64,000 bases of DNA from Robiginitalea sediminis (GTDB lineage: Bacteria > Bacteroidota > Bacteroidia > Flavobacteriales > Flavobacteriaceae), in assembly GCF_002198115.1 (NCBI RefSeq), contig NZ_NGNR01000001.1, positions 372,001 through 436,000 on the forward strand, read 5' to 3'. The notes under the pieces were generated by a model. It was not told the origin of the DNA and did not search any database. It was given only the letters and a program-made list of their open reading frames with translations. The position numbers were made by a program, and so were the translations under genes. Positions 1 through 64,000 of this stretch are shown in pieces. How positions within the stretch are numbered: the first letter of the stretch is position 1; each line of letters begins with the position of its first letter.

Positions 1-1178
1 ATGCGCAGGGAGTTCTGTGACATTTCCAGGCCCGATGTGGCTACCCCGCCGGCGTTGGACGCCTTGCCGGGGGCAAAGAGCATCTGGGCATCGTGGAAGG
101 CGTGGATGGCCTCCGGGGTGGAGGGCATGTTGGCGCCTTCGGCCACACAGATACACCCGTTCCCGATGAGCTTGGCCGCATCGTCCCCGTTCAATTCATT
201 CTGGGTGGCACACGGCAGGGCAATATCGCAGGGAACGCCCCACGGAGTTTCCCCCTTGTGGTAGGTAGCCCCCGCAAACTGCTCCACATATTCGGAGATG
301 CGGCCGCGGCGGTTGTTCTTCAGGTCCATGACCCAGGCCAGTTTCTTCTCGTCGATTCCATTGGGGTCGTGGATGTACCCCCCTGAATCGGACAGGGTAA
401 GCACCTTGCCTCCCAGTTGGAGTACCTTTTCTGCCGCATACTGGGCCACGTTTCCGGAGCCCGAGATCACCACGGCCTTGCCTTCAACTTCCTGGCCGCG
501 GGTCTTGAGCATGTTCTCGGCGAAATACACCGTGCCGTAGCCGGTAGCCTCCGGGCGGATCTTGGACCCTCCCCAGGAGAGGCCTTTCCCGGTTAACACG
601 CCGGTGAATTCATTGCGGATTTTCTTGTACATGCCAAAGAGGAACCCGATTTCCCGTGCCCCTACGCCAATATCGCCGGCCGGCACGTCCGTGTTGGGGC
701 CAATATGCCGGCAGAGTTCCGTCATAAAGGCATGGCAGAAACGCATGACCTCATCGTCGGATTTGCCTTTGGGGTCGAAATCCGAACCGCCTTTCCCGCC
801 GCCCATGGGCAGGGTGGTAAGGCTGTTCTTGAAGACTTGTTCAAAGGCGAGGAATTTCAGGATGCTTGCGTTTACCGTGGGGTGGAACCGGAGCCCGCCC
901 TTGTAGGGACCAATGGCAGAGTTCATCTGGATACGGTACCCGCGGTTAACATGGATCTCCCCCTTGTCGTCCACCCAGGCGACCCGGAAGGATATAAGCC
1001 GTTCGGGCTCGACCATCCGCAGCAGGATGTTCTTCCCGTTGTAGATTTCGTTCTGTGCAATGTATGGGATAACCGTATCGGCTACCTCCTGCACCGCCTG
1101 GATGAACTCGGGCTCATGGCCATTGCGGGCCTTAACCTCGTCCATAAAGGCTTCAATTTTTGCATGGATATCGGACAT
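1..1178 (-). CDS. gdhA: NADP-type glutamate dehydrogenase, C-terminus cut by window edge
   Basis: Reversible reductive amination of 2-oxoglutarate to glutamate, linking ammonium assimilation to the TCA cycle in the cytoplasm. The ATG is at 1178; 392 codons are in the window of an expected ~445. The N-terminal half matches hexameric GDHs: GPYKGGLRFHP around residues 90-100 (substrate-binding Lys93) and PMGGGKGGSDFDPKGKS around 124-140 (catalytic Lys129), then the DVPAGDIGVGAREIG region. The Rossmann C-terminal part is incomplete. The gene stands alone, divergent in orientation from nothing visible on its left, and has an exact -7 box 39 nt upstream of the start. NADP rather than NAD specificity is inferred from the family type. 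Confidence 0.95.
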   Translation of the reverse strand, partial: MSDIHAKIEAFMDEVKARNGHEPEFIQAVQEVADTVIPYIAQNEIYNGKNILLRMVEPERLISFRVAWVDDKGEIHVNRGYRIQMNSAIGPYKGGLRFHPTVNASILKFLAFEQVFKNSLTTLPMGGGKGGSDFDPKGKSDDEVMRFCHAFMTELCRHIGPNTDVPAGDIGVGAREIGFLFGMYKKIRNEFTGVLTGKGLSWGGSKIRPEATGYGTVYFAENMLKTRGQEVEGKAVVISGSGNVAQYAAEKVLQLGGKVLTLSDSGGYIHDPNGIDEKKLAWVMDLKNNRRGRISEYVEQFAGATYHKGETPWGVPCDIALPCATQNELNGDDAAKLIGNGCICVAEGANMPSTPEAIHAFHDAQMLFAPGKASNAGGVATSGLEMSQNSLR

Positions 1179-1216
1179 ATTGCGAACTCTGGATTAAAAG
1201 ATTATGAGTATGAGCG

Positions 1217-1224
1217 CAAAATTA
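1217..1224 (-). promoter_or_regulatory. -7 box (TAATTTTG) for gdhA
   Basis: Exact match to the Bacteroidota -7 consensus TAnnTTTG, read on the minus strand, 38 nt before the gdhA start. No clear -33 TTTG is visible at 19-21 nt. Confidence 0.6.
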
Positions 1225-1310
1225 TAGGTTTTCCTAAATCTGAACTATAGTATTTTGAAAATTTGATAAAATAGGTTGCCGAATCCGGGGCCGGAATACA
1301 GATATTTCAA

Positions 1311-2474
1311 TCAACCCCCCAGCCCGTCGAGGGCGCGGTCCAGGTCGGCTTTCAAATCATCGATGTCTTCAATCCCCACGCTCAGGCGGATAAGGGCATC
1401 GGTAACCCCGCTTTTTTCCCGTTCCGCTTTCGGAATACTGGCATGGGTCATGCTGGCCGGGTGGCCGGCCAGGCTTTCCACGCCGCCCAGGGACTCGGCC
1501 AGGGTAAATACCTGCAGGGATTCTACAAAACGAACCGCATCGGCATAGCGCGCCCCCTTGGGCCTGAAGGAGATCATGGCCCCGAACCCTTTCATCTGGG
1601 AGGCCGCCACCTGGTGGTTGGGGTGGTCTTCGAACCCCGGCCAGAATACGGCCTCAACGGCGGGGTGCTCGCGCAGGTGCCGGGCGATGGCCTCCCCGTT
1701 TTCGCAATGCCGCTGCATGCGAACGGCCAGGGTCTTGATCCCCCGAAGCACCAGGAAACTGTCCATGGGCCCGCAAACCGCCCCGCTCGCATTCTGGATG
1801 AAATACAGGCGCTGGGCCAGGTCGGGGTCCCGGACCGCCAGGGCCCCGGCAACCACGTCGGAATGCCCCCCGAGGTATTTGGTGGCAGAGTGCATGACGA
1901 TATCGGCCCCGAGCTGGAGGGGTTGCTGCAGGTAGGGGGTCGCAAATGTATTGTCCACCGCCAGGAGCACCCCGTGCGTTTTAGCCAGGGCAGCCAGGGC
2001 CCGGATATCGACAATGTTCATCATGGGGTTGGTAGGGGTTTCCACCCAGATCAACCGGGTATTTTGCCCTATAAGGGCCGCAACTCCTTCCACGCTTCGC
2101 ATATCGGTAAACCGGAACCGGATGCCCAGGGGCTCGAAGACTTTGCGGAAAAGCCTGTAGCTCCCCCCATACAGGTCGTGGGTGGCGATAACCTCATCGC
2201 CTGGGCCGAGCAACTTGATCACGGCATCCATGGCGGCCAACCCGCTGGCGAACGCCATTCCGAAACTTCCCTTCTCGATACTCGCCAGGGCCTGCTCCAG
2301 GGCATGGCGGGTGGGGTTTCCACTCCGGGAATACTCATAGCCCTTATGCCTGCCGGGGGAAGTCTGGGCATAGGTTGAGGTTTGATAAATGGGCGGCATT
2401 ACGGCGCCGTAGGCCTTGTCGGGCTCCTGCCCCCCGTGGATGGCAAGGGTATTGAATTTCATATCTTCCTTCAT
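1311..2474 (-). CDS. Cystathionine gamma-synthase/lyase family PLP enzyme
   Basis: PLP-dependent enzyme of the Cys/Met metabolism family (387 aa, usual length), acting in cytoplasmic transsulfuration. Visible landmarks are YSRSGNPTRHALE near 48-60, the phosphate-binding ASGLAAMDA near 76-84, the VDNTFATPY segment near 173-181, and SATKYLGGHSD with the Schiff-base Lys199. Cystathionine gamma-synthase, gamma-lyase and beta-lyase are hard to separate by eye, so the substrate direction is not assigned. A start 12 nt downstream (MKFNT) is equally possible; both lie just after an exact -7 box. The gene is divergent from the DUF3298 gene. Confidence 0.88.
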   Translation of the reverse strand: MKEDMKFNTLAIHGGQEPDKAYGAVMPPIYQTSTYAQTSPGRHKGYEYSRSGNPTRHALEQALASIEKGSFGMAFASGLAAMDAVIKLLGPGDEVIATHDLYGGSYRLFRKVFEPLGIRFRFTDMRSVEGVAALIGQNTRLIWVETPTNPMMNIVDIRALAALAKTHGVLLAVDNTFATPYLQQPLQLGADIVMHSATKYLGGHSDVVAGALAVRDPDLAQRLYFIQNASGAVCGPMDSFLVLRGIKTLAVRMQRHCENGEAIARHLREHPAVEAVFWPGFEDHPNHQVAASQMKGFGAMISFRPKGARYADAVRFVESLQVFTLAESLGGVESLAGHPASMTHASIPKAEREKSGVTDALIRLSVGIEDIDDLKADLDRALDGLGG

Positions 2475-2495
2475 AGTTGCAGGGTATGGATGTCA

Positions 2496-2503
2496 CAAAG
2501 CTA
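2496..2503 (-). promoter_or_regulatory. -7 box (TAGCTTTG) for the Cys/Met PLP enzyme
   Basis: Exact TAnnTTTG on the minus strand 21 nt before the ATG at 2474. The leader is too short for a riboswitch. Confidence 0.6.
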
Positions 2504-2573
2504 CCATTTTCTGACCTGGGCCACACCACCCTAAATTGAGTCGCGGGATAGGTGCCCGCGAAATCCAAAATCG

Positions 2574-2581
2574 TACCTTTG
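2574..2581 (+). promoter_or_regulatory. -7 box (TACCTTTG) for the DUF3298 gene
   Basis: Exact TAnnTTTG 22 nt before the ATG at 2604. Confidence 0.6.
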
Positions 2582-2603
2582 GGGTAGATCAACCTGTCCC
2601 TAC

Positions 2604-3359
2604 ATGAATCGGATTATTTGGATTGTGCTGCTGGTCCTGGCCGGCAGGTGCGGAGATGCTGAAACCATCGAATGGCAACCCCGGGAATACCAGGGCCCCC
2701 AATGCGAGGCATGCCCTTCCGTATTAATTGCAATCCCCGCAGGGCCGGAAGATGACCCCCTGGCTGCGGTGGTGCAGCGGTCCCAAGAAGAGGAGATCAT
2801 CCAGTGGCTTGACTACGACGACAAGAACGATGCGGCCAGCATAGAAGAGGCTATCGACGCTTTCGGCGCCGGATACCGCAAACTCCTACGGGACTTCCCG
2901 GACGAACGCATCGGCTGGGAGGCCGAAATTGAAAGCCTGGTCCGCTACGAAAGCAGTACCCTGCTGACCCTGGCCATGGACGGCTATATCTTTACAGGGG
3001 GCGCCCACGGGTATTCGAGCATGCACCTGCTGAATTTCGACAAGGTCCGGGGCAGGGAACTGGAGGCAGAAAGCCTGTTGGCAGACCGGGAAGGGTTCCG
3101 ACGGGTTGCCGAGGAGGCCTTCCGCACCACCTATGGTATAAGCCCAGCCAGCGACATCAATAGCACCGGGTTCATGTTCCCGGAAAACCGCTTCGAGCTT
3201 CCCGAAAATATGGGGTTCAGTCCGGAAGGGGTCTTATTGCACTACAACCCGTACGAAGTAGCCTCCTATGCCGATGGCCCCCTGGAAGTGATCATCCCCT
3301 TTGCCGTGGCTGCCCCGTTCCTGGTCTCGGATTACCTCCCTGAAGCAAACAAAAGTTAA
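2604..3359 (+). CDS. DUF3298 (RsiV-like) domain envelope protein
   Basis: 251 aa with a short hydrophobic N-terminus (IIWIVLLVLAG) and a Cys at residue 16. The lipobox is poor because Arg precedes the Cys, so it may be a secreted or a lipid-anchored protein. The middle has the GGAHGYSSMHLLNFD segment (about 134-148), typical of DUF3298/RsiV-type domains, and the C-terminus carries the PYEVASYADGPLEVIIPF signature of the same fold. DUF3298 domains occur in anti-sigma factors and lysozyme-binding proteins, but no sigma factor lies nearby, so the role here is unknown. The next gene starts 34 nt downstream on the same strand. Confidence 0.75.
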   Translation: MNRIIWIVLLVLAGRCGDAETIEWQPREYQGPQCEACPSVLIAIPAGPEDDPLAAVVQRSQEEEIIQWLDYDDKNDAASIEEAIDAFGAGYRKLLRDFPDERIGWEAEIESLVRYESSTLLTLAMDGYIFTGGAHGYSSMHLLNFDKVRGRELEAESLLADREGFRRVAEEAFRTTYGISPASDINSTGFMFPENRFELPENMGFSPEGVLLHYNPYEVASYADGPLEVIIPFAVAAPFLVSDYLPEANKS

Positions 3360-3393
3360 CACTACAGCCCCGGAGCCGATAACCCCCCCGAAT

Positions 3394-3747
3394 ATGAAGA
3401 AAATCTACCACCTGAGTACCTGCGACACATGCCGGCGCATCCTGGGCGAACTCAACCCGGGGCCCGAAGTAACCCTGCAGGACATCAAAGAAAGCCCCCT
3501 CAATGCAGCCCAACTGGATGCCCTGAAGGAAAGGGCCGGGAGCTATGAGGCCCTGTTCAGCAAACGGGCCCGGCTCTTCCGCCAGCGCGGCCTGCACGAA
3601 AAATCCCTGGCCGAAGCGGATTACCGCGACCTGTTGCTGGAACATTACACCTTCCTGAAACGCCCCGTAGTGGTATGGGGTGATGCCGTTTACATCGGGA
3701 ATGCGAAAAAAACCGTTGCTGCGGCAGCCGAAGCCATGACTTCTTGA
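3394..3747 (+). CDS. ArsC/Spx-like thioredoxin-fold protein
   Basis: 117 aa thioredoxin-fold protein of the arsenate reductase/Spx/YffB family. The N-terminal MKKIYHLSTCDTCRRIL carries a CxxC at residues 10 and 13, and the C-terminal half has FLKRPVVVWGDAVYIGN, the RPV/IxxD pattern of this family near 90-100. The ATG at 3394 is chosen because an earlier in-frame start would overlap the upstream gene and precede the conserved beta strand. Arsenate reduction is possible, but CxxC members also include redox regulators. No ars genes are nearby. Its stop overlaps the start of the transporter gene by 4 nt. Confidence 0.82.
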   Translation: MKKIYHLSTCDTCRRILGELNPGPEVTLQDIKESPLNAAQLDALKERAGSYEALFSKRARLFRQRGLHEKSLAEADYRDLLLEHYTFLKRPVVVWGDAVYIGNAKKTVAAAAEAMTS

Positions 3748-4646
3748 GCCGGCGCACCCTTGCCATCCTGGCGGCCCTCACCGCCACCACCATCTATGGC
3801 CTGAACCACACCATTGCCAAGGGGGTCATGCCCCACTACGTGCAGCCGTTCGGGTTTATCCTGCTCCGGGTAACAGGGGCCACCCTCCTGTTGTGGGCCT
3901 GTTCTGTATTTGCCCCCCGCCAGCGGATCGAAAAACGGGATTACCTCAGGTTGGTGCTCTGCGCCATATTCGGGATGGTAATCAATATGCTGGCCTTTTT
4001 TAAGGGCCTGGAACTCTCCACCCCGGTCAACAGTTCCGTGCTGGTGACCACCACGCCCATTATAGTGGTTATCCTTTCCTTCCTGCTGATCCGCGAACAG
4101 GTCACCTGGCGTAAAGCCCTGGGGATCGGTCTGGGGATGCTGGGAGCCCTGGCACTCATCTTTATGAATGAGACCACAGGGATGAATGCCCCCAACATCC
4201 CCATGGGCAATGTCCTCTTTATTGTGAACGCCACCTTTTACGGATTGTACCTGATTACCGCCAAGAAACTAATCGAAAAATACCACCCCCTGGTGCTGTT
4301 AAAGTGGCTTTTTACCATCGCCCTGGTGGTAAACCTTCCCATCACCCTGCCCGAGGTGCTGGAAATCCCCTGGGCCGAAATCCCGCTGAAGGGCTATGGC
4401 GCCATCTTGTTCGTGGTGGTGGGCACCACCTTCCTCACCTATCTCTGTAACGCTTTTGCGCTCACTCAGTTAAAAGCATCCACCGTAAGCGCCTTTATCT
4501 ACGCCCAGCCGGTAATAGGAATTGCCTTTGCCGTAGGGTCGGGCAAGGATCGTTTCGGGTTGCTCAATGCCCTGGCTACCATCCTGGTCCTCGCCGGGGT
4601 TTACCTGGCCAGCAGGAGGCCTAAGCCAGGTCGTTCGGCCGCTTGA
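3744..4646 (+). CDS. EamA/DMT-family membrane transporter
   Basis: 300 aa inner-membrane protein with about ten hydrophobic segments in two EamA repeats (roughly 5-135 and 150-290), as in drug/metabolite exporters. Known members export amino acids, nucleosides or drugs; the substrate cannot be read here. The start is a TTG at 3744 that overlaps the preceding TGA stop (TTGA), implying translational coupling; the next in-frame ATG would remove the first membrane helix. The 3' end overlaps the convergent thioesterase gene by 26 nt. Confidence 0.88.
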   Translation: MSRRTLAILAALTATTIYGLNHTIAKGVMPHYVQPFGFILLRVTGATLLLWACSVFAPRQRIEKRDYLRLVLCAIFGMVINMLAFFKGLELSTPVNSSVLVTTTPIIVVILSFLLIREQVTWRKALGIGLGMLGALALIFMNETTGMNAPNIPMGNVLFIVNATFYGLYLITAKKLIEKYHPLVLLKWLFTIALVVNLPITLPEVLEIPWAEIPLKGYGAILFVVVGTTFLTYLCNAFALTQLKASTVSAFIYAQPVIGIAFAVGSGKDRFGLLNALATILVLAGVYLASRRPKPGRSAA

Positions 4647-5097
4647 AGTGTTTGCGGGTGTCCTCCCGGGTCAGGTGGCGAAACCCTTCTGCTTTTTCCA
4701 GGGATTCGAACCCGCTTAACAAAGCCTCGGGCAGGCCGGTCAGTTTCCGGCTTTCCAGGTCTATCCACCCGCCCATCATCTCGCAATGGGCCAGGTGCCT
4801 GCCCTTCGGATCGTAGAAATTATGGTGGAATTCGAAAAACATCCCGTCCGGGCTCAGGCCTTTAATCTCCAGAGAGACCCGCACCGGAACCCCGGGGAGG
4901 ATTTCGCGGAAATAATACATATGCTCGTAAAAGACCACCGGGCCAATGTGGTATTTAACCATATTCTTATGCCCGAAACCGTGTTCGGTGAGGTAGGCCA
5001 TGCGGGTATGGCTCATAAAATTGATATAGGCACTGTTGGCCAGGTGACGGTTGGCGTCCAGGTCGCTCCAGCGCACTTCAAATTCTTTCAGGTACAT
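4621..5097 (-). CDS. Hotdog-fold acyl-CoA thioesterase (YbgC/4HBT family)
   Basis: 158 aa cytoplasmic hotdog-fold thioesterase. The N-terminal RWSDLDANRHLANSAY (residues 9-24) matches the YbgC/FadM active-site helix, with Asp14 as the likely catalytic acid. The length fits single-domain 4HBT-type enzymes, which hydrolyse acyl-CoA or acyl-ACP thioesters; the acyl chain is not predictable. It has its own exact -7 box upstream and is convergent with and overlaps the EamA gene. Confidence 0.85.
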   Translation of the reverse strand: MYLKEFEVRWSDLDANRHLANSAYINFMSHTRMAYLTEHGFGHKNMVKYHIGPVVFYEHMYYFREILPGVPVRVSLEIKGLSPDGMFFEFHHNFYDPKGRHLAHCEMMGGWIDLESRKLTGLPEALLSGFESLEKAEGFRHLTREDTRKHFKRPNDLA

Positions 5098-5119
5098 CTA
5101 AGGCTTTTTTACTCGTGGG

Positions 5120-5127
5120 CAAATTTA
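5120..5127 (-). promoter_or_regulatory. -7 box (TAAATTTG) for the thioesterase
   Basis: Exact TAnnTTTG on the minus strand, 22 nt before the ATG. A near match (TACTTTTA, 5173-5180) on the plus strand is a candidate for the divergent flavin enzyme. Confidence 0.55.
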
Positions 5128-5197
5128 TAACGGTTTTGAAACCTGCCACTTCAACGGGCTTTAATTTATCCTTACTTTTAGCGGATATATCGTATTT

Positions 5198-6175
5198 ATG
5201 AGCCAGAAAGCGCCTTTTATCCAAGACCTCTCCCTGCCTGTGGTGGCTGCGCCCATGTTCCTGATTTCCAACCCGCAGCTGGTTATCGAATGTTGTAAAA
5301 ACGGCATTGTCGGGACTTTTCCCGCCCTGAACCAGCGCACCAGCGAGGGTTTTGAGGAGTGGCTTGTCGAAATCCGCACCGCCCTGGAGGCCTTCGAGAA
5401 GGAGACCGGAAAAAAGGCCGCCCCTTTCGGGGTCAACCTCATTGTACACCCTACCAACCCCCGCCTGGAGGCGGACCTCAGACTCTGCATCAAGCACCGG
5501 GTACCGCTCATCATCACCTCCCTGGGGGCCGTCTCCGAGGTAGTGGATGCCGTCCACAGCTACGGGGGGGTTATTTTCCACGACATCATCAAACGCAGGC
5601 ATGCCGAAAAAGCGGCGGAAGCCGGGGTGGATGGACTTATCCTGGTCACGGCCGGGGCCGGCGGGCACGCAGGCACGCACCACCCGATGTCCCTGATTGC
5701 CGAAGTCCGCTCCTTCTTCGATAAGACCCTCCTGCTTTCGGGCTGCATCAGTACCGGCCGGGACATTGCCGCCGCTATCCAGATGGGGGCAGATCTGGCA
5801 TACATGGGCACGCGCTTTATCAACACCACCGAAAGCCGGGCACCCGAGGCCTACAGGCAGATGATCATCGATGCGGGAGCCGGGGATATCGTCTATACCG
5901 CTGCCATTTCAGGGGTTCCAGCCAATTTCCTGGGCCCGAGCCTGCGGGCTGCGGGCCTTACCGAAGAGGACCTGAAGCGGGGGACCAAAATCGATTTCGG
6001 AAAGGAACTGGATACCGAGGCCAAGGCCTGGAAAACCATCTGGTCTGCCGGGCAGGGCGTGGCCAGCATTTCCGATGTCCTGCCGGCCGAAACCCTCATC
6101 GGCCGCCTCCGGGAAGAATTCCTGGGCGCCCTCCGGGAACAGGCCGGCCTGTTGGAACACTATCAAAAGGGCTGA
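5198..6175 (+). CDS. Nitronate monooxygenase / NAD(P)H-dependent flavin oxidoreductase
   Basis: 325 aa TIM-barrel FMN enzyme. Recognisable parts are the N-terminal VVAAPMFLIS strand, GVNLIVHP near 78-84, the TAGAGGHAGTHHP loop with the candidate catalytic His157, and the phosphate-binding SGCISTGRDIAAAIQMGADLAYMGTRF region near 181-209. The family oxidises alkyl nitronates such as propionate-3-nitronate, or acts as a quinone/enoyl reductase (FabK-like), so the substrate is open. It is followed after 14 nt by the hydrolase gene and probably shares its transcript. Confidence 0.87.
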   Translation: MSQKAPFIQDLSLPVVAAPMFLISNPQLVIECCKNGIVGTFPALNQRTSEGFEEWLVEIRTALEAFEKETGKKAAPFGVNLIVHPTNPRLEADLRLCIKHRVPLIITSLGAVSEVVDAVHSYGGVIFHDIIKRRHAEKAAEAGVDGLILVTAGAGGHAGTHHPMSLIAEVRSFFDKTLLLSGCISTGRDIAAAIQMGADLAYMGTRFINTTESRAPEAYRQMIIDAGAGDIVYTAAISGVPANFLGPSLRAAGLTEEDLKRGTKIDFGKELDTEAKAWKTIWSAGQGVASISDVLPAETLIGRLREEFLGALREQAGLLEHYQKG

Positions 6176-6189
6176 AAGAGCCTCGAGAC

Positions 6190-7152
6190 ATGGCCCTGAT
6201 CCCATCGGCTTACCGCCCGCCCTGGCCCTTTAAAAACGGCCATATTTCCACTATTTATTCGGCCCTGGTGCGCAAGCCTCCCCCCGTGGTTTTCCAGCGG
6301 GAACGCCTGGAGCTGCCGGACGGGGACTTCCTGGACCTGGACTGGGCCGGTCCGGAAAACAAACCCATGCGGATCCTGATCCTGCTCCACGGCCTGGAGG
6401 GCAACGCCAGGCGTCCGTATATGCAGGGCAGCGCCGCCTTGTTTGCCGCCGCCGGTTACCGGGTTTGTTCGGTAAACTTCAGGGGGTGCAGCGGGGAGCC
6501 CAACCGGCTGTACCGCTCGTACCACTCCGGGGCTACCGAGGACCTCAAAGAAGTGGTGCGGTACCTTGCCGGGAAATTTCCCGGCGTCCCCCTTTTCCTG
6601 AAAGGGTTCAGCCTTGGGGGCAACCTCACCCTGAAATTCCTGGGGGAAGGCAACCCGGAAGCGGCATACATCCGCGGGGCGGTTGCGGTTTCGGTCCCGG
6701 TGCAGCTCCGCGATTCCCTGGAACAACTCAACAAGGCCAACAATGCCCTGTATGCTCGCAGGTTCCTGGTAAACCTGAAGGACAAACTAAAGCAGAAAAA
6801 CAAGCGCTTCCCGGAGCGCATCTCCCTGGCGGAAATCGGGCAAATCAAAACCCTGAAAGATTTTGACGACCGCTATACCAGTGTGGCCCACGGGTTCCGG
6901 GACGCCCTGGATTATTACCGCCAGTGCAGTGCCCTGCAATTCCTGGATGGGATTACCACTCCCTCCCTGCTGTTAAACGCCAGGAACGATTCCTTCCTGG
7001 GCCCGGAGTGTTACCCCAGGGAGCGTTGCGAGGCCCACCCCTACCTGTCCCTGGAAATGCCCGAATACGGGGGGCATGTGGGGTTCTACACCCGGGATAA
7101 CCGCTATTATAATGAACTCCGGGCAGTGGAATTTCTGGAGGGTCTTTCTTAA
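6190..7152 (+). CDS. YheT-type alpha/beta hydrolase
   Basis: 320 aa hydrolase of the YheT/ABHD1-3 (COG0429) group. Visible are the oxyanion-region HGLEGN near 67-72, the nucleophile elbow GFSLGG with Ser141, an acidic segment NARNDSFLGPECYP near 258-271, and the catalytic His in EYGGHVGF near 298. The N-terminal SAYRPPWPFKNGHISTIYSAL is characteristic of the subgroup. Members are esterases or lipases of poorly defined substrate. It is the second gene of a probable pair with the flavin enzyme. Confidence 0.88.
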   Translation: MALIPSAYRPPWPFKNGHISTIYSALVRKPPPVVFQRERLELPDGDFLDLDWAGPENKPMRILILLHGLEGNARRPYMQGSAALFAAAGYRVCSVNFRGCSGEPNRLYRSYHSGATEDLKEVVRYLAGKFPGVPLFLKGFSLGGNLTLKFLGEGNPEAAYIRGAVAVSVPVQLRDSLEQLNKANNALYARRFLVNLKDKLKQKNKRFPERISLAEIGQIKTLKDFDDRYTSVAHGFRDALDYYRQCSALQFLDGITTPSLLLNARNDSFLGPECYPRERCEAHPYLSLEMPEYGGHVGFYTRDNRYYNELRAVEFLEGLS

Positions 7153-7192
7153 AGCGCTATTTCTTATCTTAGTGCTCTTAATTTGGTAAACG

Positions 7193-7675
7193 ATGAAGCA
7201 ATTCTGGACAATGGTAGCTGCCGCGGTACTGGTAATAAGCTGTGGCGAGAAAAAAGAGGAAAAGAACGACGGCGGTTTTGAAATGAACCGCACCAAAAAA
7301 GAGGCCCCTGCTGCAAAGGCCTCCGAGGGCGTCCCGGTGGACCTCAGCAATAACGGGGTGGGGCCCATTAAGGAGCTTACCTTCCCGGATGAAATCGACG
7401 CCGAACTCGCCGCACAGGGCGAGGCAAAATACTCCACCATCTGTGTGGCCTGCCACCAGGCCGAGCAGCGGATGATTGGCCCGGCCCTGAAAGGGGTTTA
7501 CGAGCGCCGGAGCCCGGCGTGGGTCATGAACATGATCCTCAACCCGGACCGGATGCTCAAGGAAGACCCCATCGCACAGGCCCTGCTGAAGGAATACAAC
7601 AACGCCATCATGCTCAACCAGAACCTCACCGAGGAAGAAGCACGGGCCGTGGCGGAGTACCTGCGGACCCTCTAG
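7193..7675 (+). CDS. Lipid-anchored c-type cytochrome
   Basis: 160 aa with a lipoprotein signal (MKQFWTMVAAAVLVISC, Cys17), a charged Lys/Glu linker to about residue 45, then one class-I cytochrome c domain with heme motif CVACH at 85-89. A Met in the C-terminal half (the PDRM or NAIML segments) is the likely sixth ligand. It would sit on the periplasmic side of a membrane and carry electrons; the partner is unknown. It ends 1 nt before the convergent dioxygenase gene. Confidence 0.88.
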   Translation: MKQFWTMVAAAVLVISCGEKKEEKNDGGFEMNRTKKEAPAAKASEGVPVDLSNNGVGPIKELTFPDEIDAELAAQGEAKYSTICVACHQAEQRMIGPALKGVYERRSPAWVMNMILNPDRMLKEDPIAQALLKEYNNAIMLNQNLTEEEARAVAEYLRTL

Positions 7676-7676
7676 G

Positions 7677-8648
7677 CTACCAGGGGTCTGCCCCCAGTAA
7701 TTTCTTGCCCAAGGGGCTGAGCGCTGCCGTCTGATATTTGGTTTGCTCCCAGTTCCTGGGGTCACCCGGAAAGGCATACCCTTCCGGGGCCACCCGGTTT
7801 TTCCAGGAATGGAGCCTCCATTGTAGCAGGGGCTGGTTTTCGGGTTCTGCCGGCATCATGGAAATATACTGGGCCATGCGCACCTTGTTGGCAGAACGGT
7901 TTGGTCGGATCCCGTGGGGTTGGGTGCTGTTGAAGATCAGTAAGTCCCCGGCCTCCATCTTTACTTTAACCAGTTTGTCTTCCAATCCGGTAATATCCGG
8001 CTGAAACCGGTCCCGGTCCTCCGGCTGGGATTGTTTCCAGGTATCGTAGTTCCGGTAAAGCCACGGGATGCACTGGAACCCTCCCATATTCTCGTCGGTC
8101 TGGTCGGCAAGGGCCAGTACCCCCTGCACATTTTCCGGCCGGGTTTCCGGGTCGTAATCCCAGTGGATGAACCCCTTTTGCTCGAACCCCGGGCGCTGGG
8201 GGAAATTCAGGTTGGCCCGGTCTATGGTGACCCACAGTTTTTCGGTACCCCAGATATCCACAAAGGCATCGTATACCCGTTGTGTCTGGCGGTTGTCCCA
8301 GAGCAGTTGGTGGTTGTATACTTCCACCATCCCCGTCCCGGTGAGCTCCTTCATCTGCATCTCCGCCCTCGGGGGGGCGTACCAGGTTTCCGGGTTTCCG
8401 GGGTCCTTCTCCTCGAATTCCCAGAGGAAGTCCGCCGTGGCCATTGCCTGGGCCTTGGGGACGGCATTTTTGATGACGATATACCCATTGTGTTTCCAAA
8501 ACGCCCAGTCTTCTTCGGACAAGACGCGCAAGGGCACCCCATTGCTGCGGTCGTTGAGTTTCTTTTTGCTGCTGGTGGCGGTAGACGGGTTGCCCGGGAT
8601 AGCCTCATGGGCCTTGTTGCCCATTTCTACTTTAGTCGTTGGTTTCAC
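7677..8648 (-). CDS. Phytanoyl-CoA dioxygenase (PhyH) family enzyme
   Basis: 323 aa Fe(II)/2-oxoglutarate dioxygenase. The iron facial triad is visible as HWD (His162, Asp164) and His245 in STQPHGIRPN, with Arg257 a candidate 2-oxoglutarate ligand. PhyH enzymes hydroxylate fatty acyl-CoAs, ectoine, osmolytes or secondary metabolites; the substrate is not evident. The first ~35 residues are polar and poorly conserved-looking, so a later start is possible. It is divergent from an AraC regulator across an AT-rich 134-nt gap, suggesting the regulator controls it. Confidence 0.85.
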   Translation of the reverse strand: MKPTTKVEMGNKAHEAIPGNPSTATSSKKKLNDRSNGVPLRVLSEEDWAFWKHNGYIVIKNAVPKAQAMATADFLWEFEEKDPGNPETWYAPPRAEMQMKELTGTGMVEVYNHQLLWDNRQTQRVYDAFVDIWGTEKLWVTIDRANLNFPQRPGFEQKGFIHWDYDPETRPENVQGVLALADQTDENMGGFQCIPWLYRNYDTWKQSQPEDRDRFQPDITGLEDKLVKVKMEAGDLLIFNSTQPHGIRPNRSANKVRMAQYISMMPAEPENQPLLQWRLHSWKNRVAPEGYAFPGDPRNWEQTKYQTAALSPLGKKLLGADPW

Positions 8649-8782
8649 GGTGCTGTTATTTTCAACCCAAAGTACATGGATATAAACGATGCCGCCACCG
8701 TAATATTGACAAGTATTTGTATTATATTGATATTTCCAGTGAGTATTACATCATAAATAGATAATATAGGTAAATTATCAGG
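8649..8782. promoter_or_regulatory. AT-rich divergent control region of the dioxygenase/AraC pair
   Basis: 134 nt with much lower GC than its flanks. It contains an imperfect palindrome (ACAAGT-ATTTGT, about 8708-8719) and several TATT/TAAT tracts suitable for promoters in both directions. The AraC operator would lie here, but I cannot define it. Confidence 0.4.
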
Positions 8783-9631
8783 ATGAAAGTACAGCTCGAA
8801 TCTATCGATGGGGACTCCCCCTCCCCCTTCAGGCTCCTGCACAGCCCCAGATTGGGCGACCTGTTTTACTGGCATTTCCATCCGGAATACGAACTGGTCT
8901 ACATTGAAGGCGCCAGTGCCACCCGCCATGTGGGGAACCACATCTCCACCTACTCCGGGGCAGACCTCGTCCTGATAGGCTCCAACATCCCGCACCTGAA
9001 TTTCGACTACGGCGTTAAAGGGGATTATACCCACGAGGTGCTTCATATTAAACCGGAATTTAAGAACACGGTCCTGGATGCCTACCCTGAGATGGGGCGG
9101 CTGCGGACCTTGCTCCAAACCTCCCAGTACGGGATTGCCTTCCATGGAATCACGCGGGAAAAGGTAGGGCATGCCATGAAGCAATGGCACGCCATGGACC
9201 CCTTTTCGCGTTTTACCGACATCCTGCAAACCCTGCATCAGCTCTCCCAGAGCACCGAGTTTGAGCTCCTCCACAAAAGCCCGTATATCAACCGGTTTAA
9301 ACAGCGGGACCAGCAGCGCCTGAGATCGATCCACGCCTTTATCGAGCAGCGGTATGCCTCCCGGATCTCCTTGGGGGAAGTGGCTGCGCAGTGCCACCTG
9401 AGCCGTGAGGCGTTTTGCCGCTACTTCAAGAAGGAGACCGGGAGCACCTTTGTTACCTTCTTAAACCAGTACCGCATTGCCCATGCCCGCCGCATGCTCC
9501 TTACCGGCCATTCGGTAAGCGAAGCCTGTTTTTCCTGTGGTTTTGAAAGCCTCTCCTATTTTAACCGCATCTTCAGGAACATCACCGGGGAAAACCCCTC
9601 CCGCTTCCGGAAAAAGTCCCGGGCGACCTAG
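8783..9631 (+). CDS. AraC-family transcriptional regulator
   Basis: 282 aa. The N-terminal part (about 25-110) looks like a cupin ligand-binding domain, starting DLFYWHFHPEYELVYIEG. The C-terminal ~100 residues hold the two helix-turn-helix motifs of AraC/XylS, including ISLGEVAAQCHLSREAFCRYFKK and the second-HTH signature ACFSCGFESLSYFNRIFRN, followed by TGENPSRFRK. It probably senses a small molecule and activates the divergent dioxygenase gene and perhaps itself; this comes from context only. It ends 1 nt before the convergent lipoprotein gene. Confidence 0.88.
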   Translation: MKVQLESIDGDSPSPFRLLHSPRLGDLFYWHFHPEYELVYIEGASATRHVGNHISTYSGADLVLIGSNIPHLNFDYGVKGDYTHEVLHIKPEFKNTVLDAYPEMGRLRTLLQTSQYGIAFHGITREKVGHAMKQWHAMDPFSRFTDILQTLHQLSQSTEFELLHKSPYINRFKQRDQQRLRSIHAFIEQRYASRISLGEVAAQCHLSREAFCRYFKKETGSTFVTFLNQYRIAHARRMLLTGHSVSEACFSCGFESLSYFNRIFRNITGENPSRFRKKSRAT

Positions 9632-9632
9632 C

Positions 9633-10556
9633 TTATAGCGGGCGCCGGCGCGCTACAGACATGGATGACAGTTTCCGGGCCTCCCGTTTGGTTCCTGCCC
9701 CTGCCCCGTCCTTCAGGTAGGCCTGGTAACCACGCCCACCAAAGACGTACAGGGTGCCGCTGTCCGGGTGGTAGAGTTCCACCGTGGCATCGTCCGCCAC
9801 ATAGAGTTCAAAGTAATCGTCCCCTAGACCCTGATACTCCAGGGTGATGGTTTTCATTTCGGGTTCCCCGGGCACGTCGTAAATCCGGTAGGCCCCCTGG
9901 TAATCCCAGTAGATATCTCCCAGGGGTAGCCCCCCGGGATCCGTAGAGGAGCGGAAGGCATCCCGGCCAGCGGAGGCGAAAAACGCCAGATACCGCTCCT
10001 GGTCGAAGGCATTGGAGCGCCCCTCAGTATGGACGGCTATCCGTTCCCAGGCCGCATACTCCTGCAGGAAATAGTGGATATTGTCGTAAAACAGGCTGTC
10101 GTAGTCGAACAGGTGGCGGTCATAGCCCCGCAGGTAATAGGAGGTGTCGGACAGGGGGTCGTAGAGCTCAATGGCATTGGGGCCTTCCACATACACCTCC
10201 AGCTCCCAGAGCCCATCCAACTGGTGTACCACTTCCACAGCCCCGCTTAAGGGCGCATAGGAACCCACGGCCACCCCAAGGCCGCCCCCCGTTTTACCGA
10301 TACCCACCAGGTTGTTGTTCGCCCGCAGCACGCCACGGTCGAAACTCAGGGTAAAGGCCATCTGCAGAAAAGGGACCTCGCCTTGGCCCCGGGTCTGGTG
10401 GATGTCTACATACCACAGGTCATAGGACTCCAGGACATCGGCTGTCTGCCAGGGTGTTTCAGCTACAAAATCGTCCTCTACCCAAAGCTCTGCATAGCAG
10501 GAACCCAGAAAGAGGGACATCACGAAGAGGACAAAAGGAATGGCTTTGGTTCTCAT
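9633..10556 (-). CDS. Uncharacterised lipoprotein
   Basis: 307 aa; I do not recognise a family. The start is placed at ATG 10556 because it begins a clean lipoprotein signal (MRTKAIPFVLFVMSLFLGSC, Cys20); the open frame extends further upstream but that part is not signal-like. The mature protein is Tyr/Asp/Glu-rich, with repeated LELY/YELYDP-type segments (for example VELYHPDSGTLYVFGG near 270-285), suggesting a beta-rich extracytoplasmic protein. It is convergent with araC (1-nt gap) and divergent from gpsA. Confidence 0.65.
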   Translation of the reverse strand: MRTKAIPFVLFVMSLFLGSCYAELWVEDDFVAETPWQTADVLESYDLWYVDIHQTRGQGEVPFLQMAFTLSFDRGVLRANNNLVGIGKTGGGLGVAVGSYAPLSGAVEVVHQLDGLWELEVYVEGPNAIELYDPLSDTSYYLRGYDRHLFDYDSLFYDNIHYFLQEYAAWERIAVHTEGRSNAFDQERYLAFFASAGRDAFRSSTDPGGLPLGDIYWDYQGAYRIYDVPGEPEMKTITLEYQGLGDDYFELYVADDATVELYHPDSGTLYVFGGRGYQAYLKDGAGAGTKREARKLSSMSVARRRPL

Positions 10557-10654
10557 GACAGACAGGTTTTGGTTTGTCCCTACTCCTATACAAGAGACAT
10601 GCCAAAGTGGGAAGCCATGCCCGGATAGGGCACCGGGGCGGTCGCGAATTTTAG

Positions 10655-10662
10655 TACTTTTG
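10655..10662 (+). promoter_or_regulatory. -7 box (TACTTTTG) for gpsA
   Basis: Exact TAnnTTTG ending 15 nt before the GTG start, which supports choosing GTG 10678 as the start. Confidence 0.65.
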
Positions 10663-10677
10663 CCCAAAACCACCTAC

Positions 10678-11679
10678 GTGAAGAAAGCCACTCGGTTTGC
10701 CGTACTCGGGGGCGGGAGCTGGGCTACCGCCATTGTCAAGATGCTCTGCGAGAACCATTCGGGGGTATTGTGGTATATGCGAAACGAAGAGGCCGTAGCG
10801 CATATCCGTACCCACGGGCACAACCCCAATTACCTCAGCTCGGTCACTTTCGACACCGCCTGCCTGGACCTGACCACAGATCCGGATAAGGCGATCCGGG
10901 AGGCAGACATCCTGATTTTTGCCATCCCCTCGGCCTTCCTGGAAACCGAACTGAGCAAGGTTAGCGAATCCTTCGAAGGGAAGGCGATCTTCTCCGCCAT
11001 CAAGGGCATTGTGCCCGAATCCGGGCGAATCGTCGGGGAGCATTTCCACGAGAAATACAACATCCCGTACAAAAAAATCGGGGTTATTACCGGCCCCTGC
11101 CACGCCGAGGAAGTAGCCCAGGAAAAACTCTCCTACCTGACCATTGCCTGTTCGGACCGCGGCCTGGCCCAGAAAGTGGCACAGGCCCTCAGCAGCCCCT
11201 ATATCAAAACCAAGGTGAGCAAGGACATCATCGGCACGGAATACGCCGCCATGCTCAAGAACATCTATGCCATTGCTGCCGGGATCGCACACGGCCTGGG
11301 GTACGGAGACAACTTCCAGTCGGTCCTGATGAGCAACGCCATCAGGGAGATGAAACGGTACACCAAACGCAAGTTTAATATAGACCGCAACATCAACCAT
11401 TCGGCCTATCTGGGGGATTTACTGGTTACCGGTTACTCGGTATACAGCCGCAACCGCATGTTCGGGAATATGATCGGCAAGGGGTACACCGTTAAAAGCG
11501 CCATGATGGAGATGAACATGGTTGCCGAGGGGTATTATGCCGCCAAGAGCGCCTATGAGATCAAAGAAGGCTTCGAGAAGAAGGTTAAAACCCCCATCAT
11601 AGATGCGGTCTACAAGGTGCTCTACCAGGGCAGGAATGCCAAAAAGGTCTTTGCGGAACTGGCCGATAAGCTCAGTTAG
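10678..11679 (+). CDS. gpsA: NAD(P)-dependent glycerol-3-phosphate dehydrogenase
   Basis: 333 aa cytoplasmic enzyme reducing dihydroxyacetone phosphate to sn-glycerol-3-phosphate for phospholipid synthesis. The N-terminal RFAVLGGGSWATAIVKML is the Rossmann NAD(P) site (GxGSWxTA), GPCHAEEVA near 139-147 matches the family GPSxAxEVA motif, and YAAMLKNIYAIAAGIAHGLGYGDN is the conserved helical substrate region. GTG at 10678 is chosen: it gives the usual length and lies just after a -7 box. The stop TAG shares 4 nt with the stop of convergent glpD, so the anabolic and catabolic G3P dehydrogenases face each other. Confidence 0.93.
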   Translation: MKKATRFAVLGGGSWATAIVKMLCENHSGVLWYMRNEEAVAHIRTHGHNPNYLSSVTFDTACLDLTTDPDKAIREADILIFAIPSAFLETELSKVSESFEGKAIFSAIKGIVPESGRIVGEHFHEKYNIPYKKIGVITGPCHAEEVAQEKLSYLTIACSDRGLAQKVAQALSSPYIKTKVSKDIIGTEYAAMLKNIYAIAAGIAHGLGYGDNFQSVLMSNAIREMKRYTKRKFNIDRNINHSAYLGDLLVTGYSVYSRNRMFGNMIGKGYTVKSAMMEMNMVAEGYYAAKSAYEIKEGFEKKVKTPIIDAVYKVLYQGRNAKKVFAELADKLS

Positions 11680-13343
11680 GGCTCCAGGGAAAAACGGGAA
11701 TGCGCCTCAAGGGTAGCTTCCATCTCCTCCAACCACGCGTTTTTAACTTCGGCACCGGCACCGGTAGCCGCTGCGCAGTAGTCCGCAACCGCCTTCAGGT
11801 GGCGGCGCACGCTGTGAATATCGAAGTACAGGCGACCCGTCCGCTGGATAAAGAAATCCATGGGGGTGTGTACCATTTCATAGTCCAGGCCAAACTGCAG
11901 TTCTGCCTTCACCAGGCGCCGCTCGGAATCCGCATCGGTAAGCCCATCGAAAGTCCCGAGAATGACCTCCGTCTGCTTGCCGTAAGTAGTCACCAGGTAC
12001 CAGGCTGCCTGCCGCTCTAACCCGTGGGGCTGGAGGCGTTCGGCTACCTGGTCGATATACTTCCCAACCGCTTTGAACTTCTTGAAATCATTGCCGCATA
12101 GGGGGATCTGGTCGGTAATACAAGCGCCAACCTCCCGGCTGTGCGCCTCCTCCATCTCCTTAACCACGCGGTTAACAGCCCGTTCCGCCATTTTCCTGTA
12201 CCCGGTAAGCTTGCCCCCTGCAATACTTATGAGTCCGGAGTCTGAAGTAAAGATCTCATCCTTGCGGGAGAGCTCGGAGGCAGACTTGCCCTCCTCGTGG
12301 ATCAGGGGGCGCAGGCCTGCCCAGGAAGACTCCACGTCGGAGAGTTCCAGTTCTATGGAAGGGAACATATTGTTGACGGCCGAAATGAGGTAGATGGCAT
12401 CGGCAAGGTCCGTGTGTACCTGGTCCTTATCGCCGTCGTAGTTGGTATCGGTGGTGCCTACGTAGGTGACCCGCCCCCTGGGGATGGCAAAGATCATCCG
12501 GCCGTCCGGGACATCGAAATAAACACTCTGGCGCACCGGGAGTTTTTCATAGGGGAAGACCAGGTGTACCCCCTTGGTGAGGTGCAGGCGTTTGCCCGTC
12601 CTGCTCTTGTTGGCGCTGCGCAACTCGTCTACCCAGGGTCCGGCGGCATTGATGACGTAGGCAGCCCGAAAGGCGTGCTGCCCGCCCGAAACCAGGTCGG
12701 TGCCCAGAACCCCGGATACCCGGCCGGAAGTGTCATAGCTGAAATCGTCCACCTGCAGGTAATTCAGGGCTGTAGCCCCATACCCCAGGGCCGTCTTGAT
12801 GTTTTCAATAGTAAGTCGTGCATCGTCCGTGCGGTACTCGGCATAATACCCGGCCCCCTTCAGGAGCTTCTTGGGCAGCAGGGGTTCCCGGCCAAGGGCT
12901 TCCTTTTTTTCGAGCATCTGCCGCTTGTCTTCCCCCGTTACCTGGGCCAGGATGTCGTATACCTTGAGGCCGATGGAGGTAAGCCACTTGCCGTAGGACC
13001 CCCCTTCGATAAGGGGCAGCAGCATCTTCTCGGGCAGTACCAGGTGGGGAGCCAGCTTGTGGACGATCGCCCTTTCGGAACCCACTTCCTTGACCAGCCA
13101 GAAATCGAATTGCTTGAGGTAGCGCAACCCCCCGTGGATGAGCTTGGTGGATTTACTGCTGGTGCCCGAGGCAAAATCGCCCTTTTCCAGCAAGAGGGTC
13201 TTAAGACCCCTGGCACTGGCATCCAGGGCAATCCCGGCCCCGGTAATGCCTCCCCCTATTACGATAAGATCGAAGGCCTGGTCTTGTACTTGTGCTAGCT
13301 GTTCTTTCCTGTTCCGGCCGGAGAAAGGCTGGGGTTCCGTCAT
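11676..13343 (-). CDS. glpD: FAD-dependent glycerol-3-phosphate dehydrogenase
   Basis: 555 aa membrane-associated flavoprotein oxidising glycerol-3-phosphate to dihydroxyacetone phosphate with transfer of electrons to quinone. It has the dinucleotide-binding LIVIGGGITGAGIALDASARG near 26-46, the GlpD signatures SSKSTKLIHGGLRYL near 62-76 and YVGTTDTNYDGD near 291-302, and a C-terminal GlpD helical domain. No glpK or glpF lies beside it. It has its own -7 box, so it is probably not merely read through from the two small genes upstream. Confidence 0.93.
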   Translation of the reverse strand: MTEPQPFSGRNRKEQLAQVQDQAFDLIVIGGGITGAGIALDASARGLKTLLLEKGDFASGTSSKSTKLIHGGLRYLKQFDFWLVKEVGSERAIVHKLAPHLVLPEKMLLPLIEGGSYGKWLTSIGLKVYDILAQVTGEDKRQMLEKKEALGREPLLPKKLLKGAGYYAEYRTDDARLTIENIKTALGYGATALNYLQVDDFSYDTSGRVSGVLGTDLVSGGQHAFRAAYVINAAGPWVDELRSANKSRTGKRLHLTKGVHLVFPYEKLPVRQSVYFDVPDGRMIFAIPRGRVTYVGTTDTNYDGDKDQVHTDLADAIYLISAVNNMFPSIELELSDVESSWAGLRPLIHEEGKSASELSRKDEIFTSDSGLISIAGGKLTGYRKMAERAVNRVVKEMEEAHSREVGACITDQIPLCGNDFKKFKAVGKYIDQVAERLQPHGLERQAAWYLVTTYGKQTEVILGTFDGLTDADSERRLVKAELQFGLDYEMVHTPMDFFIQRTGRLYFDIHSVRRHLKAVADYCAAATGAGAEVKNAWLEEMEATLEAHSRFSLEP

Positions 13344-13362
13344 GGCAATTCCGTTTTTTTTT

Positions 13363-13370
13363 CAAAAATA
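13363..13370 (-). promoter_or_regulatory. -7 box (TATTTTTG) for glpD
   Basis: Exact TAnnTTTG on the minus strand ending 19 nt before the ATG. It lies inside an AATTCCG...CGGAATT inverted repeat (about 13347-13380), a possible operator. Confidence 0.55.
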
Positions 13371-13397
13371 CAGCGGAATTCCCGGGCAGCAAGGGGG

Positions 13398-13712
13398 CTA
13401 TTCCCCGCGTTCGAAGTGGTAGGCCCGTTCCACCCTGCAAATACGGATGCTGTACTGGCTGTACCACTTGTCCCTGCCCCATTTTTGGGCCAGCTGGTGG
13501 TCTGCCTGCTCTTTCCAGGCCGCGATGGCCTGAAGGGAATCCCAGTAGCTCACGGTAATCCCTACCTCCTCCCTGGCGTGTTCCACCCCCAGATACCCGG
13601 GCTGCCGGGAGGCGAGGTCCATCATGGCATCGGCCATCCGGGCGTACCCTTCATCGGTTTCGGTCCGCACCGAAGTGAAGATTACGGCATAGTAGGGCGG
13701 GTCGGGCATCAT
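13398..13712 (-). CDS. ABM-like (antibiotic biosynthesis monooxygenase) small protein
   Basis: 104 aa dimeric alpha/beta-barrel type protein. YYAVIFTSVRTE opens the first strand, PGYLGVEHAREEVGITVSYWDSLQAIAAWKEQADH carries the PG(Y/F)xG, SYWxSxxAxxxW pattern of ABM proteins, and it ends with a strand. Flavobacterial homologues are annotated only as ABM-like; heme degradation or quinol oxidation are known roles of relatives. The start overlaps the stop of the upstream gene (ATGATG/TGA), indicating coupled translation in a two-gene unit. Confidence 0.8.
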   Translation of the reverse strand: MMPDPPYYAVIFTSVRTETDEGYARMADAMMDLASRQPGYLGVEHAREEVGITVSYWDSLQAIAAWKEQADHQLAQKWGRDKWYSQYSIRICRVERAYHFERGE

Positions 13713-14065
13713 TGCAGATACTGTTTTTCGAGGAAATACCCCACAATGGCCTCCTTCATGAGCACTGCCTGTTCCCCTGCTTTCAGGGTAGGCAGGGGCT
13801 CCTCCAGGGTATAATGCGGCCACCCGTCGGCATCGAAGTAATCGAAACGGTAATACCCGTAGGGCTCCAGCAACCGGCAGATGGCGATGTGCATGAGGTT
13901 TACCTTCTCGTCTTTCTTAAACGTTCGGTGCAGCTGCCCGAGCTCCTGTACGCCTATCAGGTAAATGATAGCGTCCAGGTCCAGGGGCGCCCCTTCCGCA
14001 AACTGGTCGGAGAGTTTCCGAACCAGGAGTTCCCATCGCTCCTTTAGCTGTTCATCCCGGGCCAT
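13709..14065 (-). CDS. Conserved-looking small protein of unknown function
   Basis: 118 aa; not recognised. It is acidic and predicted mostly helical, beginning MARDEQLKERWELLVRKLSDQF, with a hydrophobic LDAIIYLIGVQELGQL helix near 30-45 and a Tyr/Phe-rich YGYYRFDYFDADGWPHY stretch near 69-85. No signal peptide or cysteine pair. Its stop overlaps the start of the ABM gene by 4 nt. A -7-like TACCTTAG lies 36 nt upstream, overlapping a perfect palindrome shared with the divergent cvpA promoter. Confidence 0.7.
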   Translation of the reverse strand: MARDEQLKERWELLVRKLSDQFAEGAPLDLDAIIYLIGVQELGQLHRTFKKDEKVNLMHIAICRLLEPYGYYRFDYFDADGWPHYTLEEPLPTLKAGEQAVLMKEAIVGYFLEKQYLQ

Positions 14066-14089
14066 ATCCGAAGTGTCTTTTGGTTTGGT

Positions 14090-14104
14090 TTAGCGGTCCG
14101 CTAA
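14090..14104. promoter_or_regulatory. 15-bp perfect palindrome between divergent promoters
   Basis: TTAGCGG-T-CCGCTAA. Its right arm overlaps the minus-strand -7-like box TACCTTAG (14101-14108) and lies where the -33 element of the cvpA promoter would be (-7 at 14122-14129). The position suits an operator acting on both genes. The regulator is unknown. Confidence 0.5.
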
Positions 14105-14121
14105 GGTACAAATCAATAGGC

Positions 14122-14129
14122 TATATTTG
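14122..14129 (+). promoter_or_regulatory. -7 box (TATATTTG) for cvpA
   Basis: Exact TAnnTTTG ending 13 nt before the GTG start at 14143. Confidence 0.6.
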
Positions 14130-14142
14130 CCAAAAGCCTGTT

Positions 14143-14634
14143 GTGGTACTACTCGACATCATCCTGGGGTTGCTCCTGGCCTATGGCCTTTTCAAGGGGT
14201 TGAAAAACGGCCTGCTGCTGGAACTCGCCTCGGTCATCGCCCTGGTAGCCGGAATCTATGGGGCCATCCACTTTTCCTACGTTGCCGGGGACTACCTGGG
14301 CGAGCGGTTGGAATGGGACCCCCGGTACATCAAAATCGCCGCCCTGATCATCACTTTCTGCGCCATTGTCCTGGCCGTACACCTATTGGGCAAATTCCTG
14401 ACCCGGATTGCGGATTTTGCCATGTTGGGAATTGTCAACACCATTGCCGGCGGGGCCTTCGGCCTGCTTAAGGCAGGGGTTATCCTGGCAGCCCTGCTGA
14501 TATTTTTCGACCACCTGAATGCCAATATAGGCCTGGTGGACGACGCTACCCTTGAGAATTCGGAGTTGTACCCGCTTATCCGCAACTTCGGCTACCTGGT
14601 TTTCCATTGGGTCGTGGAGCGGCCAAGCCCCTGA
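14143..14634 (+). CDS. cvpA: CvpA-family membrane protein
   Basis: 163 aa with four hydrophobic segments. LLDIILGLLLAYGLFKGLKNGLLLELASVIALVAGIYGA opens the protein, and GIVNTIAGGAFGLLKAGVILAALLIFF is the conserved last pair, as in CvpA. The family is needed for colicin V export in E. coli and for envelope and bile-stress tolerance elsewhere; the molecular role is unclear. GTG 14143 is chosen because it follows the -7 box closely and starts right at the first helix. Confidence 0.83.
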   Translation: MVLLDIILGLLLAYGLFKGLKNGLLLELASVIALVAGIYGAIHFSYVAGDYLGERLEWDPRYIKIAALIITFCAIVLAVHLLGKFLTRIADFAMLGIVNTIAGGAFGLLKAGVILAALLIFFDHLNANIGLVDDATLENSELYPLIRNFGYLVFHWVVERPSP

Positions 14635-14817
14635 CCCCTAAGGCATTCATCCTCAGAAAATGACTGTTCCCCGAGAGAATTGGCAAATGGTCGAAAAAAA
14701 CGCCCCATTGCCTGACCCGGGCGACATATTTCCTTAATATTACCCTCCTGGCTGAGAAGCCGGGACGAAAAGATCCCCCAATCTTTCCGCCTGACCTGCT
14801 TGCAACGAGAACACCCC

Positions 14818-15297
14818 ATGAAACGAATTCTGCAAGCAGCCATTTTGGTGCTAGTTGTGGCCTTTGCATCCTCGTGCAGCAAGGAAGCCATCGAGTCTGT
14901 CCCTGCCCCGGAGGCAGAAAATGTCCCCGCCGTAGAACAGGCCCTTTTACAAATGGTCAATGAATACCGCGCCCAACAGGGGCACCAACCCCTGTCCTTT
15001 AGCCCGGTGGCCTATTCTTACGCCAACGCCCACACGGATTATATGATCGCCTCGGGAGAAATCAGCCACTATAACTTCAGTGCCCGCGCCCAGGATATCA
15101 CCCGTGAGGCAGATGCCAAGGCTGTGGCCGAAAATGTGGCCAAGGACTATCCGGATGCGGAATCTGCCCTGCAAGGATGGTTACAGAGCGAATCGCACCG
15201 CAAAACCATTGAAGGCACCTTTTCGCACACGGCCATCAGCGTGAAAAAAGCGCCGGACGGCAGCCTGTTCTTCACCCAGTTGTTCTACCTTAAATAA
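14818..15297 (+). CDS. CAP/SCP-domain lipoprotein
   Basis: 159 aa. Lipoprotein signal MKRILQAAILVLVVAFASSC (Cys20), then a CAP domain: LLQMVNEYRAQQGHQPLSFSP near 46-66, ANAHTDYMI, the SGEISHYNF histidine, and ENVAKDYPDAESALQGWLQSESHRKTIEG, the EN..W..S..HR motif. Bacterial CAP proteins bind lipids, glycans or metals or act as peptidases; no specific role can be given. The gene stands alone after a 183-nt gap in which I see no further gene. Confidence 0.87.
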   Translation: MKRILQAAILVLVVAFASSCSKEAIESVPAPEAENVPAVEQALLQMVNEYRAQQGHQPLSFSPVAYSYANAHTDYMIASGEISHYNFSARAQDITREADAKAVAENVAKDYPDAESALQGWLQSESHRKTIEGTFSHTAISVKKAPDGSLFFTQLFYLK

Positions 15298-15376
15298 CCG
15301 CTTTCGCCCGGGGGCTGCATTGGGCCTATCCCAACGCTTTTCGTACCTTTCCCGAAAGGAATGAAAACTGTTTGCT

Positions 15377-15922
15377 ATGGCTGTAGCCCCTCCCTTTAAC
15401 CTGCATGCCTGGTTGGAAAAAAACCGGGATAAACTCAAACCCCCGGTAGGGAACAAAAATCTCTATACCGAATCGGAGGACTATATCGTGATGGTGGTTG
15501 CAGGCCCCAATGCTCGTAAGGACTATCACTACAACGAAACCGAAGAACTCTTTTACCAGTTGGAAGGCGAAATCCGGGTCCATATCCAGGAGGATGGGCG
15601 CAAAAAGACCTTTCGGCTAGGGCCGGGCGACATGTACCTGCATCCCGCGGGCATCCCGCACTCCCCGGAACGACTGGAAGGTTCAATAGGTCTTGTTGTA
15701 GAACGCAGGCGCGATGGCCTCGACGCTGAGGACGGCCTTATGTGGTTCTGCGATTCCTGCAACAACAAGTTGTACGAAGCCAGATTCCCGCTGCGCGATA
15801 TCGAAAAGGATTTCCTGGCGCATTTTGAAAAATTCTACGGCTCGGAAGCCCTGAGGACGTGTTCAAAATGCGGAACCGTCATGGAGGCTGACCCGCGGTT
15901 TGTCGCCGATAACCCCGAATAG
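15377..15922 (+). CDS. nbaC: 3-hydroxyanthranilate 3,4-dioxygenase
   Basis: 181 aa cupin Fe(II) extradiol enzyme opening the ring of 3-hydroxyanthranilate to 2-amino-3-carboxymuconate semialdehyde (kynurenine route of tryptophan breakdown or quinolinate/NAD synthesis). The residues fall at the positions known for the Cupriavidus enzyme: Arg47, iron ligands His51, Glu57 and His95, substrate residues Arg99 and Glu110, and the rubredoxin-like Cys125, Cys128, Cys162, Cys165 cluster. No kynureninase or monooxygenase gene is in the window. It is followed immediately by a DUF1304 gene and then an aldehyde dehydrogenase gene. Confidence 0.93.
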   Translation: MAVAPPFNLHAWLEKNRDKLKPPVGNKNLYTESEDYIVMVVAGPNARKDYHYNETEELFYQLEGEIRVHIQEDGRKKTFRLGPGDMYLHPAGIPHSPERLEGSIGLVVERRRDGLDAEDGLMWFCDSCNNKLYEARFPLRDIEKDFLAHFEKFYGSEALRTCSKCGTVMEADPRFVADNPE

Positions 15923-15924
15923 GG

Positions 15925-16296
15925 ATGCGGCTCATGGCACAGGTGCTCATTGGCATCATCGCATTGGAACACCTCTATTTCCTCTGGTTGGAAATGTTTG
16001 CCTGGACCTCCCGCGGCCCCCGGGTCTTTAGTATGCTGCCGAAAACGCTGTTTGAACCCACCCGGAAACTGGCTGCCAACCAGGGCCTGTACAATGGGTT
16101 CCTTGCGGGCGGCCTGCTTTGGTCGCTGCTGATAGAAGACCCACTGTGGAGCAGCAACGTGGCTGCGTTCTTCCTGTGCTGCGTGGCCCTGGCCGGCATT
16201 TATGGGGGGTGGAGTGCGCACCGGAAAATCTTTTTTGTACAAGGGTTACCGGCCCTTGTAGCCCTGCTCCTGCTCTACCTGGCCCTTCACCCATAA
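15925..16296 (+). CDS. DUF1304-family small membrane protein
   Basis: 123 aa with four hydrophobic segments and the DUF1304 pattern: ALEHLYFLWLEMFAW near the N-terminus, ANQGLYNGFLAGGLLW near 51-66, and a central VALAGIYGGWSA. Function unknown. It begins 2 nt after the dioxygenase stop and is surely cotranscribed. A start at the second Met (MAQVL) is possible. Confidence 0.83.
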   Translation: MRLMAQVLIGIIALEHLYFLWLEMFAWTSRGPRVFSMLPKTLFEPTRKLAANQGLYNGFLAGGLLWSLLIEDPLWSSNVAAFFLCCVALAGIYGGWSAHRKIFFVQGLPALVALLLLYLALHP

Positions 16297-16336
16297 GAAT
16301 TATGGCCTGGGGCATGGGAAGGGGGAGGAGATTTCG

Positions 16337-16344
16337 TAATTTTG
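16337..16344 (+). promoter_or_regulatory. -7 box (TAATTTTG) for the ALDH7 gene
   Basis: Exact TAnnTTTG 36 nt before the ATG; the aldehyde dehydrogenase may therefore be transcribed separately from the dioxygenase. Confidence 0.55.
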
Positions 16345-16380
16345 TCACAGATTTAACAAGAAAGACTTAAAAAGTTAGAA

Positions 16381-17934
16381 ATGACAGAGGTTGCCGTAGA
16401 TTTTGGAATTGAAAAGGCATTGAAGCAATTAGGCGTTAAGGCCGAAAACCCCGGGACATCCACCGGATCGGACGCCTTTGGGTCCGGCCCGCTCGTGGAA
16501 TCGTACTCCCCGGTAGACGGGGCGTTGATAGGAAGTGTCCGGACCACTACCGCAGAAGATTACCAGCGGGTAGTGCAGGCCGCCTCCCAGGCCTTTGAGA
16601 CCTGGAGGACCACCCCTGCCCCGAAACGGGGAGAGATCGTCCGGCAATTTGGGGACCGGCTGCGGGAACTGAAAGAACCCCTGGGCAAACTGGTGTCCTA
16701 TGAAATGGGCAAATCCTACCAGGAAGGCCTTGGGGAAGTACAGGAAATGATCGATATATGCGACTTTGCCGTTGGGCTAAGCCGCCAGCTTCACGGCCTA
16801 ACCATGCACTCCGAAAGGCCTGGCCACCGGATGTACGAGCAGTACCACCCCCTGGGGATTGTAGGCATTATCTCAGCCTTTAACTTCCCCGTGGCCGTTT
16901 GGTCCTGGAATACGGCCCTGGCCTGGGTTTGCGGGGATGTCTGTATCTGGAAACCTTCAGAAAAGGCGCCCCTCTGCGGCATCGCGTGCCAGAATATCGC
17001 TGCGGCCGTATTCCGCGAAAACGGGTTACCCGAAGGCATCTCCTGCCTGGTGAACGGGGATTATCGCGTGGGCGAAATGATGACGGCAGACCCCCGTGTA
17101 CCGCTGGTCTCTGCCACGGGCTCCATCCGAATGGGTAAAATCGTTGCCCAGGCCGTTGCCGCCCGCCTGGGTCGTTCCCTGCTCGAACTCGGGGGGAACA
17201 ACGCCATAATTGTTACCCCGGATGCCGATATCAAAATGACCGTCATCGGGGCCCTTTTTGGGGCGGTAGGCACTTGCGGGCAACGGTGCACCTCTACCCG
17301 ACGCCTCATTGTGCACGACTCGGTGTACGACGAGGTCAGGGATGCCCTGGTCAAAGCCTACGGGCAGCTGCGCATCGGCAACCCCCTGGACGAAAAGAAC
17401 CACGTGGGGCCCCTGATCGATAAGCAGGCAGTGGCTATGTACCAGAAGGCCCTGGAGAAAGTAGTGGAGGAAGGCGGTAAGGTCCTGGTGCCCGGTGGGG
17501 TCCTGGATGGCCCGGGCTTCGAAAGCGGCTGCTATGTAAAGCCGGCCATTGCTGAGGCGCGCAATACCTTCGAAATTGTTCAGGAAGAAACCTTCGCCCC
17601 CATCCTGTACCTGTTGCGGTACAGCGGGGACGTCTCCGAGGCAATTGCCCTGCAGAATGGGGTAAAACAAGGCCTGTCTTCGGCCATTATGACCACCAAC
17701 CTGCGGGAGGCCGAGCTATTCCTTTCGGCTGCCGGCAGCGACTGCGGTATTGCCAATGTGAATATCGGAACCTCCGGGGCGGAAATCGGAGGCGCTTTCG
17801 GAGGTGAAAAAGAGACCGGGGGCGGGCGCGAGTCCGGCTCCGACGCCTGGAAGGTCTACATGCGCCGTCAGACCAATACCATCAACTACACCACGGAACT
17901 GCCGCTGGCCCAGGGGATCAAGTTTGACCTTTAG
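16381..17934 (+). CDS. ALDH7-type aldehyde dehydrogenase (aminoadipate-semialdehyde type)
   Basis: 517 aa NAD(P)-dependent aldehyde dehydrogenase of the ALDH7/antiquitin group, whose members oxidise alpha-aminoadipic semialdehyde in lysine catabolism. Seen: SAFNFPVAVWSWNTALA near 165-181, the general-base LLELGGNNAI (Glu269), and GTCGQRCTSTRR with catalytic Cys303. The C-terminal GAEIGGAFGGEKETGGGRESGSDAWK is typical of ALDH7. Because it follows a kynurenine-pathway gene, a role on aminomuconate semialdehyde cannot be excluded, although that enzyme is normally ALDH8/9-like. Confidence 0.88.
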   Translation: MTEVAVDFGIEKALKQLGVKAENPGTSTGSDAFGSGPLVESYSPVDGALIGSVRTTTAEDYQRVVQAASQAFETWRTTPAPKRGEIVRQFGDRLRELKEPLGKLVSYEMGKSYQEGLGEVQEMIDICDFAVGLSRQLHGLTMHSERPGHRMYEQYHPLGIVGIISAFNFPVAVWSWNTALAWVCGDVCIWKPSEKAPLCGIACQNIAAAVFRENGLPEGISCLVNGDYRVGEMMTADPRVPLVSATGSIRMGKIVAQAVAARLGRSLLELGGNNAIIVTPDADIKMTVIGALFGAVGTCGQRCTSTRRLIVHDSVYDEVRDALVKAYGQLRIGNPLDEKNHVGPLIDKQAVAMYQKALEKVVEEGGKVLVPGGVLDGPGFESGCYVKPAIAEARNTFEIVQEETFAPILYLLRYSGDVSEAIALQNGVKQGLSSAIMTTNLREAELFLSAAGSDCGIANVNIGTSGAEIGGAFGGEKETGGGRESGSDAWKVYMRRQTNTINYTTELPLAQGIKFDL

Positions 17935-18061
17935 GCTCTGAGGGCACTGCCTCCCGGGGTTCGGGAGACCAGCTTCCCTCCCAGAGGCGCTGCAGACCCA
18001 GCAACAAGAGTCTTGCAAGGGCAATTAACCCGGTTTGAAGCAGGAGTAAAAGGCGTTTCAT
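17918..18061 (-). CDS. Possible 47-aa membrane peptide
   Basis: A minus-strand frame starting at ATG 18061: MKRLLLLLQTGLIALARLLLL forms one hydrophobic helix, followed by a polar tail. A TACCTTGG sequence, one base from the -7 consensus, lies about 20 nt upstream. It overlaps the last 17 nt of the ALDH gene. It may be real, but Leu-rich frames arise easily by chance. Confidence 0.25.
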   Translation of the reverse strand: MKRLLLLLQTGLIALARLLLLGLQRLWEGSWSPEPREAVPSEPKGQT

Positions 18062-18118
18062 TTTTACATGTTTTGCCCCCAAGGTAACACGCGGGGGCGC
18101 ACATAAATTGCAGGAATA

Positions 18119-18154
18119 AATCCGCCCCGTATTAAGGTGCTGACGGGGCGGATT
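18119..18154. repeat. 12-bp perfect inverted repeat
   Basis: AATCCGCCCCGT and its exact complement ACGGGGCGGATT around a 12-nt loop. A strong RNA hairpin on either strand; neither side has a convincing U-tract. Confidence 0.6.
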
Positions 18155-18197
18155 CCAAACTAACCAAACTAATCCAAAACAATTTCTGTTTGAATAC

Positions 18198-18242
18198 AGG
18201 CCCTGCCTCAATGCCGTAACCTTGTAGGGAGAAGCAGGGCCT
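18198..18242. repeat. 9-bp perfect inverted repeat
   Basis: AGGCCCTGC and GCAGGGCCT with a 27-nt loop, followed on the plus strand by only TTTG. A possible weak terminator or structured RNA element. Confidence 0.5.
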
Positions 18243-18294
18243 TTGTCGAGACACTCTAAAATACCCTTCTCCATGCTTCCTTTTAATGGCAATT

Positions 18295-18325
18295 GTATAA
18301 CTGGTGCCAAAAAGTGTATAACTGG
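18295..18325. repeat. Direct repeat GTATAACTGG x2, 21-bp period
   Basis: Identical 10-mers at 18295-18304 and 18316-18325. A start-to-start distance of two helical turns is typical of tandem regulator sites on one DNA face. Confidence 0.45.
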
Positions 18326-18366
18326 CAGCGGTGTCATTCCCCGGCTGAGGTCGTAAAATCCATTTG

Positions 18367-18393
18367 AAATCCCGGAATTGCTGGGATTTTTTT
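18367..18393 (+). terminator. Rho-independent terminator
   Basis: AAATCCC / GGGATTT stem with a 9-nt loop and a run of seven T. It ends whatever is transcribed rightward across this gap. Confidence 0.65.
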
Positions 18394-18480
18394 AATACCT
18401 TTTCCCTTGGCCAGCCCCGGTTGCCCTTTGTTTCCATGGCCGTAGGGGGCAGGCGCAAATAACCACTAAACCTCACCGAT

Positions 18481-19008
18481 ATGGATTTAAGCTCCTTCAC
18501 CACCCTCCATTGGGTACTCTTACTCCTGGTTGGGATTGTATGTCTGATCATTGGCTATTTCTGGGGCCGAAGCGGCGATAAAAGTGCCGGTATTGCCTCC
18601 GAGCTCGAACGGGAAAAAGAGAAGGCAGGCCGCCTGGAAAAGGACCTCGAGACATGCCGGGGCCGCCTCTCCGAAGCAGAATCTGAGGTAGAAGCCTCCC
18701 ACGAAATCCCCTTCGATGCGAATGCTGCCAAGGCCGCTTTCGGAAAGCGCATCAAGGAAAATGACCTGAAAATCGTAGAGGGGATCGGCCCTAAGATCGA
18801 GGGCTTATTCCACAATTACGATATCCGAACCTGGAAAGCCCTGTCGGACACCCCGGTTTCCAAATGCCAGGCGGTACTGGATTCAGGAGGGGACCGTTTC
18901 AAGGTGCACGACCCATCTTCCTGGCCCATGCAGGCTCGAATGGCCTATGAAGGTAAATGGGCAGACCTGGTGCGCTGGCAGGACGAACACAACCACGGTA
19001 AGCTCTGA
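18481..19008 (+). CDS. Membrane-anchored coiled-coil protein with helix-hairpin-helix domain
   Basis: 175 aa. One N-terminal transmembrane helix (about 10-27), a charged coiled-coil (about 38-75, SELEREKEKAGRLEKDLETC), then a HhH-like domain with NDLKIVEGIGPKIEGLFHNYDI near 94-115 as in DUF4332-type proteins. The last ~50 residues are rich in Trp. The I-x-G-I-G-P-K motif usually binds DNA or proteins, but the role in membrane-anchored flavobacterial members is not known. It ends 8 nt before the convergent phosphatase gene. Confidence 0.72.
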   Translation: MDLSSFTTLHWVLLLLVGIVCLIIGYFWGRSGDKSAGIASELEREKEKAGRLEKDLETCRGRLSEAESEVEASHEIPFDANAAKAAFGKRIKENDLKIVEGIGPKIEGLFHNYDIRTWKALSDTPVSKCQAVLDSGGDRFKVHDPSSWPMQARMAYEGKWADLVRWQDEHNHGKL

Positions 19009-19016
19009 AAAGCGGG

Positions 19017-19742
19017 TTAGTTCCGGCCCTGTTCCCCTGGGTATAATTCATGTACCGGGGGGCTTTGCCATACCTGCCCCTCGGTAACATCCATGGCGGA
19101 AAGGGGCCCCCGGAATGCCGCGCCGGTATCGATATTCCAAACATTGGCAGCCCGGTAGGGCGCGGTCTTTCCAATCCGCGTAACCGGGGTGTGTCCTATA
19201 AAGATCTCCCGGTACACCCGTAGCCGCCTCGGGTAAGTGGGCTGGTCCTCGGTCAGTTCCGGGTTCAGGGCCAGGGCTGTTTCCCAGAGGGTCCGGTCCC
19301 AATAAAAGTTCTTGCTGAAATACTCGTGTTCCACCCCGCGCTGGTTGGTGAACCCGGCGTGGAGGTACAGGCGACGGTCTTCGTCCAGCAGGTAGTCCCG
19401 GGTTTGTTCCAGAAACCGGATGTGCGCCTCCCGGGTTTTCCCGCCCAGGCCTTTGTAGGATAACTGGGTGGCCACCCCCCCGGAATGCAGCCAAAGGTCC
19501 GGTGCCTTTCCGTCGCGCAGCCAATCCAGGCAAAGGTCGTCGTGGTTGCCCCTCAAAAAAACACAATCGTGCTGCCTCTCCAACTCCATAAGGAATGCAA
19601 CCGTCCCGGCAGCCTCGCTCCACCCATCCACATAGTCCCCCAGGAACACCAGCCGGTCCCCCGGCTCCGGGCCTACCTCGTCCAGGAGCAGCTTCAGGGC
19701 CTTTAATCCGCCGTGGATATCGCCAATAACAATCGTCCTCAT
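19017..19742 (-). CDS. Calcineurin-like protein phosphatase (PrpA/ApaH-like)
   Basis: 241 aa metallophosphatase. The dinuclear metal motifs are GDIHG at 7-11, GDYVDG at 35-40 and RGNHDD at 64-69, with later histidines in LYLHAGF and IGHTP. The length and motif spacing fit bacterial Ser/Thr phosphatases or ApaH-like diadenosine-polyphosphate hydrolases; the substrate cannot be told apart by eye. The start overlaps the stop of the zinc-ribbon gene by 4 nt, so it is the third gene of a coupled minus-strand group with the SPFH gene. Confidence 0.88.
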   Translation of the reverse strand: MRTIVIGDIHGGLKALKLLLDEVGPEPGDRLVFLGDYVDGWSEAAGTVAFLMELERQHDCVFLRGNHDDLCLDWLRDGKAPDLWLHSGGVATQLSYKGLGGKTREAHIRFLEQTRDYLLDEDRRLYLHAGFTNQRGVEHEYFSKNFYWDRTLWETALALNPELTEDQPTYPRRLRVYREIFIGHTPVTRIGKTAPYRAANVWNIDTGAAFRGPLSAMDVTEGQVWQSPPVHELYPGEQGRN

Positions 19743-20821
19743 TTTGCCAGCAGACTTATAAGTGCTATCCCAGCAAAGATCGCAAGGACAAACAAGATGA
19801 TTTTCCAGGCAGAATACGGCCGGCTGCCATGAATACTTCCGGTCTGCCCGTTAATGTAAAAGCGGTAGTCCCTGCCCCGGTACTTGTAACTGCTGATGTA
19901 CACCGGCAGCAAAATGTGTTTGAAGGTCTCCCCGGACAGGCGGATATCCGCCTGGAGGATGCGCTGCTCATCCCCGCCGATATCCCTGCGGATCCAGGTA
20001 TGGGCAATTTCCCTGGCCTTGGCGAAGGACTGCTGGTGTCCGTCCTTTAAAGAGAGGGTATATTTTTCAGTGGTATAGCCGGCCAGGTAGTCCGTCTGGA
20101 AAGGTTTTAACGCCTTGAGATTCCAATGGCTGACCCCTGAAGGAAGGGGATCGGCCTTTCGGTGGGAAGCCGGAATCAGGATGTCGTCCACAAATCCTGA
20201 AACTTCCCCACTGGCCGGGCGCCACCTGGTTTTGCGCACCTGGCGGGTCTGCATCCCCTTTTCCGTACGGTAGCGCTCGGTTTCGTAGTAATAGTCGCCC
20301 CTCTGGCCCGAATACCGGGCGGCCATCCGGGCATCGAAGGTCCAGTAGGGCAGATACAGCCCATGCATGCCTTCGGGGTCCAGGGCGGCTCTTTTAAGCT
20401 TGCCGGGGGCAAACCAAAGCTTGCGTACCCAGGTCCGGAAAATGGCGCGCGCCTTGTCGTGATCCAGTTCGAAAGGCGCCACGGCGCCAGGTTGGATCCA
20501 CCCTTCCCGGAAGACATCCTCGCGGATGAGCGGTTCCCCACAGTACCCACAGCTTAGGGATTTATACCGCTCCTGTACATGTTGGTTAGCCCCGCAATTC
20601 TCGCAGTGTAGCAGGTCTATGGTGTCGGTATGGACATGGTTCCCGGTCAGGTCCAGGTAATGCTCCAACTCCAGTTCCTCAAAGCTCTTGCGCGCGGGTT
20701 CTATATAGGCCTCATACCCACAGTATTCGCACCTGAGCTGGTCCGATCCGGGTTTGTACAGGAGTTCCGCGCCACATTTGGCACAGGCTTTCCGCTTTTC
20801 CGATTGGGTAATGGTATCCAT
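19739..20821 (-). CDS. Double zinc-ribbon protein with C-terminal membrane anchor
   Basis: 360 aa. Two zinc ribbons: Cys13/16/31/34 and Cys73/76/91/94, the first resembling TFIIB-type ribbons. A large soluble middle follows, with YLPYWTFDARMAARYSGQ near 158-175, the pattern of YdjG-type proteins encoded with SPFH/virion-core genes. One transmembrane helix at about 338-357 ends the protein. It lies 45 nt downstream of the SPFH gene, and in Bacillus ydjFGHI a similar pairing belongs to a membrane-stress system. The function is inferred from this context only. Confidence 0.75.
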   Translation of the reverse strand: MDTITQSEKRKACAKCGAELLYKPGSDQLRCEYCGYEAYIEPARKSFEELELEHYLDLTGNHVHTDTIDLLHCENCGANQHVQERYKSLSCGYCGEPLIREDVFREGWIQPGAVAPFELDHDKARAIFRTWVRKLWFAPGKLKRAALDPEGMHGLYLPYWTFDARMAARYSGQRGDYYYETERYRTEKGMQTRQVRKTRWRPASGEVSGFVDDILIPASHRKADPLPSGVSHWNLKALKPFQTDYLAGYTTEKYTLSLKDGHQQSFAKAREIAHTWIRRDIGGDEQRILQADIRLSGETFKHILLPVYISSYKYRGRDYRFYINGQTGSIHGSRPYSAWKIILFVLAIFAGIALISLLAK

Positions 20822-20866
20822 ATTCGTTCAGGGCCGCCGCCTGGCGGTTTTCCCTGCCAGCAGTAA

Positions 20867-21985
20867 TCAGGCGCCCGGCAGGGGCGGAGGGGTATTCCCG
20901 CCCAGGAAGGACTTAAGTTCTGCCACTTCGCTCAGGGGCGTCCACCCGTCCAGGCCCTGCTTCCAGATCAGGGTATCCCGATTGATGGATCGGGCCGCAA
21001 ACAGCTCCTTCAGGCGGTCGAATGGCACCGGGCCCTGTTGCTGGCCCCCAACGGCATAGAAATAGGACACGGCCACCGGGACGGGCGGGGATGCCGGAGC
21101 AGCCTGGGCCGCTGCCTGCGGCTGGGCCATCATACTGCCCATCTGCTGCGCCAGGACAAAGCCCATACCCATGCCCATGCCGGCACCGGCGGTGCCCCCT
21201 TCGTTGGAAGCGGCTGCCTCCATGGCCTTGGCGGCTTTGAACTGGGCCAGTTTGGACATGTCCAGCTTATCGAGCCGGCTGTATTCGAAAATTTCCTTTT
21301 TGAGCTCCTCGGGCATGGAAACATTCTCGATGTAGAATTTCTCGAGTTCTATCCCCACCCGACCAAATTCCGGACTCATGACCTCCCGGCAGGTTTCGGA
21401 CAATTCCGTGGTGTTGGCCGCGTAAAGCTCCAGGGGGAGGTTGGCCTCGCCCACGGTGTCGGTAAAACGGGTTACAATGAGACTTTTCAGGTGTTCATTT
21501 ACCTCGTAATTGGTAAAATTCCCGTCTGTTCCCACAATATTGACCACGAAGGTGCCTGGGTCCGAAATCCGGTAACTGTAGGTGCCAAAGGCTCTGATCT
21601 CGGTAAGGCCAAAACGGCTGTCGCTCAGCATTACCGGGTTTTTGGTACCCCATTTCTCATCGGTAAACAAGCGGGTATTTACAAAGTAGACCTCTGCCTT
21701 AAATGGGCTGTTGAACCCATATTTCCACCCCTTCAGGGTGGCCAGGATCGGAAGGTTTTTGGTCGTAAGCTCGTACGTGCCAGGGGTAAAGACATCCGCC
21801 AGTTGCCCCTCGTTGACAAAAACGGCCTGCTGCCCTTCGCGGACCACTAATTTGGCCCCGTTTTTAATCTCGTTCTGGTACCGCTCAAAGCGGTGCACAA
21901 TGGTGTCGTTACTTTGGTCCAGCCACTCTACAATATCGATGAATTCGTGGCTTAGTTTTTTCTTGATTTCGTCAAAAAGGCCCAT
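20867..21985 (-). CDS. SPFH-domain protein with C-terminal GYF_2 domain (YdjI-like)
   Basis: 372 aa. An SPFH/virion-core type domain spans about 30-240 (VVREGQQAVFVNEGQLADVFTPGTYEL). A linker rich first in Gly/Met, then in Ala/Pro/Gln follows (about 265-305). A GYF_2 (DUF4339) domain closes the protein (YFYAVGGQQQGPVPFDRLKEL...LIWKQGLDGWTPLSEV, about 308-355). There is no N-terminal membrane helix, so it probably coats membranes from the cytoplasm. It is first in a group with the zinc-ribbon and phosphatase genes. The role is likely membrane organisation or stress, by analogy with ydjFGHI. Confidence 0.85.
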   Translation of the reverse strand: MGLFDEIKKKLSHEFIDIVEWLDQSNDTIVHRFERYQNEIKNGAKLVVREGQQAVFVNEGQLADVFTPGTYELTTKNLPILATLKGWKYGFNSPFKAEVYFVNTRLFTDEKWGTKNPVMLSDSRFGLTEIRAFGTYSYRISDPGTFVVNIVGTDGNFTNYEVNEHLKSLIVTRFTDTVGEANLPLELYAANTTELSETCREVMSPEFGRVGIELEKFYIENVSMPEELKKEIFEYSRLDKLDMSKLAQFKAAKAMEAAASNEGGTAGAGMGMGMGFVLAQQMGSMMAQPQAAAQAAPASPPVPVAVSYFYAVGGQQQGPVPFDRLKELFAARSINRDTLIWKQGLDGWTPLSEVAELKSFLGGNTPPPLPGA

Positions 21986-22225
21986 TTCAATTCGGGTTTA
22001 AGGGTTCTGAACTGGTTTGCCTGCAGGCCAGGCCAAGGGATGCCCTTTGCTTGCAGTTGCCAACAGGGGTAAAGGCAATTTCCCCTACAAGGTACTACCC
22101 CCTGTGCATTCTGAAAAGCCCCACCGCCAATTAATCCCCTATTTTTTGGTCTGTACCCCCAAATTGGAGTACATTTCGGGTCCGTAATCCCGCAGGCATA
22201 CCCTAAAGGCGGGACGGGAGATACC

Positions 22226-23179
22226 ATGAGGAACGTATTTTGCATTGGGGAATTGCTCATCGATTTTGTGGCGGAAAACCAGGGCAACAACCTCTCCGAA
22301 GCCCACCAATTCACCCGGAAGGCTGGTGGCGCACCGGCCAATGTGGCCTGTGCCATTTCCAAGCTGGGCGGGTCCAGTGCCTTTATAGGGTGCGTAGGGG
22401 AAGACCCCTTTGGGAATTTCCTCTGCCAGACCCTTATGGACCAGGGCGTGGATACGCGTCACCTGCAGCGCAGCGATACCTTTACCACCCTGGCCTTTGT
22501 GTCCATTGCGCAGGACGGGGAGCGGGATTTCGTTTTCAGCAGGGGGGCAGACCGCGAATTAAAATACCTCCCGGCCATCAAAGCCGAATTCAAAGGGAAT
22601 ATGATCCACCTGGGGGCTGCCACCGCCCTGTTGGGCGGGCCGCTGGAATCGGCCTACGGCCATTATTTTTTCGATGGGCTGACAAGCCGGTCCTTTATCA
22701 GCTTCGACCCCAATTTCCGCCAGGACCTCTGGAAAAAGAAGGAGTCTGTCTTTGTAAAGAAATGCCAGCCGTTTATCGAGAAGGCCAACCTGTGTAAATT
22801 CAGCCTGGAGGAGGCCCAGCTGCTGGCCGGGGCAGAAGACCCTTCCGAGGCCTGCGAAATCCTCCATAATACTGGGGCAGAAATCATCGTGGTTACCCTG
22901 GGCAAGGCCGGCACACTCCTGAGTATCCCGGGAAGGCAGCAAACCATCCCGAGTATTTCCGTATCCCCCGTAGATACCACCGGGGCGGGTGATGCCTTTA
23001 TCGGTTGCCTGCTCTGGCAACTCGCCTCCCTGGAAGACCCCTTTGCGGCAAAAGACCAGTTCGAAACCCTTGCCGGGATGATTCGCATCGCCAATGCTGC
23101 CGGGGCCCTCACCACCACGGGCTTCGGGGCAATTGAATCCCTCCCGGACCGGGACAAACTCCAGCAAGCCCTGGCATGA
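22226..23179 (+). CDS. PfkB-family fructokinase
   Basis: 317 aa ribokinase-fold sugar kinase. GGAPANVACAISKLGG near 34-49 is the first PfkB signature, and PVDTTGAGDAFIGCLLWQL near 249-267 the second, with the catalytic Asp of GAGD. FDPNFRQDLW supports a fructokinase-type subgroup. The neighbouring amylosucrase releases fructose from sucrose, so phosphorylation of fructose to fructose-6-phosphate is the likely reaction. The stop overlaps the start of the amylosucrase by 4 nt. Confidence 0.88.
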   Translation: MRNVFCIGELLIDFVAENQGNNLSEAHQFTRKAGGAPANVACAISKLGGSSAFIGCVGEDPFGNFLCQTLMDQGVDTRHLQRSDTFTTLAFVSIAQDGERDFVFSRGADRELKYLPAIKAEFKGNMIHLGAATALLGGPLESAYGHYFFDGLTSRSFISFDPNFRQDLWKKKESVFVKKCQPFIEKANLCKFSLEEAQLLAGAEDPSEACEILHNTGAEIIVVTLGKAGTLLSIPGRQQTIPSISVSPVDTTGAGDAFIGCLLWQLASLEDPFAAKDQFETLAGMIRIANAAGALTTTGFGAIESLPDRDKLQQALA

Positions 23180-25113
23180 ACCAGTACGAGCTACACCGCC
23201 TGCTGGCCGGGTCCAGGCTCGGAGACCGCTCCGGGGGTACCCGAAAGGCCCTTTTTGAACAGCGGCTGGCTGCCAACCTAACGCTGATCCAGGACCTTTT
23301 TTTCAGCCTCTACCCGGACCAGGCCGATGCCTTTAAACGACTCCTGGGTAAATTGCCGGGGTGGTTTAAGGAGCGTACTACAGACCTGCAGGACCAGGAC
23401 CTGGACCGCCTTGCGGAAGGCCACTGGTACCAGTCCAGCCGGTGGGTGGGGATGCAGCTCTACGTAGACCGGTTCTGCGGGGACCTGAAGACCCTCGAGC
23501 AAAAACTCCCCTATTTCCAAAAACTGGGGGTGAACTTCCTGCACCTGATGCCCCTGACCAAAAGACCCAAAGGGCCCAACGACGGGGGGTACGCGGTTAA
23601 CAGTTATACCGAGATAGACCCGCGCTACGGCACGGACAAAGACTTCGCCAGGCTTTCAGCCACCTTCCGGGAAAACGGGATCTGCCTCATGCTCGATTTT
23701 GTGGTAAACCACACCTCGGACGAATTCTCCTGGGCGCAACGGGCCAAGGCAGGGGAAGCCCGGTTTCAGCAATACTATTACACCTATCCGGACCGTACTG
23801 TTCCGGACGCCTTTGAGGCGAACCTCCCTGAAATTTTCCCGGAAACCTCCCCGGGGAATTTTACCTACATCCCGGAAATGGACCGGTGGGTGATGACCGT
23901 TTTCAATTCCTACCAATGGGACCTGAACTACACCAACCCGGAGGTTTTCCTGGAAATGCTGGGAAATCTGATCCACCTGGCCAACATGGGAGTAGATGTC
24001 GTGCGTTTCGACGCCCTGGCCTTCCTGTGGAAAAAACTGGGCACCGATTCCCAGAACCTGCCGGAGGCACACCAGCTCATCAGCCTCTTCCGCCTTTGCC
24101 TTCAGGTGGTGGCCCCGGGGGTTGCCCTGCTGGCGGAAGCCATTGTGGCCCCGCATGAAATTGTCCGGTATTTCGGGGAAGGACCCTTAAAGGGCAATTC
24201 CTGCGAACTGGCCTACCACGCCACCTTTATGGCCTGCCTCTGGGATGCGGTTGCCACAACCAAAACTGGCCTGCTCTACAGAAGCCTGAGGCATATCCCG
24301 GAAAAACCGGCCTCCGGGAGCTGGATCAACTATATCCGTTGCCACGACGACATTGGCCTGGGGTTCGACAATGCCCATATTGCAGCCCTTGGGTGGGACC
24401 CCGGCATGCACCGGAAATTCCTGGTCGATTACTACTGCCAGCGCCTGGACTGGTCTCCTGCCAAGGGAGCTGTTTTTATGTTCAACCCCTTCACGGGCGA
24501 CGGCCGCATTACCGGAAGTGCCGCCTCCCTCCTGGGGCTTGAGAAGGCCCTGGAAGCCTCGGACCCCGAGGCCATTGACACGGCTGTAGATAAACTCCTG
24601 ATGCTCTACGGCATCATCCTGGCGGCCCCGGGCCTGCCCCTGGTTTATGCCGGGGACGAGATCGGGATGCCAAACGATTACTCCTACCTGGATGACCCTG
24701 CCATGGCCGAAGACAGCCGGTGGCTCAACCGTCCCCTCCACGACTGGAAAACCGTCCGGCGCCTGGGGGAGGCCTCCCTCCCGGCAACCCGCATTTTCGA
24801 ATCCCTCTCCCGAATGATCGGGTTGCGCAGGGAGATCCGCGCCCTAGACGGGGCCGGCGAAGCCTTGCTGCACGACCCGGGAAATGAACACCTGTTTGTC
24901 TTTGAAAGACGCGGCAAGGACGACGGCCTCCTGGTCGTGGCCAACTTCGCTTCTTCGGTGGAGGTATTGAATGCCAGCTGGCTACAGCGCCTGGGGTATG
25001 TGCAGGATGGCACCTACCACAACCTGGCCCGGGACACCCGGGGGAAGGTGGGCAGCGGGCTCCTCGAAGTCCCGCCTTACGCCCTGATTTGGCTCTCCAA
25101 AAGTCAGTTGTAA
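23176..25113 (+). CDS. GH13 amylosucrase / sucrose hydrolase
   Basis: 645 aa. The helical N-terminal domain (about 1-95) precedes a GH13 barrel, as in GH13 subfamily 4. The nucleophile is Asp279 (GVDVVRFDA), the acid/base Glu321 (LLAEAIVAP), and the transition-state pair sits in CHDDIGLG (His390-Asp391-Asp392). These positions and neighbours parallel Neisseria amylosucrase (Asp286, Glu328, Asp393). The enzyme would cleave sucrose, either building alpha-1,4-glucan and releasing fructose or simply hydrolysing it; sequence alone does not decide. No signal peptide, so it is cytoplasmic. No sucrose transporter is in the window. Confidence 0.9.
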   Translation: MNQYELHRLLAGSRLGDRSGGTRKALFEQRLAANLTLIQDLFFSLYPDQADAFKRLLGKLPGWFKERTTDLQDQDLDRLAEGHWYQSSRWVGMQLYVDRFCGDLKTLEQKLPYFQKLGVNFLHLMPLTKRPKGPNDGGYAVNSYTEIDPRYGTDKDFARLSATFRENGICLMLDFVVNHTSDEFSWAQRAKAGEARFQQYYYTYPDRTVPDAFEANLPEIFPETSPGNFTYIPEMDRWVMTVFNSYQWDLNYTNPEVFLEMLGNLIHLANMGVDVVRFDALAFLWKKLGTDSQNLPEAHQLISLFRLCLQVVAPGVALLAEAIVAPHEIVRYFGEGPLKGNSCELAYHATFMACLWDAVATTKTGLLYRSLRHIPEKPASGSWINYIRCHDDIGLGFDNAHIAALGWDPGMHRKFLVDYYCQRLDWSPAKGAVFMFNPFTGDGRITGSAASLLGLEKALEASDPEAIDTAVDKLLMLYGIILAAPGLPLVYAGDEIGMPNDYSYLDDPAMAEDSRWLNRPLHDWKTVRRLGEASLPATRIFESLSRMIGLRREIRALDGAGEALLHDPGNEHLFVFERRGKDDGLLVVANFASSVEVLNASWLQRLGYVQDGTYHNLARDTRGKVGSGLLEVPPYALIWLSKSQL

Positions 25114-26240
25114 CGCACTTTTCTCAGGATGCGCAGGGATTCCTTTAGGGAAATATAGGAGGCCTCATGCCTGGTTTTGAGCCAGGAGCGGGCAGCCAGG
25201 AGTTCATCCCTCGATTTCTCAAAACCATTCAGGTAACAGATCAGCAAGAGGGAAGGTATTTGTGGCAGGTCCCGTTCCTCCGCAGGGGTTAACGGGATCC
25301 CCCGGCTGAGTTTCGCCCAAATGGCGGTGCAGGCGTTGAGGATGTGGTGTAAGGTCTTCCGGTCGTATTGGGGAGGCTCAAAAACCAGGTCGCTCTCTAT
25401 CTGGTAATCCCCGTTTTCCTGGAAGCGGATGGCTACCTTCTCCAGGGGGTAGTAGTGCTTCTGGTTCTCCAGGCCCAGGTAGACGTATTCCACAATGTTG
25501 AAGGAATCCGCATCGAAGCTGATGGCCACCTCATCGAGGGCGGAATAAAAGAGTTTGACCTGCTCGTTGATCAGTTCGATATCGACCCGGGAGAAGTACT
25601 CATGTTCCCGGACCACCTTCCGGTTGCCGGCCCAGCACACCACGAACTGCTCTTTAAACACCCGGTAGAAACTCGGCAGGTCCGCATGGCGGATGTTGAT
25701 AAAATCGATGACCCCATCCAGGGTGAGTTCGATGTTGTTGCGGGCGTGCTGTTCGATGCGGGCCACCACTTCCGAATTCACATCTGCGAGTTCGAGGTTG
25801 TCCTTCCGGGGTTTGCTGATGCTCCCTTCCCGGAAAAAAACCATCCCCCCATAGTATTTCCAGATGTTCTTGCGGAGGGAGCAAAGCCGGCCCGAAGACC
25901 GGATGGTCACCAGACCCACCACCTTGCCCTCTGGCAGGTTGGGGAACTGGACGTTCTCGTAGGCAATCCGAGGGGGAGCATCCAGATAGGCATTAACCAG
26001 ATTCTGGATCTTGCTGTCGTCGAAGAAGTCCACGCCTGTGATTTCGTTGTTGGCATCCTCCACTCCCACCACAATGTAGGAGCGGTTGGCCGGGTTGCTG
26101 TTGGAAAGGGCGCAGACGTGTTTCAAAAACTTGGCCTTCCCTTCCTTGTGACCAATATCGATGAAGCGCTTTTTGTCGTAGAAACTGTTCTCGTCGTTAT
26201 GCGCCAACAGGGTCTTAATCAGAAGGCGCTTGTTGATCAT
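25104..26240 (-). CDS. AlbA_2 (Schlafen-type) domain ATP-binding/DNA-binding protein
   Basis: 378 aa. The N-terminal ~150 residues fit the AlbA_2/Schlafen fold: KAKFLKHVCALSNSNPANRSYIVVGVED, then GVDFFDDSKIQNLVNAYLDAPP and the beta strand pair ending VFFREGSIS. The C-terminal half is not recognised. Members are often annotated as transcriptional regulators or ATP-binding proteins, with little experimental basis. The end overlaps the convergent amylosucrase by 10 nt, and the start overlaps the SDR stop by 4 nt. Confidence 0.8.
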   Translation of the reverse strand: MINKRLLIKTLLAHNDENSFYDKKRFIDIGHKEGKAKFLKHVCALSNSNPANRSYIVVGVEDANNEITGVDFFDDSKIQNLVNAYLDAPPRIAYENVQFPNLPEGKVVGLVTIRSSGRLCSLRKNIWKYYGGMVFFREGSISKPRKDNLELADVNSEVVARIEQHARNNIELTLDGVIDFINIRHADLPSFYRVFKEQFVVCWAGNRKVVREHEYFSRVDIELINEQVKLFYSALDEVAISFDADSFNIVEYVYLGLENQKHYYPLEKVAIRFQENGDYQIESDLVFEPPQYDRKTLHHILNACTAIWAKLSRGIPLTPAEERDLPQIPSLLLICYLNGFEKSRDELLAARSWLKTRHEASYISLKESLRILRKVRYN

Positions 26241-26986
26241 GACTTTCTACGTACGATGGTACTACTGGCCTGGGCGGTGGGCATGACCACCAGGTCCGCG
26301 ATGTTCACATGGGGCGGGCGGCTGATGGCAAACGAAATGAGGTCTGCGATGTCTTCGGGTTTCAGGGGTTGGAACCCCTGGTACACCCCGGCGGCACGAT
26401 CCGTGTCCCCTTTAAACCGCACCTCGCTGAACTCGGTTTCCACCAGGCCCGGGTTGACGGCCCCTACCCGGATCCCCGCTTCATTGAGGTCTATCCGCAT
26501 GGCCTGGTTGAGCGCATCCACGGCGTGTTTGCTCGCGCAGTAGACATTGCCCTTCGGATATACCTCCTTCCCTGCCGTGGACCCGATGTTGATAATGTGG
26601 CCTGCCCCGGACTCCAGCATCATAGGCAGGACGGCATGGGTGACGTAAAGGAGGCCTTTGACGTTAATGTCCATCATGGCATCCCAGTCCTCCAGGGACC
26701 CGGATTGAATGGGGTCCAGACCATGGGCGTTTCCGGCGTTGTTGACCAGGATATCCACGGGCCTGAAAGCCTCTGGCAACCCGTTTATGGCAGCCGCGAC
26801 AGCCTCCTTGTTGCGCACGTCGAAGACCAGGGTATGCAGGGCATCACCCCATGTGTCACGCAATTCTGAAAGGCGGTCTTCCCTCCTGCCGCAGGCGATA
26901 ATCCGGTAACCCTCCCCGGCCAGCCGGTTTACGGTGGCGCGGCCAATCCCACTGGTGGCTCCGGTAATCAATACAACTTTATCCAT
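26237..26986 (-). CDS. SDR-family NADP-dependent oxidoreductase (YdfG-like)
   Basis: 249 aa classical short-chain dehydrogenase. TGATSGIG near 7-14 binds cofactor, NNAG is near 88, a Ser in NIGSTAG and the YCASK pair (Tyr/Lys near 153-157) form the catalytic site, and VNPGLVETEFSEVRFKGD is typical of the YdfG 3-hydroxy acid/serine dehydrogenase subgroup. The substrate is not certain. It lies 19 nt downstream of an aldo/keto reductase gene in the same unit. Confidence 0.9.
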   Translation of the reverse strand: MDKVVLITGATSGIGRATVNRLAGEGYRIIACGRREDRLSELRDTWGDALHTLVFDVRNKEAVAAAINGLPEAFRPVDILVNNAGNAHGLDPIQSGSLEDWDAMMDINVKGLLYVTHAVLPMMLESGAGHIINIGSTAGKEVYPKGNVYCASKHAVDALNQAMRIDLNEAGIRVGAVNPGLVETEFSEVRFKGDTDRAAGVYQGFQPLKPEDIADLISFAISRPPHVNIADLVVMPTAQASSTIVRRKS

Positions 26987-27005
26987 GTCTTCCTTTTGGT
27001 TTACT

Positions 27006-27881
27006 TCAGGGTACTTTATGGCCCTGGGCGGCCACGAGGAGCTCGAACCAGTCCTCCAATTCCAGCTCCAGGTTGCAGGCCTCCAGGGATTCTTTCAGGC
27101 GCTCCGGGCGGGTGGTCCCCACCACGGGGCGGATTCCGGCAGGGTGCTGCATAAGCCAGGCCAGCAAGAGCTGGTTTTCACTCGCCCCGTAACGCCGGGT
27201 TAGCCCTTCCAAACAGCCGGCAATTCGTTCCCGGGCCGGGTCCTCCCCGCGGAAGTAGGAGCCAAGCGGGCTCCAGGCCATCGCCATCCGGCCGTGTTGC
27301 AGGCAATCGTCCAGAACGCCGTTGTACAGGGCTTCACGGGCCGTCAGGGAACACTCAAACTGATGGGCGGAAACCTCGGCCGCAGCACTGATCAGGGCTA
27401 CCTGGGAAGGGGTGAAATTCGAAACCCCGAAAGCCCGTACCTTCCCCGACTCCCGAAGTACGGCAAAGGCCTCGGCAACTTCGGCAGGGTGCATGAGCGG
27501 GCTGGGCCTGTGCAACAGCAGCAGGTCCAGGTACTCCGTTTTCAGGTTTTTGAGGGATTGCTCCGCAGACCAGACAATATAGGCCTTGTCGTACTGGTAA
27601 TGTTTCACCCGGTTTGGCCTGGACTCACAGAGGTACTGTATGCCGCATTTGCTGATCAGCTCGAGGTTTTCCCGGGCTGCGCCACTTTCCTTCAGGGCAG
27701 TCCCGAAGGCGGCTTCGGTGGTGTATCCACCGTAAATATCGGCGTGGTCGAAGGTGCGGATTCCGATATCCAGGCAGTGATCTATGAGCCCTGCCATGGC
27801 CGGGGTATCCAGCTCCCTTCCCCACCGCCCCCAGGTCATGGTTCCGGCAATGATTCGGGAGGGGTTAACGGGCGTCTGCAT
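27006..27881 (-). CDS. Aldo/keto reductase (YdhF-like)
   Basis: 291 aa NADPH-dependent reductase. FDHADIYGGYTTE near 39-51 holds the catalytic Asp and Tyr, LLLLHRPSPLMHP near 123-135 the active-site region, GVSNFTPSQV near 150-159 and the C-terminal RPVVGTTRPERL the cofactor loop. The pattern resembles E. coli YdhF. Substrate unknown. It is first of an AKR-SDR-AlbA unit. Confidence 0.9.
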   Translation of the reverse strand: MQTPVNPSRIIAGTMTWGRWGRELDTPAMAGLIDHCLDIGIRTFDHADIYGGYTTEAAFGTALKESGAARENLELISKCGIQYLCESRPNRVKHYQYDKAYIVWSAEQSLKNLKTEYLDLLLLHRPSPLMHPAEVAEAFAVLRESGKVRAFGVSNFTPSQVALISAAAEVSAHQFECSLTAREALYNGVLDDCLQHGRMAMAWSPLGSYFRGEDPARERIAGCLEGLTRRYGASENQLLLAWLMQHPAGIRPVVGTTRPERLKESLEACNLELELEDWFELLVAAQGHKVP

Positions 27882-28042
27882 AGGCTTGTGAATGTAGAAA
27901 TAAAATCCCTTAAAACCATCATAAAACTGGGGGTTTTGCGGTATTTTTAACCAATCGTTAACAGGGCAATCGTAAATAAATTTTCAATTTGCGGCTTGCA
28001 ACTAAACAGGCTTATCGACAAACAATTACTAAAGCTTTTGGG

Positions 28043-29044
28043 ATGGAAGAAACCCGTGCAGTGGACATTAGCGCTGTAAATGAAAAAATAGCCGAGCAAA
28101 GTGCCTTTATTGACCTGCTGATCCGAGAAATGGACAAGGCCATTATAGGACAGCGCTACATGGTAGAGCGATTGCTCATCGGATTGCTGGGGCAGGGACA
28201 TATCCTGCTGGAAGGCGTTCCCGGGCTGGCCAAGACCCTGGCCATCAAAAGCCTTGCCCAGGCCGTAAAAGGGAGCTTTTCCCGCATACAGTTTACCCCG
28301 GACCTGTTGCCTGCCGATGTGATCGGAACCCTGATCTACAACATCAAGGAGAACGATTTCTCCATCAAGCGCGGGCCCATTTTCGCCAATTTTATCCTGG
28401 CCGATGAGATCAACCGGGCCCCTGCCAAGGTGCAGTCGGCCCTGCTGGAAGCGATGCAGGAACGGCAGGTAACCATCGGGGATGAAACCTTCGGGCTGGA
28501 CGAACCCTTCCTGGTTATGGCTACCCAGAACCCGGTGGAACAGGAGGGTACATACCCCCTCCCTGAAGCCCAGGTGGACCGTTTTATGCTAAAGACCATC
28601 ATCGACTACCCGAAGATGACCGAGGAACAGCTCATCATCCGCCAGAACCTGAAAGGCGAAAAACCGGCCATCAACCCGGTGGTGAGCCTAAAACAAATAC
28701 TGACAGCGCAGGAAGCCGTCCGGGGGGTCTACATGGATGAGAAGATCGAGAAGTACATCCTCGACATCGTCTTTGCCACGCGTTACCCGGAAAAGTACGG
28801 CCTCTCCGAAATTAAACCGCTGATCAGCTTCGGGGCATCTCCCCGGGGCAGTATCAACATGGCCACGGCAGCCAAGTGCTATGCCTTTATCAAACGCCGG
28901 GGCTATGTGATTCCGGAAGACGTCCGGGCCATTGTCCACGACGTGCTCCGTCACCGGATTGGGATTACCTATGAGGCCGAAGCGGAAAACGTCACCTCGG
29001 AGGAACTCATTAACCGCATCGTAAACCAGGTGGAAGTCCCCTAG
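28043..29044 (+). CDS. MoxR-family AAA+ ATPase of the Bat operon
   Basis: 333 aa. Walker A GVPGLAKT at 58-65, Walker B in FILADEINRAPAKVQ near 118-132, and a sensor-type ATQNPVEQEGTYPLPEAQVDRF segment. MoxR ATPases act as chaperones that work with von Willebrand A proteins encoded nearby, here BatA and BatB. ATG 28043 is chosen over an upstream in-frame start because it begins the normal MoxR N-terminus. It is the first gene of an eight-gene operon; the 161-nt upstream gap is AT-rich and holds the promoter. Confidence 0.92.
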   Translation: MEETRAVDISAVNEKIAEQSAFIDLLIREMDKAIIGQRYMVERLLIGLLGQGHILLEGVPGLAKTLAIKSLAQAVKGSFSRIQFTPDLLPADVIGTLIYNIKENDFSIKRGPIFANFILADEINRAPAKVQSALLEAMQERQVTIGDETFGLDEPFLVMATQNPVEQEGTYPLPEAQVDRFMLKTIIDYPKMTEEQLIIRQNLKGEKPAINPVVSLKQILTAQEAVRGVYMDEKIEKYILDIVFATRYPEKYGLSEIKPLISFGASPRGSINMATAAKCYAFIKRRGYVIPEDVRAIVHDVLRHRIGITYEAEAENVTSEELINRIVNQVEVP

Positions 29045-29108
29045 GGATTGCTCATTGGCCCCCTGTTTTTTCGGATTCCGGAACCTGCTTTCAAGGCCCT
29101 GACCCGTT

Positions 29109-29975
29109 ATGGATACCAAAGCGCTTTTAAAGAAAGTTCGCAAGATCGAGATTAAGACCCGCCGTCTTTCCGATCACATTTTCGGGGGGGAGTACCACTC
29201 CACCTTCAAAGGGCGCGGCATGACCTTCAGCGAAGTGCGGCAATACCAGTACGGAGACGATGTACGGGCCATAGACTGGAACGTTACCGCCCGCTACAAC
29301 GAGCCGTTTGTGAAAGTGTTCGAGGAGGAGCGGGAACTCACCATGATGCTGCTGGTAGACGTCAGCGGTTCGGAGTTTTTCGGCACGGTAGAGCAGTTTA
29401 AACGCGAGGTTCTCACCGAGATCTCGGCAACCCTGGCGTTCTCTGCCTTGCAGAACAACGACAAGGTGGGACTTATCCTGTTTTCGGATGAGGTGGAGTT
29501 GTTTATCCCTCCGAAAAAGGGGAAAAGCCACGTACTTCGTATCATCCGGGAACTCCTGGAATTTGAGCCCAAAAGCCATAAGACCGATCTGTCCGAGGCC
29601 CTGAAGTACCTCTCCAATGTCATGAAGAAAAAGGCCATTGTTTTTGTGCTTTCGGATTTCATGGCGGCAGATTACGAACATACCCTCCGGATAACCGGGA
29701 AGAAACACGACCTGACCGGCATCCGGGTTTACGACCCTGTGGAAGCAGAGATTCCAAACCTGGGGCTGGTACGCATGCAGGACGCAGAAACCGGTCAAAT
29801 GCGGATGGTCAACACCCAGTCCAGGGCCTTGCGCCAACGCTATGCCGACCACTACAGGGAACGCATCCGGTATTACCACGAAACCTTTAAACGCGCAGGC
29901 TGCGGGTCCCTCGATTGCCGGGTGGACGAAAGCTATGTAAAAAAATTGCTGGGCTTTTTCAAACAAAGGGCCTGA
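29109..29975 (+). CDS. DUF58-domain protein of the Bat operon
   Basis: 288 aa, with the DUF58 core YQYGDDVRAIDWNVTARYNEPFVKVFEEERE near 45-75, followed by a VWA-like start MMLLVDVSGSEFFGT with a MIDAS-type DxSxS. Always found next to MoxR ATPases; probably a soluble partner or substrate of the chaperone. The TGA stop overlaps the next ATG by one base. Confidence 0.9.
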   Translation: MDTKALLKKVRKIEIKTRRLSDHIFGGEYHSTFKGRGMTFSEVRQYQYGDDVRAIDWNVTARYNEPFVKVFEEERELTMMLLVDVSGSEFFGTVEQFKREVLTEISATLAFSALQNNDKVGLILFSDEVELFIPPKKGKSHVLRIIRELLEFEPKSHKTDLSEALKYLSNVMKKKAIVFVLSDFMAADYEHTLRITGKKHDLTGIRVYDPVEAEIPNLGLVRMQDAETGQMRMVNTQSRALRQRYADHYRERIRYYHETFKRAGCGSLDCRVDESYVKKLLGFFKQRA

Positions 29976-31627
29976 TGGGAATGAACACGAAAAGGCAACA
30001 TATCGGGATTACCTGGGGGCTGGCTTCGGCCCTGTGGCTCCTTTGCCTTTTTGGCGCCATGGCCCAGGAGGGTCCGGTAATCCGCAGCGCTGTAGATACT
30101 GCCGCCATCCGAATCGGGGAGCAGATCCGGTTTACCGTGGAGGTCGAAGCGGACTCTGCCGCAAACGTCATATTCCCAGAGGGGCAGACCTTTTCCCCCC
30201 TGGAAACCGTAGAGGCCCTGCCCACCGACACCACCCGGGAAGACCACCGGATGCGGTTGCTCAAAACCTATGCCCTGACCCAGTTCGATTCGGGGTATTT
30301 CCTGCTGCCCAGCCAACGTATCGAAGTGGACGGGCGCGGCTATTTCACCGACTCCCTGTTTGTGTCAGTAGCTACCATCCCGGTAGACACGGTTACCCAG
30401 AAAATGTACGATATCAAACCCCTGGAGGATGTGGAAGCCTCTTCCTGGGGGTGGCTGCGCATCCTGGGGTGGGTAGTCCTCGCCCTGCTTTTTGCCGGGG
30501 GGCTTTTCTATTGGTTTTTCTGGCGCCGTAAACCCCTTTCGGAATCCGAGCAGGAAGCTTTGTTGCCGCCTTTTGAAAGGGCGTTGCACCAGTTGCGGCA
30601 ATTGGAGGACTCCCGGTACCTCATCCAGGACGAATTCAAGGCCTATTATACCGAACTGACCAACATCGTTCGGTTATACCTGGAGGATGAAATCCATGTG
30701 AGTGCCCTGGAGAGCACTACCTCCGAACTCATCACCAAGCTGGAGATGCTCCGGGACGCCGGGCAGCTGAACCTCGACCCGGAAACCCTGTCCCAGTTCA
30801 GGACCATCCTGGAAACGGCGGACCTGGTTAAGTTCGCCAAGTCCAAACCCGCCACCTCCAGGGCCGAGGAGGACCGCAAGGCTGTGGAACTTATCGTAGT
30901 GAAAACACACGACGCCATCCCCCCGCCCACAGAGGAGGAACTAATGGAACAAGAGGCCTACAAGGAAGCCCAACGCGCACTGCAACGCCGCAAACGAATC
31001 CGGCTGGCAGCGGCTGCAGCAGGCATCCTCCTCTTGGTAGGTTCCGGCGCTTCCGTGGCCTATTTCGGAGTAGACCGGGTGCGGGAGTCTGTTTTCGGGA
31101 CCCCGACCAAATCCCTCCTGGAAGGGGAATGGATTTCCAGCTCCTATGGCTACCCTCCAATCCTGGTAGAAACCCCACAGGTCCTGCTCAGGAAGGAAAT
31201 CACGATCCCACCGGAAATGCGCGCCAGTATTGCAGACATGCATATCTTCGGGTACGACAACCCCGGCGCCAGGCTATCGGTCATGGTCAGCTCCACCGTA
31301 CTGACCGACCCGGAAGCCGAGCCCGACATAGAAGGCAGTATTGAAGCCGTGCTCGCCCGCTTCGAGCAGTCCGGGGCCCGCAATATCATCACCAAACAGG
31401 ATTCCTTCACTACCGCCTCCGGAGTAGAGGGTATCAAAGTTTACGGCAGTGCCCGTTTTGCCGTCCCGGATTCCGGGGACAGCTTGGACGGCGCCTACCA
31501 AATCCTGTTATTCGGGGGCAAGGGCTTCCTGCAGCAGGTAGTCCTGTCCTGGGAAGAAGGGGATGCCTACGCCGAAGCCATCGTGCAGCGCATCCTGCAA
31601 ACCCTCGATGTAAAAACAACCGTATGA
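29975..31627 (+). CDS. DUF4381-like membrane protein of the Bat operon
   Basis: 550 aa. N-terminal signal peptide ending near AMAQ (about residue 29), a periplasmic beta-rich domain, a transmembrane helix near 165-185 (ILGWVVLALLFAGGLFYWFFW), a cytoplasmic helical domain resembling DUF4381 (LTNIVRLYLEDEIHVSALESTTSELI), a second hydrophobic segment near 345-360 and a C-terminal domain not recognised. It sits where Bat operons encode a DUF4381 protein between DUF58 and BatA. The longer-than-usual C-terminal extension is unexplained. The stop overlaps the batA start by 4 nt. Confidence 0.75.
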   Translation: MGMNTKRQHIGITWGLASALWLLCLFGAMAQEGPVIRSAVDTAAIRIGEQIRFTVEVEADSAANVIFPEGQTFSPLETVEALPTDTTREDHRMRLLKTYALTQFDSGYFLLPSQRIEVDGRGYFTDSLFVSVATIPVDTVTQKMYDIKPLEDVEASSWGWLRILGWVVLALLFAGGLFYWFFWRRKPLSESEQEALLPPFERALHQLRQLEDSRYLIQDEFKAYYTELTNIVRLYLEDEIHVSALESTTSELITKLEMLRDAGQLNLDPETLSQFRTILETADLVKFAKSKPATSRAEEDRKAVELIVVKTHDAIPPPTEEELMEQEAYKEAQRALQRRKRIRLAAAAAGILLLVGSGASVAYFGVDRVRESVFGTPTKSLLEGEWISSSYGYPPILVETPQVLLRKEITIPPEMRASIADMHIFGYDNPGARLSVMVSSTVLTDPEAEPDIEGSIEAVLARFEQSGARNIITKQDSFTTASGVEGIKVYGSARFAVPDSGDSLDGAYQILLFGGKGFLQQVVLSWEEGDAYAEAIVQRILQTLDVKTTV

Positions 31628-32625
31628 TCGGGAACAACATCACATTCGCCAACCCTGAGTATTTCTGGCTGCTGCTGGCCCTGCCGGTGGCACTGGCGTG
31701 GTACCTGATCAAACGCAACAAACAGAGTGCGCACCTGCGCATGTCCAGCCTTACTGGTTTTGGGGCCCGGGGCCTGCTGGACCGGCTCTACCCCCTTCCT
31801 TTTGCCCTGAGGCTCCTGGCCCTTGCCGCTGTCATTACCGCCATGGCGCGCCCGCAGACCCAGGATGTCTCCACCCGAACCAAGACTACCAAGGGCATCG
31901 ACATTGTCATGGCCATAGACGTCTCCTCCAGTATGCTGGCGCGGGACCTGAAACCCAACCGCCTCTCGGCCCTGAAGGAGGTTGCCGGGGAGTTCATCCG
32001 TCAAAGGCCCAATGACCGCATTGGCCTGGTAGCTTACGCCGGGGAAAGCTATACCAAAACCCCCATAACCAGCGACAAGTCCATTGTCCTGTCTGCCATG
32101 AAGGAAATCACCTATGGGCAGCTCAACGACGGCACTGCCATCGGGATGGGGCTGGCAACGGCCGTAAACCGCCTGAAGGAAAGCCAGGCGGTATCCAAGG
32201 TCATTATCCTGCTTACGGACGGGGTAAACAATGCCGGCTTTATCGAGCCCCAAACCGCCGCGGACCTGGCCCTGGAATACGACATCAAGACCTATACCAT
32301 TGGCCTGGGCACCAACGGGAATGCCCTTTCCCCTATAGGCTATAACCCGGATGGCTCCTTCCGCTACGGCATGCGGCAGGTAGAAATAGACGAAGCCCTT
32401 TTGGAAGACATCGCCCAAGCTACGGGGGGGCAGTATTTCCGGGCCACAGACAATGAAAAACTCCAGGAGATCTACGATGAGATCAACAAGCTGGAAAAAA
32501 CGGAAATTGAGGAATTCAAGTATTACCGGTACGAGGAGAAGTTCCGGCCCTGGGTGCTCCTTGCCGGAGGCCTGTTGCTCCTGGAATGGCTCCTGAGGTA
32601 TACCCTGTTCCGCAGTTTTATCTGA
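31624..32625 (+). CDS. batA: BatA, VWA-domain membrane protein
   Basis: 333 aa. Two N-terminal membrane helices (about 12-29 and 60-77), a VWA domain with MIDAS DVSSS (Asp99, Ser101, Ser103), the threonine in NDGTAIG and the aspartate in LLTDGVNN, then a C-terminal helix near 308-325. The intact MIDAS implies metal-dependent protein binding. BatA and BatB form membrane complexes in Bacteroides and Leptospira linked to aerotolerance and stress. Confidence 0.92.
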   Translation: MIGNNITFANPEYFWLLLALPVALAWYLIKRNKQSAHLRMSSLTGFGARGLLDRLYPLPFALRLLALAAVITAMARPQTQDVSTRTKTTKGIDIVMAIDVSSSMLARDLKPNRLSALKEVAGEFIRQRPNDRIGLVAYAGESYTKTPITSDKSIVLSAMKEITYGQLNDGTAIGMGLATAVNRLKESQAVSKVIILLTDGVNNAGFIEPQTAADLALEYDIKTYTIGLGTNGNALSPIGYNPDGSFRYGMRQVEIDEALLEDIAQATGGQYFRATDNEKLQEIYDEINKLEKTEIEEFKYYRYEEKFRPWVLLAGGLLLLEWLLRYTLFRSFI

Positions 32626-32632
32626 TCAAGAC

Positions 32633-33679
32633 ATGATACAGCTGGACGAAAAAACATATTTGTACCTGTTGCTGGTTATCCCAGCCCTGCTTCTGCTGTA
32701 CCTGCTGCACCACTTCTGGAAAAAACGCACCCAGCGCAGGTTTGCCGATGGCCGGTTGCTCCGGAAGCTGGCCCCGGACCGTTCCCTTTTCAAACCGCAG
32801 ATCAAACTCATCCTTTTTCTGGGGGCCATTGCCCTGTTGGTGGTGGGGCTTGTAAATCCCAAAATGGGGACCAAGCTGGAAACGGTCAAACGGGAGGGGG
32901 TAGACATCGTCTTTGCGGTAGATGTTTCCAAGAGCATGCTGGCGGAGGACATCGCCCCCAACCGCCTGGAAAAGGGCAAGCGCCTGGTATCGGAGATCAT
33001 CAACAACCTGGCCAGCGACCGGGTGGGCATCATCGCCTATGCGGCCCAGGCATATCCGCAGCTGCCCATCACCACAGACTATGGGGCGGCAAAAATGTTC
33101 CTGCAAAGCATGAACACCGATATGCTCTCCTCCCAGGGGACGGCCATCGGGGAAGCCATTGAACTGGCCACTACCTACTACGACGACGAAGAGCAGACCA
33201 ACCGGGTCCTTTTTATCATTTCGGACGGGGAAGACCATTCGGAAGGCTCCCTGGGCAGCGCCCTGGAAGCAGCCCGGGAACAGGGCATCCGCATCTTTAC
33301 CATAGGGGTGGGCAGCGCCAAGGGCGGGCCAATCCCCATCAAGCGCAACGGGGTCCTGGAAAGCCTGAAGAGGGACCAGGAAGGGGAAGTGGTCATTACC
33401 AAACTCAACGAGGATATCCTGTGGGAAATCGCATCGGAGGGGGATGGGGAATACCTCAGCGGGGCGAACACTTCCGAGGCCGTTTCCTCCATTACTCAAA
33501 TCCTCCAGGAAATGGACAAAATGGAATTTGAAGCCAAGCAATTCGCCGAATTCAAGGATCAGTTCCAGTGGTTTTTGGGAGGTGCCATCCTGCTGCTGTT
33601 GCTGGATATCTTTGTCCTGGAGCGCAAGACGGCATGGCTTCGCAAACTGGATTTGTTTAACGAGAAAAAAGCTGCTTAG
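32633..33679 (+). CDS. batB: BatB, VWA-domain membrane protein
   Basis: 348 aa paralogue of BatA with the same topology: membrane helices near 8-24 and 55-75, MIDAS DVSKS starting at Asp97, SSQGTAIGEA and ISDGEDH for the other metal ligands, and a C-terminal helix. It begins 7 nt after batA. Tandem MIDAS-intact paralogues are the Bat hallmark. Confidence 0.92.
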   Translation: MIQLDEKTYLYLLLVIPALLLLYLLHHFWKKRTQRRFADGRLLRKLAPDRSLFKPQIKLILFLGAIALLVVGLVNPKMGTKLETVKREGVDIVFAVDVSKSMLAEDIAPNRLEKGKRLVSEIINNLASDRVGIIAYAAQAYPQLPITTDYGAAKMFLQSMNTDMLSSQGTAIGEAIELATTYYDDEEQTNRVLFIISDGEDHSEGSLGSALEAAREQGIRIFTIGVGSAKGGPIPIKRNGVLESLKRDQEGEVVITKLNEDILWEIASEGDGEYLSGANTSEAVSSITQILQEMDKMEFEAKQFAEFKDQFQWFLGGAILLLLLDIFVLERKTAWLRKLDLFNEKKAA

Positions 33680-33682
33680 GGC

Positions 33683-34501
33683 ATGAACCGCTGGACCTGC
33701 ATCATACTATTCTTTATCCCGGCCGTAACCCTCTTGGGGCAGGAAGCCCAGAAGGAAGAGCAAAAGGCACTCCGGGCCTCCAGACAGCTTACGGCCGAGG
33801 CCAACGACCAACTGGCCGAAGATGCCTTTGTGGATGCCGAGGCCAATTACCGGAAAGCCATTGCGCGCAGCGATAAAAATGCCGCCGCCCCTTACAATCT
33901 GGGCAACGCCTATTACGAAAAGGAGAGTTTCGGGGAAGCCTTCGGCCGGTATAAGGAAGCCGGGGAACGGGCCGAAGCCAAGCCCGGAAAACACAAAGCG
34001 TACCACAATATGGGGAACGTCTATATGAAACAGAAGGACTATCAGAAGGCCGTTGAGGCCTATAAGGAAGCCCTGCGAAACGACCCCACGGACGAAGAGA
34101 CGCGCTACAACCTGGCCCTGGCCAAGGAAATGCTGAAGAACGACCAGCAAAACCAGGATAACCAGGATAACCAGGAAGACCAACAGGAGCAGGACCAGCA
34201 GGATCAGGAACAGGAAAACCAGGACCAGAGCGAGCAGGAAGGGGAAAATGACGACCAGCAGGACCAGCAGGGAGACTCCGATGAAAAAGAGGAGAACCAG
34301 CAAGGGGAAGGCGACCAGAAGGAAGAGCAGGACCGCAAACCCGAACAGAATGAGCCCCAGCAGCAACAACCCAACCAGCTATCCCCTCAGCAAATCCAGA
34401 ATTTGCTGCAGGCCATGGAGAATGAAGAGAAAAAGGTAAAGGAGAAAATCGATGCCCAAAAAGTAAAGGGGGTACCTGTTAAAACCGAAAAAGACTGGTA
34501 G
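33683..34501 (+). CDS. batC: BatC, TPR protein with Gln/Asp/Glu-rich tail
   Basis: 272 aa. Signal peptide (MNRWTCIILFFIPAVTLLGQ), then two to three TPR repeats around residues 45-150 (for example AAPYNLGNAYYEKESFGEAFGRYKEAG and YHNMGNVYMKQKDYQKAVEAYKEALR). From about 150 to 235 lies an extremely acidic Gln/Asn/Asp/Glu low-complexity tail, encoded by near-repetitive GACCAG/AACCAG codons. TPRs mediate assembly; acidic tails are common in BatC homologues, though this one is long. The stop overlaps the GTG start of batD by one base. Confidence 0.9.
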   Translation: MNRWTCIILFFIPAVTLLGQEAQKEEQKALRASRQLTAEANDQLAEDAFVDAEANYRKAIARSDKNAAAPYNLGNAYYEKESFGEAFGRYKEAGERAEAKPGKHKAYHNMGNVYMKQKDYQKAVEAYKEALRNDPTDEETRYNLALAKEMLKNDQQNQDNQDNQEDQQEQDQQDQEQENQDQSEQEGENDDQQDQQGDSDEKEENQQGEGDQKEEQDRKPEQNEPQQQQPNQLSPQQIQNLLQAMENEEKKVKEKIDAQKVKGVPVKTEKDW

Positions 34502-36279
34502 TGAAACACGCTTTCCTCCATATGGTTCTGGCTTTGTGCCTGCTGCTTCCGGGTGCCACTCGCGCCCAGGATGAGGAGGGGGTTACCTTCGAGCTGAAAT
34601 TGAGTAAAAACCAGCTAGGGGTAAACGAGCGCCTCCGGGCCGATTTTATCATGAACCAGGATGGGGATAACTTTATCCCCCCGGATTTCGAAGGGTTCCG
34701 GGTGCTGATGGGCCCCTCCCAGGCCATCAGTTCCAGCTGGATCAACGGCGTGCGCAAATACTCCAAAACCTATTCCTATATCCTGGCCCCTACGGCAAAG
34801 GGCAACTTCCGCATCGGGCAGGCCAGTATTGATATCTCAGGGGAAACGTATAAGACCATCCCCGCAGAAGTTTCGGTGACCGAGGCCGTGGATACCCCTA
34901 ATGGCGCCCCTTCCCCGGACGACATAGCGGATAAGAACCTCCACCTGGTAGCCGAGGTTTCGAAAATGGACCCCTTCATGAACGAGCCCATAAGCGTGGT
35001 GTACAAATTGTATTTCAGCTCGGCGGTGGGCGTCTCTAATTTCAGACCGCTTGACAACCCCAAATACAACGATTTCTGGAGCCAGGAAATCCCATTCAGC
35101 AAATACAATGTGGAAAACGGCTCGTATAATGGCCAGCCCTACCGGTATGTGGTGCTCAAACGAGTGGTGCTCTACCCCCAAAAGAGCGGGGAGCTGGAAA
35201 TAGAACCCCTCGCCCTGGACGTATCCCTGGAAATCCCCACGGACCGCCGGGACTTTTTCGGGAACCGGATCTACACCACCACCCACAAAACCGTCTCGGC
35301 GGGCAAGCGCAGCATCCGCGTTAAACCCCTGCCCCTGGAGGGGCAGCCCGAAGGGTTTAGCGGTGCTGTCGGCGAATTCGACTTCAAGGTGGAAACCACC
35401 AAGGACGCCCTTAACGCCTCCGAGTCCTTGCAGGCCCGCGTTAGCGTATCGGGAAAAGGAAACCTGAAGCTTTTCCAGCTCCCGGAACTGAACCTGCCTA
35501 GTGCCCTGGAGGTTTACGAACCGGAATTCTCGGAAGATGTCCGTACCACCCTGGCCGGGATGCAAGGCAGCGTAACCGAGACCTATACCATTGTCCCCTC
35601 CTTCCAGGGGAAATACCCCATCCCGGAAATCCGGTTTTCCTACTTCGACCCCAAGGCGGAAACCTACCGCAGCATCACTTCCGAGGAAATAATGATCGAT
35701 GTCCTCGAGGGACCCTCGGCTAACATGCCATCGGCTTCCCCGGCCACGGCAGAACGCAAAATCCCGGTTTCCAGAGGGGACCAATTCCACTTTATCAAAC
35801 TGGAACCAAACCTCGGCCCCAGGGCATGGGTGCCGTTTTTCGGTACAGGCAGGCACTGGGCCCTGTTGTTTACCCCGCTGCTGCTGATCCCATTGGTAGT
35901 CTTTGCGCGCAGGCGGAAGGATAAAAAGGACCAGGATATAGAGGGCACCAAGGTCCGGCGCGCCAACAAGCTGGCCCGCAAATACCTGTTCCGGGCCAAA
36001 AAGGTCCTGGGGGAAAAGGAGGAGTTCTACATTGCCCTGGAAAAAGCCCTGCACAACTACCTGAAAGCAAAGCTCAAGATCGAAACCTCGGAATTCAGCA
36101 AGGACAAAATCCGGGAACTGCTGGTCTCCAGGGGAATCTCCCAGGAAGACATCGGGTACTTCACGGAGTTGCTTGTGAGCTGTGAAATGGCCCGTTACAG
36201 CCCGTTCTCCGTGGCGCGTATGCAACAGGATTACGAAAAGGCCAGCGAAGTGATAACCGCATTAGACAAAGCCCTATAA
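34501..36279 (+). CDS. batD: BatD, oxygen-tolerance protein
   Basis: 592 aa. A GTG start at 34501 shares a base with the batC stop (TAGTG). Signal peptide to about TRAQ (residue 22), a long beta-rich periplasmic region, a transmembrane helix near 460-475 (LLFTPLLLIPLVVFA) and a cytoplasmic helical tail (ARKYLFRAKKVLGEKEEFYIALEKALHNYLKAKL) that resembles the helical domain of the DUF4381-like protein. The BatD family is needed for aerotolerance in Bacteroides by an unknown mechanism. Confidence 0.92.
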   Translation: MKHAFLHMVLALCLLLPGATRAQDEEGVTFELKLSKNQLGVNERLRADFIMNQDGDNFIPPDFEGFRVLMGPSQAISSSWINGVRKYSKTYSYILAPTAKGNFRIGQASIDISGETYKTIPAEVSVTEAVDTPNGAPSPDDIADKNLHLVAEVSKMDPFMNEPISVVYKLYFSSAVGVSNFRPLDNPKYNDFWSQEIPFSKYNVENGSYNGQPYRYVVLKRVVLYPQKSGELEIEPLALDVSLEIPTDRRDFFGNRIYTTTHKTVSAGKRSIRVKPLPLEGQPEGFSGAVGEFDFKVETTKDALNASESLQARVSVSGKGNLKLFQLPELNLPSALEVYEPEFSEDVRTTLAGMQGSVTETYTIVPSFQGKYPIPEIRFSYFDPKAETYRSITSEEIMIDVLEGPSANMPSASPATAERKIPVSRGDQFHFIKLEPNLGPRAWVPFFGTGRHWALLFTPLLLIPLVVFARRRKDKKDQDIEGTKVRRANKLARKYLFRAKKVLGEKEEFYIALEKALHNYLKAKLKIETSEFSKDKIRELLVSRGISQEDIGYFTELLVSCEMARYSPFSVARMQQDYEKASEVITALDKAL

Positions 36280-36280
36280 G

Positions 36281-37051
36281 ATGAAGCAGTTCTTGTTTTT
36301 CTTTCTGCTTTTCGCGCTGGGCACCAGGCTCCTGTTTGGTCAGGCCCCTGCAGATAGCCTGTTTTCCAGGGCTACCGACGCCTACAATGAAGGCGATTAC
36401 CAGGAGGCTATTGACCTTTACGAATCCATCCTGGAAGAAGACCTGCATTCCTCCGCCCTGTATTTCAACCTCGGGAATGCGCACTACAAACTCGGCCGCA
36501 TTGCCCCGAGTATTTATTATTACGAAAAAGCCCTGCTCCTGGACCCCAACGATACCGAAATCCGGAACAACCTGGGGTTTGCGCAGAATATGACCCTGGA
36601 CGACATCGAGCCCATGCCCCGGACAGACCTCCGGCGTGCCTACGACGCTGTCCTGCATATGCTTACTATGGATCGGTGGGCCTTTTTCGGGATAGTCCTG
36701 ATGTTTCTTTTTGTAGTAGGGTCCCTGCTCTATTACCTGCTGGACCAACCCAACAAAAAACGCATTTCCCTGATTGGCGCCCTGGCAGCCCTCCTGCTGG
36801 CGATGGCCGCCACTACCTTTGCCTTCCTGAATTACCGTGAGTACCAACGGGACCAACCTGCCATTATCTTCTCCGAGTCCCTGTCGGTTAAAACAGAACC
36901 CAACCCCCGGTCCGAGACGGTATTTGAATTGCACGAAGGCACCAAGGTACAGGTGCTGGACAGCCTGGACAGCTGGGTCAGGCTTCGGATTGCAGACGGC
37001 CAAACCGGGTGGACACAAGGAGACAACCTCAGGCTCCTCAAGGACTTTTAA
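36281..37051 (+). CDS. batE: BatE, TPR membrane protein with SH3-like end
   Basis: 256 aa. Signal peptide, two TPRs (about 25-100: FSRATDAYNEGDYQEAIDLYESILEE and ALYFNLGNAHYKLGRIAPSIYYYEKAL), two membrane helices (about 127-150 and 161-183) and a bacterial SH3 domain (LSVKTEPNPRSETVFELHEGTKVQVL...WTQGDNL). It begins 1 nt after batD and is the last Bat gene. Confidence 0.92.
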   Translation: MKQFLFFFLLFALGTRLLFGQAPADSLFSRATDAYNEGDYQEAIDLYESILEEDLHSSALYFNLGNAHYKLGRIAPSIYYYEKALLLDPNDTEIRNNLGFAQNMTLDDIEPMPRTDLRRAYDAVLHMLTMDRWAFFGIVLMFLFVVGSLLYYLLDQPNKKRISLIGALAALLLAMAATTFAFLNYREYQRDQPAIIFSESLSVKTEPNPRSETVFELHEGTKVQVLDSLDSWVRLRIADGQTGWTQGDNLRLLKDF

Positions 37052-37099
37052 TGCTCCTTTAAGCGGTTTTGGCTATATTTAAGCCAAGCCAATTGAAAA

Positions 37100-37405
37100 A
37101 TGGACCTCCGACCTGTCTTAGTGTCCCTGACCTTGTTATGGGTTTTTCTGATCGTTGCCCCCCCGGCATTGTGGTATGCCATGCAGGAAGAACCTGTGGG
37201 CATAGCCCTCAATACGGGCGAAGAAGAGCCTGGTGAGCCATCCGGGCCAGACAAATGGGAGGAGAAAATCGTCTTTTCCGAAGCGTCTCCCGGGGTTTCA
37301 GGCCTCTGGACCCGGAAGCCGGATACCCCCTTTACCGCAGACAGCCATTTGGCTTCCCATGCCATGGAAGTCAGGGTACCCCCTCCTGAACAGGCCACGT
37401 CATAA
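37100..37405 (+). CDS. Small single-pass membrane protein of unknown function
   Basis: 101 aa: one N-terminal hydrophobic segment (LVSLTLLWVFLIVAPPALWYAM, about 6-27) and an acidic soluble tail. Similar short proteins precede SulP/carbonic-anhydrase genes in other flavobacteria as far as I recall; I cannot check this. A TATATTTA sequence (one base off the -7 consensus) lies at 37072-37079, so it may have its own promoter. Confidence 0.6.
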   Translation: MDLRPVLVSLTLLWVFLIVAPPALWYAMQEEPVGIALNTGEEEPGEPSGPDKWEEKIVFSEASPGVSGLWTRKPDTPFTADSHLASHAMEVRVPPPEQATS

Positions 37406-37468
37406 CCCATAGACATCCTTTCCTTTTTGTAAACTAACTGGCGCCCATGCGCCACATTTTCCTTTGTT

Positions 37469-39049
37469 ATGTTTAAATCCATACGGCAGGACCTGCCTGC
37501 CAGTATCGTCGTCTTTTTTGTAGCCCTGCCCCTTTGCCTCGGAATTGCCCTGGCCAGTGGCGCACCCTTATTTTCCGGCCTTATAGCCGGGATTATCGGG
37601 GGGGTCGTTGTTGGGTCGCTCAGCGGCTCGCAAATAGGGGTAAGCGGCCCTGCTGCGGGGCTGGCTGCCATCGTCCTCACTGCCATTGGAGCCCTTGGGG
37701 GCTGGGAGAACTTCCTGGTAGCCGTGGTCCTGGGGGGTGCCATCCAAATGCTCTTCGGGGTACTCAAAGCCGGGGTTATCGGCTACTATTTCCCATCATC
37801 CGTCATTAAAGGGATGCTTACGGGGATCGGGATTATCATTATCCTGAAACAAATCCCGCACTTCTTCGGGTACGATGCCGATCCGGAAGGGGATTTTGCC
37901 TTCTTCCAGGTCGATGGCCAGAACACGTTTTCGGAAATCCTCCTTACCCTGAACAATATCTCCCCGGGTGCCACCCTGGTAGCCCTTGTAGGCCTTACCA
38001 TTCTCATTTTGTGGGATAAGGTGCTCTCCAAAAAAGCGAAGATTTTCCAGCTGATCCAGGGACCCCTGGTAGCCGTAATAGTCGGGATTGTGTTCTACGC
38101 CACCACCCGCGGTCATGCCGTGCTGGGTATCTCCCCGGAACACCTGGTAAGCGTGCCGGTCCCGGAAGACAGCGCCTCGTTTTTGGCGCAATTCAGCTTC
38201 CCGAACTTCGCGGTTATTACGCAAACCGAAATCTGGATCACCGCCTTTACCATTGCCCTGGTAGCCAGCCTGGAAACCCTGCTTTGTGTGGAAGCCACGG
38301 ACAAGCTGGACCCGGAGCGCCGCGTGACCCCCACCAACCGGGAGTTACTCGCCCAGGGGGCCGGAAACATGATTTCCGGTTTTGTTGGCGGGTTGCCTAT
38401 TACCCAGGTCATCGTGAGGAGTTCGGCCAACATTCAATCCGGCGGGAAAACCAAGATGTCTGCCATCATCCACGGGTTTTTCCTCCTGTTCTCCGTGATC
38501 CTGATCCCCCGCCTGCTCAATATGATTCCCTTGTCGGTTTTGGCTGCCATCCTATTTATAGTAGGTTTTAAGCTCGCCAAGCCCACACTGTTCAAGGAGA
38601 TGTACCATAAGGGCTGGAAACAGTTTGTACCCTTTATCGTTACCGTTTTGGGGATCATCTTTACAGACTTGCTGGTGGGGATTGGCCTGGGCCTTGGGGT
38701 TGGCATTATTGTTATCCTCATCAAAAGCTATCAGAATTCCCATTTCCTCCACATCCAGGACAAGAGCAACGGCAAGCACAAAATCCTGATGACCCTGGCC
38801 GAAGAAGTCACGTTTTTCAACAAGGGGGCCATCCTGAAGGAGCTCGACCAACTACCGGAAAATACCTATCTTGAATTGGATGTTCGAAAAACCCGGTACC
38901 TGGATAACGACATTATTGAAATCCTGGACGACTTCGCCTATAAGGCAAAGGCCAGGAACATTGAAATCCACCTCATCTCCGAACGGGGCGAGGTGGTCAA
39001 CCCGGAGAGTTTTGTAGCCTTTTTCAAACTCCGTAAAAAAACAGCCTGA
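37469..39049 (+). CDS. SulP-family inorganic anion transporter (first copy)
   Basis: 526 aa inner-membrane transporter. The opening IRQDLPASIVVFFVALPLCLGIALASGAPLFSGLIAGIIGG is the SulP/SLC26 signature, with about 12 hydrophobic segments to residue ~425 and a C-terminal STAS-like domain (about 440-526, LELDVRKTRYLDNDIIEIL). Bacterial SulP proteins move sulfate, bicarbonate or other anions; the adjacent carbonic anhydrase, 3 nt downstream, favours bicarbonate. Confidence 0.9.
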   Translation: MFKSIRQDLPASIVVFFVALPLCLGIALASGAPLFSGLIAGIIGGVVVGSLSGSQIGVSGPAAGLAAIVLTAIGALGGWENFLVAVVLGGAIQMLFGVLKAGVIGYYFPSSVIKGMLTGIGIIIILKQIPHFFGYDADPEGDFAFFQVDGQNTFSEILLTLNNISPGATLVALVGLTILILWDKVLSKKAKIFQLIQGPLVAVIVGIVFYATTRGHAVLGISPEHLVSVPVPEDSASFLAQFSFPNFAVITQTEIWITAFTIALVASLETLLCVEATDKLDPERRVTPTNRELLAQGAGNMISGFVGGLPITQVIVRSSANIQSGGKTKMSAIIHGFFLLFSVILIPRLLNMIPLSVLAAILFIVGFKLAKPTLFKEMYHKGWKQFVPFIVTVLGIIFTDLLVGIGLGLGVGIIVILIKSYQNSHFLHIQDKSNGKHKILMTLAEEVTFFNKGAILKELDQLPENTYLELDVRKTRYLDNDIIEILDDFAYKAKARNIEIHLISERGEVVNPESFVAFFKLRKKTA

Positions 39050-39052
39050 CCC

Positions 39053-39682
39053 ATGAAAGCACACAACGCAGAAACCCAGGCGTCCATGACGCCGCAGAAA
39101 GCCCTGCAATTCCTTAAGAAGGGCAACCTCCGGTTCCAGCAAAACCTGAAGGCGAACCGGAACCTGCTGGAGCAGGTCAACGACACCAAGGACGGGCAGT
39201 TTCCGTTTGCCACCGTCCTGAGTTGCATCGACTCCCGCGTTTCGGCCGAATTGGTCTTCGACCAGGGCCTGGGGGATATCTTCAGCATCCGCATAGCCGG
39301 TAACTTCATCAACCAGGACATCCTCGGGAGTATGGAGTTTGCCTGCAAGCTGGCGGGAACCCGGTTATTGCTGGTGTTGGGCCATACCAGTTGCGGCGCG
39401 GTTAAAGGCGCCTGCGACCATGCGCGCCTCGGACACCTGACTACCCTGATCAACAAGATTGAACCCGCAGTGGCAGCGGTAAAAGAGCCCAGGGAAGAAT
39501 CGGAAAGGACCTCCAAAAACCTGCAGTTCGTAGACGCAGTGGCCGAGGAAAACGTTCGCATGGCCCTGGAGAATATCCGCTCGCAGAGCAAGATCCTGTG
39601 TGAAATGGAGCGGGATGGAGAAATAGGCATTGTAGGCGCGATGTACGACATCTCCACCGGGGAAGTCCGCTTTTTAAAATAG
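39053..39682 (+). CDS. Beta-class carbonic anhydrase
   Basis: 209 aa zinc enzyme interconverting CO2 and bicarbonate. The zinc ligands are visible in SCIDSRV (C-x-D-x-R, near 58-63) and in GHTSCGAVKGACD (H-x-x-C, near 112-115). The C-terminal GAMYDISTGEV also matches the class. No signal peptide, so cytoplasmic. It sits between two SulP genes and is probably cotranscribed with the first; a terminator-like hairpin follows. Confidence 0.93.
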   Translation: MKAHNAETQASMTPQKALQFLKKGNLRFQQNLKANRNLLEQVNDTKDGQFPFATVLSCIDSRVSAELVFDQGLGDIFSIRIAGNFINQDILGSMEFACKLAGTRLLLVLGHTSCGAVKGACDHARLGHLTTLINKIEPAVAAVKEPREESERTSKNLQFVDAVAEENVRMALENIRSQSKILCEMERDGEIGIVGAMYDISTGEVRFLK

Positions 39683-39706
39683 GGTACACCACCCGAAAAA
39701 AGGAGC

Positions 39707-39746
39707 AAAGGTCGGGGGGGGCAGGTACCCCGGCCTTTCCCTTTTT
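39707..39746 (+). terminator. Terminator-like hairpin after carbonic anhydrase
   Basis: AAAGGTCGGGG / CCCCGGCCTTT (one G-T pair) with a 10-nt loop, followed by CCCTTTTTG. It probably separates the second SulP gene from the upstream pair. Confidence 0.6.
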
Positions 39747-39784
39747 GTACTATCTTCACCCCGGATACAGAAAACGGTTCAAGG

Positions 39785-41653
39785 ATGAAATCCCTATTCG
39801 CCCACTTCCGGGGCGACCTCTTTGGCGGCCTTACCGCAGGAATCGTAGCCCTACCCCTGGCCCTGGCCTTCGGGGTGAGTTCGGGTTTGGGGCCAAGCGC
39901 CGGGCTTTACGGGGCCATCTTCATCAGCTTTTTCGCCGCCCTTTTCGGCGGGACCCCCACGCAAATCTCGGGGCCTACCGCACCTATGACGGCAGTAAGC
40001 ATGGTGGTTATAGGCAGTATCATTGCCGTAAACGACGGCAGCGTGGAGAAAGCCCTCCCCGCCATACTCACGGTATTCCTTCTGGCCGGGCTGATGCAGG
40101 TTGGCCTGGGCCTTATGGGGCTGGGGCGGTACATCCGCTACATCCCCTACCCGGTGGTATCCGGGTTTATGACAGCCATTGGGGTTATCATCATCGTGAC
40201 CCAGATCCTTCCGGCCATCGGGTACTACCCCAAGGAAGATGCGGAGTATGTAGCCCTGTTTAAACCGCAGGCCGAGGAACTCATCCTGGAAAACATCCTA
40301 CGGGAGGAGGCCGGAGAAGGCATCCTCGTTTTGGAAGACTTCCAGGAAACCATCAACCGATCTCACGAAATCACCCCGGAGGCCATCCTGAAGGAATCCG
40401 GAACCCTGGCCGCCAAGGAAGCCTCCGGGGTTATGGGCACCTTCCGCGTTCTGCGCCGGGCAGTGGGTCAGATCCAATACCTTGAGCTTCTGCTGTGCCT
40501 GGCCACCATTGCCATCATCTACGGTTTTAAGCGCATTACCACAGCGGTTCCCAGTACCCTGGTGGCCCTGCTCCTGGTTTCAGGGGTTGCCTATGCCGCC
40601 AACCTCAATTACCGCCCCATCGAGCAAATCCCGGAAGGGTTCCCCATTCCCAACCTGGAAATCTTTACGGGATTTCGGCTGGACCAGATCAGCCCTTATA
40701 TCTTTACGGCCCTGACCCTGTCCCTACTCGGGGCCATCGATTCCCTGCTGACCTCTGTGGTTGCAGACAACATGACCAAGACCAAACATAAACCCAACAA
40801 AGAACTCGTGGGCCAGGGGATAGGGAATAGCATCGCCGCTATTTTCGGGGGCATTCCCGGTGCCGGGGCTACCATCCGTACCGTGGTGAACATCAACTCC
40901 GGTGGCAAAACACGGCTTTCGGGCATGATTGCCGGGGTCATCCTATTGGTGATCCTGTTGGCCCTGGGCCCGGTGGCCTCCAAAATCCCGGCTGCTGTGC
41001 TGGCAGGAATCCTGATCACAGTAGGCATCAATGTGATGGACTATAAGGGGTTACGGGCCATCCCCAGCCTCCCGAGGGATATCTCCCTGGGGCCCGTACG
41101 GCTCAGTTCGGAAGTCCTGATCATGATCGTGGTCCTGGTGCTATCCACCTTCTGGAACCTGGTTTACGCCGTGGGAATAGGCCTGGTCATCGCCTCCCTG
41201 ATGTTTATGAAACAGATCGGGCAACTCACCGGGCAGCGCTCCGATGTAAAACCCTTACTTCGGGAAAAGGCCTGGCCAGACGAAAAGAACTTTCCCCAGA
41301 ACCTGCAGCAGGAAGTCTTCATCAAACACATCAAAGGCCCGTTATTCTTCGGTACCACCAGTGAGTTCCAGCAACTGGCCGAACAAATCCCGGATACGGC
41401 CCGTGCGGTTATTATCCGGCTGGGGCGAATGCAGTATATGGACCAATCCGGTCTCTATGCCATGGAAGATGTCCTGCAGGCCCTTCGCAAGAAAAATGTA
41501 ACGCCCCTCTTCGTCAATGTCCTGGACCAACCCAGGTATATGATGGAGCGCATCGACATTATCCCGGATCTGGTTCCCCACGAACATATTTTCCCGAATT
41601 TCAGGGCCTGTACCGAATGGGTAGTGGAGCACATAGGCGACACTGTCCTGTAA
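39785..41653 (+). CDS. SulP-family inorganic anion transporter with STAS domain (second copy)
   Basis: 622 aa, longer and distinct from the first copy. The N-terminal FRGDLFGGLTAGIVALPLALAFGVSSG is the SulP signature, followed by about 11-12 hydrophobic segments. An inserted soluble stretch of ~70 residues (about 155-220, rich in Glu) lies between helices, and a C-terminal STAS domain holds AVIIRLGRMQYMDQSGLYAMEDVL near 540-563. The substrate may be bicarbonate or sulfate. It follows a terminator and so has its own transcript start. Confidence 0.9.
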   Translation: MKSLFAHFRGDLFGGLTAGIVALPLALAFGVSSGLGPSAGLYGAIFISFFAALFGGTPTQISGPTAPMTAVSMVVIGSIIAVNDGSVEKALPAILTVFLLAGLMQVGLGLMGLGRYIRYIPYPVVSGFMTAIGVIIIVTQILPAIGYYPKEDAEYVALFKPQAEELILENILREEAGEGILVLEDFQETINRSHEITPEAILKESGTLAAKEASGVMGTFRVLRRAVGQIQYLELLLCLATIAIIYGFKRITTAVPSTLVALLLVSGVAYAANLNYRPIEQIPEGFPIPNLEIFTGFRLDQISPYIFTALTLSLLGAIDSLLTSVVADNMTKTKHKPNKELVGQGIGNSIAAIFGGIPGAGATIRTVVNINSGGKTRLSGMIAGVILLVILLALGPVASKIPAAVLAGILITVGINVMDYKGLRAIPSLPRDISLGPVRLSSEVLIMIVVLVLSTFWNLVYAVGIGLVIASLMFMKQIGQLTGQRSDVKPLLREKAWPDEKNFPQNLQQEVFIKHIKGPLFFGTTSEFQQLAEQIPDTARAVIIRLGRMQYMDQSGLYAMEDVLQALRKKNVTPLFVNVLDQPRYMMERIDIIPDLVPHEHIFPNFRACTEWVVEHIGDTVL

Positions 41654-41686
41654 GGCGCAAACACCCCTGCGGTTGAAAGAAATGCG

Positions 41687-41694
41687 TACCTTTG
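41687..41694 (+). promoter_or_regulatory. -7 box (TACCTTTG) for pheS
   Basis: Exact TAnnTTTG 47 nt before the ATG at 41742; no leader peptide or T-box is visible. Confidence 0.55.
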
Positions 41695-41741
41695 TTCCCG
41701 CCCAGAGCGCGGATTCCCCGCAGGGGCGATGATTGGATACC

Positions 41742-42761
41742 ATGATCGAAGAACTGAAAAAACACCTGGAGGAAGTAACCACCTTCGAAGCCGACTCGGC
41801 GGAAGCCCTCGAGGCCTTCAGGATCAAATACCTGGGCAAGAAAGGCCTGCTCAATACGTTCTTTGCAGCCCTTAAGGACGTGCCCAAAGAGGAAAAAAGG
41901 GAATTCGGCCAAACGGTCAACACCCTGAAAAATGCAGCCAACGAAAAGTGGGAAACCCTGAAAAGCAAGTTGGAATCCCAAACCAGCCAGCAGGCCCGCT
42001 ATGGCGATTTAACCCGGCCCGGGGAGCCGCTGCCCCTGGGGTCGCGCCATCCCATTTCCGTAGTGCGGGACGAGATCATATCCATTTTCTCACGGATCGG
42101 TTTCACCGTATCGGAAGGCCCGGAAATCGAAGACGACTGGCATAATTTCACCGCCCTGAACCTGCCGGAATACCACCCGGCCAGGGACATGCAGGATACC
42201 TTCTTTATCCAGACGGACCCGGATATCCTTCTGCGCACCCATACTTCCTCGGTACAGGTCCGCTATATGGAGCAGCACAAACCGCCCATCCGGACCATTT
42301 CCCCGGGGCGGGTATACCGGAACGAGGCCATTTCGGCCCGCTCCCATTGCTTTTTCCACCAGGTAGAAGGGCTTTATATCGATAAGGGCGTTTCCTTTGC
42401 TGACCTGAAGCAGACCCTGCAATACTTTACCAAAGCCCTTTTTGGTAAATCGCGCATCCGCCTGCGCCCCTCCTACTTCCCCTTTACCGAACCCAGTGCG
42501 GAAGTGGATGTCTACTGGGGGCTGGAGACGGAAACCGACTACAAGATCACCAAGGGTACGGGATGGCTCGAAATTATGGGCTGTGGGATGGTAGACCCCA
42601 ACGTGCTGAAGAATTGCGGGATAGACCCCGCGGAATATTCCGGCTTTGCTTTTGGAATGGGGATAGACCGCATTGCACTGCTACTCTACCAAATTCCGGA
42701 TATCCGTCTCCTGAGCGAAAATGACGTTCGCTTCCTGAAACAATTCAAGAGCAGCCGCTAA
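41742..42761 (+). CDS. pheS: Phenylalanyl-tRNA synthetase alpha subunit
   Basis: 339 aa class II synthetase subunit, charging tRNA-Phe as an alpha2-beta2 complex with PheT (not in the window). It has the N-terminal coiled-coil, motif 1 in [19 protein letters not shown], motif 2 around [17 protein letters not shown], and motif 3 [12 protein letters not shown] near the end; [12 protein letters not shown] binds Phe. ATG 41742 is chosen as the usual M-I-E-E-L start. It ends in a 4-nt overlap with the convergent lipoprotein gene. Confidence 0.96.
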
Positions 42762-43264
42762 CGCAGCGGAAACCCTTTTGCGGCCCACCACGGGTGTACC
42801 TCGATGGCCAGCCGGCCAGCTTTTACAGAAGGGTCCATGTTGGCCAGGCTGTCTGCCATTTCCAGGGTAGGGACATTGTAGATGGTAATCCCCCGGATGT
42901 CGCCATCGTCTCCAAAAGGCCCGGAGATATCGGCGTAACCTTCCTCGTACATGCGCCCGAGGTGTTCCAGGTGGAGGCGCTGCAGGCTGTCTGCCTCCTC
43001 CTTATTCTGTGAACGGACCGGCCCGCGTTTCAAAAAGGCGATGAAGTACTGCTGCATCAGCACCGTGTCTCCCGTTGCCTGGTCCACATAGTCGAATATC
43101 TGGAACCCCCGTTGCTCCAATTCCCGGCGCAGCTCTGCCTGCGACTTTTCCGGCACAATGGGCTCCTCTCCTGCAGGGTTTTGGGCCTCCTCCCTGGAGG
43201 CACATCCGGCTGCCAGCATCCCGGCAACCAGGATAAGGGTGCGCAATATCGTTTTTAGTTCCAT
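42758..43264 (-). CDS. YCII-like domain lipoprotein
   Basis: 168 aa. Lipoprotein signal with lipobox LAAGC (Cys21), an acidic linker, then a YCII-like ferredoxin-fold domain: [60 protein letters not shown], with the L-x-x-H-L and GPF-x-D-D features. YCII proteins are mostly uncharacterised; a periplasmic or outer-membrane lipid-anchored form is typical of flavobacteria. It overlaps the upstream CYTH gene by 10 nt. Confidence 0.82.
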
Positions 43265-43725
43265 GTTTTAAACGGATTTTTACTGAGCTGTGAATTGTAG
43301 TATTCGGGCTTGCCGGTTACTTCTTCCCCCAGCCAGGCCGGCCTGGGAAAGGACTCTCCCTCCTCCTGCAGCTCCACCTCGGCCAGGATCAGGCCCTGGT
43401 TGTCGTCCTGGAACTCATCTACTTCAAATATGTGGTGGCCCACCGGCACCTCGTAGCGGATTTTGCGGATCACACTGGGCAAGCAGATCTCCAGCATTTC
43501 GGTAGCGTCTTCCGGGGAAATGGCGTACTCCCATTCCTGGCGGGTAGTCCCCCCGGCATCGGAGCAACCCTTGATGGTGATCCAGGCCTGGTTGCCACAG
43601 CGGCGGATGCGCACCACCCGGTCCGGGTTGGTGCTCAAAAACCCCTGGATCATTTCCCAGTGCTGCACCGCGGCTTCCCGGTAGGAGCGGTTGCGCACAA
43701 GGAACTTTCGCTCAATCTCAATCAT
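43255..43725 (-). CDS. CYTH-domain phosphatase (triphosphate tunnel family)
   Basis: 156 aa. The ExExK signature of CYTH enzymes is at residues 3-7 (EIERK), followed by RVVRIRR, AWITIKG, EWEYAI, IRKIRYEV, FEVDEF and AEVEL, the alternating charged strands of the tunnel. Small CYTH proteins act as inorganic triphosphatases or class IV adenylate cyclases; which one is unknown. It is divergent from dinB across 54 nt and coupled to the YCII gene. Confidence 0.9.
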   Translation of the reverse strand: MIEIERKFLVRNRSYREAAVQHWEMIQGFLSTNPDRVVRIRRCGNQAWITIKGCSDAGGTTRQEWEYAISPEDATEMLEICLPSVIRKIRYEVPVGHHIFEVDEFQDDNQGLILAEVELQEEGESFPRPAWLGEEVTGKPEYYNSQLSKNPFKTWN

Positions 43726-43768
43726 AGGTACCTGTTTCCCGGATGGTCCGGGCGGCCTAAATATACCC

Positions 43769-43776
43769 TAAATTTG
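43769..43776 (+). promoter_or_regulatory. -7 box (TAAATTTG) almost touching dinB
   Basis: Exact TAnnTTTG ending only 3 nt before the ATG at 43780 (9 nt before the alternative ATG at 43786). Transcription would start at or next to the start codon. Confidence 0.6.
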
Positions 43777-43779
43777 ACT

Positions 43780-44877
43780 ATGGAAATGCGGGAAATCCGA
43801 AAGATCATCCATGTGGACATGGACGCCTTCTTCGCTTCGGTGGAGCAGCACGACCACCCAGAACTCGCCGGGAAACCGGTGGCCGTAGGGGGAGGGTCCA
43901 AACGGGGGGTGGTGGCGGCCGCAAGTTACGAAGCCAGGAAGTTCGGGGTGCGCTCTGCCATGAGCGGGGCCCTGGCGCGGCGGCAGTGCCCGGATCTCAT
44001 CTTTGTGGCACCCCGGTTTGACCGGTACCGGGAAGTTTCCCTGCAAATCCGGGAGATCTTTTGCGAATACACGGACCTGGTGGAGCCCCTCTCCCTGGAT
44101 GAAGCCTACCTCGATGTTACCGTAAATAAAAAAGGGAAGCCCTCCGCAACGCTGATCGCCCGGGATATCCGCCGTAAGATCCTGGAAAAAACGGGGCTAA
44201 CAGCTTCGGCAGGGATTTCCATCAACAAGTTTGTAGCCAAGGTTGCCAGCGATATGAACAAGCCCAATGGGCAGAAAACCATCCCGCCGGAAGAAGTGGA
44301 GGCCTTTCTGCTGAGCCTGGACATACGCAAGTTCCATGGAGTAGGAAAGGTAACGGCCGCCAAGATGAACCGCCTGGGCATCTTTACCGGGGAGGACCTG
44401 GCAGCCCGGTCGGAAGCCTTCCTGGCCGAAAATTTCGGGAAAAGCGGGAAGCACTATTACGACATTGTCCGCGGCATCCATAACAGCCCGGTGCAGCCCA
44501 GCCGTACCCCAAAGTCCGTGGGTGCAGAACGCACCTTTTCGGAAAACCTCAGCAGCGAAGTCTTTATGCTGGAAAAGCTTGAGCACATCGCCGGGGAGCT
44601 GCAAAACAGGCTCCGTAAAAAGGGCCGGGCCGGGAAAACCATTACCCTGAAAATCAAATACAGCGACTTCAGGCTGCACACCCGCAGCCGTACCCTGGAG
44701 TACTATGTGTCCGATGCGGGCCTGATCCTGGAAACGGCCAGGTCCCTGCTCTACCAGGAGCCCCTGCAGGAATCCGTCCGCCTGCTGGGGATTTCCCTCT
44801 CCAACCTCAACACCGAAAAAAAGAAAACCGAACCCCAGGCGGATTCGGTTTCGGTCCAATTGCAATTTGACTTTTAG
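43780..44877 (+). CDS. dinB: DNA polymerase IV (Y family)
   Basis: 365 aa translesion polymerase. The catalytic acidic residues are in IIHVDMDAFFASVEQ (Asp13, Asp15 region) and LSLDEAYLDV near 105-114. A HhH segment (KFHGVGKVTAAKMNRLGI) and the little-finger domain follow. The C-terminus lacks an obvious clamp-binding motif except QLQFDF at the very end, which fits the beta-clamp pentapeptide type QLxLF/QLxFDF. Leaderless expression is suggested by the -7 box position. Stops overlap by 4 nt with convergent pyk. Confidence 0.94.
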   Translation: MEMREIRKIIHVDMDAFFASVEQHDHPELAGKPVAVGGGSKRGVVAAASYEARKFGVRSAMSGALARRQCPDLIFVAPRFDRYREVSLQIREIFCEYTDLVEPLSLDEAYLDVTVNKKGKPSATLIARDIRRKILEKTGLTASAGISINKFVAKVASDMNKPNGQKTIPPEEVEAFLLSLDIRKFHGVGKVTAAKMNRLGIFTGEDLAARSEAFLAENFGKSGKHYYDIVRGIHNSPVQPSRTPKSVGAERTFSENLSSEVFMLEKLEHIAGELQNRLRKKGRAGKTITLKIKYSDFRLHTRSRTLEYYVSDAGLILETARSLLYQEPLQESVRLLGISLSNLNTEKKKTEPQADSVSVQLQFDF

Positions 44878-46316
44878 AAATTGCAGGATTCGATCTGGGT
44901 CACCCTCAGGGTGTTGACCATCCCCTTGTCCTTAATGGGCATAGCTGCCAGGCTAATGAGCATATCGCCGGCTTCCAGGAAGCCCTTCTGGCAGGCAATT
45001 TTGTTTACGTCTTCTATGGTTTCGTCCGTGGAGACAAAACGGTCGTAATAGAAAGCCTTTACCCCCCAGAGCAAATTGAGTTGGGAGAGGATCTTCTTGT
45101 TGGAGGTGAAGACCAGGATATGCGCACTGGGGCGCCAGGCCGAAATCTGGAAGGCCGTATACCCACTGTTGGTAAGGGTGGAAATCGCCTTGGCCTTGAT
45201 CTCATTGGCCATAAGGGCGGCATGGAAACAAACCGCCTTGGTAATATAGCGCTTGGTGCGGATCTGAGGGGGCTCGTGGGGTACTTTGATAAGTTCGGAC
45301 CCCTCCACGCTCTTGAGGATGCTGGTCATCTTCTGAATAACCTGTACCGGGTAATTCCCAACGGAGGTCTCCCCGGATAGCATTACCGCATCTGCCCCGT
45401 CCATCACGGAGTTGGCCACATCGTTTACCTCTGCACGCGTGGGCGTCAGGCTGGTAATCATTGTCTCCATCATCTGGGTGGCAATAATGACCGGGATACG
45501 CGCTTTTTTGGCCCTTAGCACCAGGCGCTTCTGGATAAGGGGGACTTCCTCTGCGGGCACTTCCACCCCAAGGTCGCCCCGGGCCACCATAAGCCCGTCG
45601 CAGTACGCGACAATCTTGTCGATATTCTCCACGGCCTCCGGCTTCTCGATCTTGGCAATGATCGGGATCTTGTGCTTGGCATGCTCCTCGATGAGCTGTT
45701 GGAGGTCTATCAGGTCCTGGCTGTGACGCACAAAAGAAAGGGCAATCCAGTCCACATCCTGGGAAATGGCAAAGATGGCGTCCTTGATATCCTTTTCGGT
45801 AAGGGCCGGCAGGGAGATATTGGTATTGGGCAGGTTTACCCCTTTCTTGGATTTGAGGGGGCCGCCCTGCACAACCTTGGCCTTCACACTGTCCTTGCCG
45901 TTGGTTTCCAGGATCTCGAAGATCAGCTTCCCGTCGTCCAGCAGGATCCGTTCCCCCGGGTTAACATCCTTGGGGAAGTTCTTGTAGTTCATGTAGACTT
46001 CCTTGTCGTTCCCTTCAAAGGGTTTCCCGGTGCGGAAGGTAATCTCATCTCCCGGGGCAACCACGACCTCCCCGGACATGACCCCAACCCGCAGTTTGGG
46101 GCCCTGCAAGTCTGCAAGGATAGCCGTGTGGATACCCAGTTCCTCGCTTAATTCACGGATCATGGCAACGCGCTGGGCCACATCGTCGTAGTTGGCGTGG
46201 GAAAAATTGATCCGAAAGACATCCACCCCGGCCTTTACCATTTCCCGCAAGGTGTCCTTACTGCTGGTAGCCGGCCCCAAGGTGGCGACAATCTTTGTCT
46301 TTTTCTGGTTTGGCAT
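44874..46316 (-). CDS. pyk: Pyruvate kinase
   Basis: 480 aa, catalysing phosphoenolpyruvate + ADP to pyruvate + ATP. KIVATLGPATSSKDTL opens the protein, FRINFSHANYDD, LADLQGPKLRVG, the active-site IIAKIEKPEAVENIDKIV with the catalytic Lys, MVARGDLGVEVPAEEVP, and ATQMMETMITSLTPTRAEVNDVANSVMDGADAVMLSGETSVG are all present. It is the last gene of a minus-strand cluster with acpP, fabF, rnc and an IPExxxVDY gene, a common flavobacterial order. Confidence 0.96.
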   Translation of the reverse strand: MPNQKKTKIVATLGPATSSKDTLREMVKAGVDVFRINFSHANYDDVAQRVAMIRELSEELGIHTAILADLQGPKLRVGVMSGEVVVAPGDEITFRTGKPFEGNDKEVYMNYKNFPKDVNPGERILLDDGKLIFEILETNGKDSVKAKVVQGGPLKSKKGVNLPNTNISLPALTEKDIKDAIFAISQDVDWIALSFVRHSQDLIDLQQLIEEHAKHKIPIIAKIEKPEAVENIDKIVAYCDGLMVARGDLGVEVPAEEVPLIQKRLVLRAKKARIPVIIATQMMETMITSLTPTRAEVNDVANSVMDGADAVMLSGETSVGNYPVQVIQKMTSILKSVEGSELIKVPHEPPQIRTKRYITKAVCFHAALMANEIKAKAISTLTNSGYTAFQISAWRPSAHILVFTSNKKILSQLNLLWGVKAFYYDRFVSTDETIEDVNKIACQKGFLEAGDMLISLAAMPIKDKGMVNTLRVTQIESCNF

Positions 46317-46323
46317 ATTGTTT

Positions 46324-46788
46324 TTAGAAAATTAGATTGTGTTTGGATTTAAGTTCGGCTGCCTCCAGGCGGTAGGCGGTTTGCACCTTCGGGACGGCAA
46401 GAACCTTCGGTAGTATGGGCTCTTCTGGCTCCCCTCCGTCTATCTTCAGGAAGAAGTCCACCTCCTTGCGTTCCGGGATCAGATAAACCCGTCTGCTGGA
46501 GGGTGTACTGGAAAACAACCCACCCCCGTCCGATGCGGCTTCTTCGACCGTTCCCGGGTTTACCATCAGCGTCCAGTCCCTGAAGTGCTTCTGGTCCTTC
46601 CACTGGTATACGGAAAAAGCCGCAGACTCCCCCAGGAGCAAATCATCGTGCATCCGCTTAAGGCGAATCCCGCAGTGCGCGTTCAGCGCATAGGCAAGGG
46701 CGTAATCCTCCAGCGAACTGTGAATGGCAATCAATCCGAAGGAAGTATCCTCCAGAAGATCCTCCCATATACTATGCCTGCTGCCCAT
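46324..46788 (-). CDS. IPExxxVDY-family protein
   Basis: 154 aa, named for the motif IPERKEVDF near residue 110. The N-terminal half (FGLIAIHSSLEDYALAYALN) is also conserved in the family. Function unknown; the family is encoded between rnc and pyk in many Bacteroidota. ATG 46788 is preferred to an upstream start because it begins the family-typical region; the longer frame (46836) adds 16 residues. Confidence 0.82.
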   Translation of the reverse strand: MGSRHSIWEDLLEDTSFGLIAIHSSLEDYALAYALNAHCGIRLKRMHDDLLLGESAAFSVYQWKDQKHFRDWTLMVNPGTVEEAASDGGGLFSSTPSSRRVYLIPERKEVDFFLKIDGGEPEEPILPKVLAVPKVQTAYRLEAAELKSKHNLIF

Positions 46789-46894
46789 TGCCGAGTTCAA
46801 ACGAGCCGTAAATATAACGGTTATAGCCGAATCCACCTACTGGAAGCCGGTATTGCGGGTATTCCCGCTTCCTTGGGAAGTCCTGGATCACAGT

Positions 46895-47626
46895 TTAGCC
46901 CATCTTGCCCTGCAGGGCATAGAACGCCCTTTTGGAGGCCTTTTCCTCTGCTTTCTTTTTGGAGGTGGCCCGGGCCTTGGCCATTATTCGGCCATTGATG
47001 CGGAGTTTTACGGCAAAGTGCTTCACGGGGTCGTTGCCAGTATCCTCGTATACATCGAAGTGGAACTCCTTCTTTTCCTTCTGGCACCACTCGATGACCA
47101 GGCTTTTGTAGCTGATGACCTGCCCTTCCAGTTGTTCGATATCCACATAGGGCTCAATGACCCTGCTCTGGATAAACTTCTCGCAGTACTTGTACCCGCG
47201 GTCCAGGTAAATGGCCCCAATGAGAGCCTCGAACACATTCCCGTGGATGTTCTCGCCGAAATGCGATTTCGGGATGCGGCTTTCCACGAATTTCAGGAGG
47301 CCCAGGTCCTTGCCGAGTTCGTTCAGGTGCTTGCGGCTCACGATTTTAGACCTCATTTTGGTCAGGTAGCCTTCATCTCCGGCCGGCACTTCCTTGTAGA
47401 GGTGTTTGGAGATGATGGTCCCCAGCATGGAATCGCCCAGGAATTCCAGGCGTTCGTAATTCATGGGGTTCCCCTTTTTGTCCTTCTGGTTGGCAGAGCG
47501 GTGCAGGAATGCCCGCTTGTAGATGTCGAGGTTCTTGGGCTTAAACCCCAGTATTTTTGTAATCCCCAAAAAAAAATCCCCATCCTCCTTAGGATGGGAA
47601 TTGAAGATATTTCCTGGGAAGGTCAT
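46895..47626 (-). CDS. rnc: Ribonuclease III
   Basis: 243 aa double-strand-specific endoribonuclease for rRNA and mRNA processing. The catalytic helix NYERLEFLGDSMLGTI is near 55-70, the second acidic motif is GNVFEALIGAIYLDRGY near 127-143, and a dsRNA-binding domain ends the protein (ISYKSLVIEWCQKEKKEFHF...ATSKKKAEEKASKRAF). The first 20 codons contain a terminator-like hairpin with nine T. It begins 7 nt after fabF. Confidence 0.94.
   Translation of the reverse strand: MTFPGNIFNSHPKEDGDFFLGITKILGFKPKNLDIYKRAFLHRSANQKDKKGNPMNYERLEFLGDSMLGTIISKHLYKEVPAGDEGYLTKMRSKIVSRKHLNELGKDLGLLKFVESRIPKSHFGENIHGNVFEALIGAIYLDRGYKYCEKFIQSRVIEPYVDIEQLEGQVISYKSLVIEWCQKEKKEFHFDVYEDTGNDPVKHFAVKLRINGRIMAKARATSKKKAEEKASKRAFYALQGKMG
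47568..47598 (-). terminator. Terminator-like hairpin inside the rnc 5' coding region
   Basis: On the minus strand CCCATCC-TAAGGA-GGATGGG, then GA and nine T, within codons ~10-20 of rnc. The coding frame looks genuine on both sides, so if active it is an intragenic attenuator or an RNase III target. Confidence 0.4.
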
Positions 47627-47633
47627 ACGGGAA

Positions 47634-48884
47634 TCAGCTTATTTTCTTGAAAAGTACACAGGCATTGTGCCCTCCGAAGCCGAAGGTATTGCTCATTGCC
47701 ACGCGCACATCCCGTTTCTGTGCCTTGTTTAGCGTTAAATTCAGCGAAGGATCGATGTTTTCATCCACCTCAGTGTGGTTGATGGTGGGCGGAACAATCC
47801 CGTGCTCCATAGCCAGGATGGAGGCAATGGCCTCAATAGCCCCGGCCGCCCCCAACAGGTGACCCGTCATGGACTTGGTGGAGTTGATATTGATATTGGG
47901 GGCATGGTTCCCGAACACCTTGGAAATCGCTTTGAGTTCGGCCACGTCGCCAAGGGGGGTCGACGTTCCGTGGGTGTTGATCGCATCGACCTCCTCGGGT
48001 TTTACCCCGGCATCCCGCAGGCAGTTCTCCATCACCCGGACCACCCCGATCCCATCCGGGTGGGGGGCCGTCATATGATAGGCATCGGAGGAAAGGCCTC
48101 CTCCGGCTACTTCGGCATAAATTTTGGCTCCCCTTGCTTTAGCGTGCTCGTATTCTTCGAGGATGAGGGCTCCTGCACCTTCCCCCAGCACAAACCCGTC
48201 GCGGGTGGCGTCGAAGGGGCGGGAAGCAGTTTCAGGGCTTTCGTTCCGGGTGGAAAGGGCATGCATGGCATTAAACCCGCCCATCCCGGCAATGGTTACG
48301 GCGGCTTCGCTCCCGCCCGTGACCACTACATCGCAATGCCCGAGGCGGATATAGTTCAGGGCGTCTATCAGGGCATTGGCAGAACTGGCACAAGCCGAAA
48401 CGGTGGTGTAGTTCGGTCCCATGAAACCGTGTTTGATACTGATGTTCCCGGGGGCGATGTCGGCAATCATCTTCGGGATAAAAAACGGATTGAAACGGGG
48501 GGTACCATCCCCTGCCGCAAAGTTGAGGACCTCCGTCTGGAAGGTCTCCAGGCCTCCGATACCTGCGCCCCAGATCACCCCAACGCGGAATTTGTCGATC
48601 TGCTCGAGGTCCAGCCCGGAATCGGCGATAGCCTCATCGGAAGAGACCAGGGCATACTGGGCAAAACGGTCCAGTTTGCGCGCTTCCTTCCTGTCGAAAA
48701 AATCGTTGGGGTCGTACCCTTTGAGTTCGCAGGCAAACTTAGTCTTGAACTTCTCGGTATCGAAATAGGTGATGGGAGCACATCCGCTCTTGCCGTTCTT
48801 CAGCCCTTCCCAGTAAGCATCCTTTGTGTTGCCTATGGGTGTGAGGGCTCCAAGCCCGGTTACTACTACTCTTTTTAATTCCAT
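47634..48884 (-). CDS. fabF: Beta-ketoacyl-ACP synthase II
   Basis: 416 aa elongating condensing enzyme of fatty-acid synthesis, joining malonyl-ACP to acyl-ACP. The Cys-His-His triad is visible in TVSACASSANALIDAL (Cys near 165), INTHGTSTPLGD and KSMTGHLLGAAGAIEA, with the final NTFGFGGHNACVLFKK. It lies 111 nt downstream of acpP, separated by a strong terminator hairpin. Confidence 0.96.
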   Translation of the reverse strand: MELKRVVVTGLGALTPIGNTKDAYWEGLKNGKSGCAPITYFDTEKFKTKFACELKGYDPNDFFDRKEARKLDRFAQYALVSSDEAIADSGLDLEQIDKFRVGVIWGAGIGGLETFQTEVLNFAAGDGTPRFNPFFIPKMIADIAPGNISIKHGFMGPNYTTVSACASSANALIDALNYIRLGHCDVVVTGGSEAAVTIAGMGGFNAMHALSTRNESPETASRPFDATRDGFVLGEGAGALILEEYEHAKARGAKIYAEVAGGGLSSDAYHMTAPHPDGIGVVRVMENCLRDAGVKPEEVDAINTHGTSTPLGDVAELKAISKVFGNHAPNININSTKSMTGHLLGAAGAIEAIASILAMEHGIVPPTINHTEVDENIDPSLNLTLNKAQKRDVRVAMSNTFGFGGHNACVLFKKIS

Positions 48885-48922
48885 ACAATGAAACTATTTG
48901 GCAGCTACTTATCCCATGCGTA

Positions 48923-48968
48923 AATTAAAAAAAATTATCCATGCAGCCCTGCGGTGCATGGATAATTT
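48923..48968 (-). terminator. Strong terminator between acpP and fabF
   Basis: 14-bp perfect stem AAATTATCCATGCA / TGCATGGATAATTT around a 9-nt loop. On the minus strand it is followed by a run of eight T. It would end most acpP transcripts before fabF. Confidence 0.8.
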
Positions 48969-48995
48969 GACTTTAGGAAAAAGTATATCATGTAC

Positions 48996-49229
48996 TTACT
49001 TGGCCTCCTCTATGTAGCTAATAGCCTGGCCAACAGTAGCAATATTTTCAGCCTGATCGTCAGGGATCTGTATATCGAATTCTTTTTCAAATTCCATGAT
49101 CAACTCTACAGTATCCAAGGAATCTGCACCCAGGTCGTTGGTAAAGCTCGCTTCAGCAACCACCTCGTTTTCGTCAACACCGAGTTTATCAACGATGATA
49201 GCCTTTACTCTTGATGCAATGTCTGACAT
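48996..49229 (-). CDS. acpP: Acyl carrier protein
   Basis: 77 aa acidic carrier of fatty-acid intermediates. The phosphopantetheine attachment Ser37 is in [15 protein letters not shown] 49229 is chosen because it gives the normal ACP length and follows a -7 box; a longer frame upstream is not ACP-like. The composition is less GC-rich than neighbours, as in highly expressed genes. It heads the acpP-fabF-rnc-pyk group, with most transcripts probably stopping at the terminator. Confidence 0.97.
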
Positions 49230-49258
49230 ATCGTTTGGTTTTAAATTTGAATTGTTGG

Positions 49259-49266
49259 CAAAAATA
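49259..49266 (-). promoter_or_regulatory. -7 box (TATTTTTG) for acpP
   Basis: Exact TAnnTTTG on the minus strand, 29 nt before the ATG. Confidence 0.6.
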
Positions 49267-49339
49267 TAAAACTTTGGGTTAAATACACGAAATACCGATA
49301 AAATGTAGCTTTCTATACCTCTAAATATAGTGGCAATAG

Positions 49340-49347
49340 TACATTTG
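49340..49347 (+). promoter_or_regulatory. -7 box (TACATTTG) almost touching purN
   Basis: Exact TAnnTTTG ending 4 nt before the purN ATG; predicts a leaderless or nearly leaderless mRNA. Confidence 0.6.
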
Positions 49348-49351
49348 TTCC

Positions 49352-49960
49352 ATGGCAAATACCTTGAAAACGGACAATCCGCCGCTCAGGAAGCTGGTTT
49401 TGTTCGCTTCCGGATCGGGCAGCAATGTAGAGCGTATTGCTGCACATTTCGCAGAAGATGCCCGGGTGGCCATTAGCGGTGTGCTCTGCAATAACACCAA
49501 GGCCGGGGTCATAGACCGATGCAAGCGCCTGGGGCTCCCCCTGTACTGCTTCAACCGACCCGCTTTCCATAACCCGGAAGGACTGCTGGCCCTGCTGGCC
49601 GGCCTGGAACCCGACCTGATTGTCCTGGCCGGATTCCTCTGGAAAATCCCCGATGCCATGGTGGAGGCCTACCCGGAACGCATTGTAAACATCCACCCGG
49701 CCCTGTTGCCTAAATACGGGGGAAAAGGGATGTATGGAATGCATGTGCACCAGGCAGTGGTCGAAAACAAGGAAGCCGAAACGGGGATCACCATCCATTT
49801 TGTGAATGAGGCCTACGATGAAGGGGCTATTATTTTTCAGGCCCGCACGGCGGTTACCCCGGAACATACTCCGGAAGATGTAGCGGCGAACGTGCACGAG
49901 CTGGAGTACGCGCACTTCCCCAGGGTTATCGAAGAACTCCTTAATCTTGAGGATGGCTGA
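49352..49960 (+). CDS. purN: Phosphoribosylglycinamide formyltransferase
   Basis: 202 aa enzyme of de novo purine synthesis, transferring formyl from 10-formyl-THF to [19 protein letters not shown] binds GAR near 15-30, and the catalytic Asn/His/Asp are in [17 protein letters not shown] near 112-128 and [12 protein letters not shown] near 150-161. It is divergent from acpP, an arrangement common in Flavobacteriia, and overlaps the RNase H gene by 8 nt. Confidence 0.95.
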
Positions 49961-50588
49961 GAAAAAAAAATACTACACCGTCTGGAAGGGGAAAACCCCA
50001 GGGGTCTATAAAGGATGGGAAGCCTGCAAAAAAGAGATAGGGGGTTTTAAAGGGGCCCAGTATATGGGTTTTGCAGACCGGGAGGAGGCCCAGAAAGCCT
50101 ATCGCATGGGCTACGGGGCTGCCCTGGCCGCTAAAAAGCGCGCCAAATCCGCTGCCGAGGCATCCCTGGCACGCCTGGGCTCCCCGAATATGAATTCTAT
50201 TTCGGTTGATGCGGCCTCCAGCGGGAACCCTGGTAAAATGGAATACCAGGGTGTAGATACCCGGACGGGCAAGCGACTCTTCCACCAGGGCCCTTTCGAG
50301 GAGGGCACCAACAACATTGGGGAATTTTTAGCCATTGTACACGGGCTGGCCTATTTAAAAAAGCACGGCAGTGACCGGATTATTTATACTGACTCCCGGA
50401 CAGCCATGAGTTGGGTCCGCAAGAAAAAATGCAACACCAAACTGGAGGAAAACGAAAAAAACGACGCCCTCTTTGAACTAATAGACCGGGCCGAACAGTG
50501 GTTGCGCGAGCACCCCTACACCACCCCGGTAGTGAAATGGGAAACCAAGGCATGGGGGGAAATACCGGCGGATTTCGGGAGGAAGTAA
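49953..50588 (+). CDS. RNase H with N-terminal viroplasmin (RHBD) domain
   Basis: 211 aa. N-terminal RNA:DNA-hybrid-binding domain (KKKYYTVWKGKTPGVYKGWEACKKEIGGFKGAQYMGF), a Lys/Ala-rich linker, then an RNase HI fold with the four acidic residues in ISVDAASSGN, NNIGEFLAI, IIYTDSRTAMSW and EIPADFGRK. It degrades RNA in RNA-DNA hybrids. ATG 49953 is chosen over an in-frame TTG 6 nt upstream. It is coupled to purN by overlap. Confidence 0.92.
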   Translation: MAEKKKYYTVWKGKTPGVYKGWEACKKEIGGFKGAQYMGFADREEAQKAYRMGYGAALAAKKRAKSAAEASLARLGSPNMNSISVDAASSGNPGKMEYQGVDTRTGKRLFHQGPFEEGTNNIGEFLAIVHGLAYLKKHGSDRIIYTDSRTAMSWVRKKKCNTKLEENEKNDALFELIDRAEQWLREHPYTTPVVKWETKAWGEIPADFGRK

Positions 50589-50602
50589 GACGGGATCATC
50601 CG

Positions 50603-50634
50603 TTGGTGTATCGTGCGCAGAAGGCGTATCTTTG
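50603..50634 (+). promoter_or_regulatory. Promoter of the pfkB-family gene
   Basis: TTG at 50603-50605, 21-nt spacer, then an exact TATCTTTG at 50627-50634; the ATG is 21 nt further on. Confidence 0.65.
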
Positions 50635-50655
50635 CCGCAAACTCCAGGCGGATAC

Positions 50656-51582
50656 ATGGGAAAACTTTTAGTTGTGGGGACCGTGGCTTTCGATGCCATT
50701 GAAACCCCATTCGGAAAAACCGACAAAATATTAGGGGGGGCAGCGACCTTTATTAGCCTGGCTGCGGCTCTCTACAAAACCAAAACCGGGATCGTTTCCG
50801 TGGTGGGGGACGATTTCCCGGAAGCCTACACCGAGCTGTTGCAGCAAAAGGGCATCGACACTTCCGGAATAGAAGTGGTGCCCGGCGGAAAAACATTTTT
50901 CTGGAGCGGGCGCTACCACAACGACCTGAACCGACGGGATACCCTGGCTACCGAATTGAATGTCCTGGCCGATTTTAACCCGGTAGTCCCCGAGGGGTTT
51001 CGCAACCCGGATGTCCTGATGCTGGGCAACCTGCACCCGGAGATCCAGATGGATGTCATCCGGCAGATGCGCACCCGGCCCAAGCTCACCGTCCTGGATA
51101 CCATGAATTACTGGATGGACCACACCTGGGATTCCCTGATGGACGTAATCCGCGAGATTGACGTGATTACCATCAACGATGAGGAGGCCCGGCAAATGAG
51201 CGGGCAGTATTCCCTGGTGAAAGCCGCCGGTATGATCAGTGCCATGGGGCCGGATTATGTGGTTATCAAAAAGGGTGAGAACGGGGCCCTGCTCTTCCAC
51301 GAAGACCGTATTTTCTTTGCCCCTGCCCTCCCTCTGGAAGAGGTTTTTGACCCCACCGGGGCCGGGGACACCTTTGCAGGAGGGTTTGCCGGGTACCTGG
51401 CCGAGTCCGGGAACCTGAGCTTCGAAAACATGAAAAACGCCGTGATACATGGGTCCAATCTGGCGTCCTTCAGCGTGGAGCGCTTCGGAACGGAACGTCT
51501 TCTGGAGGTGCAGCCCGGGGAGCTCTCTGCACGACTGCAGCAATTCAGGGAATTAACCCAATTCGATATCGAAGTTGAATAA
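50656..51582 (+). CDS. PfkB-family carbohydrate/nucleoside kinase
   Basis: 308 aa ribokinase-fold kinase. LLVVGTVAFDAIETPFGKTDKILGGAATFISLAA opens with the GG(A)A signature, and FDPTGAGDTFAGGFAGYLAE near 232-251 holds the catalytic Asp. The substrate is not clear; homologues near purine genes are often annotated as adenosine-kinase-like or simply PfkB. It lies just upstream of the PurF-like gene, which has its own promoter. Confidence 0.85.
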   Translation: MGKLLVVGTVAFDAIETPFGKTDKILGGAATFISLAAALYKTKTGIVSVVGDDFPEAYTELLQQKGIDTSGIEVVPGGKTFFWSGRYHNDLNRRDTLATELNVLADFNPVVPEGFRNPDVLMLGNLHPEIQMDVIRQMRTRPKLTVLDTMNYWMDHTWDSLMDVIREIDVITINDEEARQMSGQYSLVKAAGMISAMGPDYVVIKKGENGALLFHEDRIFFAPALPLEEVFDPTGAGDTFAGGFAGYLAESGNLSFENMKNAVIHGSNLASFSVERFGTERLLEVQPGELSARLQQFRELTQFDIEVE

Positions 51583-51605
51583 GCGGTTTTCCCAGGTAGT
51601 TTTTA

Positions 51606-51613
51606 TAATTTTG
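51606..51613 (+). promoter_or_regulatory. -7 box (TAATTTTG) almost touching the purF-like gene
   Basis: Exact TAnnTTTG ending 5 nt before the ATG at 51619; again suggests a leaderless mRNA. Confidence 0.6.
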
Positions 51614-51618
51614 CCGGC

Positions 51619-53520
51619 ATGAGCGACGCCATCAAACACGAATGCGGGATTTCCCTCATTCGTCTCCTCAAACCCCTCGAATACTATCAGGAAAAATACG
51701 GTACGGCTTTTTATGGGGTAAACAAGATGTACCTCATGATGGAGAAGCAGCACAACCGGGGGCAGGATGGCGCCGGTTTTGCCAGTATCAAGCTGGACAT
51801 GAAGCCCGGCGAGCGGTATATGAGCCGGGTCCGCTCCAACCTCTCCCAGCCCATACAGGACATCTTCGAGCGCATCAACGACCGGATAAACGAATCCCTG
51901 CGGGAACACCCGGATAAAGTGGATGATGTGGCCTGGCAAAAACGGAACATCCCCTATGTTGGGGAATTGCTCCTGGGCCATGTGCGCTATGGCACTTTCG
52001 GTAAGAACAGTATTGAAAGTGTCCACCCCTTCCTTCGGCAGAACAACTGGATGCACCGCAACCTCATTGTGGCCGGCAATTTCAACATGACCAATGTTAC
52101 CGAACTCTTCGAGAACCTGGTTCACCTGGGCCAGCACCCGAAGGAATTGGCCGACACCATCACGGTAATGGAAAAAATCGGGCACTTCCTGGACGATGCC
52201 GTTGCCAAACTCTACAAACAAATCAAAAAGGAAGGCTTTAATAAAATGGAAGCCTCCCCCCTTATTGCGCAACGGCTTAACCTGGCCAAAATCCTGAGGA
52301 AATCCTCCAAAAACTGGGATGGAGGCTACGCCATGGCCGGCCTGCTAGGTCATGGGGACGCCTTTGTCCTGCGCGATCCTTCGGGGATCCGCCCTGCATA
52401 TTATTACAAAGATGATGAAGTAGTGGTTGTGGCTTCCGAACGCCCGGCCATTCAGACGGTGTTCAATACCTCCTATGAGGAGGTGCATGAACTCCCGCCG
52501 GGGCATGCCATCATTATAAAGAAGGACGGGCAGGAAGAAATCCGGGAAATCCGCAAACCCGAAGCGCGGAAGGCCTGTTCTTTTGAACGCATTTATTTCT
52601 CCAGGGGCAACGACAAGGAAATCTACGAAGAGCGGAAAATGCTCGGAAAGCTGCTGTTTCCTCAAATCCTGGAGGCCATAGACCACGACCTGCGCAATAC
52701 GGTGTTTTCCTATATCCCCAATACAGCCGAAACCTCTTTCCTCGGGATGTTGCGGGAAGCCCAGAATTACCTTAACAATAAGAAGGAGGAACAAATTCTG
52801 GCCCTGGGGTCCAATATCAGCCGGGAAGCCCTGAACGACATCCTGGACGTACGCCCCCGGATCGAGAAAGTCGCTATTAAAGATGCCAAACTCCGGACCT
52901 TTATCACCCAGGACAGCAGCCGGGACGATCTGGTGGCCCACGTCTACGACATTTCTTACGGCTCGGTGAACCCCGGGGATTACCTGGCTATTATAGACGA
53001 CAGTATTGTTCGGGGAACTACTCTGAAAAAGAGTATCCTTCGCATTCTGGACCGGTTGAATCCCAAAAAGATCATCGTGATTTCCTCGGCTCCCCAAATC
53101 CGGTACCCGGACTGCTACGGGATCGACATGGCCAAGCTGGAGGACTTTATCGCATTCCGGGCGGCCCTGGAACTCCATAAAGACCACGGCACCGAACACA
53201 TTATTGAGGAGATTTACCAGAAATGCAAGGCCTCCCTGGCTTCAGGAAAGCTGGAAAACACCGAGAACCATGTAAAGGCATTCTACCGCCCCTTTACAGC
53301 CGCACAGATCTCCGAAAAGATCGCGGTCCTGCTGAGCCCTCCGGATATCAAGGCGGAGGTCCAAATCATTTACCAGACCATCAGCAACCTTCACCTGGCC
53401 TGCCCGAAAAACCTCGGGGACTGGTACTTCACCGGAGACTATCCCACCCCGGGGGGCAACCGGGTCGTAAACCGGTCGTTCGTCAACTTTTATGAGGGAA
53501 AGAACGAACGCGCCTATTAG
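51619..53520 (+). CDS. PurF-like amidophosphoribosyltransferase, long Bacteroidota type
   Basis: 633 aa, much longer than canonical PurF (~470-500). After an 8-residue propeptide-like start (MSDAIKHE) comes Cys9, the Ntn glutaminase nucleophile, in CGISLIRLL. HVRYGTFGK, GNFNMTN and RDPSGIRPAYY match the glutaminase site. The PRPP loop IIDDSIVRGTT is intact and YGIDMAKLEDFIAF follows, but the segment usually reading PDSG is replaced by PNTAETSFLGM. It may be a true first-step purine enzyme or a divergent paralogue; a second standard purF elsewhere in the genome would favour the latter. Confidence 0.82.
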   Translation: MSDAIKHECGISLIRLLKPLEYYQEKYGTAFYGVNKMYLMMEKQHNRGQDGAGFASIKLDMKPGERYMSRVRSNLSQPIQDIFERINDRINESLREHPDKVDDVAWQKRNIPYVGELLLGHVRYGTFGKNSIESVHPFLRQNNWMHRNLIVAGNFNMTNVTELFENLVHLGQHPKELADTITVMEKIGHFLDDAVAKLYKQIKKEGFNKMEASPLIAQRLNLAKILRKSSKNWDGGYAMAGLLGHGDAFVLRDPSGIRPAYYYKDDEVVVVASERPAIQTVFNTSYEEVHELPPGHAIIIKKDGQEEIREIRKPEARKACSFERIYFSRGNDKEIYEERKMLGKLLFPQILEAIDHDLRNTVFSYIPNTAETSFLGMLREAQNYLNNKKEEQILALGSNISREALNDILDVRPRIEKVAIKDAKLRTFITQDSSRDDLVAHVYDISYGSVNPGDYLAIIDDSIVRGTTLKKSILRILDRLNPKKIIVISSAPQIRYPDCYGIDMAKLEDFIAFRAALELHKDHGTEHIIEEIYQKCKASLASGKLENTENHVKAFYRPFTAAQISEKIAVLLSPPDIKAEVQIIYQTISNLHLACPKNLGDWYFTGDYPTPGGNRVVNRSFVNFYEGKNERAY

Positions 53521-53528
53521 GCCAATCC

Positions 53529-53562
53529 TCGATGAACTACCACTTTTTGTGCATTTCATCGA
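53529..53562 (+). repeat. Inverted repeat just after the purF-like gene
   Basis: TCGATGAA / TTCATCGA, 8-bp perfect stem with an 18-nt loop, without a good T-run. It may stabilise or end the upstream mRNA. GTGCATTT also occurs twice here (53550-53557 and 53570-53577). Confidence 0.4.
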
Positions 53563-53611
53563 TAAAACGTGCATTTTACCGTATTTATCCATGGAGCGGA
53601 CAGAACCCCAC

Positions 53612-53619
53612 TACTTTAG
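53612..53619 (+). promoter_or_regulatory. -7-like box (TACTTTAG) of small-RNA copy 1
   Basis: One base from TAnnTTTG, beginning exactly 13 nt before the conserved RNA block, as in the other two copies. Confidence 0.6.
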
Positions 53620-53623
53620 GATT

Positions 53624-53695
53624 GCCATAGCATAAGTAGGTTAAGTTCATGGTAAGATTTGGGGCAAAAAAGGTGGAGTTTCTCCACCTTTTTTA
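53624..53695 (+). ncRNA. Predicted small RNA, copy 1 of 3
   Basis: Predicted ~72-nt transcript. The 40-nt block at 53625-53664 begins CCATAGCATAAGTAGG, continues TTAAGTTCATGG and ends TAAGATTTGGGG. It is identical in copy 2 and differs by one base in copy 3. The block contains three TAAG motifs and can form a weak CCAT/ATGG hairpin with a 20-nt loop holding two of them. A 13-bp terminator follows directly. Start and end are inferred from the -7 box and the terminator. No tRNA, CRISPR or coding explanation fits. A trans-acting regulatory RNA is the best reading. Confidence 0.75.
53666..53695 (+). terminator. Terminator of small-RNA copy 1
   Basis: A-run plus GGTGGAG, loop TTT, CTCCACC plus T-run: 13 perfect pairs ending in six T. 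The stem sequence is unlike those of copies 2 and 3. Confidence 0.85.
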
Positions 53696-53836
53696 TTTGT
53701 CCTAATCCCTGAGAAAGTTCCCACAACCCCTTCATCCTCTTCTCTCTTTGCGTAGGAACTATACGGCGCCAAGGGCAGTTCAACGGTTTTCTCAGGCGTT
53801 TGTCCAAAATCGAAAGCGCAACCCGGAACTCCGGCC

Positions 53837-53844
53837 TATTTTTG
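53837..53844 (+). promoter_or_regulatory. -7 box (TATTTTTG) of small-RNA copy 2
   Basis: Exact TAnnTTTG beginning 13 nt before the conserved block. Confidence 0.65.
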
Positions 53845-53848
53845 GATC

Positions 53849-53922
53849 ACCATAGCATAAGTAGGTTAAGTTCATGGTAAGATTTGGGGAAAAGGCAAGG
53901 GTAACACCTTGCCTTTTTATTT
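53849..53922 (+). ncRNA. Predicted small RNA, copy 2 of 3
   Basis: Predicted ~74-nt transcript. The conserved 40-nt block (53850-53889) is identical to copy 1. The five bases between the -7 box and the block differ (GATCA against GATTG), so identity starts sharply at the block. A terminator with a new stem (AAGGCAAGG / CCTTGCCTT) follows at once. The 155 nt between the copy 1 terminator and this block show no similarity to other gaps, arguing against simple recent tandem duplication. Confidence 0.75.
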
Positions 53923-53925
53923 TTT
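53890..53925 (+). terminator. Terminator of small-RNA copy 2
   Basis: AAAAGGCAAGG, loop GTAACA, CCTTGCCTTTT: 11 perfect pairs, then TATTTTTT. Confidence 0.85.
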
Positions 53926-54015
53926 CCGGGAGGTTTAACGCCTTGATATCCTGCCTGTATGGGCCCAGAAAGCGACACTTGATCCTTCCCGCCTCCTAAA
54001 AAATCGTCAAAATCT

Positions 54016-54046
54016 TTTGTTATTTCTCTTAATACCAGTAATTTAG
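54016..54046 (+). promoter_or_regulatory. Promoter of small-RNA copy 3 (TTTG-N19-TAATTTAG)
   Basis: TTTG at 54016-54019, 19-nt spacer, and the -7-like TAATTTAG at 54039-54046, 13 nt before the conserved block. This is the only copy with a clear -33 element. Confidence 0.65.
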
Positions 54047-54050
54047 TCTT

Positions 54051-54125
54051 GCCATAGCATAAGTAGGTTAAGTTTATGGTAAGATTTGGGATGAAAAGGG
54101 CAGAGTCTTCTCTGCCCTTTTCTAT
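54051..54125 (+). ncRNA. Predicted small RNA, copy 3 of 3
   Basis: Predicted ~75-nt transcript. The block at 54052-54090 is the same as in copies 1 and 2 over 39 nt except T for C at 54075. That change turns an A-C mismatch next to the CCAT/ATGG stem into an A-U pair, which suits a real hairpin. It also makes TTAAGTTTA, which is perfectly complementary over 9 nt to the ompA leader. The terminator stem (AAAAGGGCAGAG / CTCTGCCCTTTT) is again different. It is convergent with sodA. Confidence 0.75.
54094..54125 (+). terminator. Terminator of small-RNA copy 3
   Basis: 12 perfect pairs with loop TCTT, followed by CTATT after the T-run inside the stem; the weakest U-tract of the three. Confidence 0.75.
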
Positions 54126-54137
54126 TGGATAACATCC

Positions 54138-54165
54138 AAAAAAAAGCCCCGCCTAAAGCAGGGCT
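54138..54165 (-). terminator. Terminator of sodA
   Basis: On the minus strand AGCCCTGC / GCGGGGCT (one G-T pair), then a run of eight T. It abuts the copy 3 terminator of the opposite strand. Confidence 0.8.
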
Positions 54166-54187
54166 ATTCTCCTTATAGTTTCAATGA

Positions 54188-54796
<609 letters not shown>

Positions 54797-54832
54797 AGAG
54801 TATAGGAATTATAGTTAGCAAAAAGTGTTCAT

Positions 54833-54840
54833 CAAAAATA
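54833..54840 (-). promoter_or_regulatory. -7 box (TATTTTTG) for sodA
   Basis: Exact TAnnTTTG on the minus strand, 36 nt before the ATG. A second exact match (TATGTTTG, 54851-54858) lies just upstream, so two starts are possible. Confidence 0.55.
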
Positions 54841-54909
54841 AGGATTTTAACAAACATAAGGCGCTAATTAATTGTTAAGAACCCCCCGATATTGTGTAAT
54901 TTGCACCTA

Positions 54910-57900
54910 ATGGCCACGGAAACTTCTGCTTTTAGAATTTACGATGCTTCCGCCGGTTCGGGAAAGACCTACACCCTTACCCTGGAGTACCTGAAATTAT
55001 TGCTTAAACCCGGAGGCCGCAGGAGCTTCCGGCACATGCTCGCCATTACCTTTACCAATAAGGCGGTTGCCGAACTCAAACAGCGGATCCTGAGCAGCCT
55101 GAGGACCTTCTCCGAGCTTCCGGAAGATGCGGAGCTCCCCAGCCTTTTTGCCAAATTACAGGAGGCCCTGGGCATGGAGGCCCCTGCCCTTAAAGCGCGA
55201 TGTGCCGAAGTCCTTAAGGAAATCCTGCACAACTACGCCTTTTTCGATATTTCGACCATTGACCGCTTTAACCACCGAATCCTGCGGACCTTTGCCCAGG
55301 ACCTTCGCCTCCCTGCCCATTTCGAAGCAGAGATCGATACGGACTCCCTGTTGAGCCAGGCGGTAGAGGCGCTCATCCGAAAAACAGGAGACGATCCGGA
55401 ACTGACCGGGGCGCTGATTGACTTCGCACTCGAAAAATCGGCCGAGGACCGCCATTGGGACATTGCCTTCGACCTCCGGGAAACGGGCAGCCTCCTGTTT
55501 AACGAAAATAACTTCCGCTACCTGGACGCCCTGGCGGGCAAAGGCATCCGCGACTATGCTGCCCTGAGGAAGTCCCTGGAAGAAAAGCGCAAGGGCTACG
55601 AGGAATCCATCCTGGAGATCGCCCGGGAGATGGCAGCCCTGCTGGACCGCCACCAGCTCGGTGAAAAAGATTTTTATCGCGGGTTTTTCCCAAAATTCCT
55701 GGAAAAAATTCTGAGCGGGCATTTTGAGATGCCTAACCGCCCTCTGAAATGGCAGGAGGAATTTGCAGATCGGCCCCTATACCCTTCTAATCTGGACGCA
55801 GGCCGTAAAACCCTCATGGACGGGTTGCATGTCGAGCTGGCCCAAGGGCTGTCCCATATTTTAGAAACCCTGTCCAAATGCGCCTTTCTGAGCAATGTCT
55901 CTTCCAACATGGCCCCGTTTACCGTCCTGGGCTTGTTGCAGGCCGAATTGAAACGGATCCAGGAGGAAGAAAGCCTGCTCCCGGTGGCCCGTTTCAATGC
56001 CATTATCGCTGCGGAAATTGCCGGGCAGCCCGCCCCCTATATCTATGAACGGCTGGGCGAGAAATTCCGCCATTATTTTATAGATGAATTCCAGGATACC
56101 TCGGAATTGCAATGGAAAAACCTAATCCCCCTTATCGGGAACGCCCTGGAAAGCCTGGACGAACAGGGCAGACAAGGCTCCCTGATCCTGGTGGGCGATG
56201 CCAAACAGGCCATTTATCGCTGGCGGGGCGGAAAGGCCGAACAGTTCCTGGACCTTTCCAACCACAGGGAGCAGCCCTTTTCTGTACCCGCAGAACACAT
56301 CCCGTTGCCCAGGAATTTCCGCAGCCGCCAAACGATTGTTGACTTTAACAACGCCTTTTTCCTGCACCACTCCAAACACCTCGCGAACGAGGCCTACCAA
56401 AAGCTCTTTGAAAAGGGTGGTGAGCAGAAACCGGAATCCCAGGAAGCAGGGCTTGTACACCTCGAATTCCTGGAAGCGGATGTTGCCGACCTCAGGGCGG
56501 CATACACCGAAAAAGCCGTGACACAAGTCGTGGAACTGTTGGGGTCCGGCTACAGCCCTGCAGCCATATGCATCCTGACCCGAAAGGGCGATGAGGGCAT
56601 TGCGGTGTCCGAAGGCCTTGTCCGCGCGGGAATCCCCATTATGTCCTCCGAAACCCTCCTGCTAAAAAACCATCCCGGGGTGGGCTTTCTCACAGACCTG
56701 CTCCGATACCTGCATGAAAGCGGTGACAAAAACCACCAATACGCCATGCTCCGGTTCCTGTATGGCGGAAGGGAGGATTTCCATACAGCAACCACCGAAG
56801 CTCTGGTCCGTTTCCAGGCGTTCGTGGAAGAATTTGGCTTTCCGGTAGAGCCGGCAAGGACCTGGGCTGTCTACGACATCCTGGAAGAAGCCATCCGGGC
56901 CTTTGGCTTATGCGGGGAGGGCGACGGGTACCTGCTGTACCTGCTGGATTTGGCCCATGAGGTAGGCCAGCGCCACGACCCTTCCATTGCCCGATTCCTG
57001 GAATACTGGGAAACCCATGAAGACAAGTTGAGTGTTGCAGCCCCCGAGGGGCAGCAGGCAGTTAGGCTTATGACCATCCATAAAGCCAAAGGGCTGGAAT
57101 TTCCAGTGGTGATCTACCCCTTTGCCGACACCCAGATCTATTTTGAACAGCGGCCGAAGGTGTGGTTGGAGGTTCCGGCCCCGGAATTCGCCGGTTTCCC
57201 TTACTTGCAACTCTCCAAACGGCAAGAGATGGAGCGGTACGGCCCCGAAGCCAGGGAAGCCTATCTGCAGGAACGGGAGCGGCTGGAACTCGATGCCTTC
57301 AACGTCCTTTATGTGGCCCAGACCCGGGCCGCCGAAGCCCTCTATGTCTTTACCCGCCAACGCAGCCGAAGCGCCAGCAGTCCGATGTCCGATTACGGAT
57401 CATTGTACCAATCCTACCTGGAAGCGGCAGGGCTATGGGAAGCCGGCCGGCAGGTATACACCTTCGGGCAACTGCAGCCGGGACCCCGCCCGACCGTTAC
57501 CATGGGTCGGGAGACTTTGTCGCTAACGCCTGGCCCGCCTGGCCGCAAACGCCTGAACCTGGTTACCCGGGCAGCCAGTCTTTGGGAAACCGAAGCGGGC
57601 AGTGCCATCAGTTATGGAAACCTCATCCACCTGGCCCTGAGCCGGGTTACCGTTTACCAGGACGTACCGGGGGTAGTTGCCCAACTGGTGGAGGAAGGGA
57701 TGCTGGAGCTTACAGAGCTGGAACCGGTAACCACCATCTTGAAACGCGTAACGGAACACCCCGACCTGAAATCCTATTTCGGGCCTATGGCAACCTGCTA
57801 TGCCGAACGCGATATAATCGCGGAAAATGGGCTAATTTTACGCCCCGACCGCCTGGTCCTGATCCAGGGGGAAGCCGTGGTCCTGGATTACAAGACCGGA

Positions 57901-58029
57901 GGGCCTCGCCCCGAGCACAGGGAACAACTGGCCCGGTATGTCCGGGAGGTTTCCCAATTGGGATTGGGCCGTGCAAGTGGCATCCTCATTTATATCGATC
58001 CCACAGGCGTAAACCTTGATTATCTTTAA
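54910..58029 (+). CDS. AddA-like UvrD-family helicase-nuclease
   Basis: 1039 aa, probably one half of an AddAB/RecBCD-type double-strand-break processing enzyme. Walker A DASAGSGKTYTLTLEYLKL is at the N-terminus, HYFIDEFQDTSELQWKNL is motif II, LVGDAKQAIYRWRGG motif III, VRLMTIHKAKGLEFPVVIYP motif V/Va, and FNVLYVAQTRAAEALYVF motif VI. The C-terminal domain has GLILRPDRLVLIQGEAVVLDYKTG, the PD-(D/E)XK nuclease core with Asp, Asp and Lys. ATG 54910 is chosen over an upstream GTG as it directly precedes the helicase fold. Its AddB-like partner lies 2.75 kb downstream. Confidence 0.9.
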   Translation: MATETSAFRIYDASAGSGKTYTLTLEYLKLLLKPGGRRSFRHMLAITFTNKAVAELKQRILSSLRTFSELPEDAELPSLFAKLQEALGMEAPALKARCAEVLKEILHNYAFFDISTIDRFNHRILRTFAQDLRLPAHFEAEIDTDSLLSQAVEALIRKTGDDPELTGALIDFALEKSAEDRHWDIAFDLRETGSLLFNENNFRYLDALAGKGIRDYAALRKSLEEKRKGYEESILEIAREMAALLDRHQLGEKDFYRGFFPKFLEKILSGHFEMPNRPLKWQEEFADRPLYPSNLDAGRKTLMDGLHVELAQGLSHILETLSKCAFLSNVSSNMAPFTVLGLLQAELKRIQEEESLLPVARFNAIIAAEIAGQPAPYIYERLGEKFRHYFIDEFQDTSELQWKNLIPLIGNALESLDEQGRQGSLILVGDAKQAIYRWRGGKAEQFLDLSNHREQPFSVPAEHIPLPRNFRSRQTIVDFNNAFFLHHSKHLANEAYQKLFEKGGEQKPESQEAGLVHLEFLEADVADLRAAYTEKAVTQVVELLGSGYSPAAICILTRKGDEGIAVSEGLVRAGIPIMSSETLLLKNHPGVGFLTDLLRYLHESGDKNHQYAMLRFLYGGREDFHTATTEALVRFQAFVEEFGFPVEPARTWAVYDILEEAIRAFGLCGEGDGYLLYLLDLAHEVGQRHDPSIARFLEYWETHEDKLSVAAPEGQQAVRLMTIHKAKGLEFPVVIYPFADTQIYFEQRPKVWLEVPAPEFAGFPYLQLSKRQEMERYGPEAREAYLQERERLELDAFNVLYVAQTRAAEALYVFTRQRSRSASSPMSDYGSLYQSYLEAAGLWEAGRQVYTFGQLQPGPRPTVTMGRETLSLTPGPPGRKRLNLVTRAASLWETEAGSAISYGNLIHLALSRVTVYQDVPGVVAQLVEEGMLELTELEPVTTILKRVTEHPDLKSYFGPMATCYAERDIIAENGLILRPDRLVLIQGEAVVLDYKTGGPRPEHREQLARYVREVSQLGLGRASGILIYIDPTGVNLDYL

Positions 58030-58047
58030 CACCTATCAATAACGGAT

Positions 58048-59241
58048 ATGTACGGAAGTATTAAATCGCATTTGGAAAAAGAACTGGAAGACATCCGGGA
58101 AGCCGGGCTCTTCAAGGAAGAACGCATTATCACTTCCCCCCAGGGGCCGGTGATCCGGGTCTCTACCGGGCAGGAAGTTCTCAATTTCTGCGCGAATAAC
58201 TATCTGGGACTCTCCTCCCACCCCGAAGTCGTCCAGGCCGCCAAGGACACCCTGGACAGCCACGGATTCGGCATGTCTTCCGTCCGGTTTATCTGCGGTA
58301 CCCAGGATATCCATAAAAAACTCGAGCAGACCATTGCCGGGTTCTACGGGACCGAAGACACCATCCTCTACGCAGCGGCCTTTGACGCCAACGGGGGTGT
58401 TTTTGAACCCCTGCTGGGCCCTCAGGACGCGATAATCTCAGACGAACTCAACCACGCCTCCATCATAGACGGGGTCCGGTTGTGCAAGGCCATGCGATAC
58501 CGGTATAAAAATGCCGATATGGCAGACCTGGAAGCCCAACTCAAGAAAGCCAATGAAGACGGGGCCCGCTTTAAAGTCATTGTGACCGACGGGGTTTTCT
58601 CCATGGACGGGTTGGTCGCCCCCCTGGACGCGATCTGCGACCTGGCCGAGGCCTACGATGCCCTGGTGATGATAGACGAGTGCCACGCCACCGGTTTTAT
58701 CGGGGAAACAGGCATCGGTACCCTGGAAGAGAAGGGGGTGCTGGGCCGCATCGACATTATTACAGGCACCTTGGGCAAAGCCCTGGGCGGCGCAATGGGA
58801 GGGTATACCACCGGGAAAAAGGAAATCATCGAAATGCTGCGGCAGCGCTCCCGGCCGTACCTGTTTTCCAATAGTCTGGCCCCGGCCATTGTGGGGGCCT
58901 CCATAAAGGTCTTTGAATTGCTGGGGCGCGACCGTTCCCTGAAGGCGCGTCTGGATGAGAATACCGCCTACTTCAAAACGGAGATGAAGGCGGCAGGGTT
59001 CGATATTATCGACGGGGACTCGGCCATTGTACCGGTAATGCTGTACGATGCCAAACTCTCCCAGGAAATGGCCCGCAGGCTCCTGGATAAGGGGATTTAC
59101 GTGATCGGGTTCTTCTATCCGGTAGTCCCCAAGGGCAAGGCCCGCATCCGCGTGCAGTTGTCGGCCGCCCACACCCGGGAACACCTGGACAAGGCCATCG
59201 CTGCATTTAAGGAAGTCGGAAGGGCCCTGGATGTGATATAA
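58048..59241 (+). CDS. kbl: 2-amino-3-ketobutyrate CoA ligase (glycine C-acetyltransferase)
   Basis: 397 aa PLP enzyme cleaving 2-amino-3-ketobutyrate with CoA to glycine and acetyl-CoA, the second step of threonine degradation. [15 protein letters not shown] near 49-63, [32 protein letters not shown] and [16 protein letters not shown] with PLP Lys244 (the same number as in E. coli KBL) are visible. Threonine dehydrogenase is not in the window. It lies 18 nt after the AddA-like gene. Confidence 0.94.
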
Positions 59242-59243
59242 GC

Positions 59244-59260
59244 CCCGGAATCCGGGCCTT
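59244..59260 (+). terminator. Weak terminator candidate after kbl
   Basis: CCCGG-AAT-CCGGG followed by CCTTT. Short loop and poor T-run; low certainty. Confidence 0.3.
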
Positions 59261-59288
59261 TGAGCGTCGAAAAAAATGGAGTTTTGAT

Positions 59289-59319
59289 TTTGTTAATAAT
59301 ATTTAACAACTTACATTTG
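59289..59319 (+). promoter_or_regulatory. Full-consensus promoter of the OmpA gene
   Basis: TTTG at 59289-59292, exactly 19 nt, then TACATTTG at 59312-59319. It is the best promoter match in the window, as expected for an abundant porin. Confidence 0.8.
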
Positions 59320-59353
59320 CCTCTGATAAACACTTAAACTTAAAAATTTGGAC

Positions 59354-60712
59354 ATGAAACAGCTTAGCAGAATATTGGTTGTTGGCCTGCTTGTTCTTGG
59401 GTTTAACAACATTCAAGCTCAGGACGAAAACAATCCCTGGCAAGTGAGCCTTGGTGTAAACGCCATTGACGTTTACCCTACCAATGCTTCTAACGCCTCT
59501 TATCCGACGGGAACGCTTTTCAGTGAGTACTTCAATGTGAACGACCACTGGAACATCCTCCCCTCCATTTCCTATGTATCCCTTTCCCGTTACGTAGGCG
59601 ACGGATTCTCCGTTGGAGTCCGCGGATCTCTGAACCGCATCTCCAAACTGGGAGACGTTGAAGTAGATGACCTGTCTCACTACGCTGTTGACGGTACCAT
59701 CAAGTACAACCTTCTGAAAGGAACCAAACTGGATCCTTTTGTTGAGTTCGGTGGTGGTTACACCTGGGTAGACGAGATCGGTGCCGGAACCGTTAACGGT
59801 GGTATCGGGCTGAACTACTGGTTTACCGACTTCATCGGCCTTACTGTACAAACTCAATACAAGCACGCCTTCGAAGATTACGGAGTGCGTCACTTCCAAC
59901 ACCTTGCCGGTATTTCCATCCGCTTCGGAGGAACTGATACCGATGGTGACGGCATCTACGACAAAGACGATGCCTGCCCGGAAGTTGCCGGTCTGGAAGC
60001 TTTCAACGGTTGTCCTGATGCCGACGGCGATGGTATCGAAGATTCCAAGGACAGCTGCCCGAACGAGCCCGGATCCAAAGAAATGAACGGATGCCCCGAT
60101 TCTGATGGAGACGGTGTTGCCGACAAAGACGATGCCTGCCCGAACGAAGCTGGTCTGGCTGCTCTTTCCGGATGCCCCGATGCCGATGGCGACGGTGTAG
60201 CCGATAAAGACGACGAGTGCCCGAGCGAAGCCGGTCCTGCTGAAAACAATGGTTGCCCCTGGCCGGACAGCGACGGAGACGGCGTACTTGACAAAGACGA
60301 TCAGTGTCCTGACGTAGCCGGTACCGTAGCCAACAACGGTTGCCCGGAAGTAACTGAAGAAGTTCAGAAACAACTGAACGACTACGCTCGCACCATCCTG
60401 TTCGACACTGGTAAAGCTTCTCTGAAACCTGAAACTACCCGCGTATTCGTAGATATCATCCGTATCCTGAACGAATACCCGACCGCTCGTTTCACTGTGG
60501 AAGGCCATACCGACAGCCAAGGTAGCAACGCTACTAACCAACGTCTGTCTGAGCAACGTGCCAACGCTGTTCGCGACTTCCTGATCGAAGAAGGAGTTGA
60601 CGCTTCCAGGTTGCAAGCCATCGGTTACGGTGAAGACCGCCCGATTGCCTCTAACAACACCCGCGCCGGACGTACTCAAAACCGTCGCGTAGAGATCAAC
60701 CTGATCAAATAA
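59354..60712 (+). CDS. OmpA-family porin with TSP3 calcium-binding repeats
   Basis: 452 aa outer-membrane protein. Signal peptide ending NIQAQ (about residue 23), an N-terminal beta-barrel domain (about 25-195), then five TSP3-type repeats (about 197-330) of the kind DxDGDGxxDKxDxCP, each expected to bind calcium, and a C-terminal OmpA peptidoglycan-binding domain ([14 protein letters not shown]...[25 protein letters not shown]...[10 protein letters not shown]). ATG 59354 is chosen over an in-frame start 6 nt upstream. Codon use (GGT, GCT, AAC, CTG) and lower GC than neighbours point to very high expression. It has its own promoter and terminator. Confidence 0.93.
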
Positions 60713-60737
60713 TAAGGATAACACTCTTTCCTTGAAG

Positions 60738-60768
60738 AAAGCCCCGGCAGAATTGCCGGGGCTTTTTT
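60738..60768 (+). terminator. Terminator of the OmpA gene
   Basis: AAAGCCCCGGC / GCCGGGGCTTT with loop AGAATT and a T-rich tail TTTTTTATTTTT. Confidence 0.9.
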
Positions 60769-60779
60769 ATTTTTAGCTC

Positions 60780-63512
60780 ATGGAGTCCTTCCTGAATTCT
60801 GTTCTGGATGCATACCCGGACTGGAAAGCCCATCCGGAAAAAGTCTCGTTTGTCCTGCCCAGCAAACGGGCTGGCTTTTTCCTGCGCCATGCTATGGCGC
60901 AAAAGGCAGGTAAAGCGCTCCTGGCCCCCGAGATCTGGAGCATTGAATCCCTGGTCTCCCACATTGCAGGAATGCGCTATGTCCCACCCCTGCATGCAGT
61001 CTTCCACCTCTACGAAGCCTACCTGGACACCCCGGGAGGCGAAAAGGAATCCTTTTATGATTTTGCCAAATGGGCCCCCACTCTGCTGCAGGATTTCAAT
61101 GAAACAGACCGCTATCTGGTAGACGCGGAAGCACTTTTCGAACACCTGGCCGCCCTGAAGGAACTCCGAAACTGGCTGCCGGATGGGGAAACCACCGACA
61201 TGATAGAGCGCAGGACCGCCTTCTGGAAATCCCTGCAGGACATTTACTACCGTTTCAGGGAGTCCCTGGCAGAAACCGGGATGGGATATCAGGGACAGGT
61301 ATACCGGAAAGCGTTAGAGACCCTCCCTGAGTTCCTCCGCGACCACCCGCACCATTATGTCTTTTTGGGTTTCAATGCCTTGAATACGGCTGAAAACCGC
61401 CTTATTCAGCAGATACTGGAGCAGGGAATGGGATCCGTATACTGGGATGCCGATTCCCACTATCTGGAAGACCCTGTTCACGACGCCGGGCACTTCATGC
61501 GCCGGTACCAGAAGGAATGGCCAGCCCTTGCCGGGGAATTGAAAGGATCCGGGTCCTATCTGAGCCAGGAAAAGAAAATCCGCCTGATTGGTTTACCAAA
61601 GGCCGTGGCTCAGGCCCGGTATTGTGGCAAGATCTTAACCGATATACAACGCCAGGACCCTGGACGCCTGAACCGGACTGCCGTGGTTCTGGGAGATGAA
61701 ACCCTCCTGGGACCGCTGTTGCACAGCATCCCGGAAGAAATCCCATCTGTAAATATCACCATGGGATATCCCATAAAAAACAGCCCCCTGGCTCAGCTCT
61801 TCCGGCAGTTATTCGAACTGTGGTCTACAGTTAATGAACGGGGGTGGAGTATACACCCCGTATTGGAGCTGCTTTCCAATCCTTTTCTTCGCAAATGGTT
61901 TGCTGCTTGCGGATTCCAACCCGGGCAAGCCCGGGCCAGAGCCCTTGAGGAAAATATCTTCCGCACCAGCACAGCCAAACTGGAGGACATGGGAGTCCCG
62001 ACTTCGGTCTCAGAGGTACTTTTCGGGCTGGAACATCCCTCTCCAATGGACTGTATTAAGGCTTCAAGGCGTTTGATCCTGGCCCTGAAAGTCGTATATC
62101 AAAAAGATTCAGACCGGGAAGGCCTGGAATATCTCCGTCACTTTTTTACGCTGTTTAACCAACTAGAAGGCCTCTGCAGCAAGCATCCGTATATCGGGAG
62201 CCTGCAGGCCCTCCAACTGTTATTTGAACAGATCCTCTCGGACCAGCAAGTAGACTTCCAGGGGGAGCCCCTGGACGGGTTGCAGATTATGGGAATGCTC
62301 GAAAGCCGGAATCTGGATTTTGAAACCGTTATCCTGACCCATGTAAATGAAGGCATCCTCCCTTCCGGGAAGGCCCATGGATCCTTTATCCCCTTTGAGG
62401 TAAAGAAGACCTTTGGCCTGCCTACCTACAAGGAAAAAGATGCCGTGTACACCTATCACTTCTACCGGCTGCTGCAACGCGCCAAAGAGGTCTATATCTG
62501 TTATAATACGGAGCCGGATGTACTGGAGGGAGGGGAACCGAGTCGTTTTATTGAACAACTCCGGACCGATCCCGTTTTATCCCGCTATGTTCAGGAAACC
62601 ACAGGGGTCCCGGAACTGGCTACTCCCCCAGCTGAACCCCTTCAAATACCTAAAGACCAGGGGCTCATGGCGCGCCTGGCAGAGATGGGTGAGTCCGGGT
62701 TTTCCCCAACCTCGCTCTCCCGTTTTATCCTCGACCCCCTGGAATTCTACAAAAGAAACGTCCTTCGGATTTCTGAATCCGAAATCCTGGAAGAGCACCT
62801 CGCCGCCAACACCTTCGGAAACGTCCTGCACCAGGCACTGGAGGCGCTTTTCCTGCCCTGGAAGTCGAAAGTCCTGGATGTCCCTGCGGTGGAGGAGATG
62901 CTAAGAAAAGCCCCGGGATACCTGGAAGCTGCCCTGTCCGATCAGTTGCTTAAGGGGGCCGCTGCTCAGGGGAAAAACCTGATCGCCCTTAAGGTATTGC
63001 AACAGCAGGCCAACCAATTCCTAAAGCAGGAGCTGCATCTAGTGAAACACCATGAAGTCCGTGTCCTGGATGTTGAGGCAGAACTGAAAAAACCCCTCCT
63101 GATCCCTGCCCTGGGCAAAGAAGTATACCTTAAAGGAACCATAGACCGCATTGAATCTGTGGATGGGGAGGTCCGGATTATCGATTACAAGAGTGGCGCC
63201 GTAAGCCCAGCCGACCTCCGCACCTGCAACATGGAGGAGGTGGTATCGGACCCCAAGCGCTCCAAGGCTTTTCAGCTGTTGTGTTACGCCTGGCTCTACA
63301 GCCGGGACAACCCGGTATTCCCATACAGGGCAGGCATTGTCTCCTTTCGCAACCTGAGTCTGGGAAGGCAGTGGTTTGGGGTGCGGGCAGGCGGTAAAAA
63401 ACCGGATGAAGCCCTGGGGCCCGAGCAGGTCAAGGCCTTTGAAGAGGTACTCCAAAACCTGATTGCCGAAATCTATTCCCCTGAGCTGATACTGGCTACC
63501 CCGGAACCCTGA
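60780..63512 (+). CDS. AddB-like PD-(D/E)XK nuclease protein
   Basis: 910 aa. The N-terminal part reads VSFVLPSKRAGFFLRHAMAQKAG, the degenerate Walker-A region typical of Bacteroidota AddB-like proteins, which lack an intact GKT. The middle is helicase-like (TVILTHVNEGILPSGKAHGSFIPFEVKK). The C-terminal nuclease core has GTIDRIESVDGEVRIIDYKSGAV with the DYK catalytic residues. No four-cysteine Fe-S cluster as in Bacillus AddB is obvious. It probably works with the AddA-like protein in recombination repair. The start lies only 11 nt after the OmpA terminator, so read-through or a promoter inside ompA would have to supply transcription. Confidence 0.88.
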   Translation: MESFLNSVLDAYPDWKAHPEKVSFVLPSKRAGFFLRHAMAQKAGKALLAPEIWSIESLVSHIAGMRYVPPLHAVFHLYEAYLDTPGGEKESFYDFAKWAPTLLQDFNETDRYLVDAEALFEHLAALKELRNWLPDGETTDMIERRTAFWKSLQDIYYRFRESLAETGMGYQGQVYRKALETLPEFLRDHPHHYVFLGFNALNTAENRLIQQILEQGMGSVYWDADSHYLEDPVHDAGHFMRRYQKEWPALAGELKGSGSYLSQEKKIRLIGLPKAVAQARYCGKILTDIQRQDPGRLNRTAVVLGDETLLGPLLHSIPEEIPSVNITMGYPIKNSPLAQLFRQLFELWSTVNERGWSIHPVLELLSNPFLRKWFAACGFQPGQARARALEENIFRTSTAKLEDMGVPTSVSEVLFGLEHPSPMDCIKASRRLILALKVVYQKDSDREGLEYLRHFFTLFNQLEGLCSKHPYIGSLQALQLLFEQILSDQQVDFQGEPLDGLQIMGMLESRNLDFETVILTHVNEGILPSGKAHGSFIPFEVKKTFGLPTYKEKDAVYTYHFYRLLQRAKEVYICYNTEPDVLEGGEPSRFIEQLRTDPVLSRYVQETTGVPELATPPAEPLQIPKDQGLMARLAEMGESGFSPTSLSRFILDPLEFYKRNVLRISESEILEEHLAANTFGNVLHQALEALFLPWKSKVLDVPAVEEMLRKAPGYLEAALSDQLLKGAAAQGKNLIALKVLQQQANQFLKQELHLVKHHEVRVLDVEAELKKPLLIPALGKEVYLKGTIDRIESVDGEVRIIDYKSGAVSPADLRTCNMEEVVSDPKRSKAFQLLCYAWLYSRDNPVFPYRAGIVSFRNLSLGRQWFGVRAGGKKPDEALGPEQVKAFEEVLQNLIAEIYSPELILATPEP

Positions 63513-63518
63513 GGCAGG

Positions 63519-64000
63519 TTATTTCCTGTCCGGACGGGTGGGGCGCACTTCGATCTTGCTGGGCAGGGTACGCGGGTGCATTTTCAGTAAATCCCAGACT
63601 AATTCTCCTATATCCTCAGGCTGAATCTTCCATGCATCCTTCTCTCCGGGTTCGTTATTGTTAAAATGGGAAGCCACAGAGCCCGGCATAATGGTGGACA
63701 CTTTGATGTCATAAGGGCGAAGGTCCAGCATGGCCGCCTGGGTGAAGCCAACCACCCCGAACTTGGTTGCATTGTACCCTGCGCCGGAGGCAAAAAAATT
63801 GGTGCCTGCCAGGCTGGCCACTGTGATATAGTACCCCCTCGACTCCTTTAAAGCCGGCAAAGTCGCTTTAAGCGTATGGAATACCCCTGTAAGGTTAGTG
63901 CCGATCATCTCCCCCCATTGCTTTTCCGATAAGGCGTCAACCGGGGCGAAATGCCCCACCCCAGCATTGGCTATAACAACATCGAGCTGCCCCCACCGGT
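63519..64000 (-). CDS. SDR-family oxidoreductase, N-terminus cut by window edge
   Basis: At least 160 residues, frame open to the right edge. LDVVIANAGVGHFAPVD is the NAG region, TNLTGVFHTLKATLPAL the next helix, and SLAGTNFFASGAGYNATKFGVVGF holds catalytic Ser and the YxxxK pair; IMPGSVASHF follows. The cofactor-binding N-terminus lies outside the window. The substrate is unknown. It is convergent with the AddB-like gene at a 6-nt gap. Confidence 0.88.
   Translation of the reverse strand, partial: RWGQLDVVIANAGVGHFAPVDALSEKQWGEMIGTNLTGVFHTLKATLPALKESRGYYITVASLAGTNFFASGAGYNATKFGVVGFTQAAMLDLRPYDIKVSTIMPGSVASHFNNNEPGEKDAWKIQPEDIGELVWDLLKMHPRTLPSKIEVRPTRPDRK

Follow-up and report, generated by a model that had tools for sequence, protein, structure and literature searches.

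Three tandem copies of a 40-nt repeat lie between a purF-like gene and a convergent sodA gene in a 64,000-nt stretch of Robiginitalea sediminis DNA (the window), of which the sequence alone was analysed. Each copy carries its own promoter-like box and terminator hairpin and reads as a small gene with a predicted product of about 75 nt, which agrees with the 72–75 nt and with the gene order proposed in the first-pass annotation. The features between and including the two flanking genes are as follows.

51619..53520, plus strand: purF-like gene, 633 aa, weak Pfam GATase_7 match; conserved neighbour
53612..53619, plus strand: −7-like promoter box of copy 1, TACTTTAG, from reading of the sequence
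53624..53698, plus strand: predicted sRNA copy 1, about 75 nt with predicted ends; match to covariance model R1
53625–53664, plus strand: core copy 1, 40-nt repeat
53666..53694, plus strand: terminator stem of copy 1, 13 pairs, from the consensus scan
53837..53844, plus strand: −7 box of copy 2, TATTTTTG, an exact TAnnTTTG, from reading of the sequence
53849..53922, plus strand: predicted sRNA copy 2, predicted ends; R1 match
53850–53889, plus strand: core copy 2, 40-nt repeat
53889..53918, plus strand: terminator stem of copy 2, 12 pairs, from the consensus scan
54039–54046, plus strand: box of copy 3, TAATTTAG, from reading of the sequence
54051..54127, plus strand: predicted sRNA copy 3, T variant, last copy, predicted ends; R1 match
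54052–54090, plus strand: core copy 3 (the 39-nt block of the first-pass annotation), T variant, last copy
54093..54122, plus strand: terminator stem of copy 3, 13-bp perfect inverted repeat, supported by folding
54188..54796, minus strand: sodA (Fe/Mn superoxide dismutase, by Pfam), convergent; conserved neighbour

The three cores occupy the coordinates first assigned to them. They had been described as differing by a single base, and this C/T difference is real, but copy 3 also has GGGA where copies 1 and 2 have GGGG, a difference that falls just outside the 39-nt block. The surroundings have diverged as described, the spacers differing outside a 72-nt register, and with up to three mismatches allowed the core occurs in its own genome at this locus only, in three copies. 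The 633-aa purF-like protein matches the Pfam glutamine amidotransferase domains weakly (GATase_7, 28.3 bits).

In all three window copies a TAnnTT(T/A)G box starts 19 nt before the core CAT, so that the −7-like box claimed for each copy is present; the exact TAnnTTTG form is found in copy 2 only, and the boxes of copies 1 and 3 end in TTAG. A search with the sigma-70 consensus, from which Bacteroidota promoters differ in type, found no promoter. Hairpins of 12–13 pairs follow all three copies, again as claimed, although the consensus scan called two of them and missed the terminator of copy 3, whose T tract is interrupted (TTTTCTATT); the scan returned three terminator-like sites in total where 1.0 was expected, and one of the three is a minus-strand site. 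The 81-nt units fold better than their shuffles (z = −3.29, −4.25 and −6.21), whereas the core alone folds no better (z = −0.10 and −0.44), and each of the three copies is predicted to form a weak 5′ hairpin. This anatomy makes it probable that each unit is transcribed as a separate small RNA.

A search of the family's genomes, suggested as a check at the outset, was made with covariance model R1, built from 19 cores, with matches counted at E ≤ 0.01. Matches were obtained in 321 of the 397 sampled family genomes, representing 201 of 237 genera, and in 286 of the 330 high-quality ones, with up to seven copies per genome. Many R1-positive genomes carry a variant with a 1-nt deletion, GGTA-GATTTGGGG, and tandem copies are found also in g147, a heavily sampled genus. 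The remaining 76 of the 397 genomes gave no R1 match under the stricter filters used, with which some copies were possibly missed. As we read the list, the matches are weak in 10 of the 321 genomes (best E between 1e-4 and 0.01); among these L237 (24.4 bits) is a diverged copy adjoining a purF-like gene, L235 reads as a diverged copy without the usual neighbours, and L233, L234 and L236 may be chance matches. Beyond the family, with family membership taken from a kinship-ordered listing, R1 matched none of 206 genomes of other families in the same order (the 32 matching genomes among the 246 of the order sample all belong to the same family), and the phylum sample gave a weak match in one of 179 genomes of other families (26 bits, E 7.3e-4). 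Pattern searches allowing up to three mismatches agree: a 36-nt pattern was found in 17 of 60 genomes including the present one, and a 32-nt pattern in 145 of the 397 family genomes, six of the entries among the 32-nt matches listed having 1–3 mismatches. Chance is excluded as the source of these matches because the reversed-pattern control gave none in all 60 and all 397 genomes.

Among 474 copies, partly preselected for identity, we counted 33 core variants, and in the 403 full-length copies, likewise partly preselected, 36 of the 41 core positions are 99–100% constant and 32 round to 100%. These counts are inflated since they include 119 loci obtained by exact 32-nt match, and fairer figures are the 145 of 397 genomes at up to three mismatches and the R1 search itself. 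The core must be under strong selection, being almost the same in about 200 sampled genera where flanks, spacers and terminator stems vary. Of 471 copies 466 have a terminator, built on 217 different stems, compared with 12 of 942 shuffles, and the retention of terminators despite differing stems identifies the plus strand as the RNA strand. The predicted 5′ hairpin fits the core variants (96.5% of cells paired), and its covariation support is poor, 52 of 500 shuffles reaching the same level. A small open reading frame was considered and is unlikely because TAA and TAG stops lie inside the core, and the sole ATG-led frame of the core continues into the variable terminator and is shifted in the variant with the 1-nt deletion.

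The genomic setting is also constant. Both flanks are visible in 85 of the 119 listed loci, and in 85 of 85 the array lies between the purF-like gene and sodA, on the same strand as the former and opposite to the latter. Where one flank is visible it is the purF-like gene in 18 listed loci and sodA in 13, and neither is visible in three (L139, L143 and L178). The first-pass annotation had suggested that a mobile repeat scattered at random sites would speak against an RNA family; 116 of the 119 listed loci show the purF-like gene and/or sodA adjoining. Single copies were counted in 44 of these loci, two in 16, three in 33, four in 18, five in six and six in two, numbers affected by loci that may be cut off and by the exclusion of matches with more than three substitutions, and hence of the deletion variants. 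Copies away from the purF-like gene and sodA were observed at L139, L143, L178, L216, L227 and L053; the copy in L178 adjoins what we take, from its sequence, to be a priA-like gene. Some are solo copies that retain box and terminator beside unrelated genes (for example L216, L227 and L139), and because such copies adjoin unrelated genes, the RNA probably acts in trans. No match was found in viral contigs with the exact pattern or in phages and plasmids by blastn.

The promoter box is widespread too: 366 of 464 copies have a TAnnTT[TA]G box, where shuffles would give 8.1, and in 279 it starts exactly 19 nt before the core CAT. Three positional, paralogue-specific promoter types (first, middle and last) recur across genera, and promoters and operators were compared in the 366 copies with a recognised box. 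Pairs of TTTCATCG-type half-sites spaced 20–21 bp apart precede 79% of 134 first or single copies (4.6% in shuffles) and 44% of 149 middle copies (5.1% in shuffles), which points to a shared operator, while the last-type promoter, CTTTGTTATTTCtCaCAATACCAGTAATTTAG, is conserved in 83 aligned copies, 82 of which have the core in its T variant. The promoter types overlap to some extent, since 23% of the 83 last-type promoters also show an operator-like pair (6.4% in shuffles). The corresponding elements in the window are the following.

49271..49307, minus strand: similar candidate operator upstream of acpP-fabF (both genes by Pfam), 30.7 bits
53550..53586, plus strand: copy 1 candidate operator, a direct repeat of two TGCATTT-type half-sites at 20-bp spacing, 46.2 bits
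53774..53810, plus strand: weaker candidate direct-repeat operator of copy 2, 20.1 bits
54015..54046, plus strand: copy 3 promoter, belonging to the last-copy type conserved in 83 aligned copies, TTTTGTTATTTCTC..AATACCAGTAATTTAG

Within 856 kb of the organism's own genome no site scores higher than the copy 1 operator, though its score of 46.2 bits is circular because the matrix was trained on such operators. The second-best site there (L251:88–124, 37.1 bits) starts 148 nt upstream of a 163-aa open reading frame that has no Pfam match, and an intergenic operator-like site without a called gene scores 27.3 bits. Another lies upstream of one further gene, in its own genome (16.4 bits) and in a second genus, G010 (24.6 bits); from its sequence this gene is presumably a 5-formyltetrahydrofolate cyclo-ligase. 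A 6S RNA near the 5-formyltetrahydrofolate ligase gene was considered and dropped, Rfam having given only tRNAs in the ten stretches scanned. In 400-kb stretches of G010 and G539 the sRNA operators are the top sites, and in that of G072 the sRNA operator (24.7 bits) comes second to a site elsewhere (25.7 bits). The acpP-fabF genes carry, besides their operator-like site, a TATATTTTTG stretch, which suggests a regulon common to the sRNA copies and these genes; in G010 a site of 18.8 bits precedes a fabF-like gene. Direct repeats two helical turns apart recall, we presume, the sites of LytTR-type response regulators. In relatives (for example L008, L013 and L006) an inverted repeat, TCGATGAAATGCAC..GTGCATTTCATCGA, overlaps the copy 1 operator downstream of the purF-like stop codon; it is possibly a third half-site or the terminator of the purF-like gene.

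The 41-nt RNA core matches no catalogued Rfam family. An Rfam comparison, which had been proposed as a check, returned nothing at gathering threshold for the predicted sRNAs, and the sub-threshold alignments listed mainly cover the terminator hairpin, apart from a likeness to FopS described below; 6S-flavo (RF01685) and Flavo-1 (RF01705), listed among Bacteroidetes RNA motifs in the part of the source drawn on here (PMC2864571), were absent among matches at E ≤ 10. A description of this RNA was not found in the open-access literature, the scope of the search, outside which lay subscription journals and supplements. A study of Flavobacterium psychrophilum gives 85 new RNAs, four of them named as conserved in other species, and the portion of its text consulted attributes to Rfp18 a third stem-loop and protease targets (PMC9723704); these conserved flavobacterial sRNAs, known from RNA-seq and compared here by description only, might include the present family.

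Closest within the phylum is BTncRNA_FopS (RF04319)/GibS of Bacteroides thetaiotaomicron, which the passages of its report used here describe as a multicopy RNA (14 members), about 70 nt long and carrying a conserved motif of 41 nt as well as a terminator (PMC11697453). Phylum, multiplicity, length, 41-nt motif and terminator are thus alike, and the FopS consensus and the core have UUCAUGGUA..AGAUUU in common. The Rfam model of FopS (length 71), however, scores the sRNA at 18.9 bits, where gathering stands at 56. In the local alignment 15 of 17 columns match the consensus and 64 of 10,000 dinucleotide shuffles score as high, a figure uncorrected for how many families were compared; the likeness is lower in other variants (389 and 4954 of 10,000) and is lost in the g147 variant. 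According to the same passages the 5′ part of FopS is single-stranded and its partner RbpB is an RRM-1 protein (PMC11697453), whereas here a weak 5′ hairpin is predicted and RRM_1 was found in none of the 19 family genomes. Complementarity to susC start regions, a property of FopS, was likewise not apparent in 88 SusC leaders. FopS remains the best lead in the Bacteroidota, and the resemblance is only suggestive.

A second comparison is with the LhrC, Qrr and Cia-dependent sRNAs (csRNAs), near-identical copies under a common regulator, an arrangement that may hold here as well. The multicopy LhrC sRNAs are regulated by LisRK. As in these families, there are at least two near-identical copies, each with its own predicted promoter and terminator; a putative common operator, present before 79% of the first or single copies and 44% of those in the middle, argues for a common regulator, and the last copy departs from this pattern. 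Unlike them, the present RNA is near-invariant over its whole 41 nt and has no Rfam gathering match. These families pair with mRNAs, and here bulk enrichment for pairing is not clear, an outcome compatible with a small target set. Qrr and Cia-dependent RNAs are named as multicopy sRNAs in the FopS report, in the part drawn on (PMC11697453).

Several searches for targets bear on this point. The mean duplex energy at 382 gene starts was −21.71, below that of 19 of 20 shuffled sRNAs, but this is not specific to starts because the same level is reached inside coding sequences (−22.17 in 296 windows). Matches of 7-mers numbered 124 in 382 start regions as against 78 in 646 coding regions, and 80 with the reversed sRNA; we rejected this excess as it came largely from k-mers containing the start codon. 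Testing 7-mer complementarity upstream of 1642 genes of four genomes (its own, G010, G072 and G539) against composition-matched shuffles showed no consistent excess: in that order, the 3′ segment gave 31, 18, 11 and 20 matches versus 33.6, 12.6, 12.7 and 10.6 in shuffles, and the loop 30, 30, 39 and 19 versus 35.2, 24.6, 27.3 and 21.8. A residual excess of AAGATTTGGGG complements was also lost in the composition-matched test in its own genome, G539 alone lying above expectation (20 versus 10.6). The 14-nt loop complement, with one mismatch allowed, has two matches outside sRNA genes in nine Robiginitalea genomes, one each in two of them. FopS-like targeting of SusC was considered as well; leaders appear complementary by eye, yet in 88 SusC leaders from five genomes (L378–L407 and L408–L467, two of 30 loci below the family cut-off having been dropped) the best sRNA-antisense 6-mer, ACTTAA, was found 19 times versus 10.4 and ranked 57, and the enriched motif is TTAACTAAC-like and not antisense to the sRNA. 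Such TTAACTAAC-like motifs lie within 50 nt of the SusC start (AACTAA in 39 of 88 leaders, 12.3 expected). As to partner proteins, Hfq was found in none of 31 genomes (control rings 5 of 14), and RRM_1 in none of 19 family genomes and in two of the 31 overall, both of other families, the Bacteroides control being positive.

The first-pass annotation had proposed a trans-acting sRNA family. Of this, there is strong support for tandem sRNA genes under independent control, while action in trans is deduced from the solo copies, and the bulk tests of base pairing gave no clear signal. We consider it very probable that these are independent, dosage-amplified, trans-acting sRNAs. Each unit would be an sRNA gene with its own primary-sigma-type promoter and intrinsic terminator, producing a functional RNA of about 41 nt in which a weak 5′ hairpin exposes GUAGG/GGUUAAG and is followed by AAGAUUUGGGG. 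One DNA-binding regulator, possibly of the response-regulator type, would act on the direct repeats two helical turns apart to turn on the first and middle copies jointly, and would also serve acpP-fabF; the last copy would supply a separately controlled level, and copy number (up to seven) would tune dosage. In the final step the RNA would most likely use GGUUAAGUUCAUGGU and/or AAGAUUUGGGG to pair with a small number of mRNAs at their start regions, in the manner of GibS/FopS in Bacteroides. Base pairing with a few mRNAs is, by a modest preference, the likelier mode of action, and it is the least supported part of the explanation.

The alternatives differ in how much of the evidence they accommodate. 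That the array is a mobile or structural DNA repeat (a MITE or a recombination site) without RNA function would fit tandem copies with diverged spacers and the occasional dispersed copy, but we reject it as extremely improbable given the fixed purF-like/sodA setting across genera and the absence from viral contigs, phages and plasmids; moreover, terminators are maintained while their sequences change and the box keeps a fixed distance from the core. The strict synteny at 85 of 85 listed loci would be expected of a cis element, an attenuator or a leader or trailer of the purF-like gene or sodA, and this too is improbable: each copy is equipped with a promoter box and terminator of its own, and in the window no open reading frame follows directly, sodA lies on the opposite strand with its own terminator-like hairpin, and copies stand beside unrelated genes at the six loci named above.

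More weight attaches to an RNA that binds a protein or the ribosome, as a decoy or in the manner of 6S/CsrB, whose whole 41-nt core would be a protein recognition element acting without mRNA pairing and whose copy number would determine how many titrating sites are present, a reading that we regard as possible and less probable than pairing. With 32 of 41 positions at about 100% and 33 variants among 474 copies, the core is more evenly constant than short seeds need, though the copies behind that constancy were partly preselected for identity; the unclear signal of the bulk pairing tests and the presence of up to seven copies per genome agree with such a role, whereas the weakness of the hairpin and the failure to find Hfq in 31 genomes or RRM_1 in the 19 family genomes argue against it. 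Tentatively, the RNA could be a housekeeping-like molecule of most Flavobacteriaceae whose entire 41-nt 5′ part is recognised by a protein or ribosomal partner. If so, copy number and promoter type would set two separate expression levels, and the RNA would operate in bacteria where neither Hfq nor RRM chaperones are detectable.

Post-transcriptional control in the Bacteroidota has been little studied, and neither Hfq nor RRM_1 was found in the family genomes examined. With its fixed genomic address, a single deletable array and a defined candidate operator, the predicted sRNA family described here opens the working of sRNAs in this phylum to direct tests in laboratory species.
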